64,000 nt of DNA from Ferranicluibacter rubi (GTDB taxonomy: Bacteria > Pseudomonadota > Alphaproteobacteria > Rhizobiales > Rhizobiaceae), in NCBI RefSeq assembly GCF_011603255.1, contig NZ_JAANCM010000005.1, positions 124,001-188,000 of the forward strand. The letters are read 5' to 3'. The translations under genes and the position numbers were made by a program. The notes beneath the pieces were generated by a model. It did not search any database. It worked only from the letters and a program-made list of their open reading frames with translations, and was not told where the DNA came from. Shown here piece by piece: positions 1-64,000 of the stretch; position 1 is the first letter of the stretch; each line of letters opens with the position of its first letter.

Positions 1-292
1 CGGAATTGGCGACCGTGGTCGTCATGATGCCGATCTGCTGGGTGAGAGCGGCGAGGAAGAGAGAGACGCCGATGGCGACGAAGCCGCGCATGTTCCGACG
101 ACTGAGGGGCAGTGCTGCCCGGTGGCGCTCGCGGAGCGCGAAGGGCGTGAGCACGATGGCGGCGATGAGGAAGCGCAGGCTCGTGAACCAGAGCGGGCCG
201 ATGGTTTCCATGGCCGTGGATTGTGCGACGAAGCCCGCGCCCCAGATGGCGCCGGCGAGAAGAAGGACGAGATTGGCCTGAATGCGCGTCAC
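1..292 (-). CDS. EamA/DMT-family transporter, N-terminal part (cut by window edge)
   Basis: Inner-membrane drug/metabolite transporter of the EamA type; the substrate cannot be told. Only the first 97 or so residues are present and the gene continues left of the window. The visible part starts with a hydrophobic helix containing AGAIWGAGFVAQ, the usual first EamA helix, then a second helix (WFTSLRFLIAAIVLTP) and a third (GFVAIGVSLFLAALTQQIG). The GTG start at 292 was chosen because GGGAG lies about 6 bases upstream and the first membrane helix follows almost at once. Family is fairly sure, function is not. Confidence 0.75.
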   Translation of the reverse strand, partial: MTRIQANLVLLLAGAIWGAGFVAQSTAMETIGPLWFTSLRFLIAAIVLTPFALRERHRAALPLSRRNMRGFVAIGVSLFLAALTQQIGIMTTTVANS

Positions 293-391
293 GACCTGCT
301 CCCTCAACCGCTTGCTCAGCGCCTCGGCTAGCAGGCTGGGGGTATCGTGACAAGGTCGTCTCGGGCGTCTGAGTTAAAGCGCTGCCCTAAT

Positions 392-580
392 TTAGAGCGC
401 TGCGACGAACACTGCACCCGGGCCGGCGACGATGCGGCTCTGCAGGAAAAGGCCCTTGCCGACCAGCATCATGCCGGCAAGCGCCACGATGACGATGGCG
501 GCGACGACGATGGTCTCCAGCGCGTTCAGGCCGGAGAAGAGGCCGAGGCGGGTCTGTTTGTGATCGGGTTCGGAGGCCAT
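392..580 (-). CDS. Small membrane protein, 62 aa, unknown
   Basis: I do not recognise this protein. It has a short charged N-terminus (MASEPDHKQTR), then a long hydrophobic helix around residues 20-45 (ALETIVVAAIVIVALAGMMLVG), and a second weakly hydrophobic tail. Its ATG (580) lies just past the stop of the upstream gene (586-588), so the two are probably co-transcribed and translationally coupled. An in-frame ATG at 598 would overlap that gene; 580 gives the simpler layout. Probably a single-pass or hairpin inner-membrane protein. Confidence 0.5.
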   Translation of the reverse strand: MASEPDHKQTRLGLFSGLNALETIVVAAIVIVALAGMMLVGKGLFLQSRIVAGPGAVFVAAL

Positions 581-585
581 GTCTA

Positions 586-1038
586 TCACGCTTCCCACGC
601 CAGGCCGCGAACCTGCCAGCGCCAGAGGCCAAAGCTGACCGCGGCCATGGCCGCGCCTGCCAGAAGCATCAGGCCAATGGCGATATGGCGTTCCGCCGGC
701 ATGATGCGGCCGGGCAGGGAGAAGGCGCTGATGCTGGCAAGCTGGCGGGCCGAGAGGATGGCGCCCGTCGACATGCGGTCCGGCTCCGTCAGCGTCGCAT
801 TATCCAGCCAGAGCATCGGATTGTTGACCGTCGAACCCGTCGCTTCGATCAGCGCCGGTGGCTTGCCAAGCGGAAACAGCGCGTCATCCGCCTGCTCGAT
901 CGCCAGTTCCGTCTGCCACCGCATTTCACTGCTCTCTCCGGCCGCCGCACCGCCCGCGAAGGCAAGCGTCGTCGCGATCGCCAGGCCGAAAACGGCGCGG
1001 CGTGGCAACGACAGGGCAGGTGGTACGGAAACGGACAT
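586..1038 (-). CDS. Exported, C-terminally membrane-anchored protein, 150 aa, unknown
   Basis: Unknown function. Residues 1-34 look like a cleavable signal peptide (RRAVFGLAIATTLAFAGGAAAG), followed by about 85 polar residues and a C-terminal membrane helix at about 118-140 (IAIGLMLLAGAAMAAVSFGLW). The expected topology is a periplasmic domain held by a C-terminal anchor. A longer reading from 1284 is open, but the ATG at 1038 has CGAGG close upstream and puts the signal peptide at the N-terminus, so 1038 was chosen. It is first in a two-gene unit with the small membrane protein that follows 5 bases after its stop. Confidence 0.6.
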   Translation of the reverse strand: MSVSVPPALSLPRRAVFGLAIATTLAFAGGAAAGESSEMRWQTELAIEQADDALFPLGKPPALIEATGSTVNNPMLWLDNATLTEPDRMSTGAILSARQLASISAFSLPGRIMPAERHIAIGLMLLAGAAMAAVSFGLWRWQVRGLAWEA

Positions 1039-1349
1039 GACGGACCTCGGTGGCAGGCGGCAGGAGCTTTGGCGGATAGGATGTAGAAGGCGCTCCGAAA
1101 TCGGCTTCATATCGACCGAATTGCGGCATGCTCCGGCAAATGTCGTGGCAAAAACAAGGCGGCGGGACAGGGTGGAAATAGCTGTTTTTATTAAGGAAAA
1201 ATAAAGGGATGCGGCAGGCTTCGCGCAAGCTTTCGTGCCCTTGAAATAGGGCTCGCAGTGCCTGATTCGCGGATGGTTCTGCATTCATCGACGCTAATCA
1301 TGCCATCCATCAAACCTCGTCATGCCACGAGGCGTTGCGGCCTTTCCGC

Positions 1350-2645
<1,296 letters not shown>

Positions 2646-2666
2646 GCCAACAAGAAGGCGCGCCCC

Positions 2667-3821
2667 TTGACCATTGCCGGGCATCACAGGATTTATATCT
2701 GCTTTTTCCTGTTTGCCGTGGCGCTGGGGGCGTTGCTTGCGCGCATGCCCGACCTGCAGGTTGCCCTGCAGGTCGATAAGTCCGAACTCGGCCTGACGCT
2801 GATCGGCATGGCCATCGGCGCGCTGATCTCGCTCACCGTATCCTCGCCGCTGATCGAGCGGCTGGGCCCGAAAGTCACGGCCTACACCACCGTCATCGGC
2901 ACGGCGGCATGCTATGCGCTGGTGCCGTGGATGCCGGGTCCTGCCGGCGTCTTTGCCGTGCTGCTCGCTGCGGGCATGCTGGCCGGGGCACTCGAAATCA
3001 ATCTCAATGTCGAACTCGGGCGCATCGAGGCGGCCACCGGCCGCAGCGTGATGAACCGGGCGCATGGCTGCTGGAGCCTGGGCTTCTTCGTGACGGCGCT
3101 GGTCGCGTCCTTCATCCGCCAGTCCGGCGTATCCATGCAGGTCCATCTCGGCGTGACGCTGCTTGCAGTCGTCGTCGTTGCCTGGGTGGCGATCCGGGGG
3201 CTGGAGGCCGCGCCGGTGGATGCGACGCATCTGCCGGAAGAAAAGGCGCCGGCCTTCGCCTTCCCGACCATCGGCCTCCTGCCGCTCTGCCTGATCGGTA
3301 TCGCCGCTTTCCTCGTGGAGGGTGCGGGCATCGACTGGTCCGCGATCTACATGCGCGACGTCTTCCAGTCGGAGCCTTTCGTCGGCGGATTGGGGCTGAC
3401 GCTCTTCACCTTCTTCATGGCGCTGGTGCGCATGGTGGCCGACCCGATCGTCGAACGTTTCGGCAGTCGGGCCGTCGCCGCCGCGTTGCTGGTGCTGTCG
3501 GCTATCGGCATTGCCGCCGTCGGCCTGTCGCCGCATCCCGTCGTGGCATTGTTCGGCTTCGCGCTGATGGGCGCGGGCTGCAGCGCCGTATACCCGCTCG
3601 CGGTATCCGCCGCTGCCCAGCGCCGCGACCGCGCACCCCATGTCAACGTCGCCTCGCTCGGGCAGGTGACGTTCATCATCTTCTTCTTCGCGCCGCCGCT
3701 GCTGGGTTTCGTCGCCGAACACGCCGGCATCCGGGCCTCATACTTCATCTGCCTGCCGCTGGTCATCGGCGCGCTGTTCTGCGTGCCGGCCTTGAAGAGC
3801 GTTGCCGCGCGCACCGCCTGA
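2667..3821 (+). CDS. MFS transporter, 12-TM, unknown substrate
   Basis: Major facilitator permease of 384 residues with about twelve hydrophobic helices, resembling the FucP/YbjJ-type branch (short N-terminus, MARxPDL-like ALLARMPDLQVAL segment in the first loop). The start is TTG at 2667, with AGAAGG about 9 bases upstream; no better ATG precedes the first helix. It begins 21 bases after aatA and may be co-transcribed with it. The strong hairpin at 3847-3868 closes the unit. Substrate (sugar or drug) is not inferable from the sequence. Confidence 0.8.
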   Translation: MTIAGHHRIYICFFLFAVALGALLARMPDLQVALQVDKSELGLTLIGMAIGALISLTVSSPLIERLGPKVTAYTTVIGTAACYALVPWMPGPAGVFAVLLAAGMLAGALEINLNVELGRIEAATGRSVMNRAHGCWSLGFFVTALVASFIRQSGVSMQVHLGVTLLAVVVVAWVAIRGLEAAPVDATHLPEEKAPAFAFPTIGLLPLCLIGIAAFLVEGAGIDWSAIYMRDVFQSEPFVGGLGLTLFTFFMALVRMVADPIVERFGSRAVAAALLVLSAIGIAAVGLSPHPVVALFGFALMGAGCSAVYPLAVSAAAQRRDRAPHVNVASLGQVTFIIFFFAPPLLGFVAEHAGIRASYFICLPLVIGALFCVPALKSVAARTA

Positions 3822-3842
3822 TGTTTCCTGATCGTCGATATG

Positions 3843-3868
3843 AAAAAGGCCCGCATCGCTGCGGGCCT
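3843..3868. terminator. Bidirectional intrinsic terminator between MFS gene and Old Yellow Enzyme gene
   Basis: AGGCCCGCA-TCGC-TGCGGGCCT forms a 9-bp perfect stem. On the minus strand it is followed by a T tract (AAAAA at 3843-3847 on the plus strand), matching the end of the minus-strand gene at 3893; on the plus strand it lies 25 bases after the MFS stop. Confidence 0.75.
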
Positions 3869-3892
3869 CTCTGCATTCGATATCTCAGGTGA

Positions 3893-5020
3893 TTATTCCG
3901 CGGCCTGCTGGGTGAGTGCCGGATAGTCGGTGTAGCCCTTGGCGCCGCCGCCATACAGGGTGTCCGGGTCGAGCGCGTTCAGCGGGGCATCCTGCTTCAG
4001 GCGTTCCACGAGGTCCGGGTTGGAGATGAAGGGCTTGCCGAAGGCGACGAGGTCGACACGGCCGCTTTCGACCGATTCGATCGCCAGCTTGCGGTCATAA
4101 CCATTGTTCGCCATCCAGGCAGCCTTGCCGCCAGCAGCCTCGTAGGTCGCGCGGAGTTCTGCGAAGTCGAACGCGGTATCGCCCTGCTTGAAATCTCGGT
4201 CGCCGCCGGTCGCGCCTTCGATGACATGGATAAACGCCAGCGCGTGCTTGGCGAGGCCCTTGACGACATGGTCGAAGAGCGGCTGCGGCTCGGGATCGAA
4301 GGCATCGTTTGCCGGCGTCACTGGTGAGAGGCGGATGCCGGTGCGACCGGCGCCGATTTCGGCAACGATGGCGTCGGTGACCTCGAACAGGAAGCGCGCC
4401 CGGTTCTCGATCGAGCCGCCATAGGCGTCCGTCCGCTCATTGGTGCCGGAGCGCAGGAACTGGTCGATCAGATAGCCGTTGGCCGCATGAATTTCGATGC
4501 CGTCGAAGCCTGCATCGATGGCCGCACGGGCGGCCTTGCGGTAGTCCTCGACAATGCCGGGAAGCTCCGAAGCTTCCAGCGCACGCGGCTCGGACGTCGG
4601 CACGAACTCACCCGTGCCATCGGGATGGCGGATATAGGTCTTGGCGTTGGCGGTGATGGCCGAGGCCGAAACCGGCTGGCCTTCGCCCGGCTGCAGCGAG
4701 GTGTGCGAGATACGGCCGACATGCCACATCTGGACGACGATCTTGCCGCCCGCCGCGTGAACGGCGCTCGTGACCTTTTTCCAGCCGTCCAGCGCTTCCG
4801 GCGTGTAGAGGCCGGGAACGTCGGCGTAGCCCTGTCCCTGATGGGTAATGGCCGTGGCTTCGGTGATGATGAGGCCGGCGGTGGCGCGCTGTTCGTAATA
4901 GGTGACGTTCAGCGTGTTCGGCACGGCGCCCGGCGAGCGATTGCGCGTCAGCGGCGCCATGACGATGCGGTTGGCAAGCGCGATGTCGCCGGCGGTCGTG
5001 GGTTCGAAGAGAGACGTCAT
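3893..5020 (-). CDS. Old Yellow Enzyme family ene-reductase (NemA-like)
   Basis: FMN-dependent NAD(P)H oxidoreductase reducing activated C=C bonds or nitro groups, such as N-ethylmaleimide, enones and nitrate esters. The 375-residue TIM-barrel shows the family hallmarks: MAPLTRNRSPGAVP near the N-terminus, QMWHVGRISH, the flavin/substrate-pocket HAANGYLIDQF, and the DAYGGSIENR block. The ATG at 5020 is preceded by AGGAC; an upstream ATG at 5083 would overlap the neighbour. The gene follows a small ArsR-type regulator by 37 bases and is most likely its target, as in electrophile-inducible nemRA-like units. The exact substrate is unknown. Confidence 0.85.
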   Translation of the reverse strand: MTSLFEPTTAGDIALANRIVMAPLTRNRSPGAVPNTLNVTYYEQRATAGLIITEATAITHQGQGYADVPGLYTPEALDGWKKVTSAVHAAGGKIVVQMWHVGRISHTSLQPGEGQPVSASAITANAKTYIRHPDGTGEFVPTSEPRALEASELPGIVEDYRKAARAAIDAGFDGIEIHAANGYLIDQFLRSGTNERTDAYGGSIENRARFLFEVTDAIVAEIGAGRTGIRLSPVTPANDAFDPEPQPLFDHVVKGLAKHALAFIHVIEGATGGDRDFKQGDTAFDFAELRATYEAAGGKAAWMANNGYDRKLAIESVESGRVDLVAFGKPFISNPDLVERLKQDAPLNALDPDTLYGGGAKGYTDYPALTQQAAE

Positions 5021-5057
5021 GGAATGTCCTTTCCAGTCGGGTCGGGGGAGGGAGGCT

Positions 5058-5351
5058 TCAGAGGGCTGTGCCGATTTCGGCAAGGAACGCCTGAATGGTG
5101 TCTTCGTTGCGCTTGTAGAAGATCCATTGGCCGACGCGTCGGGTCGTCACCAGGTCTGCGCGCTGAAGGATGGCAAGATGCGCCGATACGGTGGATTGCG
5201 ACAGGCCGACCGTCTCGAACTGGCTGGCGCAGACGCCCATCTCGACGGGGTGCGCCTGAGACGAAAAATGCGCGTGGGGATCCTTCAGCTTGGTCAGAAT
5301 CTCGACCCGCTTGGGATGCGCCAGTGCCTTGAGGATTTCGGTCAGGTCCAT
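5058..5351 (-). CDS. ArsR-family winged-helix repressor
   Basis: Small 97-residue regulator with the ArsR fold: KALAHPKRVEILTKL (helix 1-2) and the recognition helix LSQSTVSAHLAILQRADLV at about 50-68, followed by the beta-wing RRVGQWIFYK. It has no metal-binding CxCxxC motif; there is one cysteine, C41, just ahead of the recognition helix, which could sense thiol-reactive compounds. A longer open frame exists to 5477, but ATG 5351 gives the usual family length. It is encoded just upstream of the Old Yellow Enzyme gene on the same strand. That it represses that gene and is relieved by electrophiles is inferred. Confidence 0.8.
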   Translation of the reverse strand: MDLTEILKALAHPKRVEILTKLKDPHAHFSSQAHPVEMGVCASQFETVGLSQSTVSAHLAILQRADLVTTRRVGQWIFYKRNEDTIQAFLAEIGTAL

Positions 5352-5403
5352 ATCAACCCATCGCACGATGGCGATTTCTAAATTGTCTCCTCCCGATATA
5401 TGG

Positions 5404-5419
5404 ATCGTTGAAATACGAT
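5404..5419. promoter_or_regulatory. Possible ArsR operator
   Basis: Perfect 5-bp inverted repeat ATCGT-N6-ACGAT, 53 bases upstream of the arsR-type gene and in its probable promoter region. This is the only clear dyad in that gap. The assignment is tentative. Confidence 0.3.
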
Positions 5420-5455
5420 TTACAAGATCGGCGGGAGAGAATTTGGAAAGCGGGC

Positions 5456-5575
5456 AAAAAAAAGGACCTGCGGTCAAACCGAGGTCCTTGAGATGTGAAG
5501 GTTAGATAACCTCCAGAGGGGAACAGCTGGTGCGGTGATACTGGGAGGGAATATGATCACCAAGTGCATCAGCTG
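5456..5575 (-). ncRNA. abcR: AbcR-like trans-acting sRNA, promoter-distal copy (alpha-r15 family)
   Basis: Second of two near-identical blocks lying head to tail beside lsrB, the known place of the tandem AbcR sRNAs in Rhizobiaceae. Read on the minus strand it has a conserved 5' end (CAGCTGATGCA), a C-rich anti-Shine-Dalgarno loop (TTCCCTCCCAG, complementary to GGGAGG), a second conserved box (GTTCCCCTCTGGAGG), and a strong intrinsic terminator: stem 5462-5469/5482-5489 followed by eight Ts. A TTGAAT-N17-CATATC promoter sits just upstream. About 119 nt. AbcR sRNAs repress ABC-transporter mRNAs with Hfq. Which copy corresponds to AbcR1 or AbcR2 was not decided. Confidence 0.8.
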
Positions 5576-5580
5576 AATTT

Positions 5581-5609
5581 GATATGGGAAAGGACTGTGA
5601 CGAATTCAA
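5581..5609 (-). promoter_or_regulatory. Promoter of the distal AbcR-like sRNA
   Basis: Minus-strand TTGAAT (5609-5604) and CATATC (5586-5581) are separated by 17 bases, placing transcription start near 5575, where homology between the two sRNA copies begins. Confidence 0.55.
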
Positions 5610-5688
5610 CATTCGCATTGCGATTTTGGTGAGAATTTTCAGAGCGGACGTCGAGGGCGCTGCGCGTTGGGCAGAGCAAAATCCGGAC

Positions 5689-5813
5689 AAAAAAAGAGGG
5701 CACCAAGTAAACTTGGGCCCTTTTAAATTATGAAGGTTATTCAACCTCCAGAGGGGAACAGCTGCTGCGGTGGCACTGGGAGGAAAATCGCCACCAAAGA
5801 TGCATCAGCTGTG
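5689..5813 (-). ncRNA. abcR: AbcR-like trans-acting sRNA, promoter-proximal copy (alpha-r15 family)
   Basis: First of the two tandem sRNA copies, closest to lsrB. It shares with its neighbour the 5' CAGCTGATGCA, the anti-SD segment (TTTTCCTCCCAG) and the GCAGCTGTTCCCCTCTGGAG block. It ends in its own intrinsic terminator, with a different stem (GGGCCCAAGT/ACTTGGTGCCC) and a T7 tract (A tract 5689-5695 on the plus strand). About 125 nt. The different terminator stems, with conserved targeting boxes, argue for two functional paralogous RNAs rather than a recent duplication. Regulation by the adjacent LsrB/VtlR is known in relatives (Brucella VtlR-AbcR2) and inferred here. Confidence 0.8.
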
Positions 5814-5819
5814 GTCGGT

Positions 5820-5849
5820 ATGATCGTTTCTTAGGCGGCCAGCAATCAA
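5820..5849 (-). promoter_or_regulatory. Possible promoter of the proximal AbcR-like sRNA
   Basis: Minus-strand TTGATT (5849-5844) and GATCAT (5825-5820), 18-base spacing, place a start near 5813, aligned with the start predicted for the other copy. The region 5850-6018 up to lsrB is AT-rich and could hold an LsrB site. Confidence 0.4.
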
Positions 5850-6018
5850 TTTATATGCACATCAGCCATGCGTAAGGCGCATCTCTGCTTAAGTTTCGAG
5901 CAAAGTAAATGCATAGCTCCTCTCGGCGATATATCGTCGCCGAAGAAGCGTAATATTAACAGGATGTTGAGATAGGGATTTCGGTTGGCTGAAATTTCGG
6001 CACTGCTAAAACGCGAGG

Positions 6019-6927
6019 CTAGAAATTCCAGTTGCGCGCCTTGGAGACGATGAAGTCCCGGAAGACCTTCAGCTTTGCCGCATTTTTCAGCTCGTCCGGA
6101 TAGCAGAAATACGTATCGAACGATGGGATATCGGCGCCGATGGGCAGCTGGATCAGGCCGGGATCGCGCCCGACGATATAGTCCGGCATCATGGCAATGC
6201 CGATGCCGAGCAGGCAGGCGCGCTTGATCGAGGTCTGACTGTTGATCTGCAGGTGCGAACCGCGCGGATTGTCGCTGTCGCGCCCCGCGATCGCCAGCCA
6301 GTTCACGTCGAGGAGGTAATTCGGAGCGGGTTCGCCGAAGGTGATGATGCGATGGTTGTCCAGGTCCTCGATCGACTGCGGCTCGCCATGCTTGTTGATG
6401 TAAGAGGGGGCCGCGTAGAGGTGCATGTGCACCGTGAACAGCTTGCGCTGGATCAGGTCCGACTGCTGCGGCTGGCGAAGGCGGATCGCGCAGTCGGCAT
6501 GACGCATGTTCACGTCAAGCTCCTCGTTGTCGAGGATGAGCTGGACAGACATATCGGGGTAAAGCGCCAGAAACTCCTGCACCTTGTCCGTCAGCCAGCC
6601 CTGGCCGAGGCCGACGGTGGTGGTGATGCGCAGCTTGCCGGACGGTTTGTCGGTCGTTTCCGTCAGGAGGACCTTCACGCTTTCCAGCTTCATCAGCACT
6701 TCATGGGCCGTGCGATACAGGATCTCGCCCTGTTCCGTGAGGATCAGGCCGCGGGCGTGACGGTGGAAAAGCTTGATGCCGACATCCTGCTCCAGCGATG
6801 AGACCTGACGGCTGATGGCGGACTGGGACAGATGCAGCTTGTCGGCGGCATGGGTAAAGGAACCTGCTTCCGCCGCCGCATGGAAGATGCGCAGTTTATC
6901 CCAGTCAAGCGGCATTCCGTCCCCCAC
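6019..6927 (-). CDS. lsrB: LysR-type regulator LsrB/VtlR
   Basis: LysR-type transcription factor of 302 residues. The N-terminal winged helix (LRIFHAAAEAGSFTHAADKL, then SQSAISRQVSSLE) binds DNA; the rest is the type-2 periplasmic-binding-like effector domain. Counting from the start at 6927, cysteines fall at 146, 238 and 275; from memory these are the redox-active cysteines of Sinorhizobium LsrB, which supports this start over ATG 6915. LsrB controls oxidative-stress and LPS genes in S. meliloti, and its Brucella orthologue VtlR activates abcR2. Its neighbours here, tandem AbcR RNAs on one side and trxB on the other, are the same as in those genomes. Confidence 0.88.
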   Translation of the reverse strand: MGDGMPLDWDKLRIFHAAAEAGSFTHAADKLHLSQSAISRQVSSLEQDVGIKLFHRHARGLILTEQGEILYRTAHEVLMKLESVKVLLTETTDKPSGKLRITTTVGLGQGWLTDKVQEFLALYPDMSVQLILDNEELDVNMRHADCAIRLRQPQQSDLIQRKLFTVHMHLYAAPSYINKHGEPQSIEDLDNHRIITFGEPAPNYLLDVNWLAIAGRDSDNPRGSHLQINSQTSIKRACLLGIGIAMMPDYIVGRDPGLIQLPIGADIPSFDTYFCYPDELKNAAKLKVFRDFIVSKARNWNF

Positions 6928-7025
6928 TCAACGCCTGCAAGGGAAAGCGGTGCTGCTTCCCCTCATCCGGCGCTTCTTTCGTTCCCACATGGCACCATCA
7001 GTGATGCCTCGTTCTCTCGCAGCGT

Positions 7026-8000
7026 CTACTCGGCTGCAATTGCGACGGGCATATGACCCGCCAGAAATTTCTCGGCTTCGAGCGCTGCCATGCAGCCCAT
7101 TCCGGCCGCCGTGATCGCCTGCCGGTAGATATCGTCGGTCACGTCGCCGGCAGCATACACGCCCTCGACATCGGTTGCAGTCGAATCGGGTGCCGTCCAG
7201 AGGTAGCCGTTGGGCTTCAGCCGCAGCTTGCCCTTGAAGAGCTCGGTTGCCGGCGCGTGGCCGATGGCCACGAAGACGCCGTCGATCGGCATGTCCGACG
7301 TCTCGCCCGTGCGGGTGTTGCGCAGCGTGACGCCGGTGACGGAGGCGGGCATGGGCGGCTTCGGTGGCGTGCCGGTATAGGCGGCGACCTCATGGTCCCA
7401 GACGATCTTCACGTTCGGCTTGGCGAACAGGCGCTCTTGGAGAATGCGTTCGGCCCGGAAGTGGTCGCGGCGATGCACGACGGTCACGGTTTTCGCGAGG
7501 TTCGACAGGTACAGCGCTTCCTCGACGGCCGAGTTGCCCCCGCCGACGACGATGACGTCCTTGTTGCGATAGAAGAAGCCGTCGCAGGTGGCGCAGGCGG
7601 AGACGCCGAAGCCCTTGAAGGTCTCTTCCGTCTCGATTCCGAGCCACTTGGCCTTGGCACCGGTGGCGATGACGATGGTATCGGCCGTCCAAACGGTGCC
7701 GCTATCGGTCGTCAGGCGGAACGGGCGGACCGAGACGTCCACCGACGTCACGAGGTCGTTGACGATCTCCGTGCCGACATGCACGGCCTGCTTCAGCATC
7801 TGCTCCATCAACCAGGGGCCCTGGATCGGATCGCCGAAGCCCGGATAGTTTTCCACATCCGTGGTGATCATCAGCTGGCCGCCCTGTTCCATGCCGGCGA
7901 TGAGAACGGGGTTCAGCATGGCGCGCGCGGCGTAGATGGCGGCGGTGTAGCCGGCCGGGCCGGAGCCGATGATGAGGAGTTTGCTGTGGCGGGACGTCAT
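7026..8000 (-). CDS. trxB: Thioredoxin-disulfide reductase
   Basis: NADPH- and FAD-dependent reductase that regenerates reduced thioredoxin in the cytosol. The 324-residue protein has the FAD-binding GSGPAGYTAAIYAARA at about 12-27, the redox pair C136-A-T-C139 (SACATCDG), the NADPH-binding GGGNSAVEEALYL, and the C-terminal FAD motif YAAGDVTD. Length and motifs are those of low-molecular-weight TrxB. It lies directly upstream of lsrB on the same strand (98-base gap), a linkage conserved in rhizobia; LsrB is redox-sensing, so the pairing makes functional sense. Confidence 0.95.
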   Translation of the reverse strand: MTSRHSKLLIIGSGPAGYTAAIYAARAMLNPVLIAGMEQGGQLMITTDVENYPGFGDPIQGPWLMEQMLKQAVHVGTEIVNDLVTSVDVSVRPFRLTTDSGTVWTADTIVIATGAKAKWLGIETEETFKGFGVSACATCDGFFYRNKDVIVVGGGNSAVEEALYLSNLAKTVTVVHRRDHFRAERILQERLFAKPNVKIVWDHEVAAYTGTPPKPPMPASVTGVTLRNTRTGETSDMPIDGVFVAIGHAPATELFKGKLRLKPNGYLWTAPDSTATDVEGVYAAGDVTDDIYRQAITAAGMGCMAALEAEKFLAGHMPVAIAAE

Positions 8001-8365
8001 GGCGTATCCTTGGGCGCGGTCTCAAGCCCGGTTTCCGGAGCATGCGCGCGAAACGGGCGATTTTGATAACGGCAGAAGTGCTCAGTGTAGGTATGAGGGT
8101 CAAGCGGTTTCAAGTGCGCGGGACAGGATTACCACATTTGATTGTCGACGATACCGGCTTTTCGACCCTCCGGCGCGGATCAGGCGCATTCGCCCGGTGC
8201 AAGCAGGTAGGCCCAAGGGCGCTGAGACTGCCAATGCTGGGGCGTTCTATCGACAGATAATTAAACATTAGTAATTTAGAGAGTTTTCTTTTAGCGTGCG
8301 CCATCGGTCCGGGGCGCTGATCATGTGTCTCGATCCCCACGCCGGAAGCCGTCGATGGTCGAGAC
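8001..8365. other. Divergent intergenic region between trxB and the glycosyltransferase operon
   Basis: No supportable gene. The part at about 8245-8295 is very AT-rich (around TAATTAAACATTAGTAATTT) against a GC-rich background and probably holds the promoter of the rightward glycosyltransferase genes. Small open frames here lack ribosome-binding sites and coding character. Confidence 0.5.
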
Positions 8366-9208
8366 ATGATGCACAGCAGAATAGAACTTACCCCCAAGGC
8401 GCCGCCGCTTGCCCTTTCCGTGTTCATCATCTGCAAGAATGAGGAAGCCTATCTCGAGAACTGCATCGAGAGTCTTGCCGGATGTGCAGAGATCGTCATC
8501 GTTGATTCCGGTTCGACCGACGGCACCTTGCCGCTCATCCGCCGCTACATCGCCGCAGGCTGGCCCATTCGTCTCTTCGAGGAGGCATGGCGGGGCTATG
8601 CCGGGCAGAAGCAGTTCGCGCTCGAACAATGTACGCAGCCCTGGTGCCTGAACGTCGATTCCGACGAGCGGCTGGACGGGCCGCTCCGCGCAGCCTTGCC
8701 GAGGCTTCTGAATGCGGAGCCCGAGGTGGTTGCATGGAGGGTCGCAAGGCGGCCGTACCTCATCGGCCATGGGTTCACGCCGCTGCATGTCCGCGAGCGC
8801 AAGAACTTGCGGCTCGTTCGGCGCGGCAAGGGCGCCTACGATCTCAGTCAGGCGGTGCATGAGGGGATCTCGGCGGATGGGACCGTGCGCAATGCTCGGA
8901 CCGGCAGCCTGCTGCACTACCGTCCGCTGCCGATGGACGAGCAGATTCTCAAGGAAAACCACTACTCCACGCTGAAGGCCGATCAGGCCTACAATACCGG
9001 CCGGCGCCCGAAGGCGCTCAGTCTGGTTTTCTCGCCCCCGATCTATTTTCTCCGGCTTTATCTGAAGAGCGGTCTCTGGCGCTGCGGCACCTCCGGCTTC
9101 ATCGAGGCTATGACCGGTGCGGTCTATTCCTTCCTGACCCAGGCAAAGCTCCACCAGCGGCACGCTCTTCGCTACCGCGCCAATCTCGATGATTCGCAGA
9201 ACAGGTAA
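8366..9208 (+). CDS. Family 2 glycosyltransferase, LPS core type (WaaE/LgtF-like)
   Basis: Inverting GT-A glycosyltransferase of 280 residues, likely cytosolic and peripheral to the inner membrane, adding a sugar (glucose in WaaE/LgtF homologues) to the LPS inner core. Motifs: SVFIICKNEEAYLENC near the N-terminus, DSGSTDGT for nucleotide-sugar binding, and the DSDE metal-binding box. The C-terminal half with HYRPLPMDEQILKENHYS is typical of the WaaE/KdtX group. It starts a rightward set with a second glycosyltransferase 9 bases later. In S. meliloti the corresponding region contains lpsC, lpsD and lpsE; which of these this is was not established. Confidence 0.8.
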   Translation: MMHSRIELTPKAPPLALSVFIICKNEEAYLENCIESLAGCAEIVIVDSGSTDGTLPLIRRYIAAGWPIRLFEEAWRGYAGQKQFALEQCTQPWCLNVDSDERLDGPLRAALPRLLNAEPEVVAWRVARRPYLIGHGFTPLHVRERKNLRLVRRGKGAYDLSQAVHEGISADGTVRNARTGSLLHYRPLPMDEQILKENHYSTLKADQAYNTGRRPKALSLVFSPPIYFLRLYLKSGLWRCGTSGFIEAMTGAVYSFLTQAKLHQRHALRYRANLDDSQNR

Positions 9209-9217
9209 TTTCGAAGG

Positions 9218-10240
9218 ATGAAGGTTTTTCACTTGCACTTCGGCAAGGATGGCGGAGCCGAAAAGTTCTTCGTGCATCTTGTCGGCGCCCTCGGACGCAG
9301 AGGCGTCGAGCAGACAGCCGTCATTCGCAGAGAGCGCAACTGGCGCTCGGACCTTGAACCTCACGCGCGGATCATCGAAAGTAATTTTCGTAATCTGTCG
9401 CTCGACAGACTGACTCTGCCTTTGCGAGTGCAGAGGCTGGCTGAACGCGAAAGACCGGATGCCATCATGTCATGGGTCATGCGGGCCGGACGACTGACGC
9501 CTCAATACAGCCACGGCATCACAATTTCCAGGCTTGGCGACTATCCATCCCATCTCGGTTACTTCAAGACCACAGACATGCTCGTCTGCAACACGCCGGG
9601 TATTGCCGATCATGTGCGCCGGATCGGCTGGACGCGCGGTGTCGAAGTCATCTCGAATTTTACAAAGACGGATCTTGTGCAGCCGATCTCGCGCGAGACG
9701 CTCGATACGCCGGACGGCGTGCCCGTCGTTATGGCGATGGGGCGGTTCGTCAAACTCAAAGGCTTCCACACCCTTATCGATGCCGTCGCGAAACTGCCCG
9801 ACGTCTTCCTCTGGATCGCGGGCGATGGCGAGGAGCGTCCGGCGCTCGAAGCACTTGCGCTGGAACGCGGCATGCAGGGGCGCACCCGGTTCCTCGGTTG
9901 GCAGAAGGATACGCGGGCCTATGTCGCCGCGTCCGACGTCTTCGTGATGCCGTCGTCGCACGAGCCGCTGGGCAATGTCATCCTGGAGGCTTGGGCGCAG
10001 AAGCGGCCCGTAGTGTCCTCGCGCTCGGAAGGTCCGTCCTGGTTCATGCAGGAGGGCGAGAACGGGCTGTTTGCCGATATCGACAATGCGGACCAGTTTG
10101 CCGATGCGATCGCCCGGATCCTTGCCGATCCGGTTCTCGCCCGCGATCTCGGGGAGGGCGGGCGTGCGACCTTGATGCGGCAGTTCTCGGAAGAGGCGAC
10201 GGCGGCGGCTTATATCGATCTTTTCAGCCGTCGCAAGTGA
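9218..10240 (+). CDS. Family 4 glycosyltransferase (GT-B), LPS core type
   Basis: Retaining GT-B glycosyltransferase of 340 residues. The N-terminal domain starts with the glycine-rich HLHFGKDGGAEKFFVHL; the C-terminal Glyco_trans_1 domain has MGRFVKLKGFHTLIDA and the E-x7-E element SSHEPLGNVILEAWA. It follows the family 2 enzyme by 9 bases with a purine-rich ribosome-binding site and is almost surely translated from the same message. Its place among lsrB, trxB, lrp, lpsB and greA indicates LPS core assembly, probably one of the lpsC/D/E set of S. meliloti. Donor and acceptor sugars are unknown. Confidence 0.8.
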   Translation: MKVFHLHFGKDGGAEKFFVHLVGALGRRGVEQTAVIRRERNWRSDLEPHARIIESNFRNLSLDRLTLPLRVQRLAERERPDAIMSWVMRAGRLTPQYSHGITISRLGDYPSHLGYFKTTDMLVCNTPGIADHVRRIGWTRGVEVISNFTKTDLVQPISRETLDTPDGVPVVMAMGRFVKLKGFHTLIDAVAKLPDVFLWIAGDGEERPALEALALERGMQGRTRFLGWQKDTRAYVAASDVFVMPSSHEPLGNVILEAWAQKRPVVSSRSEGPSWFMQEGENGLFADIDNADQFADAIARILADPVLARDLGEGGRATLMRQFSEEATAAAYIDLFSRRK

Positions 10241-10471
10241 AGCGCGGCCGCTGTCGCGGTCAACGTTGTCTCGCGATGCTGCGTCGGCCGCTTATAAATC
10301 TTCTTGCCCCAAGCGGGGCGATGATGCAGAACCCGAAGGGTCTGCCGCGCGTCGGTGCCCGGGCCGATCAGGCCATCGTGTCTCTCGCGTGACAGCGCCA
10401 TATCCTGCAGCGTTCCAAGCGCGCCAGAAACGGTGCCGCGCTGTGCAGGCGAAGAAGAGGTGGTCACTCCC

Positions 10472-10939
10472 GTGCTGCGCGCCGATCTCGATCAGATCGA
10501 CATCAAAATCCTCCGCGAACTTCAAGCCGATGGACGGATCACGAATGTGGAGCTTGCCGCCCGGGTCGGCATTTCCGCGCCTCCCTGTCTGCGCCGCGTC
10601 CGGCGGCTGGAGGAAACCGGGATCATCGAGGGCTATCGCACGGTGCTGAACGGCCCGATGCTGGGCCTCGATCTCGTCGCCTTCTGCATGGTGGGCCTGA
10701 AGCATCAATCGGACGCCAATCTGAAGGCCTTCTCGGCTGCGACCACAGCCTGGCCGCTCGTCCGGCAGGCGTGGCTCGTCAATGGAGACAGCGATTTCCT
10801 CCTTCACTGCGTTGCCGAGAACCTCACGACCTTCCAGAACTTCGTGATCGAGGACCTGACGGCTAACGAGCAGGTGGACACGGTCCGGACCATGCTGACG
10901 ATCCGCCAGGTGAAGAAAGTCGGGTTGGTGGATATCTGA
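10472..10939 (+). CDS. lrp: Lrp/AsnC-family transcriptional regulator
   Basis: Leucine-responsive-type regulator, 155 residues from this start. N-terminal helix-turn-helix (LDQIDIKILRELQADGRITN, then the recognition helix ISAPPCLRRVRRLE), linker, and a C-terminal RAM ligand domain. The family is usually about 150-165 residues. No ATG is suitable; GTG 10472 has AGGTGG 8 bases upstream, while GTG 10460 is an in-frame alternative with a poorer site. lrp at this place, next to lpsB and trxB, is conserved in S. meliloti. The next gene starts immediately after the lrp stop, so the two are coupled. Targets may include amino-acid and LPS genes, unproven. Confidence 0.85.
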   Translation: MLRADLDQIDIKILRELQADGRITNVELAARVGISAPPCLRRVRRLEETGIIEGYRTVLNGPMLGLDLVAFCMVGLKHQSDANLKAFSAATTAWPLVRQAWLVNGDSDFLLHCVAENLTTFQNFVIEDLTANEQVDTVRTMLTIRQVKKVGLVDI

Positions 10940-11851
10940 ATGGCATCCGATCGACCGCTTCGCCGCCGGATCTGGAAACTGGCCGCCACGCTCGCCTATG
11001 GTCGTCGGCGCGCCCACGCTTATGACTGGGCGCCATCGCTGCGCATCGAGCCGGCACCCTACGGCCCGGAAAGAACGATTCTCTTCCGAGATCGCCCGGC
11101 CGGCACGCTGCTGCCGCCGTCTGCGCTGTCGGACCTTGCAGGCAGCGACATTACCATCGTCGGCTCGGGACCGTCCGTTCGCCACGCCGATCTCGGCGTG
11201 CTCGTCAACCGCAGCACCCTTCTCCTCAACGGAGCTATCGCGCTGGTTCCGGAGCGCATCTCCCGGCCGCTCGCCTTCGTCGTCGAGGACGAACGTTTCG
11301 TCTATCGTCATTTCCAGGCTTTCATGGCCAGTCTCGACCCGAGCATTCTCTGTCTGTTTTCCGTAGCCGTCATCCGGGCGATTCTGGAGCATGACCCCGA
11401 CTGGTTGATCGAGAGGCCTGTCATCCTCATCGACAATCTGCTGAAGCCCTATGGCGAGAACCGGCGGGATCTTGCCGCCGTGTCCCGCATGCCGGCGGTC
11501 ACCGTGGATGCGCCAAGCCGCTCCGGCGTGTCGCTCGACCCGGCTTCGGGTGTCTTTCAGGGTGGGAGCGTGGCGGTATCGGCGCTTCAGTTCGCACTGT
11601 TCTGCCGCCCGCGGATTATCGGCTTTATCGGCATCGACATTGCCAATGCGGCACAGCCGCGGTTCTATGAGACGCCCGGTGAGACGGTCTTTTCGGGCGT
11701 ATCGGAAGCCGAGGGACGCATCCTTGGACATATGCGGCTTGCAAAAGCGGTCGGCGAGGCGCGGGGATCGACCTTCGTCAACTACTCGCCTTCGTCGGCG
11801 CTACAGAAGATCGGTATTCCCTACAGCGACAGGCTCGTGGGCCTACGCTAA
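10940..11851 (+). CDS. LPS-region protein with Rossmann-like GSGPSV motif (possible glycosyltransferase)
   Basis: A 303-residue cytosolic-looking protein that starts directly after the lrp stop (TGAATG), so it is translationally coupled to lrp. It has a nucleotide-binding-like strand-turn SDITIVGSGPSVRHADL around residues 70-86, then LNGAIALVPERI and VVEDERFVYRHF, an arrangement reminiscent of DUF115/GT42 sialyltransferase-like folds, with FIGIDIANAAQPRFYE later on. No standard GT2 or GT4 motifs are present. Position between lrp and lpsB suggests a role in LPS core or Kdo/uronic acid modification. Function is not established; the end lies only 9 bases from the convergent lpsB. Confidence 0.6.
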   Translation: MASDRPLRRRIWKLAATLAYGRRRAHAYDWAPSLRIEPAPYGPERTILFRDRPAGTLLPPSALSDLAGSDITIVGSGPSVRHADLGVLVNRSTLLLNGAIALVPERISRPLAFVVEDERFVYRHFQAFMASLDPSILCLFSVAVIRAILEHDPDWLIERPVILIDNLLKPYGENRRDLAAVSRMPAVTVDAPSRSGVSLDPASGVFQGGSVAVSALQFALFCRPRIIGFIGIDIANAAQPRFYETPGETVFSGVSEAEGRILGHMRLAKAVGEARGSTFVNYSPSSALQKIGIPYSDRLVGLR

Positions 11852-11860
11852 GGGCTTGGT

Positions 11861-12934
11861 TCAAACTGGCGGGGCGTCTCTGCCGAGCAACCCATCATAC
11901 ACCTGCGACAGCGCTCTCGCCTCGCGTTCGATGCCGAACTCGGCGCGGACATGAGCAAGGCCGGCCTGACCGTGGGCGGTGGCGCGGGCAGGGGCCTGGA
12001 GGTAAAGGCGGAGCGCCGTCGTGAGGGCTTCTCCGTCGCCGGCGGGGACCACCGCACCGGTTTCGCCGGGCCGAATCATCTCAGCATAGGCGCCGGCATC
12101 CGAGGCGACGACGGCGGCGCCCGAGGCCATGGCTTCGAGCGGCGTCAGGCCGAAGCCTTCGTTGCGCGAGGGGGCGACCAGCAGCGAGACGCGACGGTAC
12201 CACGGCTTGATGTCATCGACCTCGCCCAAAAACCGGATACGGTCGGACAGGCCGGCATCGGCGATGGAGGTTTTCAGGCCGGCGGCGAAGGTCTCGTGCT
12301 CGGGGGTCACGCGACCGCAGATGACGGCGGTCCATTCGGGATGATCTGGCAAAAGCGCGATCATTGCCTCGACGAAGAGATCGGTGCCCTTCTGCGGTCG
12401 CACGCGCCCGAAACAGCCGACGAGCCGGCGGCCGGCGAGACCGTCCGGTGCAGGTTCGCGTCCGCCGGTCGCGGGCGGGTGAAAGCGGTCAAGATCGACG
12501 CCATGGCGGATGACGGTGTGGGGTACGTCCAGAAAACTGCCGGAGCGCGCCGACGTGGCCACGACGGCGTCCATGCGCCGTATCAGCCCCTTGGTCCAAC
12601 GCGAATGCTTGCGCTGCGCGGCGGAAGTGAACAAGAGCTTCAGCGGTAGGCGGAGCACATCGCGCAGGAGAATGCCTGGGAGCATTTCGAGATTTCGGCG
12701 AGCATGCCAGATGCGTGCCGTGCGGCCTTCCGGCGGACGGCGGAAATGGAAAAGATCGCGAAAGCGGATGGCAGGCAGGTCTTCCGGCAGGCCGGGGCCG
12801 AGCGTCGCGATGCGCTCGCCCATGCGGGTTTGCACCGGCACGAGTTGCACAATGGTCGAGGTGACGCCGGAAAGCCGCTTCTTGAAATTCGGAGCGATGA
12901 TATCGACGGTGCGGATGTCCAGAAACCTGCTCAT
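11861..12934 (-). CDS. lpsB: LPS core mannosyltransferase LpsB
   Basis: GT-B family 4 glycosyltransferase of 357 residues that in rhizobia transfers mannose (or glucose, by species) from a GDP/ADP-sugar to the Kdo-linked inner core. Motifs: N-terminal VDIIAPNFKKRLSGVTSTIVQLVP, hinge segment VRPQKGTDLFVEAM with GCFGR just before it, and the E-x7-E element RNEGFGLTPLEAMA. Recognised from the LpsB family and from its neighbourhood with greA, lrp and trxB, as in S. meliloti, where lpsB mutants have truncated LPS and poor symbiosis. It converges on the 303-residue gene. Confidence 0.85.
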   Translation of the reverse strand: MSRFLDIRTVDIIAPNFKKRLSGVTSTIVQLVPVQTRMGERIATLGPGLPEDLPAIRFRDLFHFRRPPEGRTARIWHARRNLEMLPGILLRDVLRLPLKLLFTSAAQRKHSRWTKGLIRRMDAVVATSARSGSFLDVPHTVIRHGVDLDRFHPPATGGREPAPDGLAGRRLVGCFGRVRPQKGTDLFVEAMIALLPDHPEWTAVICGRVTPEHETFAAGLKTSIADAGLSDRIRFLGEVDDIKPWYRRVSLLVAPSRNEGFGLTPLEAMASGAAVVASDAGAYAEMIRPGETGAVVPAGDGEALTTALRLYLQAPARATAHGQAGLAHVRAEFGIEREARALSQVYDGLLGRDAPPV

Positions 12935-13034
12935 GATGGTGTGAGGATAAAGGAACTGCAGCGATCCGTCACGCGCGGGTGCAGGTCATCCACCACGCAT
13001 TCATGCCGGCTGTGGTGTCATGCCACCGGAATCA

Positions 13035-13067
13035 CAACGGCTCCCGACGCGAGGTCGGGAGCCGTTG
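13035..13067. terminator. Hairpin downstream of greA
   Basis: Perfect 14-bp stem CAACGGCTCCCGAC / GTCGGGAGCCGTTG with a 5-base loop, 17 bases after the greA stop (minus strand). No clear T tract, so it may be a processed 3' end or an imperfect terminator. Confidence 0.5.
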
Positions 13068-13083
13068 CAGTGTGAGTTCGGGA

Positions 13084-13560
13084 TCAACCCCAGTTGATCG
13101 CAAGGATCTCGTAGGCCTTCGAGCCGCCGGGGGCGACGACCTCGATCGAATCTCCGACTTCCTTGCCGATCAGCGCACGGGCGATCGGCGAGGAGATGGA
13201 GATGCGGCCCTGCTTCACGTCGGCTTCCTGATCGCCGACGATCTGGTAGGTCTTGTTCTCCTCGGTGTCCTCGTCGATCAGCTTGACGGTGGCGCCGAAC
13301 TTGATCTTGGAGCCGGACATCTTCGAGAGGTCGATCACTTCGGCGCGGGCCACGTAGTCCTCAACCTCGCCGATACGGCCTTCGTTGTGGCTCTGTGCTT
13401 CCTTGGCGGCGTGGTATTCGGCATTTTCCGAAAGGTCGCCATGGGCGCGCGCTTCGGCAATCGCCTCGATGATCCGCGGCCGCTCTTCCTGCTGGCGCCA
13501 GCGCAGCTCTTCCTGCAGCTTGGCAAAACCGCTCTGCGTCATCGGTACTTTTTCGACCAT
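13084..13560 (-). CDS. greA: Transcription elongation factor GreA
   Basis: Cleavage factor that enters the RNA polymerase secondary channel and rescues backtracked complexes. The 158-residue protein has the N-terminal coiled coil (residues about 12-75) with the acidic tip in [18 protein letters not shown] (the D-L-S-E-N-A-E signature holding the two catalytic acids), and the C-terminal FKBP-like domain with [14 protein letters not shown] and the terminal [13 protein letters not shown] 13560 gives the standard length; the extension to 13653 runs through two hairpins and is not coding. Linkage to lpsB is as in S. meliloti. Confidence 0.95.
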
Positions 13561-13584
13561 TTCAACGTCCTTCATGGTGCGCGC

Positions 13585-13649
13585 CGGGCCTGCGCAGGCA
13601 GGCCCGAAGCAAAATAAAACGGCATCCGGGGCGTCAGCCCCGGAACCGT
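13585..13649 (-). promoter_or_regulatory. Structured greA leader: terminator-like hairpin plus second hairpin (possible attenuator)
   Basis: Read on the minus strand: TCCGGGGC-TGAC-GCCCCGGA, with outer AACGG/CCGTT pairing, followed by TTTTATTTT, an intrinsic-terminator-like element at about 13616-13649. It is followed by a 9-bp hairpin CGGGCCTGC/GCAGGCCCG at 13585-13606, then greA 24 bases later. The order (terminator inside the leader) resembles the E. coli greA leader that gives GraL RNA. Confidence 0.5.
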
Positions 13650-13805
13650 TCAAAACATCAAGGCAATAACTATAGCAGAAAGCGCGGATGGGAAGCCAGA
13701 TTTTTCGCGCTTCGGGTCGTTGTGTTGGTGCGTGTCGTTCTCTCGACAGTGCGGCACTCTTCGGGCGACATGGATGAGCGTGGGGATCGCCCTTTCACCG
13801 TGACG

Positions 13806-15404
13806 TCATGCGGCGCGCTGGCTGCGGCGTGGCTGTCGCTCCGTGGTCAGGCTGAATTCACCGATCATGTCCTTCAGACGAAGGGCCTCCTGCGCGAGGG
13901 CGGAGACGGAGGCGGTCGTCTGTTCCACCATGGCGGCGTTCTGTTGGGTCACCTGATCCATGCCGTTGACGGCGCTTGAAACACTGGAGAGGCTGCTGGA
14001 TTGATCGCGGGCGGAGACGGCAATCTGATCCATCAGGCTGTTGATGGTCACCACCTGACTGCCGATCGTCTTCAAGGCTTCGCCCGTGTTGCGCACCAGC
14101 TTGACGCCGGTCTCGACCTCGCTGGTGGAGGTCTGGATCAGGCTCTTGATTTCACGGGCTGCAGTGGCCGAGCGCTGCGCGAGTTCGCGGACTTCCTGCG
14201 CCACGACGGCGAAACCCTTGCCCGCTTCTCCCGCGCGCGCGGCTTCGACGCCGGCGTTCAACGCCAGAAGGTTCGTCTGAAACGCGATTTCGTCGATCGC
14301 GACGATAATCGAGGAAATCTGTTGCGAACTGGCCTCGATGCGACGCATGGCCTGCTCGGCATTTTCGACGACGCCCGAGGATTGCGCCGCATCCTTGTTG
14401 GCCTGCAATGCAACCGAGCGAGCTTCTTCCGTGCGCTTTGCCGATGCGGCGACGCTTTCGGTGATTTCGGCCAGCGCTGCGGCTGTTTCCTCGACTGTGC
14501 CGGCCTGCCGCTCCGTCCGTCGCGACAGGTCGGTGACGGCACCGGCAACATCCTGTGCGCCGTCGTCGATCCGGGTGGCGACGGCGGACACTTCCCGGAG
14601 AACGTTGCCCAGACGCCCGACCGCGTCGTTCATATCGCCGCGAAGCGCTTCGAACTCCGGTGCGAACGGCGTGTCCATCGTGAAAGCCAGATTGCCATCC
14701 GCCAGCTTGCGGATTCCGTCGGAGATGCCTGCGGTGGCATGGTGCAGGCAATGTTTGAACGTGGTGTCGGCATCGATGGCGAGCTGCTCGCGTTCACGCA
14801 CTGTGGACAGTTCCTGCGCGCGGCTGCGTGCTTCGATTTCCGATGTCGCCCGTTCCGCGGACGCTGCTTCCGCCAGGGCGTTTTCGCTGCGGACGAGTGC
14901 GCGGGTCATCATGACGACGATGGCGATGAGGACGCCCGTTTCGAGCGAGAGAACGAGTGCGTGCAACACCACGCGCGAGAAACCGGAATTCGTTGGGAAA
15001 ACAGCCATTGGCACTGTGAAGAACAGCGTCAGGTGGTGAACGGCAACGACCGCCGCATAGGCCAAGAGCGCGCGCCATTCCAGCAAAGCGGAGCAGATGG
15101 CCAGAACAGCGAAGAAATACATATGGATGTCGCTCTGGAGATTGGAGTCGCGGAAGCCGTAGACCAGCAGGCAGACAAGCCCGGCATTGGCCACGCTGAC
15201 CCCCACGGCGGCAGTCGCTCCGGCGCGGTCCTGCAACCATACCAGCGTCGCGAGACCCGCAACGACGGCGCTGCCGGCGACAACCCAGAACGTTGCCGGA
15301 TCTTCTATCGAGAACGCGCGCAACGACACCATGACGACATTCAGCCACATCAGGCCGATGATCCCGAGTGATACCTTTAGGCGAAGAGTCCGAATTGAGT
15401 TCAT
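13806..15404 (-). CDS. Methyl-accepting chemotaxis protein with polytopic membrane sensor
   Basis: Chemoreceptor of about 532 residues. The first 180 residues form about six membrane helices with very short loops (segments starting IIGLMWLNVVMV, FWVVAGSAVVAG, and ending ETGVLIAIVVMM), so there is no classical periplasmic ligand domain. A HAMP-like linker follows, then the signalling hairpin with the conserved tip IVAIDEIAFQTNLLALNAGVEAARAGEAGKGFAVVA. Methylation helices flank it; no CheR-binding NWETF-like tail is present. Its ATG overlaps the stop of the upstream small gene (ATGA), implying coupled translation. Ligand unknown; energy or membrane-state sensing is possible. Confidence 0.85.
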   Translation of the reverse strand: MNSIRTLRLKVSLGIIGLMWLNVVMVSLRAFSIEDPATFWVVAGSAVVAGLATLVWLQDRAGATAAVGVSVANAGLVCLLVYGFRDSNLQSDIHMYFFAVLAICSALLEWRALLAYAAVVAVHHLTLFFTVPMAVFPTNSGFSRVVLHALVLSLETGVLIAIVVMMTRALVRSENALAEAASAERATSEIEARSRAQELSTVREREQLAIDADTTFKHCLHHATAGISDGIRKLADGNLAFTMDTPFAPEFEALRGDMNDAVGRLGNVLREVSAVATRIDDGAQDVAGAVTDLSRRTERQAGTVEETAAALAEITESVAASAKRTEEARSVALQANKDAAQSSGVVENAEQAMRRIEASSQQISSIIVAIDEIAFQTNLLALNAGVEAARAGEAGKGFAVVAQEVRELAQRSATAAREIKSLIQTSTSEVETGVKLVRNTGEALKTIGSQVVTINSLMDQIAVSARDQSSSLSSVSSAVNGMDQVTQQNAAMVEQTTASVSALAQEALRLKDMIGEFSLTTERQPRRSQRAA

Positions 15405-15742
15405 GACGGTTCTCTGCAAATCGAGAGGATGGGACTTTGAAGGGTGAAAAAGGCGCCGGAGACGCGTGCTCGGGCGGCGAAATCGCTCGCATCCGAGTAA
15501 ACGAAGGCCGTCCAGCGCGTGGGACCCTCGGCAACGAAACGGCCTCCGGCCCTCTCGAGCACGTCGAACAATTCGATCTGCGTCAGGCCTGGCCCGACGG
15601 CGAGGATGTAGAAAGGGCCGCGTGGCCAGAGTGCTATGGCCGTCAGGATCGAGAGGGTCAGCAGCAGCAGAACCACCACGGTGGGAGCATGCAACTCGCT
15701 ACAGGTTTCCGGCATGGCAGTCCGGTTTGTCATGGAGTGCAT
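15401..15742 (-). CDS. Small bitopic membrane protein coupled to the chemoreceptor, 113 aa
   Basis: Unknown protein. After a short N-terminus there is one strong membrane helix (APTVVVLLLLTLSILTAIALWP, about residues 20-41), then roughly 70 residues likely in the periplasm (ILAVGPGLTQIELFDVLERAGGRFVAEGPTR region). The stop overlaps the chemoreceptor start by ATGA. ATG 15742 was picked because AAAGG lies about 9 bases upstream; ATGs at 15733 and 15715 are alternatives. A partner role for the receptor, for example supplying a periplasmic sensing surface, is only inferred from the coupling. Confidence 0.6.
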   Translation of the reverse strand: MHSMTNRTAMPETCSELHAPTVVVLLLLTLSILTAIALWPRGPFYILAVGPGLTQIELFDVLERAGGRFVAEGPTRWTAFVYSDASDFAARARVSGAFFTLQSPILSICREPS

Positions 15743-15941
15743 GCCGGCTGACCTTTCCGCTGAAGCGTCTCGAATATTAAGATGTCCTGATGCGATCATT
15801 CCCTGTGGTGGTTAATTCCGCGTTATCGCTCGCGAAAAACGTGTAATCTTCGAACGTTTTATCGCGCAGATATGCTGTCATGCACGTCGATGCGGGCGTG
15901 CGTGGTTCCGGTTATGGATATTCTTGAAGATACGGGAGTGC

Positions 15942-15977
15942 TTCCGACAGCGAAGCGTGTTCGCTTCGCTGTCGGAA
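15942..15977. terminator. Long perfect hairpin downstream of carB
   Basis: TTCCGACAGCGAAGCG / CGCTTCGCTGTCGGAA, a 16-bp perfect stem with a TGTT loop, about 60 bases after the carB stop. No T tract follows on the minus strand; one precedes the stem. Probably the 3' boundary of carB. Confidence 0.5.
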
Positions 15978-16036
15978 AAATGCAGGATAAGAAAGAGACA
16001 GAACTCTTCCGTGAGCCTGGGTTTATCCGTAGAGCG

Positions 16037-19000
16037 TCAGAAATAGCTCTGCAGCGGGCGGACTTCGAGGTTGCCGGCTTTGAGCGCCTTGATCGCAGCG
16101 GCGGCGGCTTCGGCGCCGGCCATGGTGGTGAAGTAGGGGACCTTCTGCATCAGCGTCGCGCGGCGGAGCGATTTGCTATCCGAGATCGCCTTGTTGCTGT
16201 CGGTCGTGTTGATGACGAGCTGGACCTGACGGTTGCGGATGGCATCCTCGATGTGCGGGCGGCCTTCCTGCACCTTGTTGATCTTCGTCGTCGTGATGCC
16301 GTTGGCTTCAAGGAAGCGGGCGGTGCCGCCGGTTGCCAGCACCTTGAAGCCGATATCGGTCAGGATGCGGATGGCCGGGAGGACGCCGTCCTTGTCGCCG
16401 TCGCGGACGGAGACGAAGACCGTGCCTTCGCGGGGGAGATCGACGCCGGCACCGAGCTGCGCCTTGGCGAAGGCGAGCGCGAAATCGGTATCGAGGCCGA
16501 TGACTTCACCCGTTGAGCGCATTTCCGGGCCGAGCAGGATATCAACGCCGGGGAAGCGGGCGAAGGGGAATACGGCTTCCTTGACGGCGATGTGCTTGAG
16601 CGCGCGCGGGTCGGGCTTGCCGCCGTAAGCTGCAAAGCACTGGTCGAGCGTTTCGCCGGCCATGACGCGGGCGGCGATCTTGGCAATCGGGGCGCCGATG
16701 GTCTTGGCGACGAAGGGCACCGTGCGCGAGGCGCGCGGGTTGACCTCGAGCACGTAGACGATGCCGTCCTTGATCGCGAACTGTACGTTCATCAGGCCGC
16801 CGACCTTCAGCGCCTTCGCCATGGCTTTCGCCTGGCGCTCCAGCTCGTCCAGCATGTCGTTGGAGAGCGTGCGCGAGGGCAGCGAGCAGGCGCTGTCGCC
16901 GGAGTGGATGCCGGCTTCCTCGATATGCTCCATGATGCCGGCGACGTAGACGTCCTTGCCATCGGAGATGCAGTCGACATCCACTTCGATGGCGTTTGCG
17001 AGGTAGCTATCGAAGAGAAGCGGGTTCTTGCCGAGCAGCGTGTTGATCTGCCCTGTCTTGTCGTTCGGGTAGCGCTGCTTGATGTCTTCCGGCACAAGCT
17101 CGGGAACCGTGTCGAGCAGGTAGGTCTGCAGCATGCTTTCCGAGTGGATGATCTGCATGGCACGGCCGCCCAGAACGTAGGACGGACGCACGACCAGCGG
17201 GAAGCCGATCTCGGAGGCGACCAGGCGGGCCTGCTCGACGGAGTAGGCGATGCCGTTGTTCGGCTGGTTGAGGTCGAGCTTCATCAGAAGCTTCTGGAAG
17301 CGGTCGCGGTCTTCGGCAAGATCGATCATGTCGGGCGCGGTACCGAGGATCGGGATGCCGTTCTTTTCCAGCGCTTCGGCGAGCTTCAGCGGGGTCTGCC
17401 CGCCGAACTGCACGATGACGCCGACGAGTTCGCCGCGCGTCTGCTCCATCTTCAGGATCTCGATCACGTCCTCGGCCGTCAGCGGCTCGAAGTAGAGCCG
17501 GTCGGACGTATCGTAATCGGTGGAAACCGTCTCCGGGTTGCAGTTGATCATGATGGCCTCAAACCCTGCATCCTTCAGCGCGAAGGCGGCATGGCAGCAG
17601 CAATAGTCGAACTCGATGCCCTGTCCGATGCGGTTCGGGCCGCCGCCGAGGATGACGACCTTCTTGCGGTCTGAGATGCCGGCTTCGCTGCGGGCCTGGC
17701 CGACGAAGGGGGTCTCATAGGTCGAGTACATATAGGCGGTGGGCGAGGCGAACTCGGCCGCGCAGGTGTCGATGCGCTTGTAGACCGGGCGCACGTCGAG
17801 CGCATTGCGCTTCTCGGCCACTTCCTTCGGGCGCTTGCCCGAGAGCGTGGCGAGGCGCGCGTCCGAGAAGCCCATGGCCTTCAGCATGCGCAGGTTGCCG
17901 GCATCGTCCGGCAGGCCATGCTCGCGGATGCGGGCTTCCATGTCCACGATGGCCTTGAGCTGGGCGATGAACCACGGGTCGATCTTCGAGCCGTCATGCA
18001 CGTCGGCTTCCGACATGCCGAGGCGCAGCGCCTGGGCGACCATGCGCAGGCGGTCGGGCGTCGGCGTGCCGATGGCGGCGCGGATGGCGTTGCGGCCATC
18101 GCTGCCGTCGTCGAGGCCGGGGATCTCGATCTCGTCGAGGCCGGTCAGGCCGGTTTCCATGCCACGCAGGGCCTTCTGCAACGATTCGGCAAAGGTGCGG
18201 CCGATGGCCATCACTTCACCGACGGACTTCATAGCGGTCGTCAGCACGGGGGAGGCGCCCGGGAACTTTTCGAAGGCGAAGCGCGGGATCTTCACGACGA
18301 CATAGTCGATCGATGGTTCGAACGAGGCCGGCGTGGCGCCGCCGGTGATGTCGTTTTCCAGCTCGTCCAGCGTATAGCCGACGGCGAGCTTGGCGGCGAT
18401 CTTGGCGATCGGGAAGCCGGTCGCCTTGGAGGCCAGCGCCGAGGAGCGCGACACGCGCGGGTTCATCTCGATGACGACGAGGCGGCCGTCCTTGGGGTTC
18501 ACCGCGAACTGGACGTTCGAGCCGCCGGTTTCGACGCCGATCTCGCGCAGCACCGCGATCGAGGCGTTGCGCATGATCTGGTATTCCTTGTCCGTCAGGG
18601 TCAAGGCTGGGGCGACGGTGATCGAGTCGCCCGTGTGGACGCCCATCGGGTCGATGTTCTCGATCGAGCAGATGATGATGCAGTTGTCCGCCGTGTCGCG
18701 GACGACCTCCATCTCGTATTCCTTCCAGCCGAGAACCGATTCCTCGATCAGCACTTCGGTGGTGGGGGAGGCGTCGAGACCCGACGAGACGATCTCGAAG
18801 AATTCCGACCTGTTATAGGCGATGCCGCCGCCGGTGCCGCCGAGCGTGAAGGAGGGGCGGATGATGGTGGGGAGGCCGATCTGGTCGATCGCCTGTGCGG
18901 CCAGCGCCATGGCGTGGCTCATATAGCGCTGCTTGCGGTCGGTCTCGCCGAGGTTCCACTCGTTTTCCAGCGTGTCGAGCGCCGTGTCGAGCGCTGCGCC

Positions 19001-19522
19001 GGACAGGCTTTCCTTGAGCTTGTTGCGCTCGGCCTCATGCGTCTTGCGGTCGGCATCCTTGATGTCCGTGGCGTTGGCCAGCATCGATTTGGGCGTTTCC
19101 AGCCCGATGCGGGCCATAGCCTCGCGGAAGAGCGCGCGGTCTTCGGCCATGTCAATGGCGGCGGGCTTCGCGCCGATCATCTCGACATTGTAGCGGTCGA
19201 GCACGCCCATGCGCTTCAGCGAGAGGGCCGTGTTGAGTGCGGTCTGCCCGCCCATGGTGGGCAGCAGCGCATCCGGGCGTTCCTTGGCGATGATCTTGGC
19301 CACCACTTCCGGGGTGATCGGCTCGACATAGGTCGCATCCGCAAGGCCCGGATCGGTCATGATGGTCGCTGGATTGGAGTTGACCAGGATGACCCGGAAC
19401 CCTTCTTCCTTCAGCGCCTTGCAGGCCTGTGTTCCTGAATAGTCGAACTCGCATGCCTGGCCAATGACGATCGGTCCAGCGCCGATGATGAGGATGGACT
19501 TGATATCTTGGCGCTTGGGCAT
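16037..19522 (-). CDS. carB: Carbamoyl-phosphate synthase large subunit
   Basis: Ammonia-dependent synthetase subunit making carbamoyl phosphate from bicarbonate, ATP and ammonia delivered by CarA, feeding pyrimidine and arginine synthesis. The 1161-residue protein has two homologous ATP-grasp halves: the first begins [23 protein letters not shown], the second [24 protein letters not shown], each followed by an ATP-grasp core (for example [10 protein letters not shown]-like [18 protein letters not shown] and [18 protein letters not shown]). The C-terminal MGS-like allosteric domain ([30 protein letters not shown]) is complete. Slightly longer than E. coli CarB because of an insertion near residue 150-200. 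carA lies 6 kb away on the same strand, unlike the carAB operon of enterics. Confidence 0.97.
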
Positions 19523-19787
19523 GGTCTAGGTTCCGCTTTTCAGGCTGCGCGAAAAGCCGGCTCCGATGGCGGGTGTCCATCGGCCGGTCGTGCAGTCTCA
19601 CGTCTTTAAGGCTAGAAGGGGCTTATAGGGAAATGGGCGCCGGAGCGAAACCCCGAAATCGCGATCACAACAGGAAAATGCGGTCGGAAAAGCGCTGGCA
19701 AACGCATTCGGCGCCGGGGATACCTTTTCCACGGGCATGCGTTATATCGATCGCATCCGTGATGCCGAACCAAGGGAGTGAACCGCC

Positions 19788-20699
19788 ATGGAATGGAAGG
19801 GCCGTCGCCAGTCGAGCAATGTCGAGGATCAGAGCGGCTCCGGGCCCGTACGGGGCGGTTTCGGCCGTGGAGGGGGTTTCCGCATTCCCATGGGCGGCGG
19901 ACGCGGCGGCGGCTTGAGCATCGGCACCATCATCTTCCTCGTGGTGATCTACTTCATCTTCAAGGCGATGGGCATAGACCTGCTGCAGGTTCTCGACGGC
20001 GGCCAGACGGGACAGTCCGGCTACGAGCAGAGCCAGGGCAGCACGCAGGGCACCGCCCAGCAGGAGGAAACCAAGGCCTTCATCCGCACGGTTCTCGCCG
20101 AGACCGAGGATACGTGGAACGGCATCTTCCAGTCGAACGGTCAGACCTATCGCGAGCCGACGCTGGTGTTCTTCACGGGCGGCGTGCAGTCGGCCTGCGG
20201 TCAAGCCTCGTCGGCTTCGGGGCCGTTCTATTGCCCGGGCGACCAGAAGGTCTATCTCGACACATCCTTCTTCGATGAACTGTCGCAGCGTTTCGAGGCG
20301 TCCGGCGATTTCGCGCAGGCCTATGTCGTCGCGCATGAAGTGGGGCATCACGTGCAGAACCTGCTTGGCACGCTGCCGCAGGTCAACGAGCAGCGGCAGG
20401 GCATGGACGAGGCTTCGTCCAACGAGCTCTCCGTCCGCACCGAGTTGCAGGCCGACTGCTACGCCGGCATCTGGGGCAAGTATACGCAGCAGAAGGGCCT
20501 GCTGGAGCAGGGCGATCTTGAAGAAGCGCTCAATGCCGCGACCCAGATCGGCGACGATACGCTGCAGAAGCGGACGCAGGGTTACGTCGTGCCGGAAAGC
20601 TTCAACCATGGCACGTCAAAGCAGCGGGCGACGTGGTTCAAGCGCGGCTTCGACAGCGGACAGCTGCAGGCCTGCGATACGTTCAACAACCCGGTCTGA
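19788..20699 (+). CDS. Neutral zinc metallopeptidase (YpfJ/DUF2342-like)
   Basis: Membrane-anchored metalloprotease-like protein of 303 residues, YpfJ family. A Gly/Arg-rich N-terminus (residues 20-42) is followed by one membrane helix at about 44-62 (SIGTIIFLVVIYFIFKAMG) and a Gln/Gly linker. The zinc motif is H183-E-V-G-H187 in AYVVAHEVGHHVQN, with the downstream acid in ELQADCYAG. The catalytic domain should face the periplasm. Conserved cysteines (about 137 and 149, plus one late) could form disulfides. Physiological substrate is unknown for the family. The gene starts well away from the divergent carB and stands alone. Confidence 0.88.
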   Translation: MEWKGRRQSSNVEDQSGSGPVRGGFGRGGGFRIPMGGGRGGGLSIGTIIFLVVIYFIFKAMGIDLLQVLDGGQTGQSGYEQSQGSTQGTAQQEETKAFIRTVLAETEDTWNGIFQSNGQTYREPTLVFFTGGVQSACGQASSASGPFYCPGDQKVYLDTSFFDELSQRFEASGDFAQAYVVAHEVGHHVQNLLGTLPQVNEQRQGMDEASSNELSVRTELQADCYAGIWGKYTQQKGLLEQGDLEEALNAATQIGDDTLQKRTQGYVVPESFNHGTSKQRATWFKRGFDSGQLQACDTFNNPV

Positions 20700-20741
20700 C
20701 CGATCCTGCATGCGGGCGGCTTTGTTCCGTTCGCATGCCAT

Positions 20742-20773
20742 CTGTCTCTTCCATGTCATGAGCGGCCGATAAT
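20742..20773 (+). promoter_or_regulatory. PHO box and -10 element of phoX
   Basis: CTGTCTC-TTCC-ATGTCAT at 20742-20759 matches the PhoB direct repeat (CTGTCAT-N4-CTGTCAT) at 11 of 14 positions, with the proper 4-base spacer. A GATAAT -10 follows at 20768-20773, 8 bases after the box, the usual layout when PhoB replaces a -35. phoX starts at 20808. Confidence 0.7.
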
Positions 20774-20807
20774 CCAGGCGCAGTCCAACGCACCAGGAGC
20801 GCCCGTC

Positions 20808-22721
20808 ATGGCAGACTGTCCCAGCACCTCATCGCCCGTCATCCGCGACATCATCGCGGCCCGGGCTTCGCGCAGAAGCTTTCTCAAGGGCTTTACGGCG
20901 ATGGGAACCATCGCCGCGACCGGCACCGGCTTCGTCGGCTCGCTGTTTGCCGAGGAGAGCTTCGCGGCGTCGGCCGCGTCCACCCTGCAATTCACCGAAT
21001 TGAAGCGCGTCTACGACAAGGACATGGCGGTTGCGCCCGGCTACAAGGCCGACGTGGTCGCGCGCTGGGGCGATCCGATGACCGGATCTACGTCCGCCTT
21101 CGACGGAACCGTGCCCTCCGCTGCAGAACAGCTGATGCGCTTCGGCTATAATTGCGACTATATCGCCTTCATGCCGCTGCCCAAGGGTTCCGACAGCGCC
21201 GATCATGGCCTGCTCTGCGTCAACAACGAATATATCTCCCCGAACGTGATCTTTCCCGGCATGACCGAGGACGATGCCGGTGCGAAGATGACGCGGGAGC
21301 AGGTGGATTTCGGCATGGCCGCCATGGGGCACTCCATCGTCGAGGTGAAGATGGAGAATGGTATCTGGGCCATGGTTCAGGACAGCACCTACAACCGCCG
21401 CCTGACGGTGGAAACGCCGATGGCGCTGTCCGGCCCGGTCGCCGGCCATGATCTCGTCAAGACCAGGGACGATCCGGAAGGCCGTCTCGTGCGCGGCACC
21501 AATTACAATTGCGGCGGCGGCGTCACCCCCTGGGGCACGGTGCTGACCTGCGAGGAGGGTGCTTCCGACACGTTCGGCGGCAAGCCCGAGGGGTCTGCCA
21601 TCGCGCCGGTGCTGGAGCGCTACGGCTTCGATGGTTCCGACATCTATGGTCGTGCCCGCTTCCACGATCGTTTCGACATGACCAAGGAGCCGAACGAGCC
21701 GAACCGTTTCGACTGGGTGGTCGAGATCGACCCTTACGATCCGTCTTCCACGCCCATCAAACGCACGGCGCTCGGCCGCATGAGCCACGAGGCTTCCACG
21801 GTCGTGCACAACAAGGACGGCCGGATCGTCGTCTACATGGGCGACGACGACTATTTCGAATACACCTATCGCTTCGTCACCAAGGCCACCTTCGACCCCA
21901 CAAAGCCGGAAACGGCGAAGGACATTCTCGACGAGGGCATCCTGTCCGTCGCGCGCTTCGATCCTGACGGTACGCTGCACTGGCTGCCGCTGGTGCACGG
22001 GCAGGGGCCGCTGACGGCCGAAAACGGCTTTGCGTCCCAGGCGGAGGTGCTGCTGAAGACGCGGCTTGCGGCAGACGCGGTCGGCGCGACGCCGATGGAC
22101 CGGCCGGAAGACATGGAGACCAACCCGGTGACGGGCCGCGTCTACGCCGTCATGACCAAGAACAAGAAGCGCACACAGGACAAGCTGAACCCTGCCAACA
22201 CCCGGCCGGAAAACCTGTGGGGGCATATCGTCGAGCTGATCCCGCCCGGCGGACGCGGCCGCGATGCAGACCATACAGCCGACATCTATGAATGGGACCT
22301 GTTCGTTCTCGCCGGCAATCCGGCCGATGCGGCGACGAAGGCGAGCTTCCATCCGGAAACCTCCGAAAACGGCTGGTTCGTCTGTCCCGACAACATCACC
22401 TTCGACCCCTCCGGCCGGCTCTGGGTCGCGACGGATGGGGCGAATGATTTTGGCCTGCCGGACGGGATCTACGGCATCGACACGGAAGGTCCGGCCCGCG
22501 GCCTGCCGAAGCTGCTTTTCACCTGCCCGGCCGGTGCGGAGGCGACCGGGCCTTGCTTCACGCCCGATGGCAAGACGCTGTTCGTCTCTGTACAGCATCC
22601 GGCCGAGGATGCCGAAACGCTGGACAAGGCCGAAACCCTCTGGCCGGACTTCAAGGGCCCGCTGCCCCGGCCGTCCGTGGTCGCGATCCGCAAGATCGAG
22701 GACGGCGCCGTCGGCGCCTGA
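20808..22721 (+). CDS. phoX: PhoX-type alkaline phosphatase/phytase-like protein (DUF839), Tat-exported
   Basis: Periplasmic metal-dependent phosphatase releasing phosphate from organic esters, PhoX family. Of 637 residues, the N-terminus carries a twin-arginine signal (S21-RRSFLKG, then a hydrophobic stretch to about residue 52). The DUF839 body shows NPCGHGVTPWGT-like YNCGGGVTPWGTVLTCEEG, MSHEASTVV, YMGDDDYFEYTYRF and a late PDNITFDPSGRLWVATDG, which provide Ca/Fe ligands in characterised PhoX. A PHO box upstream agrees with control by phosphate starvation through PhoB. A strong terminator follows, so it is a single-gene unit. Confidence 0.88.
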   Translation: MADCPSTSSPVIRDIIAARASRRSFLKGFTAMGTIAATGTGFVGSLFAEESFAASAASTLQFTELKRVYDKDMAVAPGYKADVVARWGDPMTGSTSAFDGTVPSAAEQLMRFGYNCDYIAFMPLPKGSDSADHGLLCVNNEYISPNVIFPGMTEDDAGAKMTREQVDFGMAAMGHSIVEVKMENGIWAMVQDSTYNRRLTVETPMALSGPVAGHDLVKTRDDPEGRLVRGTNYNCGGGVTPWGTVLTCEEGASDTFGGKPEGSAIAPVLERYGFDGSDIYGRARFHDRFDMTKEPNEPNRFDWVVEIDPYDPSSTPIKRTALGRMSHEASTVVHNKDGRIVVYMGDDDYFEYTYRFVTKATFDPTKPETAKDILDEGILSVARFDPDGTLHWLPLVHGQGPLTAENGFASQAEVLLKTRLAADAVGATPMDRPEDMETNPVTGRVYAVMTKNKKRTQDKLNPANTRPENLWGHIVELIPPGGRGRDADHTADIYEWDLFVLAGNPADAATKASFHPETSENGWFVCPDNITFDPSGRLWVATDGANDFGLPDGIYGIDTEGPARGLPKLLFTCPAGAEATGPCFTPDGKTLFVSVQHPAEDAETLDKAETLWPDFKGPLPRPSVVAIRKIEDGAVGA

Positions 22722-22739
22722 TCCGCGTATTCCCGCGGC

Positions 22740-22770
22740 AGGACCCGGCCATCTGACACGGCCGGGTCCT
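22740..22770 (+). terminator. Intrinsic terminator of phoX
   Basis: AGGACCCGGCC-N9-GGCCGGGTCCT, an 11-bp perfect stem followed by ATTCTCTTT, starting 18 bases after the phoX stop. Confidence 0.8.
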
Positions 22771-22944
22771 ATTCTCTTTCCGCCGCCGGTATGCGCGGCG
22801 AGGATCGGAGCGACAATGGCCGTTGCCTCGCTTCCTGCTTGCCTCTACAGCAGCGGGAAGCAGACGGAGCCTGACAGGGTCGGACGGTTTGCGGTAGGGC
22901 CTCGTGTCTTCGAGACGCGCGGTGCGGGAGTGGGGAGGTTTGGC

Positions 22945-24186
22945 ATGATCGATCCGGCATCCGCGAGGCGGGGGCTTGTCCTCGTTTTCATGATCCTCTT
23001 TCTCGACATCATCGGCATCGCGATCATCATGCCGGTGCTGCCGGCCTTTCTGGCGGAACTGACGGGAGATACGGTCAGCGACACGGCCATTGATGGCGGC
23101 TGGTTGCTGCTTGTCTATTCCGGCATGCAGTTTCTCTTTGCCCCGCTGATCGGCAATCTCTCCGACAGGTTCGGCCGCCGCCCGGTTCTTCTCGCATCGG
23201 TGCTGACATTCGCGATCGACAACCTGATCTGCGCGCTGGCCACGAGTTTCGGCATGCTCTTCGTCGGCCGCATTCTCGCCGGCATCTCCGGTGCCAGCTT
23301 TTCCACCGCCTCGGCCTTCATCGCCGACGTTTCCGACGACAGCAACCGCGCCAAGAATTTCGGTCTCATCGGCATTGCCTTCGGCACGGGCTTTGCGCTG
23401 GGGCCGGTCATCGGCGGCGCGCTCGGCGAGTTCGGCCCGCGTGTGCCGTTCTACGGTGCGGCGCTGCTCTCCTTCGTCAATTTCGTCATCGCCTTCTTCC
23501 TGCTGCCGGAAACGCTGGAGCGCAAGCATCGCCGGCGCTTCGAGTGGCGGCGCGCCAACCCGCTCGGCGCGCTGCGCCAGATGCGCAGCTATCCCGGCAT
23601 CGGCTGGGTGCTGCTGGTGTTCTTCCTCTATTGGCAGGCCCATGCTGTCTATCCCTCGGTATGGTCCTTCGTCGCCACCTATCGTTATGGCTGGAGCGAG
23701 GGGCAGATCGGCCTGTCGCTCGGTGTCTTCGGGATCTGCAGCGCGATCGTCATGGCCTTCATCCTGCCGCGCATCATTCCCGTGCTCGGTGAATGGCGCG
23801 CCGGCGCGGTCGGCCTCGTCTTCTGCTGCGTCGGGCTTTTCGGCTATGCCTTCGCCTTCCAGGGCTGGATGGTCTATGCCGTGATCGCGGCCACGTGCCT
23901 GGAGGCACTTGCCGATCCGCCGCTGCGCTCGATCGCGGCTGCCAAGGTACCACCTTCCGCGCAGGGAGAGCTTCAAGGCGCTCTTTCCAGCATCTCCTCC
24001 TTCACGACCATCCTCGGGCCGCTGGTCTTCGCGCATATCTTCAGCCGGTTCACGGCGGCTGATGCGCCGGTGACCTTTGCCGGCGCACCCTACATCCTCT
24101 CCGCCGTCCTCATCGCCGCCGCCGTTTTCCTCTACGTGACCCGCCTGAAACCGAAGGACGCATCCGCCGAGATTCCGAGGATCTGA
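22945..24186 (+). CDS. MFS transporter of the TCR/Tet type
   Basis: Twelve-helix proton antiporter of 413 residues in the DHA1 group. The loop 2-3 motif GNLSDRFGRRPVLLAS (about residues 66-81) is motif A of MFS drug exporters, and the helix-5 region FGTGFALGPVIGGALG is motif C of antiporters. It resembles class A/B tetracycline exporters but housekeeping homologues are common in rhizobia, so resistance is not implied. The open frame extends far upstream inside phoX; ATG 22945 was chosen because GGGAGG lies 7 bases before it and helix 1 begins soon after. A MATE exporter gene follows, 154 bases away. Confidence 0.85.
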   Translation: MIDPASARRGLVLVFMILFLDIIGIAIIMPVLPAFLAELTGDTVSDTAIDGGWLLLVYSGMQFLFAPLIGNLSDRFGRRPVLLASVLTFAIDNLICALATSFGMLFVGRILAGISGASFSTASAFIADVSDDSNRAKNFGLIGIAFGTGFALGPVIGGALGEFGPRVPFYGAALLSFVNFVIAFFLLPETLERKHRRRFEWRRANPLGALRQMRSYPGIGWVLLVFFLYWQAHAVYPSVWSFVATYRYGWSEGQIGLSLGVFGICSAIVMAFILPRIIPVLGEWRAGAVGLVFCCVGLFGYAFAFQGWMVYAVIAATCLEALADPPLRSIAAAKVPPSAQGELQGALSSISSFTTILGPLVFAHIFSRFTAADAPVTFAGAPYILSAVLIAAAVFLYVTRLKPKDASAEIPRI

Positions 24187-24340
24187 TGGGAAACTGCCTC
24201 GAAAACGATCAATCTCCGTGATGTCTGGATGAAATTTCCAGCAGTGCCTGCCTCTCGCTGGAGGTTTGCCGCCATTCGCGCTATGAGCGACACGTCGCGT
24301 GAGCCCATTCCGGCCGCGACGGACCAGAGGCTTCTCGATC

Positions 24341-25729
24341 ATGCTGACGTCAACGCACCCCGCTGCGGGGGATATCCGTGGGGACAATTCCTGGGCTGCA
24401 CACTTCCGCGGAAGCGTCATTCTGGGCGTGCCCTTCGTTGCCGCGCAGATCGCGCAGCTTGCCATCAACACCACCGACGTGGTGATGGTGGGCAAGCTGG
24501 GTGCGACGGAGCTTGCCTCCATCATTCTCGCGACGCAGATGTTTTTCACCATCTTCGTGTTCGGATCCGGCTTTTCCAACGCGGTCGTGCCGATGGTGGC
24601 ACAGGCCGTGGGGCGTGGTGACGTCGTCTCGACCCGGCGTTCCGTGCGCATGGGCATGTGGGCGGTGCTGATCTACGGCGTCCTCACGGCGCCGATCCTG
24701 TGGCTGGCCGAGCCGATCCTGCTCTTTGCCGGCCAGCAGCCGGAGGTGGCGGCGAAGGCCGCCGGCTATCTGCATGTCGCACAATGGGCTGTCTTCCCGA
24801 GCCTCGTCTTCATGGTGCTGCGGGCCTTCCTCAGCGGACTGGAGCGCGCGGGGATCATTCTCTACATCACCCTGATCACGCTCGTTCTCAATGCCGGCTT
24901 CTGCTACCTGCTGATCTATGGCCATTTCGGCTTTCCGGCGCTCGGCGTGGTCGGGGCGGCCTGGGCGGCACTGGCGGTCGCCATCCTCGGCCTCGTGCTT
25001 GCCATCGTCTACATCCAGCGGCACGCGGAACTGCGCGGCTTCGAACTCTTCGTCCGGTTCTGGAATCCCGACTGGCATGCGCTGAAGGAAGTCGTGCTGC
25101 TGGGCCTGCCGATCGCCTTGACGATTCTCGCCGAAGTCAGCCTCTTCACCGTCGCGTCGCTGCTCATGGGCACGATCGGCACGGTGGAACTGGCGGCCCA
25201 CGGCATCGCCCTGCAATTTGCCTCCATCGCCTTCATGATTCCGCTCGGACTTGCCCAGGCGGCGACCGTGCGCGTCGGGCTTGCCTATGGCCGCGGCGAC
25301 ATGGAGGGTGTGCGCAAAGCCGGCATCTCGGCACTCGCGCTCGGCATCATTTGCGCGGCTCTCGGCTCCACGCTGTTTGCCGTCATCCCCTACGCGCTCG
25401 CCGCGCTCTATCTTGATACGACCCGGACGGATGCAGCGCTCGTGCTGGCCTATGCAGGCCCCCTGATCGTCATCGCCGGCGCCTTCCAGCTTGTCGATGG
25501 CCTCCAGGCCATTGCTGCTGGCATGTTGCGCGGGTTGAAGGACACGACGGTGCCGATGGTGCTGGCGCTGATCTCCTACTGGCCGATCGGCTTCTTCTCC
25601 GCCTGGATCTTCGCCTTTCCGCTCGGCTTTGGCGGGCAGGGCGTCTGGTACGGCTTCTCGCTCGGCTTGCTCGCCGCAGCCGTGCTGTTGAATGCGCGGT
25701 TCTTCCGGATCGTTCGCAAGCTGAGCTGA
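24341..25729 (+). CDS. MATE-family multidrug/cation exporter
   Basis: Inner-membrane antiporter of about 462 residues with twelve helices, NorM-like. Recognisable segments are AQLAINTTDVVMVGKLGATELASI in helix 2, the central HGIALQFASIAFMIPLGLAQAATVRVG (helix 8), and PLGFGGQGVWYGFSLGLL near the C-terminus. ATG 24341 follows AGAGG; a GTG at 24299 would add 14 residues. Typical cargo is cationic drugs or dyes, coupled to Na+ or H+. It follows another exporter in the same direction and may share its message. It converges with carA; a 14-bp hairpin separates them. Confidence 0.88.
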   Translation: MLTSTHPAAGDIRGDNSWAAHFRGSVILGVPFVAAQIAQLAINTTDVVMVGKLGATELASIILATQMFFTIFVFGSGFSNAVVPMVAQAVGRGDVVSTRRSVRMGMWAVLIYGVLTAPILWLAEPILLFAGQQPEVAAKAAGYLHVAQWAVFPSLVFMVLRAFLSGLERAGIILYITLITLVLNAGFCYLLIYGHFGFPALGVVGAAWAALAVAILGLVLAIVYIQRHAELRGFELFVRFWNPDWHALKEVVLLGLPIALTILAEVSLFTVASLLMGTIGTVELAAHGIALQFASIAFMIPLGLAQAATVRVGLAYGRGDMEGVRKAGISALALGIICAALGSTLFAVIPYALAALYLDTTRTDAALVLAYAGPLIVIAGAFQLVDGLQAIAAGMLRGLKDTTVPMVLALISYWPIGFFSAWIFAFPLGFGGQGVWYGFSLGLLAAAVLLNARFFRIVRKLS

Positions 25730-25764
25730 GCCGCTCTCGGGATATCGCTCTGCCGCCTGCCTCT

Positions 25765-25797
25765 TCCGGTTTCCGGTTTGATCAACCGGAAACCGGA
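25765..25797. terminator. Hairpin between convergent MATE gene and carA
   Basis: TCCGGTTTCCGGTT-TGATC-AACCGGAAACCGGA, a 14-bp perfect stem located between the two convergent stops. It has no obvious T tract in either direction. Confidence 0.5.
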
Positions 25798-25805
25798 TCA
25801 GACGA

Positions 25806-27017
25806 TCAGGCGCGTTCAGCCAGAGCGACCTCGCCCTTCTTCTCGCGCAGCAGATTGACGAAGCGGCGGAAGAGGTAGTGGCTGTCCTGCGGGCCGGGGG
25901 AGGCTTCAGGGTGATGCTGGACGGAGAAGACGGGCTTGCCGGAGAGGCGCAGCCCGCAATTTGTACCGTCGAACAGGGAAACGTGGGTCTCCTCGACGCC
26001 AGCCGGGAGCGAGGCCGAGTCGACCGCGAAGCCATGGTTCATCGAGACGATTTCGACCTTGCCGGTCGTATGGTCCTTCACCGGATGGTTGGCGCCGTGA
26101 TGGCCCTGGTGCATCTTTTCGGTCTTGCCGCCAAGCGCAAGGCCCAGCATCTGGTGGCCGAGGCAGATGCCGAAGACCGGGATGTCGGTTTCGATCAGCT
26201 CGCGGATGACAGGCACGGCATATTCGCCGGTCGCTGCCGGATCTCCCGGGCCGTTGGAGAGGAAGACGCCATCCGGGTTGAGCGCGAGGACGTCGTCCTT
26301 GCTTGTCGTCGCCGGCACGACCGTGACCTTGCAGTCGAGCCCGGTAAAGAGGCGCAGAATGTTGCGCTTCACACCGTAGTCGATGCAGACGACATGGTAC
26401 TTTGCCGCATCCGCCGTCAGCGTGGCCGTTTCTTCGTTCCAGACCCAGGGCTTTTCGCTCCAGACAGAGGACTGCCCCGAGGTCGCGACCTTGGCGAGGT
26501 CAAGGCCTTCGAGGCCGCTCCAGTCCTTCGCCATCGCCTTCAGCGCGTCGATGTCGAACTGCCCATTAGCATCATGGGCGATGACGGCGTTCGGGGCGCC
26601 GTTCTCACGGATCCAGGCCGTCAGAGCGCGCGTGTCGATGCCGCACATGCCGATGATCCCGCGGGCCTTCAGCCAGGCGTCGAGATGGCGCACGGCGCGG
26701 TAGTTGGAGGGGTCGGTAATATCGGCCTTGAAGATGACGCCGACCGCGCCGTGGCGAGCTGCCGGCGTCAGGTCTTCGACGTCTTCGTCATTGGCGCCGA
26801 CATTGCCGATATGGGGGAAGGTGAAAGTGACGATCTGGCCGAGATAGGACGGGTCGGTCAGGATTTCCTGGTAGCCGGTGAGGGCCGTGTTGAAACAGAC
26901 TTCGGCGGGAACGGCGCCGGTCGCCCCGATGCCCTTGCCTTCGATCACGGTGCCGTCCGCCAGGACGAGCATGGCGGTTGCGGTTTCAATGGTCCATGGA
27001 GCGGTCATCGGCGTCAT
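25806..27017 (-). CDS. carA: Carbamoyl-phosphate synthase small subunit (glutaminase)
   Basis: Glutamine amidotransferase subunit that hydrolyses glutamine and channels ammonia to CarB. About 403 residues: N-terminal CPSase_sm_chain domain (AMLVLADGTVIEGKGIG, TGYQEILTDPSY, GDPSN-like KADITDPSNYR) and C-terminal class I GATase. The nucleophile lies in FGICLGHQMLG, with the His/Glu pair in SVQHHPEASPGPQD. The ATG at 27017 was taken; 27008 is an alternative and the open frame to 27092 lacks an ATG-led ribosome-binding site. Its partner carB is 6 kb downstream on the same strand, separated by unrelated genes. Confidence 0.95.
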   Translation of the reverse strand: MTPMTAPWTIETATAMLVLADGTVIEGKGIGATGAVPAEVCFNTALTGYQEILTDPSYLGQIVTFTFPHIGNVGANDEDVEDLTPAARHGAVGVIFKADITDPSNYRAVRHLDAWLKARGIIGMCGIDTRALTAWIRENGAPNAVIAHDANGQFDIDALKAMAKDWSGLEGLDLAKVATSGQSSVWSEKPWVWNEETATLTADAAKYHVVCIDYGVKRNILRLFTGLDCKVTVVPATTSKDDVLALNPDGVFLSNGPGDPAATGEYAVPVIRELIETDIPVFGICLGHQMLGLALGGKTEKMHQGHHGANHPVKDHTTGKVEIVSMNHGFAVDSASLPAGVEETHVSLFDGTNCGLRLSGKPVFSVQHHPEASPGPQDSHYLFRRFVNLLREKKGEVALAERA

Positions 27018-27300
27018 CCCGTTGCGGCGAGGCGGCGGAGATCGGGCCACCGGGTCGCCAAGCTTCTCAGCACCCGGTGCCGCCCGGCGCATGCGGGCGC
27101 GGGTCGCAATTCGGGTCTCTCTTGGTGCAGGTCCTCGACATAAGCGCGCGGTTGCGCGCGGTCAACCACTGCCAATGGAAATCCGCTGAATAATGCGGTC
27201 CCGCCCTGCGCTGCTCACAACAGGTCGCCGGCCATCCCATCTGATGACGAAGCTGTTTGTTGCGGCCCTGCCGATGGTCTATGAGGGCCGCCAGGACGAA

Positions 27301-27333
27301 ACACCCACAAGAGACGACACACCCACAAGAGAC
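27301..27333 (+). repeat. Tandem 18-base repeat in the yqeY leader
   Basis: ACACCCACAAGAGAC occurs at 27301-27315 and again at 27319-27333, separated by GAC, a nearly perfect 18-base duplication. It ends 13 bases before the yqeY start. No function is evident. Confidence 0.7.
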
Positions 27334-27346
27334 AAGGGAGATACCC

Positions 27347-27805
27347 ATGCTGCGCGACACGATCAACGATGCCCTGAAGACGGCCATGAAGGCCAAGGAT
27401 GCCCGCCGGGTTTCCACGCTGCGGCTGGTGCAGGCCGCGCTGAAGGACCGCGATATCGCCAATCGCGGCGTCGGCAAGCCGGAAACGACCGATGACGAGT
27501 TGCTGCAGATCCTTGCGAAAATGGTCAAGCAGCGCGAAGAATCGGCGAAGGTCTATGAGGATGCCGGCCGGCCGGAACTGGCCACGCATGAACGCGAGGA
27601 AATCGTCATCATCGCCGACTTCCAGCCGGAGCAGTTCTCCGAAGCGCGGGTGAAGGAGGTCGTTGCGGCAGCCATTGCTGATGCTGAGGCAACGGGGCCG
27701 AAAGACATGGGCAAGGTCATGGCGATCCTGAAGGAGCGGCATGCCGGCCAGATGGATTTCGCCAAGGCATCCGGCGTGCTGAAGGGCCTTCTGTCGGGCG
27801 CCTGA
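27347..27805 (+). CDS. GatB/YqeY-domain protein
   Basis: YqeY-family protein of 152 residues, related to the tRNA-binding C-terminal domain of GatB, the amidotransferase subunit. Signature segments: NDALKTAMKAKDARRVSTLRLVQAALKDRDI at the N-terminus and QREESAKVYEDAGRPELATHEREEIVII in the middle. Function in bacteria is not settled; a role in tRNA or translation is presumed. ATG 27347 has AGGGAG 7 bases upstream and matches the family length, unlike the longer frame from 27257. It precedes dnaG and rpoD, a conserved neighbourhood in alphaproteobacteria and Gram-positive bacteria. Confidence 0.88.
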   Translation: MLRDTINDALKTAMKAKDARRVSTLRLVQAALKDRDIANRGVGKPETTDDELLQILAKMVKQREESAKVYEDAGRPELATHEREEIVIIADFQPEQFSEARVKEVVAAAIADAEATGPKDMGKVMAILKERHAGQMDFAKASGVLKGLLSGA

Positions 27806-27949
27806 CGCCGTTCGTCTGCGCGATGTCCGGCGGTCGATGACAGGGCTGCTGGCTTCGCTTTTCCCGCCGGCGGGTGTCTTGCCTGTGGATAGCGGTGAGG
27901 GATGTTGCGCGCTGTAGCGGGATGGCGCGCAAGCGACTATATCGGGCGC

Positions 27950-30001
27950 ATGCGTTTTTCCCCGACCTTTCTCGAAGAGATCAAGGATCGCGTTCCGATT
28001 TCGGACGTGATCGGCAAGCGTGTGACCTGGGACCGGAAGAAGACCAACGCGTCCAAGGGAGACTATTGGGCCTGCTGCCCCTTTCACGGAGAGAAATCGC
28101 CGAGCTTCCACTGCGAAGATCGGAAGGGGCGCTACCATTGCTTCGGCTGCGGTGTTTCGGGTGATCATTTCCGGTTTCTGAACGAACTCGACGGGATGAG
28201 CTTTCCCGAGGCCGTGCAGCAGATCGCCGATCTCGCCGGTGTTGCCATGCCGCAGCCGGACGTGGAAGCGGAGAAGCGCGACAGGGAGCGTTCCACCCTG
28301 CAGGACGTCATGGAAATGGCGACGCAATTCTTTCAGGATCAGCTTCAGACGGCGAACGGCGCTCGCGCCCGGGCCTATCTGCGTGACCGGGGCCTGACGG
28401 GGCGGACGATCGAGACCTTTCGGCTCGGTTACGCGCCGGAAAGCCGCAACGCCTTGAAGGAGCACCTTGCCAACAAGGGCATTCCGCGCGAGCAGATCGA
28501 GGCCTGCGGTCTCGTGGTGCACGGTCCCGACATCGCGGTATCCTACGACCGTTTTCGCGACCGGATCATGTTTCCGATCCTGTCGTCGCGCGAGAAGGTG
28601 ATCGCGTTCGGCGGGCGGGCCATGTCGCCCGACGCGCCCGCGAAGTATCTGAATTCCAATGAGACCGAGCTCTTTCACAAGGGCAACGTGCTCTACAATT
28701 TTGCCCGCGCCCGCCGGACGCTGGGCGGCGCCGATGGCAACGACACGATCATCGCCGTCGAAGGCTATATGGACGTCATCGCTCTCCATCAGGCGGGGAT
28801 CGAGAACGCGGTGGCACCGCTTGGGACGGCGCTGACCGAGAACCAGCTGGAGCTTCTCTGGAAGCTCACGCAGGAGCCGATCCTCTGCTTCGATGGTGAC
28901 GGTGCCGGTATCCGGGCTGCCAATCGCGCCGTCGATCTCGCGCTGCCGCACCTGAAGCCCGGTCGCTCCGTGCGGTTCGCGCTGCTGCCGGACGGCAAGG
29001 ACCCCGACGATCTCGTGCGGGAAGAGGGGCGTGCGCCGTTTGACCGCGTGCTGGTGGCGGCACGATCCCTTTCCGAAATGGTCTGGACCCGGGAGATCCA
29101 GTCGGGAAGCTTCGAGACGCCGGAAAAGCGGGCGGAGCTCGAGGCGAAGCTGAAGCAGGTCGTGGGCGTGATCGGCGACGAGAGCGTTCGCCGGCACTAC
29201 GGCCAGGCGATGCGCGACCGGCTCAATACCTATCTGCGTGGACCGCAGCGCTCCGGCTTCCAAGGCGGCGGCTTTCAGGGCGGAAACCAAGGGCGCGGCG
29301 GAGGGACGGGTGGCTTCCAGCCCGGTGGCGGACAAAGGAGCGGCGGGCCAGGCGGTGGCCGATCCGGCGGTCGCGGCGGTTTCGGCAAGGAATCGGCGCC
29401 GATGCGCAGTCTTTCGGGCGTATCCGACCGGCTGGCGCGGTCCTCGATCGTCTCCGGCGTGCAGTCGCTGCCGCCGCTGAAGGAAAGCGTGCTGGCACTG
29501 ACGATCGTCAATCATCCCGACGTGCTGTTTGCCGAGTATGACGAGATCTCCGTCATAGACTATGAGAGCAAGGAGCTTCAGCGCCTCTGGTCGCAGGTGC
29601 TGAACGCGGCCGCCGCCAAGGGGCCGCGGCTGACGCGCGAGATGCTGGTCGAAAACCTCGAGGCCGCCGGTTTTGCTGGACTTCTTGCCATGCTCGACCA
29701 GCAGGTTCGCTTTGCCCGCCTCTGGATCGCCACGCAGGCGGCCGACCCTGCCGATGCGCTGGAAGGCTATCGACAGGCTCTGGCGCTGCACAAGCGGACG
29801 AAGGCACTTCTCTGGCAGCGTCGCGAGTTGGAGCGCGATCTCGCACGGGCGACGGAAGATGGCGACGACGAACTGGCAAGCCTTGTCCTGCGCAATCTGG
29901 AAGAGGTGCAGAACGAAGTGGAGCGCCTGGAGAATCAGGAGGCGATTATCGAGGGCTTCGGCGTGCTCTCCGGGCGGGTCAAAGGGCCGGGTGCCAAATG
30001 A
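27950..30001 (+). CDS. dnaG: DNA primase
   Basis: Makes RNA primers at the replication fork with DnaB helicase. The 683-residue protein has the CHC2 zinc domain (C43-x2-H46 and C64-x2-C67), the TOPRIM polymerase core with the acidic site EGYMDVIALHQAG and CFDGDGAG, and a C-terminal DnaB-interaction domain of about 180 residues. Between core and C-terminal domain, residues about 430-478, lies a long Gly/Arg/Gln-rich linker with FQGGGFQGGNQGRGGG-like repeats, longer than in E. coli. ATG 27950 fits the known MRFSPTFLEEIK start. Neighbours yqeY, recQ and rpoD place it in the macromolecular-synthesis region. Confidence 0.95.
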   Translation: MRFSPTFLEEIKDRVPISDVIGKRVTWDRKKTNASKGDYWACCPFHGEKSPSFHCEDRKGRYHCFGCGVSGDHFRFLNELDGMSFPEAVQQIADLAGVAMPQPDVEAEKRDRERSTLQDVMEMATQFFQDQLQTANGARARAYLRDRGLTGRTIETFRLGYAPESRNALKEHLANKGIPREQIEACGLVVHGPDIAVSYDRFRDRIMFPILSSREKVIAFGGRAMSPDAPAKYLNSNETELFHKGNVLYNFARARRTLGGADGNDTIIAVEGYMDVIALHQAGIENAVAPLGTALTENQLELLWKLTQEPILCFDGDGAGIRAANRAVDLALPHLKPGRSVRFALLPDGKDPDDLVREEGRAPFDRVLVAARSLSEMVWTREIQSGSFETPEKRAELEAKLKQVVGVIGDESVRRHYGQAMRDRLNTYLRGPQRSGFQGGGFQGGNQGRGGGTGGFQPGGGQRSGGPGGGRSGGRGGFGKESAPMRSLSGVSDRLARSSIVSGVQSLPPLKESVLALTIVNHPDVLFAEYDEISVIDYESKELQRLWSQVLNAAAAKGPRLTREMLVENLEAAGFAGLLAMLDQQVRFARLWIATQAADPADALEGYRQALALHKRTKALLWQRRELERDLARATEDGDDELASLVLRNLEEVQNEVERLENQEAIIEGFGVLSGRVKGPGAK

Positions 30002-30131
30002 CGGATGGACTGTAGAAGTCATTCCGCTGCTCCTTGTCCCTGCTCCGGTTCATGATTTCTGCCACGCCGATCCGCTCTGGTCTGCGCGAAGAGGCGTTTT
30101 CCGTTCATGAGGGAAGCCTAATTCACATTTT

Positions 30132-30146
30132 GAACAAATCAAGAAC
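30132..30146. promoter_or_regulatory. LexA SOS box of the alphaproteobacterial type
   Basis: GAACAAATCAAGAAC is an exact GAAC-N7-GAAC direct repeat, the alphaproteobacterial LexA operator (GTTC-N7-GTTC on the other strand). It lies 133 bases upstream of the recQ start, in an AT-rich stretch, and 131 bases after the dnaG stop. Control of recQ by LexA is inferred. Confidence 0.6.
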
Positions 30147-30278
30147 AAATCGCTTTTCTTTTTCCTCTCTTTCTGTAGTTTCTGAGTCACGTCAGATGGG
30201 CAGGCAGGTGCACTCTGCTGTGGTCTTCATGGCGTTCGGCAGCCAGCGCCCTCGCGCCGGCTGGTGGAATCGTGCAGA

Positions 30279-32204
30279 ATGGCTTTCATGACATCTTCTC
30301 AAATGCCTTCTTTCTCGACACGTAACGATCCGGTTCTCGATCCACCGGGCAGACAACGGCGGGAGTCCGGGCAGACCACGTTTCAAGCAACCGGCAAGGC
30401 GCCGCTGGATGTGTTGAAAGCCGTCTATGGCTATTCCGTTTTCCGCGGACAGCAGGGTGAGGTGGTCGAGCACGTGGTTTCGGGCGGGGATGCGGTGGTG
30501 TTGTTCCCGACGGGGGCCGGCAAGTCGCTCTGTTTCCAGGTGCCGGCGCTGTGCCGCTCGGGGCTCGGGATCGTTGTGTCTCCCTTGATCGCGCTGATGC
30601 GCGACCAGGTGGAGGCTTTGAAGGCGCTCGGCGTTCGGGCTGCGGCGCTGAACTCGTCGCTGTCGCGTGAGGACTTCATCGATGTGCGGCGATCGGTGCG
30701 TGAAGGGACGCTCGATCTGCTCTACGTCACGCCGGAGCGGATCGTGACCGAGGGGTTCCGCGAGATGGTGGCGGGGGTGGAGATCGCATTGTTCGCGATC
30801 GATGAGGCACACTGCGTATCGCAATGGGGGCATGATTTCCGGCCGGAATATCGCACGCTCGGGCAACTGGCGACGCTCTATCCCGGTGTGCCGCGTCTGG
30901 CGCTGACGGCGACCGCCGATCCGCAGACGCGCGGCGATATCATCGAGCGACTGGCGCTCTCGGATGCGCGCGTGTTCAGCTCGAGTTTCGACCGGCCGAA
31001 CATCGCCTATGAGATCGTCGAGCGCGACCAGCCGCGCCAGCAATTGCTTCGCTTTCTCTCGCGACACAAGGGCGCGAGCGGCATCGTCTATTGCCTGTCG
31101 CGTGCGAAGGTCGAGGACACGGCGGAGTGGCTGAACGGGCAGGGCATCCGCGCGCGCGCCTACCATGCCGGCATGGACCGCGCCGTGCGTGATGCGAACC
31201 AGGACGCCTTCCTGAAGGAGGAAAACCTCTGCCTCGTAGCGACGGTCGCCTTCGGCATGGGGATCGACAAGCCGGATGTGCGCTATGTGGCGCATCTCGA
31301 TCTGCCGGGCTCTGTGGAAGCCTATTATCAGGAGACAGGGCGCGCCGGGCGCGACGGCATGCCGTCTCAGGCCTGGATGGCCTATGGCATGGCCGACGTC
31401 ATCCAGCGGCGCAAGATGATCGACGAAGGCGGGGCGGCCGAGGAGATCAAGCGCATCGAGCGGGGCAAGCTCGGCTCGCTTCTCGGCATCTGCGAGACGG
31501 CCTCCTGCAGGCGGCAGGCGATCCTCGCGCATTTCGGCGAGCGCCATGCCGGCGGCTGCGGCAATTGCGATACCTGCCTCAATCCGGTGGAGACATGGGA
31601 TGGCACGGAGGCGGCCATCAAAGCGCTGGCGGCCGTCTATCGCACGGGCGAACGCTTTGGTGCAGGTCACGTCATCGATGTGCTCACCGGCACGGTGAAC
31701 GAGAAGACGACGCGGTTTGGCCATGCGGATATGCCGGTGTTCGGGGCGGGCAAGGAGATTGCGGCGAAGACCTGGCAGTCGATCCTGCGGCAGTTGCTGG
31801 CTGCCGGCTTCCTGAGCGTCGATCACGCTGCGTTCGGCGCCCTGAAGCTGGAGCCGATGGCGCGGGCGGTCTTCAAGAAGGAAACGGAAGTGCGGTTCCG
31901 CAAGGACCGCCCGACATCTGCCAAGGCCGCCAGAAATGCACGCTCGCCGGCAGCAAAGGAAAAGGCCGCGCTGGACGGGTCGGATCTCGAACTCTTCGAA
32001 GCGCTCAGGGCAGAGCGTGCGGACATCGCCCGCGGCATGAACGTGCCGCCCTATGTCGTCTTTCCGGATACGACGCTGATCGCGCTTGCCAAGATGCGGC
32101 CTGACGATGCGGACGATCTGCTGGATGTTCCCGGCATCGGACAGAGCAAGAAGGAGCGGTTCGGCGAGCAGTTCCTGGAGGTTATCCGGACGTTCCGCGG
32201 ATAG
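30279..32204 (+). CDS. recQ: ATP-dependent DNA helicase RecQ
   Basis: 3'-5' superfamily 2 helicase acting in recombination repair. The protein is 641 residues. Visible motifs: Walker [14 protein letters not shown], the DEAH box [20 protein letters not shown] with the RecQ aromatic loop, LALTATAD (motif III), and motif [15 protein letters not shown]. The zinc-binding subdomain has [23 protein letters not shown], the winged-helix domain follows, and an HRDC domain ends the protein ([36 protein letters not shown]). ATG 30279 chosen; GTG 30264 and ATG 30288 are possible. An SOS-type box upstream suggests damage induction. Confidence 0.95.
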
Positions 32205-32792
32205 TGTCCGCCTGTCCTTAAGCCTTTCTCTCGACGGTATGCCGTGGTTTAGCCGGACCGTAAGGCGTGAACGCAGTCATCGTCCTGTTGAAGGGATCTT
32301 TTTATGCCAAGTGCAAGAAAGTCATGTGAGATTTGACTTACCCTTGCAGGCGTCTCGGGTGAAAAAAGACGAGCGCGGTTGCTTGCGTGCGCAACCTTTC
32401 GTCTTGCTCTTGTCTTGCGGGTGAAACGTCCTACATCTGCCTAGCAGATAGACATAGCGGCAATGCCGAGCCTTAATTCCGGCGTTTTTTGCCTAATTGC
32501 GCTGTTTTCTGCCGGAAGAGCTTGACGTAGCCGAAGAATCTGGGAATCAACCGTCTTTGGCTTGGAAGGTTTATTGGATACGGCGGAAACGATCATCATG
32601 CAAGTGATGTTTGGAGCGTGCTGCTGTCGCAGCCGACCGGGATGATCGCGGCAGATGCCGTGGTTAATCGGGAATTAATATCAGCCCGTTAGGTCAGGGG
32701 TAATGTTCGCGGTGTTGCGCCGAAAGGCGCCCGGGCCACACGGCTCGTCACCGCTCCAACGTGGAATGCTGGTCCAAAGAAAGCGACGAAGA
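32205..32792 (+). other. 588-base non-coding leader region upstream of rpoD
   Basis: No gene supported. It is more AT-rich than its surroundings. The best promoter candidate is CTTGTC at 32409-32414 and CTACAT at 32431-32436, 16 bases apart, each one mismatch from the rhizobial CTTGAC/CTATAT; this would give a 5' leader of roughly 350 bases. No sRNA terminator was seen. Confidence 0.4.
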
Positions 32793-34847
32793 ATGGCAAC
32801 CAAAGTCAAAGAGAACGAAGAAGCCGAATCTGAACGCGACGGCGCAACGGACGGCCCGCTTCTCGATCTCTCGGACGACGCGGTCAAGAAGATGATCAAG
32901 GCCGCCAAGAAGCGCGGCTACGTCACGATGGACGAGCTGAACTCCGTGCTCCCGTCCGAAGAGGTGACCTCCGAGCAGATCGAAGACACGATGGCCATGT
33001 TGTCCGACATGGGCATCAATGTCGTCGAGGACGAAGAGGTCGACGAGAATGCCTCCGGCAGCGAGGAAGAGGCAAGCGACGACGAGCCCGATAGCGAGGG
33101 CGGCGAGATCGCGACCTCCAGCGGCACCGCGCTTGCAACCGCCAAGAAGAAAGAACCGACGGACCGCACCGACGATCCGGTGCGGATGTATCTGCGCGAA
33201 ATGGGCTCGGTCGAGCTCCTGTCGCGCGAGGGCGAAATCGCGATCGCCAAGCGCATCGAGGCCGGTCGCGAGACGATGATCGCGGGCCTCTGTGAGAGCC
33301 CGCTGACGTTCCAGGCCATCATAATCTGGCGTGACGAACTGAACGAAGGCCAGACGCTGCTGCGTGAGATCATCGATCTCGAAACGACTTATTCGGGTCC
33401 GGAAGCCAAGGCTGCGCCGCAGTTCCAGTCGCCCGAGAAGATCGAGGCGGACCGGAAGGCGGCAGAAGAGAAGGAAAAGACCCGTCGTTCGCGCACCAGC
33501 GAAGACGACATTACCAATGTCGGTGGTGAGGGCCTGCCGCCCGAGGAGGAGGAAGAGGACGACGACGAGTCGAACCTTTCGCTCGCCGCGATGGAAGCGG
33601 AACTGCGCCCGCAGGTCATGGAAACGCTCGACATCATTGCCGAGACCTACAAGAAGCTGCGCAAGCTGCAGGACCAGCAGGTTGAGTTGCGGATGAATGC
33701 GGCCACGGGATCGCTGACATCTGCGCAGGAAAAGAAGTACAAGGAGCTCAAGGACGAGCTCATCACCGCCGTGAAGTCGCTGTCGCTCAACCAGAATCGC
33801 GTCGATAATCTGGTCGAGCAGCTCTACGACATCAACAAGCGGCTGGTGCAGAACGAAGGCAAGCTGCTGCGTCTGGCCGAAAGCTACGGCGTGAAGCGCG
33901 ACTCGTTCCTGGAGCAGTATTCCGGCAGCGAACTCGTGACGAACTGGATGGAAACGGTCAGCAACCTGACGGGACGTGGCTGGGCGCCCTTCGTGAAGAA
34001 CGAAGAGCACATGATCAGCACGATCCGCGGCGAAATCCACAATCTGGCGACGGAAACCGGCATTTCGATCTCGGAATTCCGCCGGATCGTTCACATGGTA
34101 CAGAAGGGCGAGCGTGAAGCCCGGATCGCGAAGAAGGAGATGGTGGAAGCCAACCTCCGCCTCGTGATCTCGATCGCCAAGAAGTATACGAACCGCGGCC
34201 TTCAGTTCCTGGATCTTATCCAGGAAGGCAATATCGGCCTCATGAAGGCGGTCGATAAGTTCGAGTATCGTCGTGGCTACAAGTTCTCGACCTATGCCAC
34301 ATGGTGGATCCGGCAGGCGATCACACGTTCGATCGCCGACCAGGCGCGCACGATCCGTATTCCGGTGCACATGATCGAGACGATCAACAAGATCGTCCGC
34401 ACATCGCGCCAGATGCTGCACGAGATCGGCCGCGAGCCGACCCCGGAAGAGCTGGCCGAAAAGCTGGCCATGCCGCTTGAGAAGGTCCGCAAGGTCCTGA
34501 AGATCGCCAAGGAGCCGATTTCGCTCGAAACCCCCGTGGGCGACGAGGAAGACAGCCATCTCGGCGATTTCATCGAGGACAAGAACGCGCTGCTGCCGAT
34601 CGATGCTGCCATTCAGGCGAACCTGCGCGAGACGACGACACGCGTTCTGGCGTCGCTGACGCCGCGCGAAGAGCGCGTCCTGCGCATGCGCTTCGGCATC
34701 GGCATGAACACGGACCACACGCTGGAAGAAGTCGGCCAGCAGTTCTCGGTCACGCGCGAACGTATTCGCCAGATCGAGGCGAAGGCGCTGCGCAAGCTCA
34801 AACACCCGAGCCGGTCGCGCAAGCTGCGGTCGTTCCTCGACAGCTGA
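32793..34847 (+). CDS. rpoD: Primary sigma factor RpoD (SigA)
   Basis: Housekeeping sigma-70 that directs RNA polymerase to most promoters. The 684-residue protein has region 1.1 ([23 protein letters not shown]), region 1.2 ([30 protein letters not shown]), a long acidic non-conserved insert ([13 protein letters not shown]), region 2 with core binding and -10 melting ([41 protein letters not shown]), region 3, and region 4.2 ([30 protein letters not shown]). Length is typical of rhizobial SigA. The longer frame from 32703 lacks a plausible start. A strong terminator follows. Confidence 0.97.
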
Positions 34848-34873
34848 GCCACAGGCTCGGACCAGAGAAAGAT

Positions 34874-34907
34874 ACGGCGCCCGCGACAAGCGGGCGCCGT
34901 TTTCGTT
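34874..34907 (+). terminator. Intrinsic terminator of rpoD
   Basis: ACGGCGCCCGC-GACAA-GCGGGCGCCGT, an 11-bp perfect stem followed by TTTTCGTTT, 26 bases past the rpoD stop. Confidence 0.9.
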
Positions 34908-35124
34908 TATGGGCTGAGGTGCCTGCCGGCCGCCTTGACTGTCGGCGGTAAGCTGCATACGCTTTGCCTTATGAACCGCATCTGCTTCATGACGACCTGC
35001 ATCGTGACATCCCGCATGGGGTGTGCGGAGCGTTGTCCGGACTGATCGTCTGTTCCGCCGTCCGTGCCCCCTTCCAAAGGGTGGCCCGGTGACGGCTCGC
35101 CCTTGACCCTTCAAGGAGCGATCC

Positions 35125-35700
35125 ATGCCTGATCCATCACCGTTCTCCCATCCTCATGCCGATCGTCGTCTTCCCGAGGGGCTGAGACTTCGAGCGGCGG
35201 AGCAGCGCGATGTCGCGGGGATCACGGAGCTTTCCAATCTTCCGCTCTATCGCGCGGGTACGCAAAGGCTACCGTTTCAAAGCGAAGACGTAACGGCCCG
35301 GTGGTTGGGGTCAGGCGGGGAGGCGGCATCCACGGTGGTGGTGGCCGAGCTCGATGGGCGGATCGTCGGGCTGGGCGGCCTGCACCGCCAGACCGGCCGG
35401 CGCCAGCATGTCGCCATTCTCGGCCTCGGCGTTCATGATGATTTTCAACGGCTGGGTATCGGCGTCGCTCTGCTCGATGCGCTTCTGGATGCGGCTTTCA
35501 ACTGGCTGCAGATCCGGCGCGTGGAACTGACGGTGTTTTCCGACAATGCGGGCGCAATTGCGCTTTACGAGCGGGCTGGCTTTCGCGGCGAGGGCTTGTT
35601 GCGGGCCTATGCGTTTCGCAACGGTGCCTATGCCGATGTCATCGCCATGGCGCGGATGTCTTGGGATCTTGGCTTTGAACCTGCGCAGGCAGGAAGCTGA
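35125..35700 (+). CDS. GNAT-family N-acetyltransferase
   Basis: Acetyl-CoA-dependent acetyltransferase of 191 residues with one GNAT fold. The acetyl-CoA loop is in LGVHDDFQRLGIGVALLDALLDAA (R/Q-x-x-G-x-G/A type), and the C-terminal strand-helix VFSDNAGAIALYERAGFRGEGLLRAYAFRNGAYADVIAMARM is typical of the SpeG/RimI-like branch acting on small amines or protein N-termini. Substrate is not predictable. ATG 35125 is preceded by AAGGAG at a good distance. The gap 34908-35124 between rpoD terminator and this gene shows nothing else I can name. Confidence 0.8.
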   Translation: MPDPSPFSHPHADRRLPEGLRLRAAEQRDVAGITELSNLPLYRAGTQRLPFQSEDVTARWLGSGGEAASTVVVAELDGRIVGLGGLHRQTGRRQHVAILGLGVHDDFQRLGIGVALLDALLDAAFNWLQIRRVELTVFSDNAGAIALYERAGFRGEGLLRAYAFRNGAYADVIAMARMSWDLGFEPAQAGS

Positions 35701-35767
35701 TCGTTATCCGTGGTGAGAAAATGCCGGCGAGACCGCCCTCCGCTTGGTCTTGCGGCGGAAAGTGCCT

Positions 35768-37021
35768 ATGTCCATCCCCGTGACATCAGATTCTTCTCAG
35801 CGGCGGTACGATAACCCTCTCCTGGCGATCCTCGCCTCGCTCGCGCTCCATGCCGCCGTGGTTGCGCCGTTCCTCCTGCAACTTCCCGAGAAAACGGCGG
35901 AGGCGCCCGTCGAGCCGAGCGTCACCGTGGAAATCGTGCCCGAGCCGGAACCACCGCCACCGCAGCCAGAGCCTGAGGCGACGAAAGTGGAGAAGGCACC
36001 GCGGTCGCCGGCCGCTGCCGCCAAGCCGGAGCCCGCATCTCCTCCGCCACCATCCGGCGCGACACCAGCTCCAGCCGAGCCGACGCCGCCCGCCGCGCCA
36101 TCGCAGCCCTTCGAAGCGTCTGCAGCGGCGGAGCCGGATGCGCCACCGGACCCCGTCGATATGCCGGCCCCGGATGGTGAGGCGAAACAAGCTGATACGG
36201 TACCGCCCGAGCCGGTCGGGGCGCCATCAAGGAGCCCTGCGCAAGCCGCGGAGAAATCGGATACGGCACCTCCCGCCACGGCCAAAGCGCCTGTCACGGA
36301 ACCGACGCCGGGTGCGGCCGCATCACCAACGCCAGCGCCAGCGCCCGAACAGACGGAGACGTCGTCAGCCGTACCGGAGATCCTCGTGGGCACGACCACG
36401 TCGGACGAAGGAAAGGGGGAGGCCGTTCCCCCGGCATCACCGAAGCCCGCCGAGGCACCTTCTGCCGAGCAAGAGCAGCAGCCTCTGCGCGAAACACCTC
36501 CCCGTGAGGATGGTAAGAGCCCAGAGGAAACGCCAGCCGCTCCGCCGCCCGAGAGCGCGGACGACTCACCGATGACGCCAAGTGAGCAGGCGGCCTACGT
36601 TCCCGCCACGCCCGCCATCCCGCAGGCAAAGCCCACCCCGGCGCCGGCACCGAAGCCGGCGAAGACCCTCTATTCCAAGAACATTCTGGCGGATCCACGT
36701 GTGCGCGGCGCCTTGGACAAGTTACCGCCGGACGTACGTCTCGTGCAGATCTGCAGCATCGAGGCGCTTGAGCAGACACGACACTCCAGCGCGGCGTTTG
36801 TCCCGGAAATTATCAAGGTGTTCGGGAGGAATGGCGGGTTGATCTCCGGGCAGCATCTCAGCGCCCGCGGTGGCGCCGTCCGATCCCGTGGCGTGTGGCG
36901 CGAGATTACGTTCGAATGCACCGTCAACGCCACGTTCGATACGATCACGGCCTTCCGCTTTGCCCTTGGCGGAGCGATTCCGCGTAGTACCTGGGCCAAC
37001 CGCCGTCTCCCGGCGGATTAA
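35768..37021 (+). CDS. TonB-like proline-rich envelope protein with C-terminal DUF930
   Basis: A 417-residue protein with three parts: a single N-terminal membrane helix (NPLLAILASLALHAAVVAPFLL, about residues 15-37), a Pro/Ala/Glu-rich stretch of some 240 residues (repeated EPEPPPPQPEPE and PAP-type runs) that could span the periplasm like TonB, and a C-terminal DUF930 domain (DPRVRGALDKLPPDVRLVQICSIEALEQTR onward) with two cysteines (QICSIE, FECTVN). TonB itself has a different C-terminal domain. ATG 35768 has GGAAAG just upstream. Function unknown; an envelope-spanning role is inferred from the layout. Confidence 0.7.
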   Translation: MSIPVTSDSSQRRYDNPLLAILASLALHAAVVAPFLLQLPEKTAEAPVEPSVTVEIVPEPEPPPPQPEPEATKVEKAPRSPAAAAKPEPASPPPPSGATPAPAEPTPPAAPSQPFEASAAAEPDAPPDPVDMPAPDGEAKQADTVPPEPVGAPSRSPAQAAEKSDTAPPATAKAPVTEPTPGAAASPTPAPAPEQTETSSAVPEILVGTTTSDEGKGEAVPPASPKPAEAPSAEQEQQPLRETPPREDGKSPEETPAAPPPESADDSPMTPSEQAAYVPATPAIPQAKPTPAPAPKPAKTLYSKNILADPRVRGALDKLPPDVRLVQICSIEALEQTRHSSAAFVPEIIKVFGRNGGLISGQHLSARGGAVRSRGVWREITFECTVNATFDTITAFRFALGGAIPRSTWANRRLPAD

Positions 37022-37127
37022 GATTGCACCTTTGCGGTCGGCTTCCCCCTCGTTGCGGAACATCTCGCCAGCCTTCGCCTTCTTTTGCCATAATGACCGC
37101 ACGCTTATGCGCGTGAAAGGAAGAGAT

Positions 37128-37481
37128 ATGACCTACGTCGATGGTTTCATCGTCGCCGTGCGCCGGGATCGGCTCGACGCCTATGCGGACTTGGCGCGGG
37201 CGGCCGGCGCGGTCTGGAAGGCGCACGGGGCGCTGGATTACGTGGAATGCGTCGGCGACGATTTGCCCTATGGGCAGGTCACCTCGTTTCCCCGCGCCGT
37301 GCAGGCAACCGGGGATGAGGTGGTGATCTTCGCCTGGATCGTCTACGCCTCCAAGGCCGAGCGGGATCTGATCGTGCCGAAGGTCATGGCGGATCCGCGA
37401 CTGAAGATCGATCCGGAGGCCATGCCGTTCGACGGGCAGAGAATGATCTATGGTGGGTTCAACACGCTGGTTCAGATATAG
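37128..37481 (+). CDS. DUF1428-family protein (dimeric alpha-beta barrel)
   Basis: Small cytosolic protein of 117 residues, DUF1428 (YbaA-like). The start MTYVDGFIVAVRR, the middle VWKAHGALDYVECVGDD and the end MPFDGQRMIYGGFNTLVQ are characteristic of the family, which adopts a ferredoxin-like dimer fold. No biochemical function is established for it. AAGGAAG lies close before ATG 37128. It stands between the DUF930 gene and a YjbQ gene, both in the same direction, with gaps of 106 and 39 bases; the YjbQ gene may be co-transcribed. Confidence 0.85.
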   Translation: MTYVDGFIVAVRRDRLDAYADLARAAGAVWKAHGALDYVECVGDDLPYGQVTSFPRAVQATGDEVVIFAWIVYASKAERDLIVPKVMADPRLKIDPEAMPFDGQRMIYGGFNTLVQI

Positions 37482-37520
37482 AGCGGGCTTCCGCCGATCC
37501 ATCAGCGTCCGGGAGATGTC

Positions 37521-37943
37521 ATGCCACAAACCATGCTGACCGTATCGACCCGCGGCGCGGGGCTCTACGAGTTTACCGGCGAGGTGCAGGCCTTCGTGCG
37601 ACAGTCCGGGCTCGAGGAGGGCTTGCTGACGGTGTTCGTCCGTCACACCTCCTGCTCGCTGCTTATCCAGGAAAATGCCGATCCGGATGTGCGGCGGGAT
37701 CTCGACACGTTTTTCTCGCGCCTCGTACCGCCGTCCGACGACCCGTCGATGCGCTGGGTCATTCACACCGACGAGGGCCCGGACGACATGCCGGCGCATA
37801 TCAAGGCGGCGCTTACCGCCGTGTCGATCGGTATTCCCGTATCGGCGGGGCGCCTGGTGCTCGGCACGTGGCAAGGCCTCTATCTCTTCGAACATCGCCA
37901 GCGCCCGCATCGGCGCGAGGTGGTGCTTCATCTGGGACGTTAG
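37521..37943 (+). CDS. YjbQ/UPF0047 family protein
   Basis: Cytosolic trimeric protein of 140 residues, YjbQ family (PF01894), sometimes called secondary thiamine-phosphate synthase because of a side activity. The conserved segments are VFVRHTSCSLLIQENADPDVRRDLDTFFSRLVP, with the metal-site-like His and Asp, and IPVSAGRLVLGTWQGLYLFEHR at the C-terminal end. Length is standard. The physiological role is unknown. It begins 39 bases after the DUF1428 gene. Confidence 0.88.
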   Translation: MPQTMLTVSTRGAGLYEFTGEVQAFVRQSGLEEGLLTVFVRHTSCSLLIQENADPDVRRDLDTFFSRLVPPSDDPSMRWVIHTDEGPDDMPAHIKAALTAVSIGIPVSAGRLVLGTWQGLYLFEHRQRPHRREVVLHLGR

Positions 37944-38075
37944 TCGGGGGCATTAATTCCGGCCGTGCGGAAACGGTCCGAACGAGACCACTGCTTGACA
38001 TCGGCCGCTCCCACATCATCTTTTCTCATGGGCCTATGCTTTGATAAAGCGCGGGCGGACGACGATGGAGGAGAG

Positions 38076-38480
38076 ATGATCGACGTACAGACGATCGCGC
38101 AGCGCTTCATGGAGGCGCTGAACCACCGCGATTTCGAGACGATCGCAGGGTTTCTGGACGAGGATGCGGCACTGGATACCCTGACCGGACAGCGCGCCAT
38201 CGGATCGCATCCGTTGCGCCTGGCGATCATGAGCTACTTCCGGCATTTTGACGAAGAATTCGTCGATATGGTGCCGATGCGCGATCAGCTTGGCCAGCGC
38301 GTCGCCGTGGATGTCACGGCGCGCGGACACTATCGCGAAAGCATGGCCGGCTTTCCCCCGGCAAGCGGGCAATCCTATTCGATCCCGAGCGTCTTCGTCT
38401 TCGAGTTCGACGGGCCGAGCGTGACGCGTCTCACCCACTACCGCAACATCCGCATCTTCGAGCAGCAATTGCTGCGCTAG
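38076..38480 (+). CDS. SnoaL-like/NTF2-fold polyketide-cyclase-type protein
   Basis: Protein of 134 residues with the nuclear-transport-factor-2 cone fold of the SnoaL/ketosteroid isomerase group: MIDVQTIAQRFMEALNHRDFETIAGFLDEDAALDT at the start, and a beta-rich second half ending FVFEFDGPSVTRLTHYRNIRIFEQQLLR. Members are enzymes or ligand-binding proteins with diverse substrates, so only the fold can be named. ATG 38076 follows GGAGG by 4-5 bases; the upstream extension to 37965 lacks a start signal. Stands alone. Confidence 0.7.
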   Translation: MIDVQTIAQRFMEALNHRDFETIAGFLDEDAALDTLTGQRAIGSHPLRLAIMSYFRHFDEEFVDMVPMRDQLGQRVAVDVTARGHYRESMAGFPPASGQSYSIPSVFVFEFDGPSVTRLTHYRNIRIFEQQLLR

Positions 38481-38650
38481 AGCGCATCTCTTCGTGCGAC
38501 TCGTTCAAAATAAACGGTACGTGAATGTGCGATTTTACCTGCGTTCAGCTTCCTTGCGCTAGAAAGGGGTCCTTCGCCGGAAGACGGCGAGCAACAAATG
38601 AACGCCCTGCGGCGACGCCGGTGCGCTCCAGAAGATCGAGGAAACGCTCC

Positions 38651-39025
38651 ATGAAAACCATGATCACCCGACTTGCCGTTGCTGCGCTGATCGGCGTCTC
38701 CGGCCTTTCCGCCTTTGCCGGCACCGCCTCCGCCGACCAGATCCGTCTCGGCCTGTACTCCGGCTCCGTGGTCGATGTTCAGTATCGCGACGAGCGCGAC
38801 TGGTCGCGCAACCGCCACGATCGCGACCGCCGCGACTGGGGCCGTGATCGCCGTGGTCGTTGCGCACCGTGGCTTGCTGCCGACAAGGCCAGCGCCTACG
38901 GCCTGCGCCGCCCCCGCGTGGTCGACGTCACCCCGCGCCGCGTCGTCGTCGAAGGCCGCTTCCGCGGCGGTTTCCGCACGGTGACATTCGCAAATGTCCG
39001 GGGATGCCCCGCTCTCGGCCGGTAA
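38651..39025 (+). CDS. Secreted arginine/aspartate-rich protein, 124 aa, unknown
   Basis: Exported small protein of unknown role. Residues 1-28 form a clear signal peptide (MKTMITRLAVAALIGVSGLSAF, cleavage near TASA-D). The mature part has a dense block of Arg, Asp and His (YRDERDWSRNRHDRDRR, about 45-62), then a more ordered C-terminus with PRVVDVTPRRVVVEGRF and two cysteines (RCAPW, RGCPAL) that may pair. Similar Arg-rich signal-peptide proteins are common and uncharacterised in rhizobia. A good terminator follows. Confidence 0.7.
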   Translation: MKTMITRLAVAALIGVSGLSAFAGTASADQIRLGLYSGSVVDVQYRDERDWSRNRHDRDRRDWGRDRRGRCAPWLAADKASAYGLRRPRVVDVTPRRVVVEGRFRGGFRTVTFANVRGCPALGR

Positions 39026-39078
39026 TCGAGCCATCGGCCTTGCAATAGGCACCTTCGGGTTGCTGATCGCAAGAATCG

Positions 39079-39119
39079 AAAAGCCTGCTGGGTCCAAACG
39101 GAGCCGGCAGGCTTTTTCA
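39079..39119 (+). terminator. Intrinsic terminator of the secreted Arg-rich gene
   Basis: AAAAGCCTGC ... GCAGGCTTTT with inner CTGG/CCGG pairing, followed by further Ts, 53 bases past the stop. Confidence 0.75.
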
Positions 39120-39268
39120 ATGATGGGTACTCTCAATGAGAATTCGCAGGGAAAAGGGAGAGAGCCTGACAGCACACCGTCCCTCTGCTCCGGCGCGAAG
39201 CTCCTCCGTCGCCGCCCGGCCTGGGATCTCACGAGTGGCGATGGATATTCCTGTCCACCAGAGACGGA

Positions 39269-39295
39269 GCGGCGAGCCGGGACAAGGCTCGCCGC
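39269..39295. terminator. Hairpin downstream of the SIMPL gene
   Basis: GCGGCGAGCC-GGGACAA-GGCTCGCCGC, a 10-bp perfect stem 15 bases after the minus-strand stop at 39310. T tract is poor. No gene is seen in 39120-39268. Confidence 0.5.
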
Positions 39296-39309
39296 TTGTA
39301 CCTTTGCTA

Positions 39310-40068
39310 TCAGGGATCGATTGCAAAGGTCACGTTCACCGTGACGTTATAGTTGTTTTCGCCGTTGGCGATCGGAACGGACGTTTCGGCCATATCCTTG
39401 GCCATGGCGCGGGCCATGGGCATCGGTTCGGGGCGACCGGCATTCTCGTTGATCTCGATCACCCGCCCGAGTTTGACGCCCGCCGCTTCGGCAAGCGTCC
39501 GCGCCTTGGTTATCGCGTCGGCAACGGCGGCCTTGCGGGCTTCGTTGAGCGTTGCCTCCGGCTTGTCGTTCGTAAACTGGATGCTGCCGCCCTGATTGAC
39601 GCCGAGCGTCACGGCCTGATCGATGATCGCGCCCAGCTTGGCGATCTCGCGCAGACGCACGGTCAGCGTGTTGGCCACCTGATAGCCGATGAGGGTCGGG
39701 GGCTCGGTGCCGTTGTTGTTTTCGGGGTAGCGGTACTGCGGATTGACCGCAAAGCCGGAGGTCTGGAGGTCCCGATCGGCGATGCCGCCGGTGCGCAGTG
39801 CGCCCAGCACATCGGTCATCGCCTTCGAGTTGCCGTCGAGCGCTTCCCGCGCCGTCTTGCCGTCCGTCACCACGCTGAAGGAGAGGATCGCCATATCCGG
39901 CGCGACAGCCGCGCGTCCCTCACCGCTGACCTCGATCACAGCCTCGCGATGCGGCGGCGGCGGTGTCTGGGCGAAAGCGGGCAGGGCCGCCGTGGTCGCC
40001 AGGGCGAACGCGAGAGTGGCAGCGAGGCCAGCCGGAAGGGCACGGCGCAGGCGGAGCGTTGAGGTCAT
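39310..40068 (-). CDS. SIMPL-domain (DUF541) periplasmic protein
   Basis: Exported protein of 252 residues. Residues 1-34 are a signal peptide (ALPAGLAATLAFALATTAALPAFA before QTPPPP). The rest is the SIMPL/DUF541 domain, recognisable by IEVSGEGRAAVAPDMAILSFSVVTDGKTAREAL, the QTSGFAVNPQYRYPENNN block, and LNEARKAAVADAITKARTLAEAAGVKLG. Bacterial homologues (YggE, BP26 of Brucella) form periplasmic or outer-membrane-linked oligomers, and YggE is tied to oxidative-stress tolerance; BP26 is a channel-like multimer. The exact role here is unknown. Confidence 0.85.
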   Translation of the reverse strand: MTSTLRLRRALPAGLAATLAFALATTAALPAFAQTPPPPHREAVIEVSGEGRAAVAPDMAILSFSVVTDGKTAREALDGNSKAMTDVLGALRTGGIADRDLQTSGFAVNPQYRYPENNNGTEPPTLIGYQVANTLTVRLREIAKLGAIIDQAVTLGVNQGGSIQFTNDKPEATLNEARKAAVADAITKARTLAEAAGVKLGRVIEINENAGRPEPMPMARAMAKDMAETSVPIANGENNYNVTVNVTFAIDP

Positions 40069-40221
40069 ATCAGGTTCTTTCTCTTCATCTATTTCGTCCC
40101 TGCAACCTTGTTGCGGGCCGAATGTGAAGGGAATACGGCGGTCCCTTGTGACAATCCCGAAATTCCGCTAAAGCCATCCCGCGGAGGCCACCATTGACCT
40201 CGCGCAACGGCACCGCCGTCA

Positions 40222-40297
40222 GGGCCTGTAGCTCAATGGTTAGAGCCGGCGGCTCATAACCGCTTGGTTGGGGGTTCGAGTCCCTCCGGGCCCACCA
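40222..40297 (+). tRNA. tRNA-Ile2 (anticodon CAU, lysidine-modified)
   Basis: A full cloverleaf: acceptor GGGCCTG paired with CGGGCCC, D arm around AGCTCAATGGTTAGAGC, anticodon loop CTCATAA with CAT at 40255-40257, T arm GGGGG-TTCGAGT-CCCTC, encoded CCA. The body resembles the E. coli ileX type, in which C34 is changed to lysidine so that AUA is read, more than an elongator or initiator tRNA-Met. Automated tools often call it tRNA-Met. An isolated gene; no integrase beside it. The following 40298-40496 shows only a weak hairpin (CTCGCA/TGCGAG at 40334-40353). Confidence 0.88.
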
Positions 40298-40496
40298 TTC
40301 TTATTAAGTTATTGAAATAATTTGACGATTTTTCTCGCAAATTTCACTGCGAGGGGCAAGCGCGGCTGCGGAACTTGTGCTGATAGCGCGCCTTTAGCAG
40401 CCATGCTGCTGAGCGCCGTCGTCCGTCCGGAAAAGCCTGGACCTCGCCATCGAGTCTCTCGCGAATAGTCCCGAAGCCACCCCGAACGGGCTCCCT

Positions 40497-41051
40497 CTAC
40501 CCCCGGAACGTGCCGTATCCACCATTGTGGTAGAGCAAGGGTGCGCCTTCCTTTTGCCGGATGGCGAGGACGCGGCCGATGATGATGGCGTGGGTGTGGT
40601 GTTCGATGATGTGCTCGACTTCGCAGTCGATGGCGGAGAGGGCGTCGCTGAGGACGGGGGCGCCGCTGGCGAGTGTTGTCCACTCGGCGCCGTCATAGCG
40701 GGCGGGGCCTCTGAGGCCGCCTTTTCCGGCGAAGCGATCGGCGATGTCCTGCTGGTCGTCCGACAGGATGTTGACGCAGAAATGGCCGTGGCGGGCGATC
40801 ACCGGCCAGCTGGAGGACGAGCGGTTGATGTTGACGATCATCGTCGGGGGATCGACGCTCAGGGCCGTGGCGGAGGTGACCGTGGCGCCCGTCCGGTCGT
40901 CCGTGCCCGCGGTGATGACGGAGACCGTGGCGGCGACGTGGCGCATGGCCTGCTTCAACTGCTCTGTTCCATCGAACTGCACGATGGACAGCGGCGCTTT
41001 GGCTGCAGCGCTGACGCCGTTTGCGGCTGAAGAGGTCTTGGCAAGGCTCAT
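40497..41051 (-). CDS. Flavin reductase of the HpaC/SsuE-function type
   Basis: NAD(P)H:flavin oxidoreductase of 184 residues, PF01613 split-barrel family (AMRHVAATVSVITAGTDDRTGATVTSATALSVDPPTMIVNINRSSS, then GHFCVNILSDDQQDIADRFAG). It hands reduced FMN to a two-component monooxygenase. The obvious partner is the SsuD enzyme encoded at 45558-46727 in the same cluster; this type replaces the unrelated SsuE of E. coli. ATG 41051 is preceded by AAGGA; the upstream extension lacks a start signal. A dyad shared with the ssu promoter lies upstream at 41162. Partnership with SsuD is inferred from context. Confidence 0.82.
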   Translation of the reverse strand: MSLAKTSSAANGVSAAAKAPLSIVQFDGTEQLKQAMRHVAATVSVITAGTDDRTGATVTSATALSVDPPTMIVNINRSSSSWPVIARHGHFCVNILSDDQQDIADRFAGKGGLRGPARYDGAEWTTLASGAPVLSDALSAIDCEVEHIIEHHTHAIIIGRVLAIRQKEGAPLLYHNGGYGTFRG

Positions 41052-41161
41052 CGCATTTTCCTTCCGGAATGGCCGGGCTCGAAGCTGCCGGCATGTGTTC
41101 GGCGCGGGCGATGTGGCAGATACGTATGTGCTGCCCATCTCCGATAGGCCGGCACGATAAT

Positions 41162-41180
41162 GTCTACTTGAATGCTAGAC
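41162..41180. promoter_or_regulatory. Candidate operator of the sulfonate cluster, copy 1
   Basis: GTCTACTTGAATGCTAGAC, a perfect GTCTA-N9-TAGAC dyad in the gap upstream of the flavin reductase gene. The same arrangement recurs at 42793 and, with one mismatch, at 46800. Confidence 0.45.
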
Positions 41181-41240
41181 AAAGAAGAGAATGCCACTGC
41201 GGGCATCGCACCGGGAATGGATTTCCGTTTTTATTGGCTC

Positions 41241-42719
41241 TTACGGTGCGGTGATCCCGGTGGCGTGCCGTTGCGCTATGCGTGCGTCGGCGACGCGGGC
41301 GGCGACGAGGCGGGCGTGCTCGCTCACCTGCGGCAGGCCCATCAGTTCGCCGAAGCGACCGCGGGCAAGGGGACCGGAGATCAGGAGGCTGTCGTCCGGC
41401 TTGCCATCCGTGTCGAGCGCGCGGGATTCCGCGTCGCAATCGATGCCGAGGCCGGTCGGGTCGAGGCGGAGATGGCCGGCGTCCCGGAGATCCCGCAGCC
41501 AGCCCTGGCTGTCGAGAATGCCGCCATGGGCGGGGCCGGTGGTGACGACCACGGCGTCGAAGAGGCGTTCGATGGTGCTGGCCGACCCTTTCAGCTTCAG
41601 CGTGACGCGGATGCGGTCACCCTCGATAAGGGCCTGCCGGACGGAGCCTGCGACGATGTCGAGACGGCCCGTTTCGATCGCCGTATCGAGGGCCTGCTCG
41701 ACCTGCGGGGCGATGCGGAAGCGATGGACGTCCCAGAAGACCCGGAGGTGTCGAACGATCCGGCGGCGTTCCGTTATCGGCAAGTAGGGCCAGAAGGTGG
41801 CGGCCTGTGTGCGAACCTGATCGATGACGGCATGCCATGTGAGGCCAAAGGCTTCCGCCGTGCGGATCGCGTTGCGGACGCGTTTAACGAGCTCGCGGGC
41901 AGAGGTGGGCGGTGGGGTGAGAAAGTCGCCGAAGGGTTCCAGCGGGAACGGCGCATGGCCGCGCGAGCGCAGACCGCGGCGCGAGACGGAGAGGATGCGG
42001 CCATGATGACCGGTGACCGTGAGCGAGGCGACGACGTCGGCGGACGTCAGGCCGTTTCCGACGACGAGGACATCGTCGTCCGGGCGAATCGCGGCGAGGG
42101 AGCGAGGTCGTGTCGGATCGGGCACGAAGCGCGGATGGTTACCCAGCGCCTCGGCGAGCGCGCGGGGCGGGGCCGGTGGTGGATGCGTCGTGGCGATGAC
42201 CACGAGTGCGGCGTCGTGGCGCGTGCCGGTGTCGTCCTCGATTTCCCATCCGCCGGCAACGCTGCGCACCACCGTCACGGCCGAGCGGACGTGGCGCACG
42301 GCGCCGCTTTCGATGTGTGGTTTCAGGCTGTCGGCGACATAGGCGCCGAAAATGCCGCGTCGCGGGTAGAGCGCGCCGTCCGGGCGTCTCGCCTGGCTGT
42401 CTTCGGCGGTCGCGTTCGTCCGCTCCAGCCAGGCTGCGAAGTGCTCGGGCTCGTCCGGGCGCAGGCTCATGCGGGCTGCAGGCACGTTGATGCGATGGGC
42501 CGGATCGGCGGTATCGTAGGCAAGGCCGCGGCCGATTTCGACGCGGGGCTCGAAGACGACGATGTCGGTCTGGAAGGCGATGTCGGCGTTTCCGGCCAAG
42601 TGATAGGCGACCGCCGCACCGGAAAACCCGCCGCCGATGATGGCGATGCTCTTGCGGGCGCCAACCCTGGGATGGCCTGCCTGAACCGCGGCAGACAGGC
42701 GCACATCGGTGATCGTCAT
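41241..42719 (-). CDS. FAD/NAD(P)-binding flavoprotein (PF13454-like), copy A
   Basis: Cytosolic flavoprotein-like protein of 492 residues with two nucleotide-binding folds: FAD site IAIIGGGFSGAAVAYHLAG at about 25-43, and a second site DDVLVVGNGLTSADVVASL in the middle. Between them is RINVPAARMSLRPDEPEHFAAWLERT, and later SVSRRGLRSRGHAPFPLEP and VHRFRIAPQVEQAL. The same blocks occur in the protein at 46893-48359, so the two are paralogues flanking ssu. The family is annotated only as FAD-NAD(P)-binding, with no reaction established. ATG 42719 places the FAD fold near the N-terminus. A role in organosulfur oxidation or flavin-linked sulfur chemistry is inferred from neighbours only. Confidence 0.75.
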   Translation of the reverse strand: MTITDVRLSAAVQAGHPRVGARKSIAIIGGGFSGAAVAYHLAGNADIAFQTDIVVFEPRVEIGRGLAYDTADPAHRINVPAARMSLRPDEPEHFAAWLERTNATAEDSQARRPDGALYPRRGIFGAYVADSLKPHIESGAVRHVRSAVTVVRSVAGGWEIEDDTGTRHDAALVVIATTHPPPAPPRALAEALGNHPRFVPDPTRPRSLAAIRPDDDVLVVGNGLTSADVVASLTVTGHHGRILSVSRRGLRSRGHAPFPLEPFGDFLTPPPTSARELVKRVRNAIRTAEAFGLTWHAVIDQVRTQAATFWPYLPITERRRIVRHLRVFWDVHRFRIAPQVEQALDTAIETGRLDIVAGSVRQALIEGDRIRVTLKLKGSASTIERLFDAVVVTTGPAHGGILDSQGWLRDLRDAGHLRLDPTGLGIDCDAESRALDTDGKPDDSLLISGPLARGRFGELMGLPQVSEHARLVAARVADARIAQRHATGITAP

Positions 42720-42792
42720 GAGGGTATCACATCCATTCGCTTCGAGTTGGCGCACTTTCCACCGAATGCGGGCCCGCTGCAAACGTAGAAAT

Positions 42793-42809
42793 TCTAAGGA
42801 TTTGATAGA
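42793..42809. promoter_or_regulatory. Candidate operator of the sulfonate cluster, copy 2
   Basis: TCTA-N9-TAGA dyad (TCTAAGGATTTGATAGA) in the divergent gap between flavoprotein A and ssuA, within an AT-rich likely promoter zone. Same half-sites and spacing as at 41162-41180. Confidence 0.45.
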
Positions 42810-42902
42810 TAATAGAAAGCCATTCCTTCTTCCCGGCATGTCTCCTTTCTACCTTCCTGATCTTTCCCGGCAGCGGCCGGCGGCGAGAGGACGGTGGGCG
42901 AC

Positions 42903-43883
42903 ATGGCAACGATTTTGGGCAAATTCCTGGCACTCGGCATTGCCACCGGCGTGGTGCTTGCCGGGGCCGTGAGCGGCGCGCTTGCCGCCGATGTGAAGGA
43001 GATCCGGATCGACTGGGCCACCTATAATCCGGTCAGTCTGCTCCTCAAGAAGCAAGGCCTGCTGGAAAAGGCGTTCGAGAAGGACGGGATCAGCATTCGC
43101 TGGGTCCAGTCTGCCGGGTCCAACAAGGCGCTCGAATATCTGAATGCGGGGTCGATCGATTTCGGGTCCACGGCCGGCGCTGCGGCGCTGATCGCCCGCG
43201 TCCACGGCAATCCCATCAAGTCCATTTATGTGTATTCGCGTCCGGAGTGGACGGCACTGGTAACGGGCAAGGATTCGACGATTGCGAGCGTCGCCGATCT
43301 CAAGGGCAAGACGGTTGCCGTCACGCGCGGAACGGATCCGCATGTGTTTCTGGTGCGGGCGCTGGCAGATGCCGGGCTGACATCGAAAGACGTGAAGTTC
43401 GTGCTGCTGCAGCACGCCGATGGCCGGCTGGCGCTGAGCCGCGGCGACGTCGATGCCTGGGCGGGTCTCGATCCGCTGATGGCGGCAGCCGAAGTGGAGG
43501 AGGGCGCAAAGCTCTTTTATCGCAAGCCTGACAACAACAGCTGGGGCGTGCTGAACACGCCGGAAAGCTTTGCCACTGAACATCCCGAGATCGTGAAGCG
43601 TGTTCTGGCCGCCTATGAGGAGGCGCGCAAGCAGGCGCTGGCCGATCCCGCTGCGTTGAAGGCGGCGCTGATCGAAGCCGCAAAGCTGCCCGAGGCGGTC
43701 ATCGACCGTCAGCTGGAGCGCACCGATCTCTCCACAGCGCGCATCGGCGACGTGCAGGCCGAGACCATCACCAAGGCAGGCCTCGCTCTTCAAGAGGCGG
43801 GCGTTCTGCCGGCCGATGCCGATATCGGCAAGACCGTGGCCGACCTTATCGACCCAAGCTTCAGTCAGGACCTTATTCAGTAA
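42903..43883 (+). CDS. ssuA: Aliphatic sulfonate ABC transporter, substrate-binding protein
   Basis: Periplasmic binding protein of 326 residues. Signal peptide at residues 1-29 (MATILGKFLALGIATGVVLAGAVSGALA before ADVKE). The mature part has the SsuA/NMT1 fold: IRIDWATYNPVSLLLKKQGLLEKAF, RWVQSAGSNKALEYLNAGSIDFGSTAGAAALIA, and ADLKGKTVAVTRGTDPHVFLVRALADAGL. Expected ligands are alkanesulfonates or related anions. ATG 42903 was chosen; GTG 42894, nine bases earlier, is also possible. Its stop overlaps the permease start (ATG at 43883), beginning a chain of coupled genes ssuA-C-B-D. Confidence 0.85.
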   Translation: MATILGKFLALGIATGVVLAGAVSGALAADVKEIRIDWATYNPVSLLLKKQGLLEKAFEKDGISIRWVQSAGSNKALEYLNAGSIDFGSTAGAAALIARVHGNPIKSIYVYSRPEWTALVTGKDSTIASVADLKGKTVAVTRGTDPHVFLVRALADAGLTSKDVKFVLLQHADGRLALSRGDVDAWAGLDPLMAAAEVEEGAKLFYRKPDNNSWGVLNTPESFATEHPEIVKRVLAAYEEARKQALADPAALKAALIEAAKLPEAVIDRQLERTDLSTARIGDVQAETITKAGLALQEAGVLPADADIGKTVADLIDPSFSQDLIQ

Positions 43884-44770
43884 TGACCATCGGCGCGGCA
43901 GAAGCAGGGCTGGGAGCGGGCGTCGGCGACGGGCGGGCGGACACGGCGGCCGTTTCGCGACGGGCATCCTGGCTGCGCCCTTCGGCAGGCGGCTGGGGCG
44001 GTGCGCTCATTCGGTTCGCCCTTGCCGTCGCACTGCCGCTCGGCGCGTTTCTTTTTTGGGAGCTGGCGGTCGATAGCGGGCTCGCCAGCGGGCGGCTCGT
44101 TCCGCCGCCGTCGCGCATCCTTGCCACGCTCGCCGACCTCTGGACGGCGGGGCAGCTTGCCGACCATATCGCCTCGACCTGTCTGCGCGTGCTGCTCGGC
44201 TTTCTCGCCGGTGCCGCGGCCGGTGCGCTTGCGGGGAGCCTTACCGGCTATTTCCGGTTCGTGCATGCGGCGGTCGATCCGACCTTGCAGGCGCTGCGCG
44301 CCATCCCGTCGATCGCCTGGGTGCCGCTGTTCATCCTCTGGTTCGGCATCTTCGAGACGTCCAAGGTGGTGTTGATCGCGACGGGTGTGTTCTTCCCCGT
44401 CTATCTCGGCGTGTCTACGGCGCTGCTCTCGGTCGATCGCAAGATCGTCGAGGTCGGGCGGATCTTTCGGCTGAGCGGGTTCGATCTCGTTCGGCGCATT
44501 CTCTTTCCCGCCGTGCTGCCGGCGTTCATCGTCTCGCTGCGGGCGGGGCTCGGGCTCGGCTGGATGTTCGTCGTCGCAGCGGAGTTCATGGGCGCATCGG
44601 AAGGCCTCGGCTATCTTCTCGTGGATGGCCAGCAACTGGGCAAGCCGGACCAGATCATGGCGGCGATCCTCATTTTCGCAGTCATTGGCAAGCTGTCGGA
44701 TGCGCTACTGGTGGGCGCGACCGCGCCGCTCATTGCGTGGCAGGACAATTTTAGCCGGGGAGGTCTCTGA
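43883..44770 (+). CDS. ssuC: Aliphatic sulfonate ABC transporter, permease
   Basis: Inner-membrane permease of 295 residues with about six helices after a longer polar N-terminus (first 40 residues). The cytoplasmic EAA loop that contacts the ATPase is visible as EVGRIFRLSGFDLVRRILFPAVLPAFIVSLRAGLGLGWMFVVAAEFMGASEGLGYL, the classic SsuC/TauC signature. Its ATG overlaps the ssuA stop and its own stop overlaps the ssuB start, giving tight translational coupling. Works with the neighbouring SsuA and SsuB to import sulfonates. Confidence 0.88.
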   Translation: MTIGAAEAGLGAGVGDGRADTAAVSRRASWLRPSAGGWGGALIRFALAVALPLGAFLFWELAVDSGLASGRLVPPPSRILATLADLWTAGQLADHIASTCLRVLLGFLAGAAAGALAGSLTGYFRFVHAAVDPTLQALRAIPSIAWVPLFILWFGIFETSKVVLIATGVFFPVYLGVSTALLSVDRKIVEVGRIFRLSGFDLVRRILFPAVLPAFIVSLRAGLGLGWMFVVAAEFMGASEGLGYLLVDGQQLGKPDQIMAAILIFAVIGKLSDALLVGATAPLIAWQDNFSRGGL

Positions 44771-45561
44771 TGCTGTCGCTGACCGGACTGGGCAAAACCT
44801 ATGCTGGCGGCGTGCAGGCGCTCGCCGGCTTTACGCTGGACGCGCGGCCGGGCGAGATCGTGGCCGTTATCGGCGGTTCGGGCTGCGGCAAGAGCACGCT
44901 TCTTCGGTTGATCGGCGGGCTCGACACGCCAACCACGGGCACCGTCAGCATCAACGGCGAGACGGTCGAGCAGCCGCATCCGCTGATCAACCTCATCTTT
45001 CAGGAGCCGCGCCTTCTGCCCTGGCTGAGCGTGTGTGACAATGTCGGCTTCGGGCTCGCGCATCTGCCACGGGCCGAGCAGGTGCTGCGGATCAACGAGG
45101 CGCTCTGTCGCGTGAACCTGGAGGCCTATGGCGACCGACTGCCGAAGGCGCTCTCCGGCGGGCAGGCGCAGCGCGTCGCCATTGCCCGCGCGTTGGTGAC
45201 CCGGCCGGAGGTTCTGCTGCTCGACGAGCCCTTTTCCGCGCTCGACGCCTTGACGCGCGAGACGCTTCAGCAACATCTCCTCGATATCTGGTCGGAGACG
45301 CAGGCGACCATGATCCTCGTGACGCACGATATCGACGAGGCTGTTTCGCTTGCCCACCGCGTTATCGTCATGAAGCCGTGGCCCGGCCGTATCCTCGACG
45401 AGATCGTCATTGCACGGCCGCACCAGCGCGGCGGTGCCGATTTCGATCAAGCTCGGGCGCGGGTTCGTAGCGCGCTCAATCACTCCCTTTCCGCCTCGGC
45501 CCCTGCTGATATCCGCAAGGGCCGGGCACAGCATTCATCCGTTCTGGAGACATCGCCATGA
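44770..45561 (+). CDS. ssuB: Aliphatic sulfonate ABC transporter, ATPase
   Basis: Cytoplasmic ATPase of 263 residues that powers the SsuAC importer. Walker [10 protein letters not shown] at about residues 35-43, Q-loop [17 protein letters not shown] signature [15 protein letters not shown], Walker [13 protein letters not shown] and the switch His in [14 protein letters not shown] are all present. The last 40 residues are extra and variable. It overlaps ssuC at the start and ssuD at the end (ATGA), so four genes are coupled. SsuB and TauB are hard to tell apart alone; the adjacent SsuD decides. Confidence 0.9.
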
Positions 45562-46727
45562 CTTCCGCCCCTGAAAAAATCAACGTCCTCTGGTTCCTGC
45601 CGACCCATGGCGACAGCCGCTATCTCGGCACCACCATCGGCGGCCGCAATGTCGATCTCGCCTATCTGAAGCAGGTTGCGCAGGCCGCCGATTCGCTTGG
45701 CTATTACGGGGTGCTCATCCCCACCGGCAAGAGCTGTGAGGACAGCTGGGTGGTCGCGTCGGCGTTGGCACCGCTCACGGAAAAGCTGAAATATCTGATC
45801 GCCGTGCGTCCCGGCCTGCTGTCGCCGACGCTTGCAGCCCGCATGACGGCGACGCTCGACCGGATTTCGGAAGGCCGCGTGCTCATCAACGTCGTGACCG
45901 GTGGAGATCCGATCGAGAACAAGGGCGACGGCATCCACTATGCCCATGGCGAGCGCTACGAAGTGACGGAGGAGTTCCTCCATATCTACAAGGCGCTGCT
46001 GCAGGGCGAGACGGTCAACCACAAGGGCAAGCATTTCGACATCCAGGATGGGCGCGTGCTGTTCCCGTCCTACCAGACGCCGCATCCGCCACTCTATTTC
46101 GGCGGTTCTTCCGGTATCGGGCAGGAGGTTGCGGCGCGCACCATCGACAAGTACCTGACCTGGGGCGAGCCGCCGGAGGACGTTGCGAAGAAGATCGCCG
46201 AGGTTCGGGCGCTGGCCGACCGAGAAGGCCGCGAGGTCACCTTCGGCATCCGCCTGCACGTCATCGTGCGCGAGACGGCGGAAGCGGCCTGGCGCGCGGC
46301 GGACGAACTCATCCAGTATCTCGATGACGACACGATCGCCGCGGCGCAGAAGGTGTTCGAGCGGATGGACTCGGTGGGCCAGAGCCGCATGAGCCGCCTG
46401 CATGGCGGTCGTCGCGACAAGTTGGAGGTCAGCCCCAATCTCTGGGCGGGTGTCGGCCTCGTGCGCGGCGGCGCCGGCACGGCACTGGTCGGCGATCCCG
46501 ATCAGGTGAAGGCGCGGATGGAGGAATACCGCGAGATCGGCATCGATACGTTCATCATGTCGGGCTATCCGCATCTTGAGGAAGCTTACCGTTTCGGCGA
46601 ACTGGTCCTGCCGAACCTGCCTTTGGCGCATCCCGTCAGGACGCGTGAAAAGTCGATCAATACCGGGCCGTTCGGCGAGACGATCGCAGGCGACCATCGC
46701 CCGACGCTGAAGGTCAGCCAGTCCTGA
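45558..46727 (+). CDS. ssuD: FMNH2-dependent alkanesulfonate monooxygenase
   Basis: Flavin-dependent monooxygenase (bacterial luciferase fold) that desulfonates C1-C14 alkanesulfonates to an aldehyde plus sulfite, using FMNH2 from a reductase. The 389-residue protein has [18 protein letters not shown] at the N-terminus, the phosphate-site segment [35 protein letters not shown] and the late [21 protein letters not shown]; Cys and His of the E. coli active site have counterparts in GKSCEDSWV and the FLPTHGD segment. The ATGA overlap with ssuB couples it to the transporter. FMNH2 is probably supplied by the reductase at 40497-41051. Confidence 0.92.
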
Positions 46728-46799
46728 TCTCATTGCGAGGTCGTCGCCGATACCGGTGCCCGCTGTCGGCACGGGTATCGGCGAAGGCTCGACTGTGTC

Positions 46800-46818
46800 G
46801 TCTATAAAATCACTCGAC
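46800..46818. promoter_or_regulatory. Candidate operator of the sulfonate cluster, copy 3
   Basis: GTCTATAAAATCACTCGAC: GTCTA-N9-TCGAC, one base different from the perfect dyad at 41162, placed ahead of flavoprotein B. Suggests separate but co-ordinated transcription of that gene. Confidence 0.4.
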
Positions 46819-46892
46819 AAACTCCGTGACGTCTCTACCTTGGGCGTGTTGCGGTCATCAGGCTTCTCGGTTTGCTGCCGGGATGCTCCACG

Positions 46893-48359
46893 ATGCTGCG
46901 CCGAAGACAGACGGAGGGGTTGCTCTTGGATTATGATGTTGCGGTCGTCGGCTCGGGGTTTTCGGCCATCGCGGTCAGCGTTCACCTGTTGCGGTCGCTG
47001 CCGCCCTCGGCCACCATCGCGGTCGTCGGCGACGATCCGGCCTTTGGCCGGGGCACCGCCTACCGCACCGAGTTCCACCTTCACCGGTTGAACGTGCCGG
47101 CGGGGCGCATGAGCGTCTTCCCGGACGAGCCGGATCATTTCCTCAACTGGCTGGAGCGGCAGGGGCGCGGTATCTCGCGCGACGAGTTCGCCTCGCGCGG
47201 CGATTACGGGCTCTATCTTCGCGATACGCTCGCCTCTCTGCTGAGGGACCGTCATGCGCGCCCCAAACTCGATTTCATCCGGGCAAAAGCGACCGGATGT
47301 GTCCGCTCGCAGGATGACGGGCTGCTGTTTCAATTGGCGGATGGCGAGAGCCTGCATGCGCGGGCCGTAGCCCTATGTCTGGGTGTCGGCACTGCAGACC
47401 TGCCGCTTCGGGAGGAGCGGATCGCAGACGCCGCGCGGCGGCGGCTGGTGCGCAATCCGTGGCGGCTGAAGTGGCTTTCGAAGGTGAAGCCGGACGACAC
47501 GATCTGTATTCTCGGCTCGGGCCTGACGATGATCGACCAGGTGCTGACGCTGCGGGCCCGGGGGCATCGTGGCGTGATCCACGTTCTCTCGCGACGCGGG
47601 CTGGTGCCGCATGCCCATGCCGGGCATCATGGCACGGCCGTGCTGCCGGATCTTCCCGACGACCCTCTGACGATCAGCGGCATTCTTAAGGCGTTGCGCG
47701 CCCAGGTCCGCGCTGGCGCGGAGTGGCGCTCGGTGATGGATGGCCTGCGGCCGCGAACGCAGGCGCTGTGGCAGCGGCTTTCCCCGCCCGAGCGGTCCCG
47801 CTTCCTTCGGCATGCCCTGGCCTGGTGGAACATCCACCGCCACCGTGTCGCGCCGCCGGTGTTCGAGCAGTTCGATGCGCTGCGTCGCGATGGGTCCGTG
47901 AAGGTTCATGCCGGGTTTTTGCGGGATATCGGCATCGACGGAAATCGGCCGTGCCTTGCCTACCGGCCCCGCGGTTTGCAGGATGTCGTGTCCCTACCGG
48001 TCGATTGGGTGGTCAACTGTACAGGCATGGAGCGCGCCGGCATCGGGCATTCGCCCCTGCTGGTCGAAATGGCGGATCAGGGGATCATCGTTCCCGACCG
48101 GTTGGGCCTCGGCTTGCGGGTCGATGAGATGTCGCGCGCCACCGGTGCCGGCGGCGGGGCTCGCCCGGGCCTTTTTGCCGTGGGTGCGCTGACGGCCGGG
48201 CAGTTCTGGGAGATCACGGCGGTGCCGGATATCCGCGTCCAGGCACAGACGGTTGCCGGCGCCATCATCGCGGATACTGCGCTGGTCAAAGCTCAGGCAG
48301 CGCGGCGGAAGGCGAACGTTCTTCCCATGTCCGAGGTGGAGACCAGCCCCATCCGGTAG
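46893..48359 (+). CDS. FAD/NAD(P)-binding flavoprotein (PF13454-like), copy B
   Basis: Second flavoprotein of this cluster, about 488 residues, paralogous to the one at 41241-42719. FAD site DYDVAVVGSGFSAIAVSVHLL near the N-terminus, then HRLNVPAGRMSVFPDEPDHFLNWLER, second nucleotide site ICILGSGLTMIDQVLTLRA, HVLSRRGLVPHAHAG, and WWNIHRHRVAPPVFEQF, all matching copy A in order. ATG 46893 was used; TTG 46926 has a better ribosome-binding site (GGAGGGG, 7 bases away) and would start right before the FAD strand. Its 3' end overlaps the convergent restriction gene by 67 bases. Reaction unknown; sulfur metabolism inferred from context. Confidence 0.75.
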   Translation: MLRRRQTEGLLLDYDVAVVGSGFSAIAVSVHLLRSLPPSATIAVVGDDPAFGRGTAYRTEFHLHRLNVPAGRMSVFPDEPDHFLNWLERQGRGISRDEFASRGDYGLYLRDTLASLLRDRHARPKLDFIRAKATGCVRSQDDGLLFQLADGESLHARAVALCLGVGTADLPLREERIADAARRRLVRNPWRLKWLSKVKPDDTICILGSGLTMIDQVLTLRARGHRGVIHVLSRRGLVPHAHAGHHGTAVLPDLPDDPLTISGILKALRAQVRAGAEWRSVMDGLRPRTQALWQRLSPPERSRFLRHALAWWNIHRHRVAPPVFEQFDALRRDGSVKVHAGFLRDIGIDGNRPCLAYRPRGLQDVVSLPVDWVVNCTGMERAGIGHSPLLVEMADQGIIVPDRLGLGLRVDEMSRATGAGGGARPGLFAVGALTAGQFWEITAVPDIRVQAQTVAGAIIADTALVKAQAARRKANVLPMSEVETSPIR

Positions 48360-51300
48360 AGGGATGCGAGCACGCTGGCGACGGCTGGGCGGATACGCTG
48401 TCCCTGGCGGAACCGGCCTGCAATGTCGGCCGCATCGACGGCACCGCCGCTGGCAATCAAGGCATCGATGACGAGCGCGGTCTGCGCGGCGTCGTCACGG
48501 GCAGGGAAGGCCTGAAGGCCTGCTGCCGCGGCAATACCTTGGGGAAGGCTGAGATCGGCCTCGATCTGCTGCGCCCTTTCGGTTTCGGAGCCAAAGCGCT
48601 CGATCTGGTAGTCCGGGCGGACCCAGCGAACGATTCCACGCTTCTCCTCCCGGGTGCGCTCCCTGTTCAAGGCAACGAGGTGGGCCAGCACGTCGGCTTG
48701 GGGCAGGTCTGCCGACCAGCCATAGGCGGCGGCCACGGCCATATCCAGCTCGTCGTGCAGCTCCCTTAGGATCAGAACGAGACCGTCCTCGAAGATCCGG
48801 CGTTCCCTCGGCTCCAACCGGTCGGGATGCGTGCCGGAGACGATGCGGTCGAGCACGTTGTAGAGGCTGGTCAATGTCAGATGCGGATGGGCTGCGAGCA
48901 CGCGCTTGCGATGGGCATCGAGCGCTTCACTGACACGGCCGATCGGGTTCCGGTGCGTGTCCGCCATGAGGGGAAACGGGAAGGGATCGAAGCAGCGGGA
49001 CTTCGAGTATCGGGGCCTGTCTTCGAGCGTGCCACCCTGCGCGGCCGCCCACATCGCGTGCCAGCGGGACGAGAGGATGCCGAGGACCGCAGAGTCGTCC
49101 GTCGCGATGACGACCAGCATGTTGTCGGGCAGGATATCCGCATCCAGGAACTGGAAGATGCGATGCTTTGCCGTCTCGACCGTGGCGATGTAGCGGGACA
49201 GACCGGCAAGGGCCGGGCGAAGCTCACGGCGGGGTTCGCCGAAGATCCACCAGTTGTCCCGGTAGGTCGCCCTGTTGTTGCGGTCCCGCTCCGGCTTCAC
49301 GGTCAGTCTCAGATGCTGGTAGAGTTCGGGGTAGAACGTGCGCACCTCGTCCTGCGTTCGTCCGAGGAGATCGATGGCCATGACCTCGCGAGGCCGGTTC
49401 GTCAGATCGCGGCCGTTGCGATAGGCCCGGATGTGCGTGTCGAGACCGGCGTGCCTGCCCCGTCCGAGGTGCTCCGCCTCTTTCCGACTGATGATGAAGC
49501 CGGCCCCATGAAGTTTGACGCCGGGCGAGCAGATCCCGATATTCGCCTTCAGGCCACCCGCGGCGGTCACATCGGCGCCGATGGTCAGGTCCGCGTTAAT
49601 CCTGCCGGACGTCTCGCGAAACAGGATCACCGGCGTATCCGTCGCCACGCCGTCTTCCGAGACCACCTCCATCAGCCGTCCTTCCAGCCTGCCCGCTTCC
49701 ACAACGGTCATGGCGATCCGCACGGCGGCGCTGTCGCGCGTGACTTTCGTCCAGGGATGGTCGGGGATCGCCATGACCAGCGAGACCGGCGCTTTGGCGG
49801 CAAGGTACCGCTCCATGACGCGACGCTGGAAGACCTGGCCGATCGAGTTGGTGGTCACGAAGCCGAAGCGCTGGAGGCGGGTGCCCTTCCGGGCCAAAAG
49901 CTCGGCCGACCTGTCCCACCAGTACATGACGAAATCGGCGCTCTCGTTCATCTCAGGGTGCGCGGCCCACAGGGCTTCCGCATAGGCATCGCCCATGCGG
50001 TTGCGCAGGTCCTTGCCGCCGATGAAGGGTGGGTTGCCGACGATGTAGTCGGCGTCCGGCCAGTCCGGCGAACGAGGATTGTCTAGCGACACGAGAACCG
50101 CATCCATGCAGCGGATATTGTGGAACGCCTTGAGAATCGGTTCGGAGGGGATGCCGCCGTTGTTGCGGAAGTGCAGTTGCAGGTGGCCGATCCAGAGGAC
50201 GAGTTCGGCGATAGAGGCGGCGCGGGGGTTGACCTCAAGGCCGAGGAACTGGTGGGGATCCACGGTGTGGCTCTCCAGCCCGTGCAGGGCTTCCTGTCCG
50301 CCGAGATCGTTCAGGGCTTCCAGCACATCGCTTTCCAGCGTTTTCATCAGCTCCAGCGAGACATAGAGAAAGTTGGCGGTGCCGCAGGCAGGGTCGAGGA
50401 TGCGCAGGTTGCAGAGCCGGTCGTGGAAAGCCTGGACGCTGGCGATCGCCTGCTTCTCCCGGCCTTCGGTCTTCTGCCGGTCGGCCGTCGCGCGGATGCC
50501 GGCCCACTCCAGCCGCAAGGGGTCGATGACGGTCGCGATGACCAGCCGCTCCACATAGGCACGCGGCGTGTAATGGGCGCCGAGGCGACGACGGTCGGTC
50601 GGGTCGAGCGCCTGCTCTAGAAATGTTCCGAAAATGGCGGGCTCGACATCCTTCCAGTCGTGGTTGGCCGCGGCAGCCAGTTCGCCGATCTCCTCGCGCC
50701 GGAGGGGCAGGGCACGGCGGTTGCGGAAGAACTCGCCGTTGAACCGCCGCACGGGGTGGCGGATGGTGGCGGAAAAGCCGCCTTCGTCCATCGCCCGCCA
50801 AAGCTCCTCCATCATGCCGGGAAAGATTTCCGGCCGATCGGCGCAGTCCTTCAGCAGGACCTTGAAACTGTTGCGTGGCAGAAGGTCCACGTCCTCGGCG
50901 AACATGGTGAACAGCACACGCATCAGGAACATCGCGACGTCTTCCGTGGGATGGCCCGCCTTCTCCAGTGCTTGGGAGACCTTGGCGATCCGGGTGGCGA
51001 TCTCGCGGGTGACCTTGGCGGCGTGGCGGGCGGGGTCAAGAGACAGCGGATCGGACCAGATGGCGACGAGGCGCTTGCGGACGGCCTCGTCGCGCAGGTC
51101 TTCCAGATAGATGCGGTAGGCGCGTCGGTCCGGGAAGATGTCGTAGGCCTTCCCGTCGCGTCGAAAGTTCGCGTAGATTTCGATGCAGTGGCCGACGTCG
51201 CAGACGAGGAGGAAGGGCGGGGGATCATGATCGGGCGGCAACAGGCGCACGTAATCCTCGGCTTGCGCGCGCGCATTGCGCATCAGCACGTCCCAGGCGC

Positions 51301-51666
51301 GACCGGCTCCGCGCCGGCCGCGGGTCTGCGGCTCCATGCCGGGGAAGGCCAGCATATTCTCTGCGGAGCCCGCCGTGCCGCGCAGGCTCTTGTCGCCGAA
51401 GATCCGGCTTTGCTTGCCTCCAGCACGAAGCAGTCGCGCTTGTAGAGGTCGATCCGGCGGCGCGTGGGTGCGCCTTCGCGGTTGGGCTCGCGCACGACGC
51501 GCTCGAAGACGTAGTCGTTGGCTTCCGTGCTGGCGGCGGCCGGCTGGGCATGGGGCAGGCCGAGGAGATCGCAAAGTTCGGTGAGGAACAGGGCGTAATT
51601 GGCGCGCTCCTGCCCACCTTCCTGTCCCTGCCACCGACGAATGAACGTTTCAACTGCGGACTGCAC
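48293..51666 (-). pseudogene. MmeI-like type IIG restriction-modification gene with a one-base frameshift in the nuclease motif
   Basis: Single-chain restriction endonuclease-methyltransferase. GTG 51666 (AAGGGGG upstream) starts an N-terminal nuclease domain containing D73-x9-E83, the MmeI-type D-x9-ExK pattern. Right after E83-A84 the frame breaks: the codons for KQSRIFGDKSLRG continue in the -1 frame from 51415, so one base is missing between 51415 and 51416 and the K of ExK is lost. The downstream frame stays open to 48293, about 1020 further residues, with methyltransferase motif I LDPACGTANFLY and NPPF (codons at 50024-50035), target-recognition and C-terminal parts. A methyltransferase-only product could start at ATG 51355, but its ribosome site is weak. 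A sequencing error is possible. Confidence 0.8.
51415..51420 (-). other. Frameshift site inside the ExK motif of the restriction gene
   Basis: Minus-strand GAG-GC-AAG: reading GAG GCN AAG would give E-A-K and restore one continuous protein; the third base of the alanine codon is absent. No homopolymer run is present that would suggest simple slippage. Confidence 0.75.
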
Positions 51667-51933
51667 GCTCGTCCCCCTTGCACGCGTCTATTTCTGGGAG
51701 ACTCCTGACGCAGATGCAAGTATAAATTACATTTCAACCTGATGCTCGTTTTACGTGCTGTCGCTGGCTTGTGGCAAAAGCCGAAATTGGCGGGGCGGTG
51801 CGGTAATCCGGCTCTTGCGGTTTAAATCGCCAGCGTCACACCCTATACAAACCTCCACACGCTGCGGTGCGACATGCGCCGTGGCGAACGGTGGCATCGG
51901 ACGCTGCCTCATGACAGGACCAAGGAGACGAGC

Positions 51934-53460
51934 ATGACCCTCACAGGCGAACTTCTGATCGGTGCAACGGCGCGGCGCGGGCAGGGCGGTGCGATCACCG
52001 GGTACGACGCCGCCACGGGTGAGGCGCTGCCCACGGTCTTTTCTGTCGCGACGGTTGCCGATGTGGAAGAAGCCGCAGCGCTCGCCTGGGAGGCGTTCGG
52101 CATCTATCGCGAAACGGGGCTCGAAGCCCGCGCTGCGTTTCTCGAAACCATCGCCCAGAACATTCTCGACATCGGCGACAGCCTGATCGAGCGCGCCATG
52201 GCCGAATCCGGCCTGCCGCGCGGACGACTGGAAGGCGAACGGGGCCGGACGGTCGGCCAGCTTCGGCTTTTTGCCGCCGAAGTACGGGCCGGCGAATTCC
52301 AGAGCCTGCGTTTCGACGCGCCGGACCCGGAGCGCAAGCCTGCGCCGAAGCCGGACCTGCGTCTGCGCAACATTGCCGTCGGCCCGGTCGCCGTTTTCGG
52401 TGCTTCCAACTTTCCGTTGGCCTTCTCGGTTGCTGGCGGTGATACGGCCTCGGCGCTTGCCGCCGGCTGCCCCGTGATCGTCAAGGCGCATTCCGCCCAT
52501 CCCGGCACGTCTGAGCTCGTTGGTCGCGCCGTGCAGAAGGCGGTTGCCGATTGCGGCCTGCCGGCTGGAACGTTCTCGATGCTGTTCGATGAGGACCGGG
52601 CCATCGGTCAGGCGCTGGTCGCCGATCATCGCATCCGCGCCGTCGGCTTCACCGGCTCGCGCGCCGGCGGCACGGCGCTGATGAAGATTGCGGCGGAACG
52701 CCCGGTGCCGATCCCGGTCTATGCCGAGATGAGTTCAATCAATCCGGTCATCCTGTTCGAACATGCGCTGGCCACTCGCGGCGCCGCCATCGGCAAGGCC
52801 TTTGCCGGCTCGCTGACGCTCGGTGCCGGCCAGTTCTGCACCAATCCCGGCTTGATTCTCGCCATCGACGGCCCCGGGGTCGATGCCTTCATCGCGGCGG
52901 CCGGCGAAGCGTTGAGCGCCATTCCGGCGCAGACCATGCTCACCAGCGGCATCTGCAAGGCCTATCTCTCAGGCGTCGCCCGCCTGTCGGGCCACGCCGA
53001 GGTGAAGACGCTGGCGCAAGGGTTGGAAGGCACTGCGACGCAGGGTCGTGCCGCGTTGTTCGAGACGAGCGCCAAGGCTTTCCTCGCGCATCACGACCTG
53101 CAGGATGAAGTCTTCGGTGCGGCCGGTCTGATCATCCGCTGCGCGGATGCCGCGGAACTCGAGGCGGTGATCGACGCGATGGAAGGTCAGCTGACGGCGG
53201 CACTCCATATCGACGAGGCGGATCACACCGCTGCTCGCAAACTGCTGCCGAAGCTCGAACTTCTGGCCGGGCGCCTGCTCGTCAACGGGTTCGGCACCGG
53301 CGTCGAGGTGTCCCCGGCCATGGTCCATGGCGGCCCCTATCCGGCGACGTCGGACGGCCGCACGACATCCGTCGGCACGCTGGCGATCTATCGCTTCCTG
53401 CGTCCGGTCAGCTATCAGGACATGCCGCAGGCACTGCTGCCGGAAGCGCTGGTTCGGTAA
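51934..53460 (+). CDS. Alpha-ketoglutaric semialdehyde dehydrogenase-type ALDH
   Basis: NAD(P)-dependent aldehyde dehydrogenase of 508 residues, KGSADH branch, which oxidises 2,5-dioxopentanoate to 2-oxoglutarate at the end of pentose, sugar-acid and hydroxyproline breakdown. Motifs: [35 protein letters not shown], the glycine motif FTGSRAGG, the Glu in [12 protein letters not shown], and the catalytic Cys in [14 protein letters not shown] 51934 has AAGGAG upstream. It is not in an obvious catabolic operon here, so the substrate pathway is open. The 267-base gap after the restriction gene start has no recognised element. Confidence 0.85.
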
Positions 53461-53614
53461 GTTTCGACGATTCCTCGGACTGCCCACGCGGGCAGCTTTA
53501 GACTTGACGACGTGCCGCCGATCCTGAACAGATCGGCGGACACGCCGCAGTCTCCGGAGGAGCCTCGATTGCGGCATCCTCTCGCATCAAGGCGGCGTCC
53601 GCGCCGGCAATTCC

Positions 53615-54373
53615 ATGATCGAACATACGCCGCTGGTGATCGCCATCGCCGTCGTCGCCGCCTTTCTGGTCGGTCTGTCCAAAGGCGGGCTGCCGATGGT
53701 CGGCACCATTTCCGTGCCGCTGCTGGCGCTCGTCATCTCGCCGGTGACGGCCGCGGCGCTGCTGCTGCCGATCTATGTCGCGAGCGACATGGTTGGGCTC
53801 TATCTCTACCGAAAGGACTTCTCGCGCAGGAACCTCATCATCCTGACGCCTGCAGCACTCTTCGGCGTCTTTCTCGGCTGGTTGTTCAGCGCCCATCTGT
53901 CGGCCGTGGTCATCGGGGCACTCGTTGGGCTCGTCGGCGTGCTCTTCTGCCTCAACATCTGGTTCGGCGCGCGCTACCGGAAGGCCGCACGTGAGGCCGA
54001 TGTTCCGGGCGGTCTCTTCTGGGGAACGCTGACGGGACTGACGAGCTTCGTGTCCCATTCCGGCGCGCCGCCCTACCAGATGTATGTGCTGCCGCAGCGG
54101 CTGGAGAAAATGACGTTTGCCGGGACGTCCACCATTCTCTTCGCCATTGTGAATGTCGCGAAGATCTTTCCCTACTGGCAGCTGCAGCAGTTTTCCAACT
54201 ACGATACGTCGCTGGTCCTCTGGCTGGCGCCGGCCGCCATCATCGGCACGATCGCGGGCCGGCGGCTGACGCTCGTCATCCCCGATGGCCTGTTCTTCAA
54301 GATCGTGCAGTTCACGTTGATGATACTTTCGATCAAGCTTATTGCCGATTACGTGATCACGCTCGTGCGGTAG
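53615..54373 (+). CDS. TauE/SafE-family membrane permease
   Basis: Inner-membrane protein of 252 residues with about seven or eight helices, TauE/SafE family (PF01925), associated in other bacteria with export of sulfite, sulfoacetate or organosulfonates and with unknown anions. Signature: VAAFLVGLSKGGLPMVGTISVPLLAL at the N-terminus (G-x-G-G rich), then GLTSFVSHSGAPPYQMYVLPQRL in the middle, the second repeat unit. Located 7 kb from the ssu cluster; since SsuD releases sulfite, a sulfite-export role is conceivable but not shown. Start ATG 53615. Confidence 0.8.
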   Translation: MIEHTPLVIAIAVVAAFLVGLSKGGLPMVGTISVPLLALVISPVTAAALLLPIYVASDMVGLYLYRKDFSRRNLIILTPAALFGVFLGWLFSAHLSAVVIGALVGLVGVLFCLNIWFGARYRKAAREADVPGGLFWGTLTGLTSFVSHSGAPPYQMYVLPQRLEKMTFAGTSTILFAIVNVAKIFPYWQLQQFSNYDTSLVLWLAPAAIIGTIAGRRLTLVIPDGLFFKIVQFTLMILSIKLIADYVITLVR

Positions 54374-54439
54374 GCCTCTTCCTTTCGCACCGCAGCAACA
54401 TCACATGGGGGCCGGAATAATACCCCCGTTCGAGGACCC

Positions 54440-55048
54440 ATGGAAAATATCGTTGAAAGCCTGATGCAGATGTTCGGCCCGTGGGGCATCGCGCTTCTCA
54501 TGTTCCTGGAACACATTTTTCCGCCGATCCCCTCGGAACTCATCATGCCGCTCGCCGGCTACCGCGCCTCGCAGGGTGACATGTCGATCGTGACCGTCAT
54601 CGTCGCGGGCAGCATCGGATCGCTGCTCGGGGTCATGCCGTGGTATTATGCCGGGCGAAAGCTCGGCGAAGCGCGGATGAAACGGCTGGCAGCAAAGCAT
54701 GGGCGCTGGCTGACGCTGACCGAGGCGGACGTGGACGCAGCAAGCCGGCGGTTTCGCGAGAAGGGGGCGACCGCCATCCTCGTCGGCCGGCTCATTCCGA
54801 CGATCCGCACGCTGATCTCGGTGCCCGCCGGCATCGCTCGTATGCCGCTCTCCACCTTCACCATCTTCTCGCTCATCGGAACCGTCGCCTGGACCTCCGG
54901 GCTGGCGCTTGCCGGCTATCTGCTCGGTCAGGCCTATGATGTCGTTTCGACCTATGTCGATCCGGTCTCCACCGGCATCTTCGTGCTGATCGTTCTTTTC
55001 TACGGCTATCGCGTCGCGACCTTCAAGCCGCAACCGAGCGATGCGTAG
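54440..55048 (+). CDS. DedA-family membrane protein
   Basis: Inner-membrane protein of 202 residues of the DedA/SNARE-associated family, probable phospholipid or undecaprenyl-phosphate translocase. Recognised from FLEHIFPPIPSELIMPLAGYRASQG, GSLLGVMPWYYAGRKLGE and FREKGATAILVGRLIPTIRTLISVPAGIARMPLSTF, which contain the conserved acidic and arginine residues. Four to five helices. Begins 66 bases after the permease gene, possibly in one transcript. Confidence 0.88.
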   Translation: MENIVESLMQMFGPWGIALLMFLEHIFPPIPSELIMPLAGYRASQGDMSIVTVIVAGSIGSLLGVMPWYYAGRKLGEARMKRLAAKHGRWLTLTEADVDAASRRFREKGATAILVGRLIPTIRTLISVPAGIARMPLSTFTIFSLIGTVAWTSGLALAGYLLGQAYDVVSTYVDPVSTGIFVLIVLFYGYRVATFKPQPSDA

Positions 55049-55243
55049 CGGCCGTTTTATATCCGTTATGACTGTAGTGGCGCCGTGAACGATCCTTGTC
55101 TTGAAATGCTCGCTTACGTCACTGGACAGTGAAATAAAGCGCTATATCTTGCGCTGCAGTGTGGAGGAGTGGCCTGACGGCGGCTCGTTGTTCGAAGGCG
55201 TCTTGGCCATCAAGGCGGCTTCTCCCGTGAGAAAGGCGGCTTC

Positions 55244-55786
55244 GTGCCCAGTCTTGATATCGCCGGACTGATTTCAAAGGTCGCCATGGGCGATCGCGCA
55301 GCGCTGGCGTCGCTTTATTCCGCCGTCTCCCCGAAACTCTTTGCCATCTGCCTGCGTATCCTCAAGGATCGGACGGATGCCGAGGATGCTCTTCAGGATG
55401 TCTTCGTCAAAATCTGGCAGCGTGCCGACCGGTATGCGGCAACGGGCGTGAACCCGAACGGCTGGCTGGCGGCCATCGCGCGCAACCAGGCGATCGACAT
55501 GATCCGGGCACGCCGGCCGGCAGCCGACACGATCGGTGACGAGGGGCTTGAGATCGCCGATGGCGGCCCCGATCCTGAGGCCGTCTCGATCGGCCTCGGC
55601 GAAGGGCGGCGGATTGACCGCTGCATGGGCGAACTTGCCCCGGAGCGGGCCGATGCCGTCCGGAACGCCTATGTCGAGGGATTGAGTTACCAGGAACTGG
55701 CGGAGCGCTATAGCGTGCCGCTCAATACGATGCGAACCTGGCTGCGCCGCAGCCTCCTGAAACTGAAAGAGTGCCTGGAGCGATGA
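55244..55786 (+). CDS. ECF sigma factor (SigK-like)
   Basis: Extracytoplasmic-function sigma of 180 residues. Region 2 DRTDAEDALQDVFVKIWQRADRY binds core and -10; region 4.2 LSYQELAERYSVPLNTMRTWLRRSLLKLKECLER recognises -35. GTG 55244 with AAAGGCGG upstream is the start. The stop overlaps the next gene's ATG (ATGA), and that gene is an RskA-type anti-sigma, followed by a fasciclin-domain gene; the same set occurs with sigK in mycobacteria and in other bacteria. The sigma is probably autoregulatory and held by the anti-sigma until an envelope signal. The promoter could not be placed with confidence. Confidence 0.85.
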   Translation: MPSLDIAGLISKVAMGDRAALASLYSAVSPKLFAICLRILKDRTDAEDALQDVFVKIWQRADRYAATGVNPNGWLAAIARNQAIDMIRARRPAADTIGDEGLEIADGGPDPEAVSIGLGEGRRIDRCMGELAPERADAVRNAYVEGLSYQELAERYSVPLNTMRTWLRRSLLKLKECLER

Positions 55787-56502
55787 CCGAGTTGGATGAC
55801 AGCGACAGAGACCGCTCCCGCGACGAGGTGCTTGCCGCCGAGTATGCCGTGGGCGTGCTGTCCTTCGCCGACCGGAAGCGGCTGGAAGCCCGGATCGAGC
55901 ACGAACCGGCCTTCGCCCTGCTTGTCGCCCAGTGGGAAGACCGTCTGAGCCCGCTGGAGTCGGCGGGGGAGGAAATGCCGCCGCGCACCGTCTATCCGAA
56001 GATCGAAGCGCGCCTGTTCGGCACTCCCGTTGCCGCCGGTGCTGCACGCGCCGGATGGTGGCATTCCCTGGCGCTTTGGCGTGGCATCGCCTTTGCCTCG
56101 CTGGCCGCCGTCGTCGGCATGGCTGCTGTCCAGCAAGGACTGTTCGGACCCGCGCCGCCGCCTGCACCGCTTGTCGCTTCGATGACCGGCGAGGGGTCGC
56201 CTCTGGCGCTGCTCGCCTCCTACGATGCTGCGAGCGGACGGATCGCCGTGACGCCAGTTGCCGCCGATGCAGGGCAGCCGCGCTCGCTGCAGCTGTGGAT
56301 GGTTCCGGGCGGCGATGCTGCCCCCGTGCCGCTCGGTGTCCTGCCGCAGGATGGCCGCGGCGTGATCGAGGTTCCCGCAGCGCTGCGGGCGAACCTTGGC
56401 GACGGCATGACGCTTGCCGTCAGCGTCGAGCCTCCCGGCGGATCGCCGACCGGCCTGCCGACAGGGCCTGTCATCGCAGCCGGGCAGGCGCGCCATCCCT
56501 GA
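55783..56502 (+). CDS. Anti-sigma factor, RskA-type, membrane-bound
   Basis: Single-pass membrane anti-sigma of 239 residues. The cytoplasmic N-terminal part (RDEVLAAEYAVGVLSFADRKRLEARIEHEPAFALLVAQWEDRL) is the zinc-free helical sigma-binding domain; a membrane helix at about 100-121 (GIAFASLAAVVGMAAVQQGLF) leads to a periplasmic RskA domain with LWMVPGGDAAPVPLGVLPQDGRGVIEVPAAL. Its ATG overlaps the sigma stop by four bases. Regulated proteolysis on an envelope signal is the usual release mechanism in the family, inferred here. Confidence 0.85.
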   Translation: MTELDDSDRDRSRDEVLAAEYAVGVLSFADRKRLEARIEHEPAFALLVAQWEDRLSPLESAGEEMPPRTVYPKIEARLFGTPVAAGAARAGWWHSLALWRGIAFASLAAVVGMAAVQQGLFGPAPPPAPLVASMTGEGSPLALLASYDAASGRIAVTPVAADAGQPRSLQLWMVPGGDAAPVPLGVLPQDGRGVIEVPAALRANLGDGMTLAVSVEPPGGSPTGLPTGPVIAAGQARHP

Positions 56503-56534
56503 TCGGGATATGCTCAACACTTCTTAATGATTCA

Positions 56535-56558
56535 TCGGCCGGGGCTCTCTCCGGCCGA
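56535..56558 (+). terminator. Hairpin between anti-sigma and fasciclin genes
   Basis: TCGGCCGG-N8-CCGGCCGA, an 8-bp perfect stem followed by AACTCTTTC. Could be a partial terminator tuning expression of the fasciclin gene, 105 bases downstream. Confidence 0.5.
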
Positions 56559-56663
56559 AACTCTTTCTGCGGCCGGCTCGTCTCCTGTCTGTCACCCGAG
56601 ACGTGACGCCCCGAAAGGCGCGACCGCGCCGGGCCGAGAACCGAATAGGAAGAGGAACCATCC

Positions 56664-57221
56664 ATGTTGACGTCCGCACTCCGTACCATCGCGCTTGCGA
56701 CACTCGTTTCCGCCACCGCCGTTTCCGCCTATGCCGCCAACCCGAAGGTCGGCGGCGCCGCCATGTTCGAAGACAAGAACATCGTCGAAAACGCCGTCAA
56801 CTCTAAGGACCACACGACGCTGGTCGCCGCCGTCAAGGCGGCCGGTCTGGTCGAGACCCTGCAGGGCAAGGGCCCGTTCACGGTCTTCGCACCGACCAAC
56901 GAAGCCTTCGAAGCGCTGCCGAAGGGCACCGTGGAAACGCTTCTTAAGCCCGAGAACAAGGCCCAGCTGACCAAGGTCCTGACCTGCCACGTCGTCGCTG
57001 CCGATGCGATGTCCACGGCGATCGCCAAGATGATCAAGGACGATGGCGGCGAGCATGACGTGAAGACCGTCGGCGGCTGCGTGCTGAAGGCCAAGGAAAT
57101 GGGCGGCAAGATCACGCTCACCGACGAAACCGGCGGCGTGGCGCATGTCACCGTCGCCGATGTGAAGCAGTCGAACGGCGTTATCCACGTCATCGACAAG
57201 GTTCTCCTGCCGAAGATGTGA
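56664..57221 (+). CDS. Secreted fasciclin (FAS1)-domain protein
   Basis: Exported adhesion-type protein of 185 residues. Signal peptide at 1-24 (ALRTIALATLVSATAVSAYA before ANPKVGG), then one FAS1 domain: H1 box GPFTVFAPTNEAFEALPKGTVETLL and the H2 box NGVIHVIDKVLLP. Homologous to MPT70-like proteins that sit behind sigK-rskA; the upstream sigma and anti-sigma suggest it is a main target of that sigma factor. Function in cell-surface or matrix contact is inferred from the family. A terminator follows. Confidence 0.9.
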   Translation: MLTSALRTIALATLVSATAVSAYAANPKVGGAAMFEDKNIVENAVNSKDHTTLVAAVKAAGLVETLQGKGPFTVFAPTNEAFEALPKGTVETLLKPENKAQLTKVLTCHVVAADAMSTAIAKMIKDDGGEHDVKTVGGCVLKAKEMGGKITLTDETGGVAHVTVADVKQSNGVIHVIDKVLLPKM

Positions 57222-57247
57222 GCTATCAGCGATAGCGCGATATGACG

Positions 57248-57279
57248 AGCCGGTCGTTCCGAAAGGGCGGCCGGCTTTT
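57248..57279 (+). terminator. Intrinsic terminator of the fasciclin gene
   Basis: AGCCGGTCG ... CGGCCGGCT, a 9-pair stem with one G-T pair, followed by TTTTC, 26 bases after the stop. Confidence 0.75.
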
Positions 57280-57491
57280 CATATGTTGCCGCCATGTGTT
57301 GCTAAGGGAGCGAACCGATTGAATGCGGGAAAGCCGTGCGGCTGGCGCATGGGTGGCCTGAGGGCTTTGCGCTGGTTGGTCGCGGTGTGGAGGCGTATAA
57401 AACGGTCATCGAACAGCAACGGGGTCTGGCACTCGGAAACATCCAGACGGTGTTTCGAAAGACCCCTCGAAGACCTTGGAAAGGGAATATC

Positions 57492-57638
57492 ATGAACGTA
57501 GCACGCTCTTTCAGCACGTGGCGCAAGTACCGTCAGACGGTCAACGAACTCGGCCGCATGACGACCCGCGAACTCAACGATCTCGGCATTGCCCGCAGCG
57601 ACATCCGCACCGTCGCCCGTTCGGCCGCCGCTCTCTGA
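57492..57638 (+). CDS. DUF1127 (YjiS-like) small protein, 48 aa
   Basis: Tiny Arg-rich protein of the DUF1127 family: MNVARSFSTWRKYRQTVNELGRMTTRELNDLGIARSDI then VARSAA. The conserved LxxMxxRELxDLGI/R core is intact. Members in Agrobacterium have been linked to phosphate and carbon metabolism and RNA turnover. ATG 57492 is preceded by AAAGGGAA. The wider open frame from 57336 has no start signal. A perfect terminator closes it. Function here unknown. Confidence 0.85.
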   Translation: MNVARSFSTWRKYRQTVNELGRMTTRELNDLGIARSDIRTVARSAAAL

Positions 57639-57684
57639 TCTGACATCGAATACCTGCCGCCGGCATCTGCCGGAGGGCCCCACC

Positions 57685-57720
57685 AAACGCCCGCGCCTTG
57701 TCGCGGGCGTTTCGCGTTTT
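57685..57720 (+). terminator. Intrinsic terminator of the DUF1127 gene
   Basis: AAACGCCCGCG-CCTTGT-CGCGGGCGTTT, an 11-bp perfect stem followed by CGCGTTTT. Confidence 0.8.
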
Positions 57721-57784
57721 GAGCGTTCGACGGAGCGGGGTCTTGGCTGATCCGGTGGGGCGAACTGCCTTGACCGGGCAAACA

Positions 57785-57811
57785 AAAACCCCCGCTGGTG
57801 GCGGGGGTTTC
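57785..57811 (-). terminator. Intrinsic terminator of dctA
   Basis: Minus strand AAACCCCCGC-CACCA-GCGGGGGTTT followed by TTGTTTG, 80 bases downstream of the dctA stop; nothing else in that gap is recognised. Confidence 0.8.
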
Positions 57812-57891
57812 GGCCTTGGGAGGCACCCCACGGGCGATGCCGGGGGGAGGGTGGCACCGAAAGCCGAGAGGCATCCGGTGCAATTCGAAGG

Positions 57892-59223
57892 TTATTCCGC
57901 GGCCTGGAGGGCGGGCACCGGTTCGACCAGCGGCGGGGCATTGCCGGCGAGGGCTGCGGCGAGCTGGTCCGTGTCCAGTTCGTTTTCCCAACGGGCGACG
58001 ACGACGGTTGCGACCGCGTTGCCGATGAAGTTGGTGAGCGCGCGGCACTCCGACATGAAGCGGTCGATGCCGAGGATCAGCGCCATGCCGGCGACGGGAA
58101 CCGAGGGAACGACCGAGAGCGTGGCGGCGAGCGTGATGAAGCCGGCGCCGGTGATGCCGGCAGCACCCTTGGACGAGAGCATGGCCACGAGCAGCAGGAG
58201 GATCTGGTCACCATAGCCGAGCGGCGTATCGGTCGCCTGGGCGATGAACAGGGCGGCGAGCGTCATGTAGATGTTCGTGCCGTCGAGGTTGAACGAGTAG
58301 CCCGTGGGGATGACGAGGCCGACGACCGAGCGCTTGCAGCCCGCACGTTCCATCTTTGCCATCAGGCCGGGAAGCGCTGCTTCCGAAGACGACGTGCCGA
58401 GGACGAGCAGAAGCTCTTCCTTGAGGTAGCGGATGAGCGCCAGGATCGAGAAGCCGTTATAGCGAGCGACGGCGCCGAGGATGCCGAAGACGAAGATCGC
58501 GGCCGTCAGGTAGAAGGTGCCGATGAGGAAGGCGAGGTTGGCGATCGAGCCGATGCCGTACTTACCGATGGTGAAAGCCATGGCGCCGAAAGCACCGATC
58601 GGTGCGGCCTTCATGAGGATGGCCACGAGGCGGAACATGGGGGCGGTCACGGCATTCAGGAAGTCCGTGACGGGACGGCCCTTGTCGCCGACCATGCCGA
58701 GCGCGATGCCGAACAGCACGGAAAAGAACAGGACCTGCAGGATGTCGCCATCGGCAAAGGCGCCGACGATGGTCTGCGGGATGATGTTCATCAGGAAGCC
58801 GACGATGCTCGCCTCATGCGCCTTCGTCGTATAGGTCTCCACAGCCGTCGCATCCAGCGAGGCGGCGCTGATATGCATGCCGGCGCCCGGCTGCACAAGG
58901 TTGGCGACGACGAGGCCGACGGCAAGCGCCAGCGTCGAGAACGTCAGGAAGTACAGCATCGCCTTGCCGGCGACGCGGCCGACCTTCTTCAGGTCCGACA
59001 TGCCGGCGATGCCGGTGGTGACGGTGAGGAAGATGACCGGCGCGATGATCATCTTCACCAGCTTGATGAAGGCATCGCCCAGAGGCTTCAGCTGGGTTCC
59101 GAGCTGCGGGTAGAAGTGACCCAGCAGGATACCCGCGATGATCGCGGTGAGGACCTGGAAATAGAGATGCCGGTAGAAGGGCAGCTTCGACTGGGGTGCC
59201 ATCGGTTCGGGTATCGCGTGCAT
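57892..59223 (-). CDS. dctA: C4-dicarboxylate transport protein DctA
   Basis: Inner-membrane proton symporter of 443 residues importing succinate, fumarate and malate; the key carbon supply for symbiotic rhizobia. DAACS family hallmarks: [21 protein letters not shown] (substrate-binding hairpin), [27 protein letters not shown], and [24 protein letters not shown] 59223 has AAGGAGG just upstream and matches the family's length. It diverges from dctB and has an excellent sigma-54 promoter with DctD-type activator sites in the shared gap. Confidence 0.95.
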
Positions 59224-59289
59224 GTCGTTCCTCCTTGCGTCCCCCGCCAACTGGCTCTCCCGGGACTGTTCCTACTCAAGCGAGGGATT

Positions 59290-59305
59290 TGCAAAGAGCG
59301 TGCCA
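59290..59305 (-). promoter_or_regulatory. Sigma-54 promoter of dctA
   Basis: Minus-strand TGGCACGCTCTTTGCA matches the -24/-12 consensus TGGCACG-N4-TTGCA without mismatch, 67 bases before dctA. Confidence 0.92.
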
Positions 59306-59379
59306 GTTTTCAGACGCACGTCAGCCTATTGTTTTTCCTTGGAAAGATCCTAGTGCCTGTCGGCCGTAGAGACAGATCA

Positions 59380-59393
59380 TGCGGATTTCCGCA
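59380..59393. promoter_or_regulatory. DctD upstream activator site, strong copy
   Basis: TGCGGATTTCCGCA, a palindrome with TGCGG-N4-CCGCA arms, equal to the known rhizobial DctD site, about 80 bases upstream of the sigma-54 promoter. Confidence 0.75.
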
Positions 59394-59403
59394 CGGTGTC
59401 ATT

Positions 59404-59417
59404 TGCGGTTTGTCCGA
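59404..59417. promoter_or_regulatory. DctD upstream activator site, weak copy
   Basis: TGCGGTTTGTCCGA, half of the palindrome degenerate, 24 bases from the strong copy. Tandem strong/weak DctD sites are the known layout at dctA. It also lies directly before dctB, so DctD may influence dctB. Confidence 0.55.
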
Positions 59418-59435
59418 ATTTATGCACAATAGGAT

Positions 59436-61286
59436 ATGCACCATCCGCTCCAGATCCGTCCGAAATCCGCCCCTCGGGACCGCGTTCTTCCCTGGGTCGT
59501 CCTTGGGGCGTTTGTCCTTGCCGGGCTGATGGTGGCGATATTGGCGGGGTCCTATCTCGGACGGGAGGACGCGCTCCGGACGCTGGAAGCACAGGCCCGC
59601 ACGGATACCAGCTTGAAGGTCGCGCACCTCAGAGCCGTCTTGGAGCGACCGCGCGCCTTGCCGATGCTGCTGGCCCGGGATCGTCAGCTTGCCGATACGC
59701 TCGAGCGGCCCGATGCGGAGCGCAGCCTGAGCCTCGACCGCAAGCTGGAGGAGATCGTCGCCGATACGAACGCAGCCGTTATCTATGTCATCGGGCGGGA
59801 CGGGATCGCGATTGCGTCGAGCAACTGGCAGGAGCCGACGAGCTTCGTCGGCAACGACTATACGTTCCGCGAATATTTCACCAAGGCGATGGCGGCGGGG
59901 ACGGCCGAGCATTTCGCGCTCGGGTCGGTCAGCAAGCGTCCGGGCCTCTATATTTCGCAGCGGATCGAAGGCGCGTCCGGCCCTCTCGGCGTCGTCGTGG
60001 CCAAGATGGAATTCGACCAGATCGAGACCGACTGGAGCATGGCGGGGCGGCCGACCTTCGTGACCGACCAGAACGGCGTCGTGCTGATCACCAGTATTCC
60101 CTCCTGGCGGTTCATGGCGATGATGCCGCTCGCCCCCGACAGCCTCGATGCGATCCGCACCAGTCTTCAATTCGGCGATGCGCCGCTGACGCCGGTGCCG
60201 ATCACGGTACTTGAGAGGATGTCGCCGGGTGTCGAGCGGGTGAGTGCCGTCATGCCCGGCGAGCGCCAGCGGGATTTCCTCCGTCTCGCCGTTGCCGTGC
60301 CCTCGACGGGCTGGAGTCTCGATTATCTCGTGGAGACCGATGCCGCCGTTGCTGCGTCGGTTCAGAGCAAGCGTTTGCAAGGCCTCGCGGTCGTCCTGCC
60401 GCTGGCCGCGCTGGCGGCGTTTCTGCTGGCCCGTCGCCAGCAGGCGATCGGGCGGCTGGCGCGGGAACTGGCCGCGCGCGAGGAGTTGGAGCGGCGGGTG
60501 CGCGAGCGCACGGAAGCCCTGACATCGGCACGCGACAGGCTGGAAGACGAGATTGCCGGTCACCGGGCGACGGAAACCAAGCTTCAGGGCGTGCAGCAGG
60601 AGCTCGTCCATGCCAACCGGCTTGCCATCCTCGGGCAGGTCGCGGCGGGCGTCGCGCATGAAATCAACCAGCCGCTCGCCACCATCCGCGCCTATGCCGA
60701 CAATGCCCGCGTGTTCCTGACGCGCGCGCAGACGGGGCCGGTCGACGAAAATCTCGAGAGCATTGCCGCGCTGACCGACCGGATCGGCAGCATCACCGAT
60801 GAGTTGAAGACGTTTTCCCGCAAGGGCCGGGCGCCGGCCGGGCCGGTGTCCGTCCGCACCATCGTGGAGAGCGCCGTCATGCTGTTGAAGAGCCGGTTCG
60901 CCGGGCGGCTCGATGCGTTGCAGATCGGCCTGCCGGATGCGGATCTTCTTGTGCTCGGCGATCGCGTGCGACTGGAGCAGGTGCTGATCAACCTGCTGCA
61001 GAACGCGCTGGAGGCTTTGTCCGGCCGCAGCGATGCGCGGGTGGATGTCGAGGTCGAGACGCAGGGCGACGATGTCCTTCTGCATGTCCGGGATAACGGT
61101 CCGGGCATCTCGCCGGATATCATGAGCGCACTCTTCACGCCGTTCAACACCTCCAAGGAACGCGGCCTCGGGCTCGGGCTCGTCATCTCGCGGGATATCC
61201 TTGCCGATTACGGCGGACGCATCGCCGTCGAGAGTTCGGATCGTGGGGCGCATTTCACCATTCACCTGAAAAGGGCACAGGCATGA
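59436..61286 (+). CDS. dctB: C4-dicarboxylate sensor kinase DctB
   Basis: Membrane histidine kinase of 616 residues sensing external dicarboxylates. Helix 1 ([21 protein letters not shown], about 18-38), a periplasmic double-Cache/PAS-like domain of roughly 270 residues with DNGRDGI-like [15 protein letters not shown] and [21 protein letters not shown], helix 2 near 316-332, a coiled-coil linker, then H408 in [12 protein letters not shown] and the ATPase with [22 protein letters not shown]. It overlaps dctD (ATGA), and dctA diverges upstream: the classic dctA-dctBD locus. Confidence 0.95.
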
Positions 61287-62632
61287 GCGAGGTCAACGTT
61301 CTCCTGGTCGATGACGACCGCGATCTCCTGAAGGCGACGCGGCAGACGCTGGAACTTGGCGGCTTCACCGTCACCGCCGTCTCCTCCGCGTTGGAAGCGC
61401 TGGCCCTGCTCGATCCGCGCTTTCCCGGCGTCGTCGTCACGGATATCCGCATGCCGCTTATCGACGGTCTGGAGCTGTTCGACCGTATCCGCCGCATCGA
61501 TCCGGATATCCCCGTCATCCTCATGACGGGGCACGGCGATATTCCGATGGCGGTGAAGGCGATCCGGGATGGCGCCTATGATTTCCTGCCCAAGCCGTTT
61601 CCGACCGACCGGCTGGTGCAGGGTGTGATGCATGCGGGCGAAAAACGCCGGCTCGTGCTGGAAAACCGGGCGTTGCGTGATGCGGCGGAAGAGGCGCGGG
61701 ATGGCGGGCTGCTGATCGGGCAGACACCCGCCATGGAACGGCTGCGCGAGACGATCCGTCAGATCGCCGACACGGATGTGGATGTGCTGATGACGGGGGA
61801 GACCGGCAGCGGCAAAGAGGTCGTGGCAACGCTGCTGCACCGCTGGAGCCGGCGTGCGAAGGGGCACTTCGTTGCGCTGAACTGCGGTGCGCTGCCGGAG
61901 CAGGTCATCGAGAGCGAGCTTTTCGGGCACGAACCCGGCGCCTTCACCGGCGCGCAGAAGAAACGTGTGGGTCGGATCGAGCATTCGAGCGGGGGCACCC
62001 TGTTTCTCGACGAGATCGAGAGCATGGCGCCGGCGACGCAGGTGCAGATGCTGCGCGTGCTGGAAATGCGCGAGGTGACGCCGCTCGGCACCAACGAGGT
62101 GCGCCCCGTCGATCTGCGGGTGGTGGCGGCGACGAAGGTGGACCTTGGCGATCCGCGGTCTCGCGGCGATTTTCGCGAGGATCTCTATTACCGGCTGAAT
62201 GTCGTGACGCTGTCGATCCCGCCCTTGCGCGAGCGTCGCGACGATATTCCGCTGTTGTTCTCCACCTTCGCCGTCCGGGCCGCATCGCGCTTCAAGCGGG
62301 ACGTGCCCGTCATGACCGATGCCGTGCGTCGCTATCTGGCCGAGCATGACTGGCCCGGCAATGTGCGCGAGCTTACCCATTTCGCCGAGCGGACCGTGCT
62401 GGGTTTTTCGCCGGAGGGGACGTCTCCGGGCACGCTGGATGTGTCGGATACGGGAGCCGGTACGCTGCCGCAGCGGATGGACCGGATCGAGGCGGAGCTC
62501 ATCCGCACGGCTCTTCGCGAGGCCGAGGGGGATGTGCAGCGGACGATCGAGGCGCTCGGTATTCCCCGCAAGACCTTCTACGACAAGCTCCAGCGATACG
62601 GGATCGTCCGCAGCGACTTCGCCCGGAAATAA
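61283..62632 (+). CDS. dctD: Sigma-54-dependent response regulator DctD
   Basis: NtrC-family activator of 449 residues. Receiver domain with phosphorylation site D54 ([13 protein letters not shown]), AAA+ domain with Walker A GETGSGKE and the sigma-54-contacting GAFTGA loop ([12 protein letters not shown]), Walker B-like GGTLFLDEI, arginine fingers in the [16 protein letters not shown] stretch, and a C-terminal Fis-type HTH ([33 protein letters not shown]). Phosphorylated by DctB, it binds the dyads at 59380 and 59404 and drives the dctA promoter. No strong terminator was seen in the 220 bases after it. Confidence 0.95.
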
Positions 62633-62852
62633 GGGTGCATCTTTCACCCCAAAAATGGGACGCATTAATGCGGCTTGAAGGATTCCGGAGGTAGTGTGGG
62701 CCGGGATGCCGGTCGGGTCGCTGTTCCCACGGCCTTGCTCCGGTGTCCACCATCGCTTTCGTCACGCAGTCAGCCGTTCGGATGCCTGTTTCTCTATATT
62801 TTCGACCCACGCACCTTTTTTGGGTTGCGGCGGTTCGCCATGAGGCGTGCCC

Positions 62853-64000
62853 ATGCTCAGAGTTCTCTCGTGCATCACAACGGAGCATGATTTGCGTCTG
62901 GTTGTTTTTGCCGGTTTTCTGTGTCTCGTTTCCTGTGCTGCAGCCATGATGCTTCTGCAGCGCGCCCATCGTGCGGGTGGATATGTGCGGTGGATCTGGC
63001 TCGTCAGCGCCGGGACGTCCGGCGGTTTCGGCATCTGGGCGACGCATTTCGTCGCGATGCTGGCCTATGAGGCTTCGCTGGTTCTCGGCTACGAGCCGTC
63101 GCGCACGCTGCTGTCGCTTGCGATCTCGGTGACGACGACCTTTCTTGCGGTCGCGGTTGCCTCGTTGCTGACCGGCCGTCTGGCCTTCATCATGGCTGGC
63201 ATTCTGTTCGGTCTCGGCGTTTCCACGATGCACTTCGTCGGCATGACGGCCATCGAGTTTCCCGGCGCGATCCACTGGAATGCGACTCTCGTCTGGAGCG
63301 CCATTCTTCTTGCGGTACTGTTTTCGGTTCCCGGATTTGCGTGTGTGAGCCTTGGACGCCGGAGCCCAAAGCGTCTGGCCACTGCGGCAAGCCTTCTGAC
63401 GCTCGGCGTCGTCTCCATGCATTTCACCTCGATGGGTGGTGTTGTCATGACGCCGATGGCCGACTCGCCGCTCCCGTCGAACCTGCTGTCGCCGGCCCTT
63501 ATGGTCATCGTGATCGCCACGACCGCCTTGTCGCTGTTGTTTTCCGTTCTTGCTGCCGCTCTTTTCGCCAGCCGGTCCGAAAACGCGACCATGGCCATGA
63601 ACACGCGGTTCCGGCATCTCGTCCAGGGCGTCAGCGACTACGCGATCTACCTGCTCGATCCCTCGGGTCGGGTAACCAACTGGAACGTCGGCGCGCAGCG
63701 CATGAAGGGCTATGCCGACGGCGAGATCGTCGGCAAGAACTTTGCCGTCTTCTACTCCGAAGACGAACGCGCGAACGGCGCGCCCGAACACGCTCTGCGC
63801 ACGGCGCTTAGCACGGGCAAGTTCGAGACGGAGGGATGGCGGTATCGCAAGGATGGTACGGCGTTCTGGGCGTCCGTCGTGATCGACCCGATCTACGACG
63901 AGCACAACGATCATATCGGCTTTGCCAAGATCACGCGCGACTGTACCGAAGCCAAGGACAGCGCGGCACGGCTGCTCGACGTCACCAACAATCTCTCGAT
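62853..64000 (+). CDS. MHYT-PAS membrane sensor protein, N-terminal part (cut by window edge)
   Basis: Begins at ATG 62853 (GAGG upstream) and stays open to the window end, 382 codons. The N-terminus is an MHYT sensor with seven helices: EHDLRLVVFAGFLCLVSCAAAMMLL, GTSGGFGIWATHFVAMLAYE, GILFGLGVSTMHFVGMTAIEF and LLTLGVVSMHFTSMGGVVM. The recurrent W/M-x-H-F-V-x-M-like motifs bind metal or gases in the proposed model. After about residue 250 a PAS domain follows (FRHLVQGVSDYAIYLLDPSGRVTNWNVGAQRMKGY, then SVVIDPIYDEHNDHIGFAKITRDCTEAK). The output domain is outside the window; a histidine kinase or GGDEF/EAL would be usual. Confidence 0.85.
   Translation, partial: MLRVLSCITTEHDLRLVVFAGFLCLVSCAAAMMLLQRAHRAGGYVRWIWLVSAGTSGGFGIWATHFVAMLAYEASLVLGYEPSRTLLSLAISVTTTFLAVAVASLLTGRLAFIMAGILFGLGVSTMHFVGMTAIEFPGAIHWNATLVWSAILLAVLFSVPGFACVSLGRRSPKRLATAASLLTLGVVSMHFTSMGGVVMTPMADSPLPSNLLSPALMVIVIATTALSLLFSVLAAALFASRSENATMAMNTRFRHLVQGVSDYAIYLLDPSGRVTNWNVGAQRMKGYADGEIVGKNFAVFYSEDERANGAPEHALRTALSTGKFETEGWRYRKDGTAFWASVVIDPIYDEHNDHIGFAKITRDCTEAKDSAARLLDVTNNLS

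Follow-up and report, generated by a model that had tools for sequence, protein, structure and literature searches.

An MmeI-like gene split over two frames

The window (the whole stretch of 64,000 nucleotides of Ferranicluibacter rubi DNA analysed here; genome G000 below) carries, on the minus strand at 51666–48293, an MmeI-like (Type IIL/IIG) restriction-modification gene that is split over two frames and amounts to ∼1124 codons when both are taken together. Members of the MmeI family methylate one strand and cleave at a distance. The N-terminal frame (51666–51283, minus strand, 127 aa) starts with GTG at 51666, ends with TGA at 51285–51283 and contains nuclease residues 1–83, including D73 and E83 (MmeI_N positions 5–73). 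The C-terminal frame has no stop between 51634 and 48293 (1113 aa); counted from ATG 51355 (51355–48293, minus strand), it comprises the 1020 residues that the first-pass annotation had read there, with the rest of MmeI_N, a helical spacer, a gamma-class methyltransferase, a target recognition domain (TRD) and a C-terminal extension. Frame reading showed both frames to be open across ∼350 bases. The Pfam domain MmeI_N was divided between the two pieces (43.4 and 36.5 bits against a cut-off of 27), and MmeI_hel, MmeI_Mtase and MmeI_TRD all scored above the Pfam cut-off within the C-terminal piece, in the translation of which the methyltransferase motifs DPACGTANF and NPPF are visible. Spacer, methyltransferase and TRD thus lie in one polypeptide. 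Both pieces also matched REase_MTase_IIG of PADLOC, so the earlier identification of an MmeI-like gene in two frames held. The gene is flanked on the plus strand by a FAD-NAD(P)-binding gene (46872–48359, PF13454) and a gene of the aldehyde dehydrogenase family (51910–53460, PF00171).

In an alignment with 10 relatives, the gene had one base fewer than the others directly after the codon for E83, within the motif D73-x9-E83-A-K85 (51413–51420, minus strand, where A84-K85 are expected). All 10 relatives read E-A-K at this site, including one (G001) that is broken further downstream, and D73, E83, A84 and K85 were invariant in the eight intact rows. The lysine codon is consequently out of frame in the window gene, whereas the eight intact relatives retain the complete D-x9-ExK motif of the family. 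The first-pass annotation had likewise placed D73-x9-E83 in the N-terminal frame and attributed the loss of the lysine codon to a missing base; its position, between 51415 and 51416, is more exact than the placement made here, which goes only to the codons following E83.

MmeI itself (Type IIL; PDB 5HR4) has the same order of nuclease, helical spacer, gamma-class N6-adenine methyltransferase and TRD, and its catalytic residues, D70…E80-M-K82, all three of which are required for cleavage as described in PMC4833311, have a D-x9-E-x-K spacing equal to that of the window gene. The C-terminal part matched MmeI over residues 118–832 (E = 2.6e-39); the N-terminal piece had no match in the PDB up to E = 10. 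MmeI is encoded in one frame of 919 residues, whereas the window gene is broken and has a longer C-terminal part. The PADLOC Type IIG model (PDLC03627, 1136 positions) was matched by the C-terminal part with E = 0 (1373.4 bits) and by the N-terminal part with 98.9 bits, the frame break being the one difference from it that was examined. A model for DrmMI methyltransferases (PDLC02643) also matched the C-terminal part (E = 1.9e-82), but the Type IIG model was the better match. Judged by its sequence, the window gene is a member of the MmeI family by descent that is currently broken.

Age of the break and quality of the assembly

The comparison with orthologues that had been proposed for the E-A-K codons showed intact copies: in five of the seven genomes of the genus (G002–G006), a single open frame spans both nuclease and methyltransferase, which is not the case in the window gene. 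In G000–G005 the gene occupies the same chromosomal site, flanked by the same two neighbours. The copy in G001 was broken independently, by a one-base loss at codon 267, ∼180 codons away from the loss in G000.

Along the branch leading to the window gene, the C-terminal part had accumulated 32 silent changes compared with three codon changes that alter the amino acid, and codons 1–83 contained one private silent change and no private amino acid change. Neutral drift over at least 5% of the branch was disfavoured (P = 0.016). Both pieces thus seem to be conserved to the same degree as their counterparts in intact relatives, which means that the break is very recent, or an artefact, or that the C-terminal part is still working; an error of sequencing or assembly, or continued use of a C-terminal product, would account for this constraint just as well as a recent break.

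A sequencing or assembly error, in which case the gene of the strain would be in a single frame and encode a working enzyme, is rather unlikely, despite the fact that the break consists of a single base in a draft genome of 42 contigs and that both pieces are conserved. The longest run of identical bases at the site is three, and among the genes compared on the contig there was no other clear private frameshift. When 179 genes of G004 (213 kb) were compared with G000, four were out of frame: the MmeI-like gene; two genes whose frame is disrupted in G001, too; and a fourth, affected at codon 41, a place at which indels are present in G001 and G003 as well. A frame check of the contig at the protein level returned events in four of 190 genes with G001 queries, in one of 157 with G003 and in two of 200 with G004. 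Besides the MmeI-like gene, these fell close to the beginning of a gene or, in an over-long ORF, on the upstream side of the CarA domain, or were common to a sister genome; one (base 86 of a 276-codon gene) was ambiguous. The event in the over-long ORF (1405 codons, ∼27038 in the window) was for that reason rejected as an assembly error, and the contig comparison gave no sign of an error-rich assembly. Moreover, truly broken relatives are common, 16 of the 58 carriers in the bacterial family being clearly broken.

Position of the break among broken relatives

The first-pass annotation had described a break at the nuclease active site, which is what was found, together with intact-looking methyltransferase and target recognition parts. 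It had taken the precise position as suggesting, among other possibilities, selection, which was not borne out. Genome collections contained one genome per species, and the eight intact relative proteins served as queries for the family survey. The first point lesion lay inside the nuclease in two of 17 genes (expected from its length, 2.4). In a second sample alone, three of six lesions were in the nuclease (P = 0.04); with both samples pooled, the number was five of 23 (expected, 3.2; P = 0.21). Not counted in the first sample were three genes with large internal deletions (G230, G065 and G029), one with many lesions (G195), G028, and genes truncated by a contig end. The N-truncated gene of G292 was scored at its frameshift at 981; scoring it as a nuclease lesion instead gives six of 23 (P = 0.09). 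G751, the first 35 residues of which were unmatched, was scored at its lesion at 453. The second sample includes an insertion (L029) and a deletion (L090) that were retained; without these two the pooled count becomes four of 21 (P = 0.34). The lesions of G805 and G914 were placed in the numbering of L008 from match rows, with which their DNA agrees. Four flagged genes (G1034 and G851, each with one stop, as well as G733 and G656) were rejected as lesions, being open over the gene, and a search of the genus around G601 returned no lesion beyond those already found. Two of the 23 lesions fell within the 13-codon span of the active site or close to it (P = 0.03), and one of these (L083) is poorly placed. 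Because the lesions are scattered along the gene, selection for a break at the active site is unsupported. Since such genes break often and all along their length, the position of the break next to the lysine of ExK is most likely due to chance.

Fate of the C-terminal part and meaning of the break

The N-terminal TGA and an ATG in the C-terminal frame (51283–51281, coding for the conserved Met129) overlap to give TGATG (51285–51281, minus strand), a candidate re-initiation site. Restriction could have been lost and modification kept if translation restarted there, or started at ATG 51355, to yield a nuclease-less methyltransferase of ∼996 or 1020 residues; in our view, ATG 51283–51281 would be the likelier point of re-entry. 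TGATG is in the correct frame, the predicted product retains spacer, methyltransferase and TRD, and constraint on the C-terminal part is unrelaxed. Furthermore, DnmA (YeeA) of Bacillus subtilis, an MmeI relative without the nuclease motif, methylates DNA according to PMC9973331 and may be a natural example of the role open to the C-terminal part, although it adjoins yeeB and yeeC rather than the two neighbours found here. The family survey also contained more distant relatives that matched only from residue 147 or later, several of them in frames of ∼960–1030 residues, the length of which suggests that they have no such nuclease.

An NTG-ATG was present at the corresponding place in 85 of the 92 sites listed (a few genes are listed twice), and in an initial count 64 of 69 leucine codons there ended in TG compared with 57% expected. 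However, TGATG is accounted for by the codons for Leu/Met-Met: leucine codons ending in TG were found in 57 of 63 cases here, and two further conserved Leu-Met positions gave 54 of 75 and 59 of 69. Together with codon conservation at many other columns, these controls removed the case for TGATG as a selected re-initiation site. The lack of significant enrichment of lesions in the nuclease also speaks against modification having been kept, as does Cj0031/Cj0032 of Campylobacter jejuni NCTC 11168: PMC3526280 describes this Type IIG gene as divided by a frameshift, which SMRT data showed to be real, and reports no methylation from it. A stand-alone methyltransferase from the C-terminal part is therefore possible, but that restriction was lost and modification retained in this way is quite unlikely. 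It is still more doubtful that re-initiation is a ready route to orphan methyltransferases, in which one-base losses in the nuclease run into the TGATG of most relatives examined and on which this strain and an Altererythrobacter MAG (L083) would have been caught.

A Type IIG gene of C. jejuni is phase-variable. In Helicobacter, homopolymer frameshifts alter the activity or specificity of Type IIG enzymes (PMC3936762). An on/off switch through slippage, which had been put forward for the window gene as well and with which the one-base losses in both G000 and G001 would agree, is very improbable, because no tandem repeat and no run longer than three bases is present near the break, and the two losses are far apart. 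Restoration of the protein by programmed ribosomal frameshifting is hardly conceivable: the shared open stretch would permit a shift, but no X-XXY-YYZ heptamer was read in the codon of E83 or in those that follow it, and in the relatives this region is a single frame that needs no shift.

The break thus probably represents ordinary, very recent decay, by loss of one base, of a gene of a known type, at a position set by chance. Most of the genus would have inherited a Type IIL gene, kept under purifying selection, at a single chromosomal site, and this strain would have lost one base very recently, without selection for the break. Translation from GTG 51666 would yield a 127-residue fragment lacking both the catalytic lysine and the methyltransferase, so that cleavage would be lost and modification most likely lost or much reduced, too. 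Because one protein holds both activities, their joint loss should do no harm. Fused restriction-modification genes would accordingly decay often and at many places, presumably without the cost of losing a separate methyltransferase. A break at a catalytic residue, striking in one genome, is much less so beside many broken relatives, which may serve as a warning. The overlap of stop and start would allow a simple test at the bench of whether a functional methyltransferase can remain after such a break.

Structure of the gene and of its break

The MmeI-like (Type IIL/IIG) restriction-modification gene of the window (51666 to 48293, minus strand) comprises ~1124 codons spread over two frames. 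The N-terminal frame (51666-51283, minus strand; 127 aa) has a GTG start, preceded by AAGGGGGACGAGC, and contains D73 and E83; the second, C-terminal frame is open from 51634 to 48293 (minus strand). In a Pfam domain search, MmeI_N was divided between both frames, and MmeI_hel, MmeI_Mtase, and MmeI_TRD all lay within the second. REase_MTase_IIG was the top PADLOC model for each of the two pieces, and MmeI (E = 2.6e-39) was the sole protein in the PDB to match the second piece at E ≤ 0.001. The catalytic residues of MmeI are D70, E80, and K82, and alanine at any one of them abolishes cleavage (PMC4833311); the D-x9-E-x-K spacing of MmeI and of the window gene (D73, E83, K85) is identical.

Alignment with 10 relatives placed the loss of one base within the codons that follow E83, where all 10 encode E-A-K; D73, E83, A84, and K85 are invariant in eight intact relatives. 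The motif and coordinates of the first-pass annotation, which had described two frames, D73 and E83, and a base lost after E83, were thus correct, and the comparison with orthologues that it had proposed yielded the intact motif, with one base fewer in the window. The gene was found in 7/7 genomes of the genus and is in a single frame in five (G002-G006). The copy in G001 has a separate one-base loss at codon 267, in the spacer (L007:1480-1530), so that two of the seven, the genome of the window (G000) and G001, are broken, at different sites. Because genes for an FAD-NAD(P)-binding protein and an aldehyde dehydrogenase flank it in G000-G005, the gene has been inherited vertically, in place, in most of the genus; in G006, these two genes were not found adjoining it.

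The 3′ end of the gene overlaps its convergent neighbor (46872-48359) by 67 bases (48293-48359), an arrangement that recurs in G001-G005 according to match coordinates. Among 77 intact genes of relatives, synonymous codons are strikingly uniform at codons 362-379, which perhaps reflects shared descent only.

Mutation or sequencing error

Were the missing base one isolated sequencing error, the gene would be intact. To judge the error level, 381 kb of the window's contig were compared with stretches of three sister genomes (G001, G003, and G004). Under a looser DNA rule (G004 genes in frame in G001 or G003; n = 179, 213 kb), four genes were out of frame in G000: the MmeI-like gene, two that are likewise out of frame in G001, and one with an event at nucleotide 122, which is probably upstream of the true start, because G001 and G003 carry indels there too. 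With the other queries, the looser lists held 3/170 (G001) and 4/124 (G003) genes, the MmeI-like gene among both. Under a stricter rule (in frame in both other sisters), 1/151 genes was out of frame in G000; the MmeI-like gene is absent from this set because the G001 copy is broken.

At the protein level, where a gene had to occupy a single frame in the query and both other sisters, events in G000 numbered 4/190, 1/157, and 2/200 genes (queries G001, G003, and G004). The corresponding numbers of events were 4 to 5 for G001 (163-203 genes), 1 to 2 for G004 (155-188), and 8 to 12 for G003 (220-238), which is more distant. One of the G000 events is the MmeI-like gene. The strongest-looking other, in a 1405-codon ORF (two queries), was rejected, as it sits upstream of the CarA domain in an over-long ORF. 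Of the rest, one is common to G004, a second falls in a region in which all three sisters share identical indels relative to G003, a third is the nucleotide-122 case, and the last, at base 86 in a gene of 276 codons, is ambiguous. Event counts and case-by-case review thus indicate that the contig is no worse than those of its sisters, and no second clear frame break private to G000 was seen among the genes compared in the 381 kb. One isolated error is the less likely explanation, and the one-base break is probably real.

Codon changes do not separate these readings. In the C-terminal part, the G000 branch carries 32 silent and three amino-acid changes (G004, 35/5; G005, 68/18; G003, 173/47), and codons 1-83 carry one private silent and no private amino-acid change in G000. 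With a transition weight of 3 and a background ratio of 0.075, three or fewer amino-acid changes had P = 0.016 if drift was free over 5% of the G000 branch and P = 0.001 over 10%. The few amino-acid changes in both parts therefore mean that the break is very young, or unreal, or that the C-terminal product is still constrained; the data fit all three alike.

Lesions along the gene in relatives

The intact G004 protein, which also provided the numbering, matched in 78 of 394 family genomes (Rhizobiaceae, judged from named members). By manual sorting of rows, 20 genomes have distant relatives whose matches start no earlier than residue 147, and the other 58 have a gene of this kind: 38 apparently intact (12 judged solely from match rows giving the same long open frame), 16 clearly broken, and four not assigned (three contig ends and G028). 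Order and class samples (397 and 385 genomes) added five lesions. The 17 first point lesions fall, in approximate G004 numbering, at 29, 84, 242, 267, 272, 393, 428, 447, 453, 588, 630, 760, 760, 844, 934, 981, and 992. Two are in the nuclease part (residues 1-158; 2.4 expected). A second sample (80 contig-collection loci), chosen by match quality and containing one insertion and one deletion, gave six lesions (49, 73, 94, 499, 910, and 945), three of them in residues 1-158 (P = 0.04). Pooled, 5/23 lie there (3.2 expected, P = 0.21), or 4/21 without that insertion and deletion (P = 0.34); if G292, which is N-truncated, is scored among the nuclease lesions, the figures become 3/17 (P = 0.44) and 6/23 (P = 0.09). 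The span D73-K85 holds 2/23 (P = 0.03), one of which, in L083 (MAG), is placed only to residues 61-73. The suggestion that the exact position of the break betrays selection was thus not borne out: beyond a weak hint, the lesions do not point to selection at the active site.

Larger lesions were also seen. In isolate AFS032198, an insertion of ~1.86 kb (L029:4126-5979) at codon 94, shortly after the ExK motif, encodes a 440-aa IS1595-type transposase (PF12762, PF12760); downstream, the rest of the gene is open (1036-aa ORF). G029 (L224:3318-4982) has an in-frame deletion of about residues 342-915 (L011 numbering), leaving a 574-aa frame that keeps the nuclease part and has lost methyltransferase and TRD; similar deletions in G230 (L215) and G065 (L218) shift the frame.

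Possible products and consequences

The TGA ending the N-terminal frame (51285-51283) overlaps, as TGATG, the start codon ATG that encodes a conserved methionine of the second frame, Met129. From the sequence, ribosomes could terminate and re-initiate here, and the product would then have ~996 residues, lacking D73, E83, and K85 and retaining spacer, methyltransferase, and TRD. Among nine examined genes of relatives intact there, a one-base loss after codon 85 would likewise reach this stop-start in eight (L011 overlaps the preceding Met instead, and L006 stops earlier). Broken L083 terminates at the same stop-start; G200 and L030, with lesions further upstream, stop earlier and have no such overlap. 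NTG-ATG occurs at 85/92 listed sites (a few genes counted twice). In 77 intact genes (near-copies excluded), the Leu codon before Met ended in TG in 57/63 cases at the TGATG place, in 54/75 and 59/69 at two further conserved Leu-Met positions used as controls, and in 9/16 at one more. Since the controls are also rich in such codons, protein sequence and codon context explain TGATG well enough, and a selected re-initiation site was rejected.

Frameshifted Type IIG genes are known. Published work describes a confirmed frameshift in Cj0031/Cj0032 of C. jejuni NCTC 11168, with the expected motif unmethylated (PMC3526280), two Helicobacter Type IIG genes in which homopolymer frameshifts alter activity or specificity (PMC3936762), and DnmA of B. 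subtilis, an MmeI relative in which the nuclease motif is absent and which acts as an orphan methyltransferase (PMC9973331). A full-text search for frameshifted Type IIG restriction-modification in Rhizobium yielded a single paper, which concerns Mycobacterium. The break in the window is recent and ordinary, and loss of the one base would most likely have abolished cleavage and either abolished or strongly reduced methylation.
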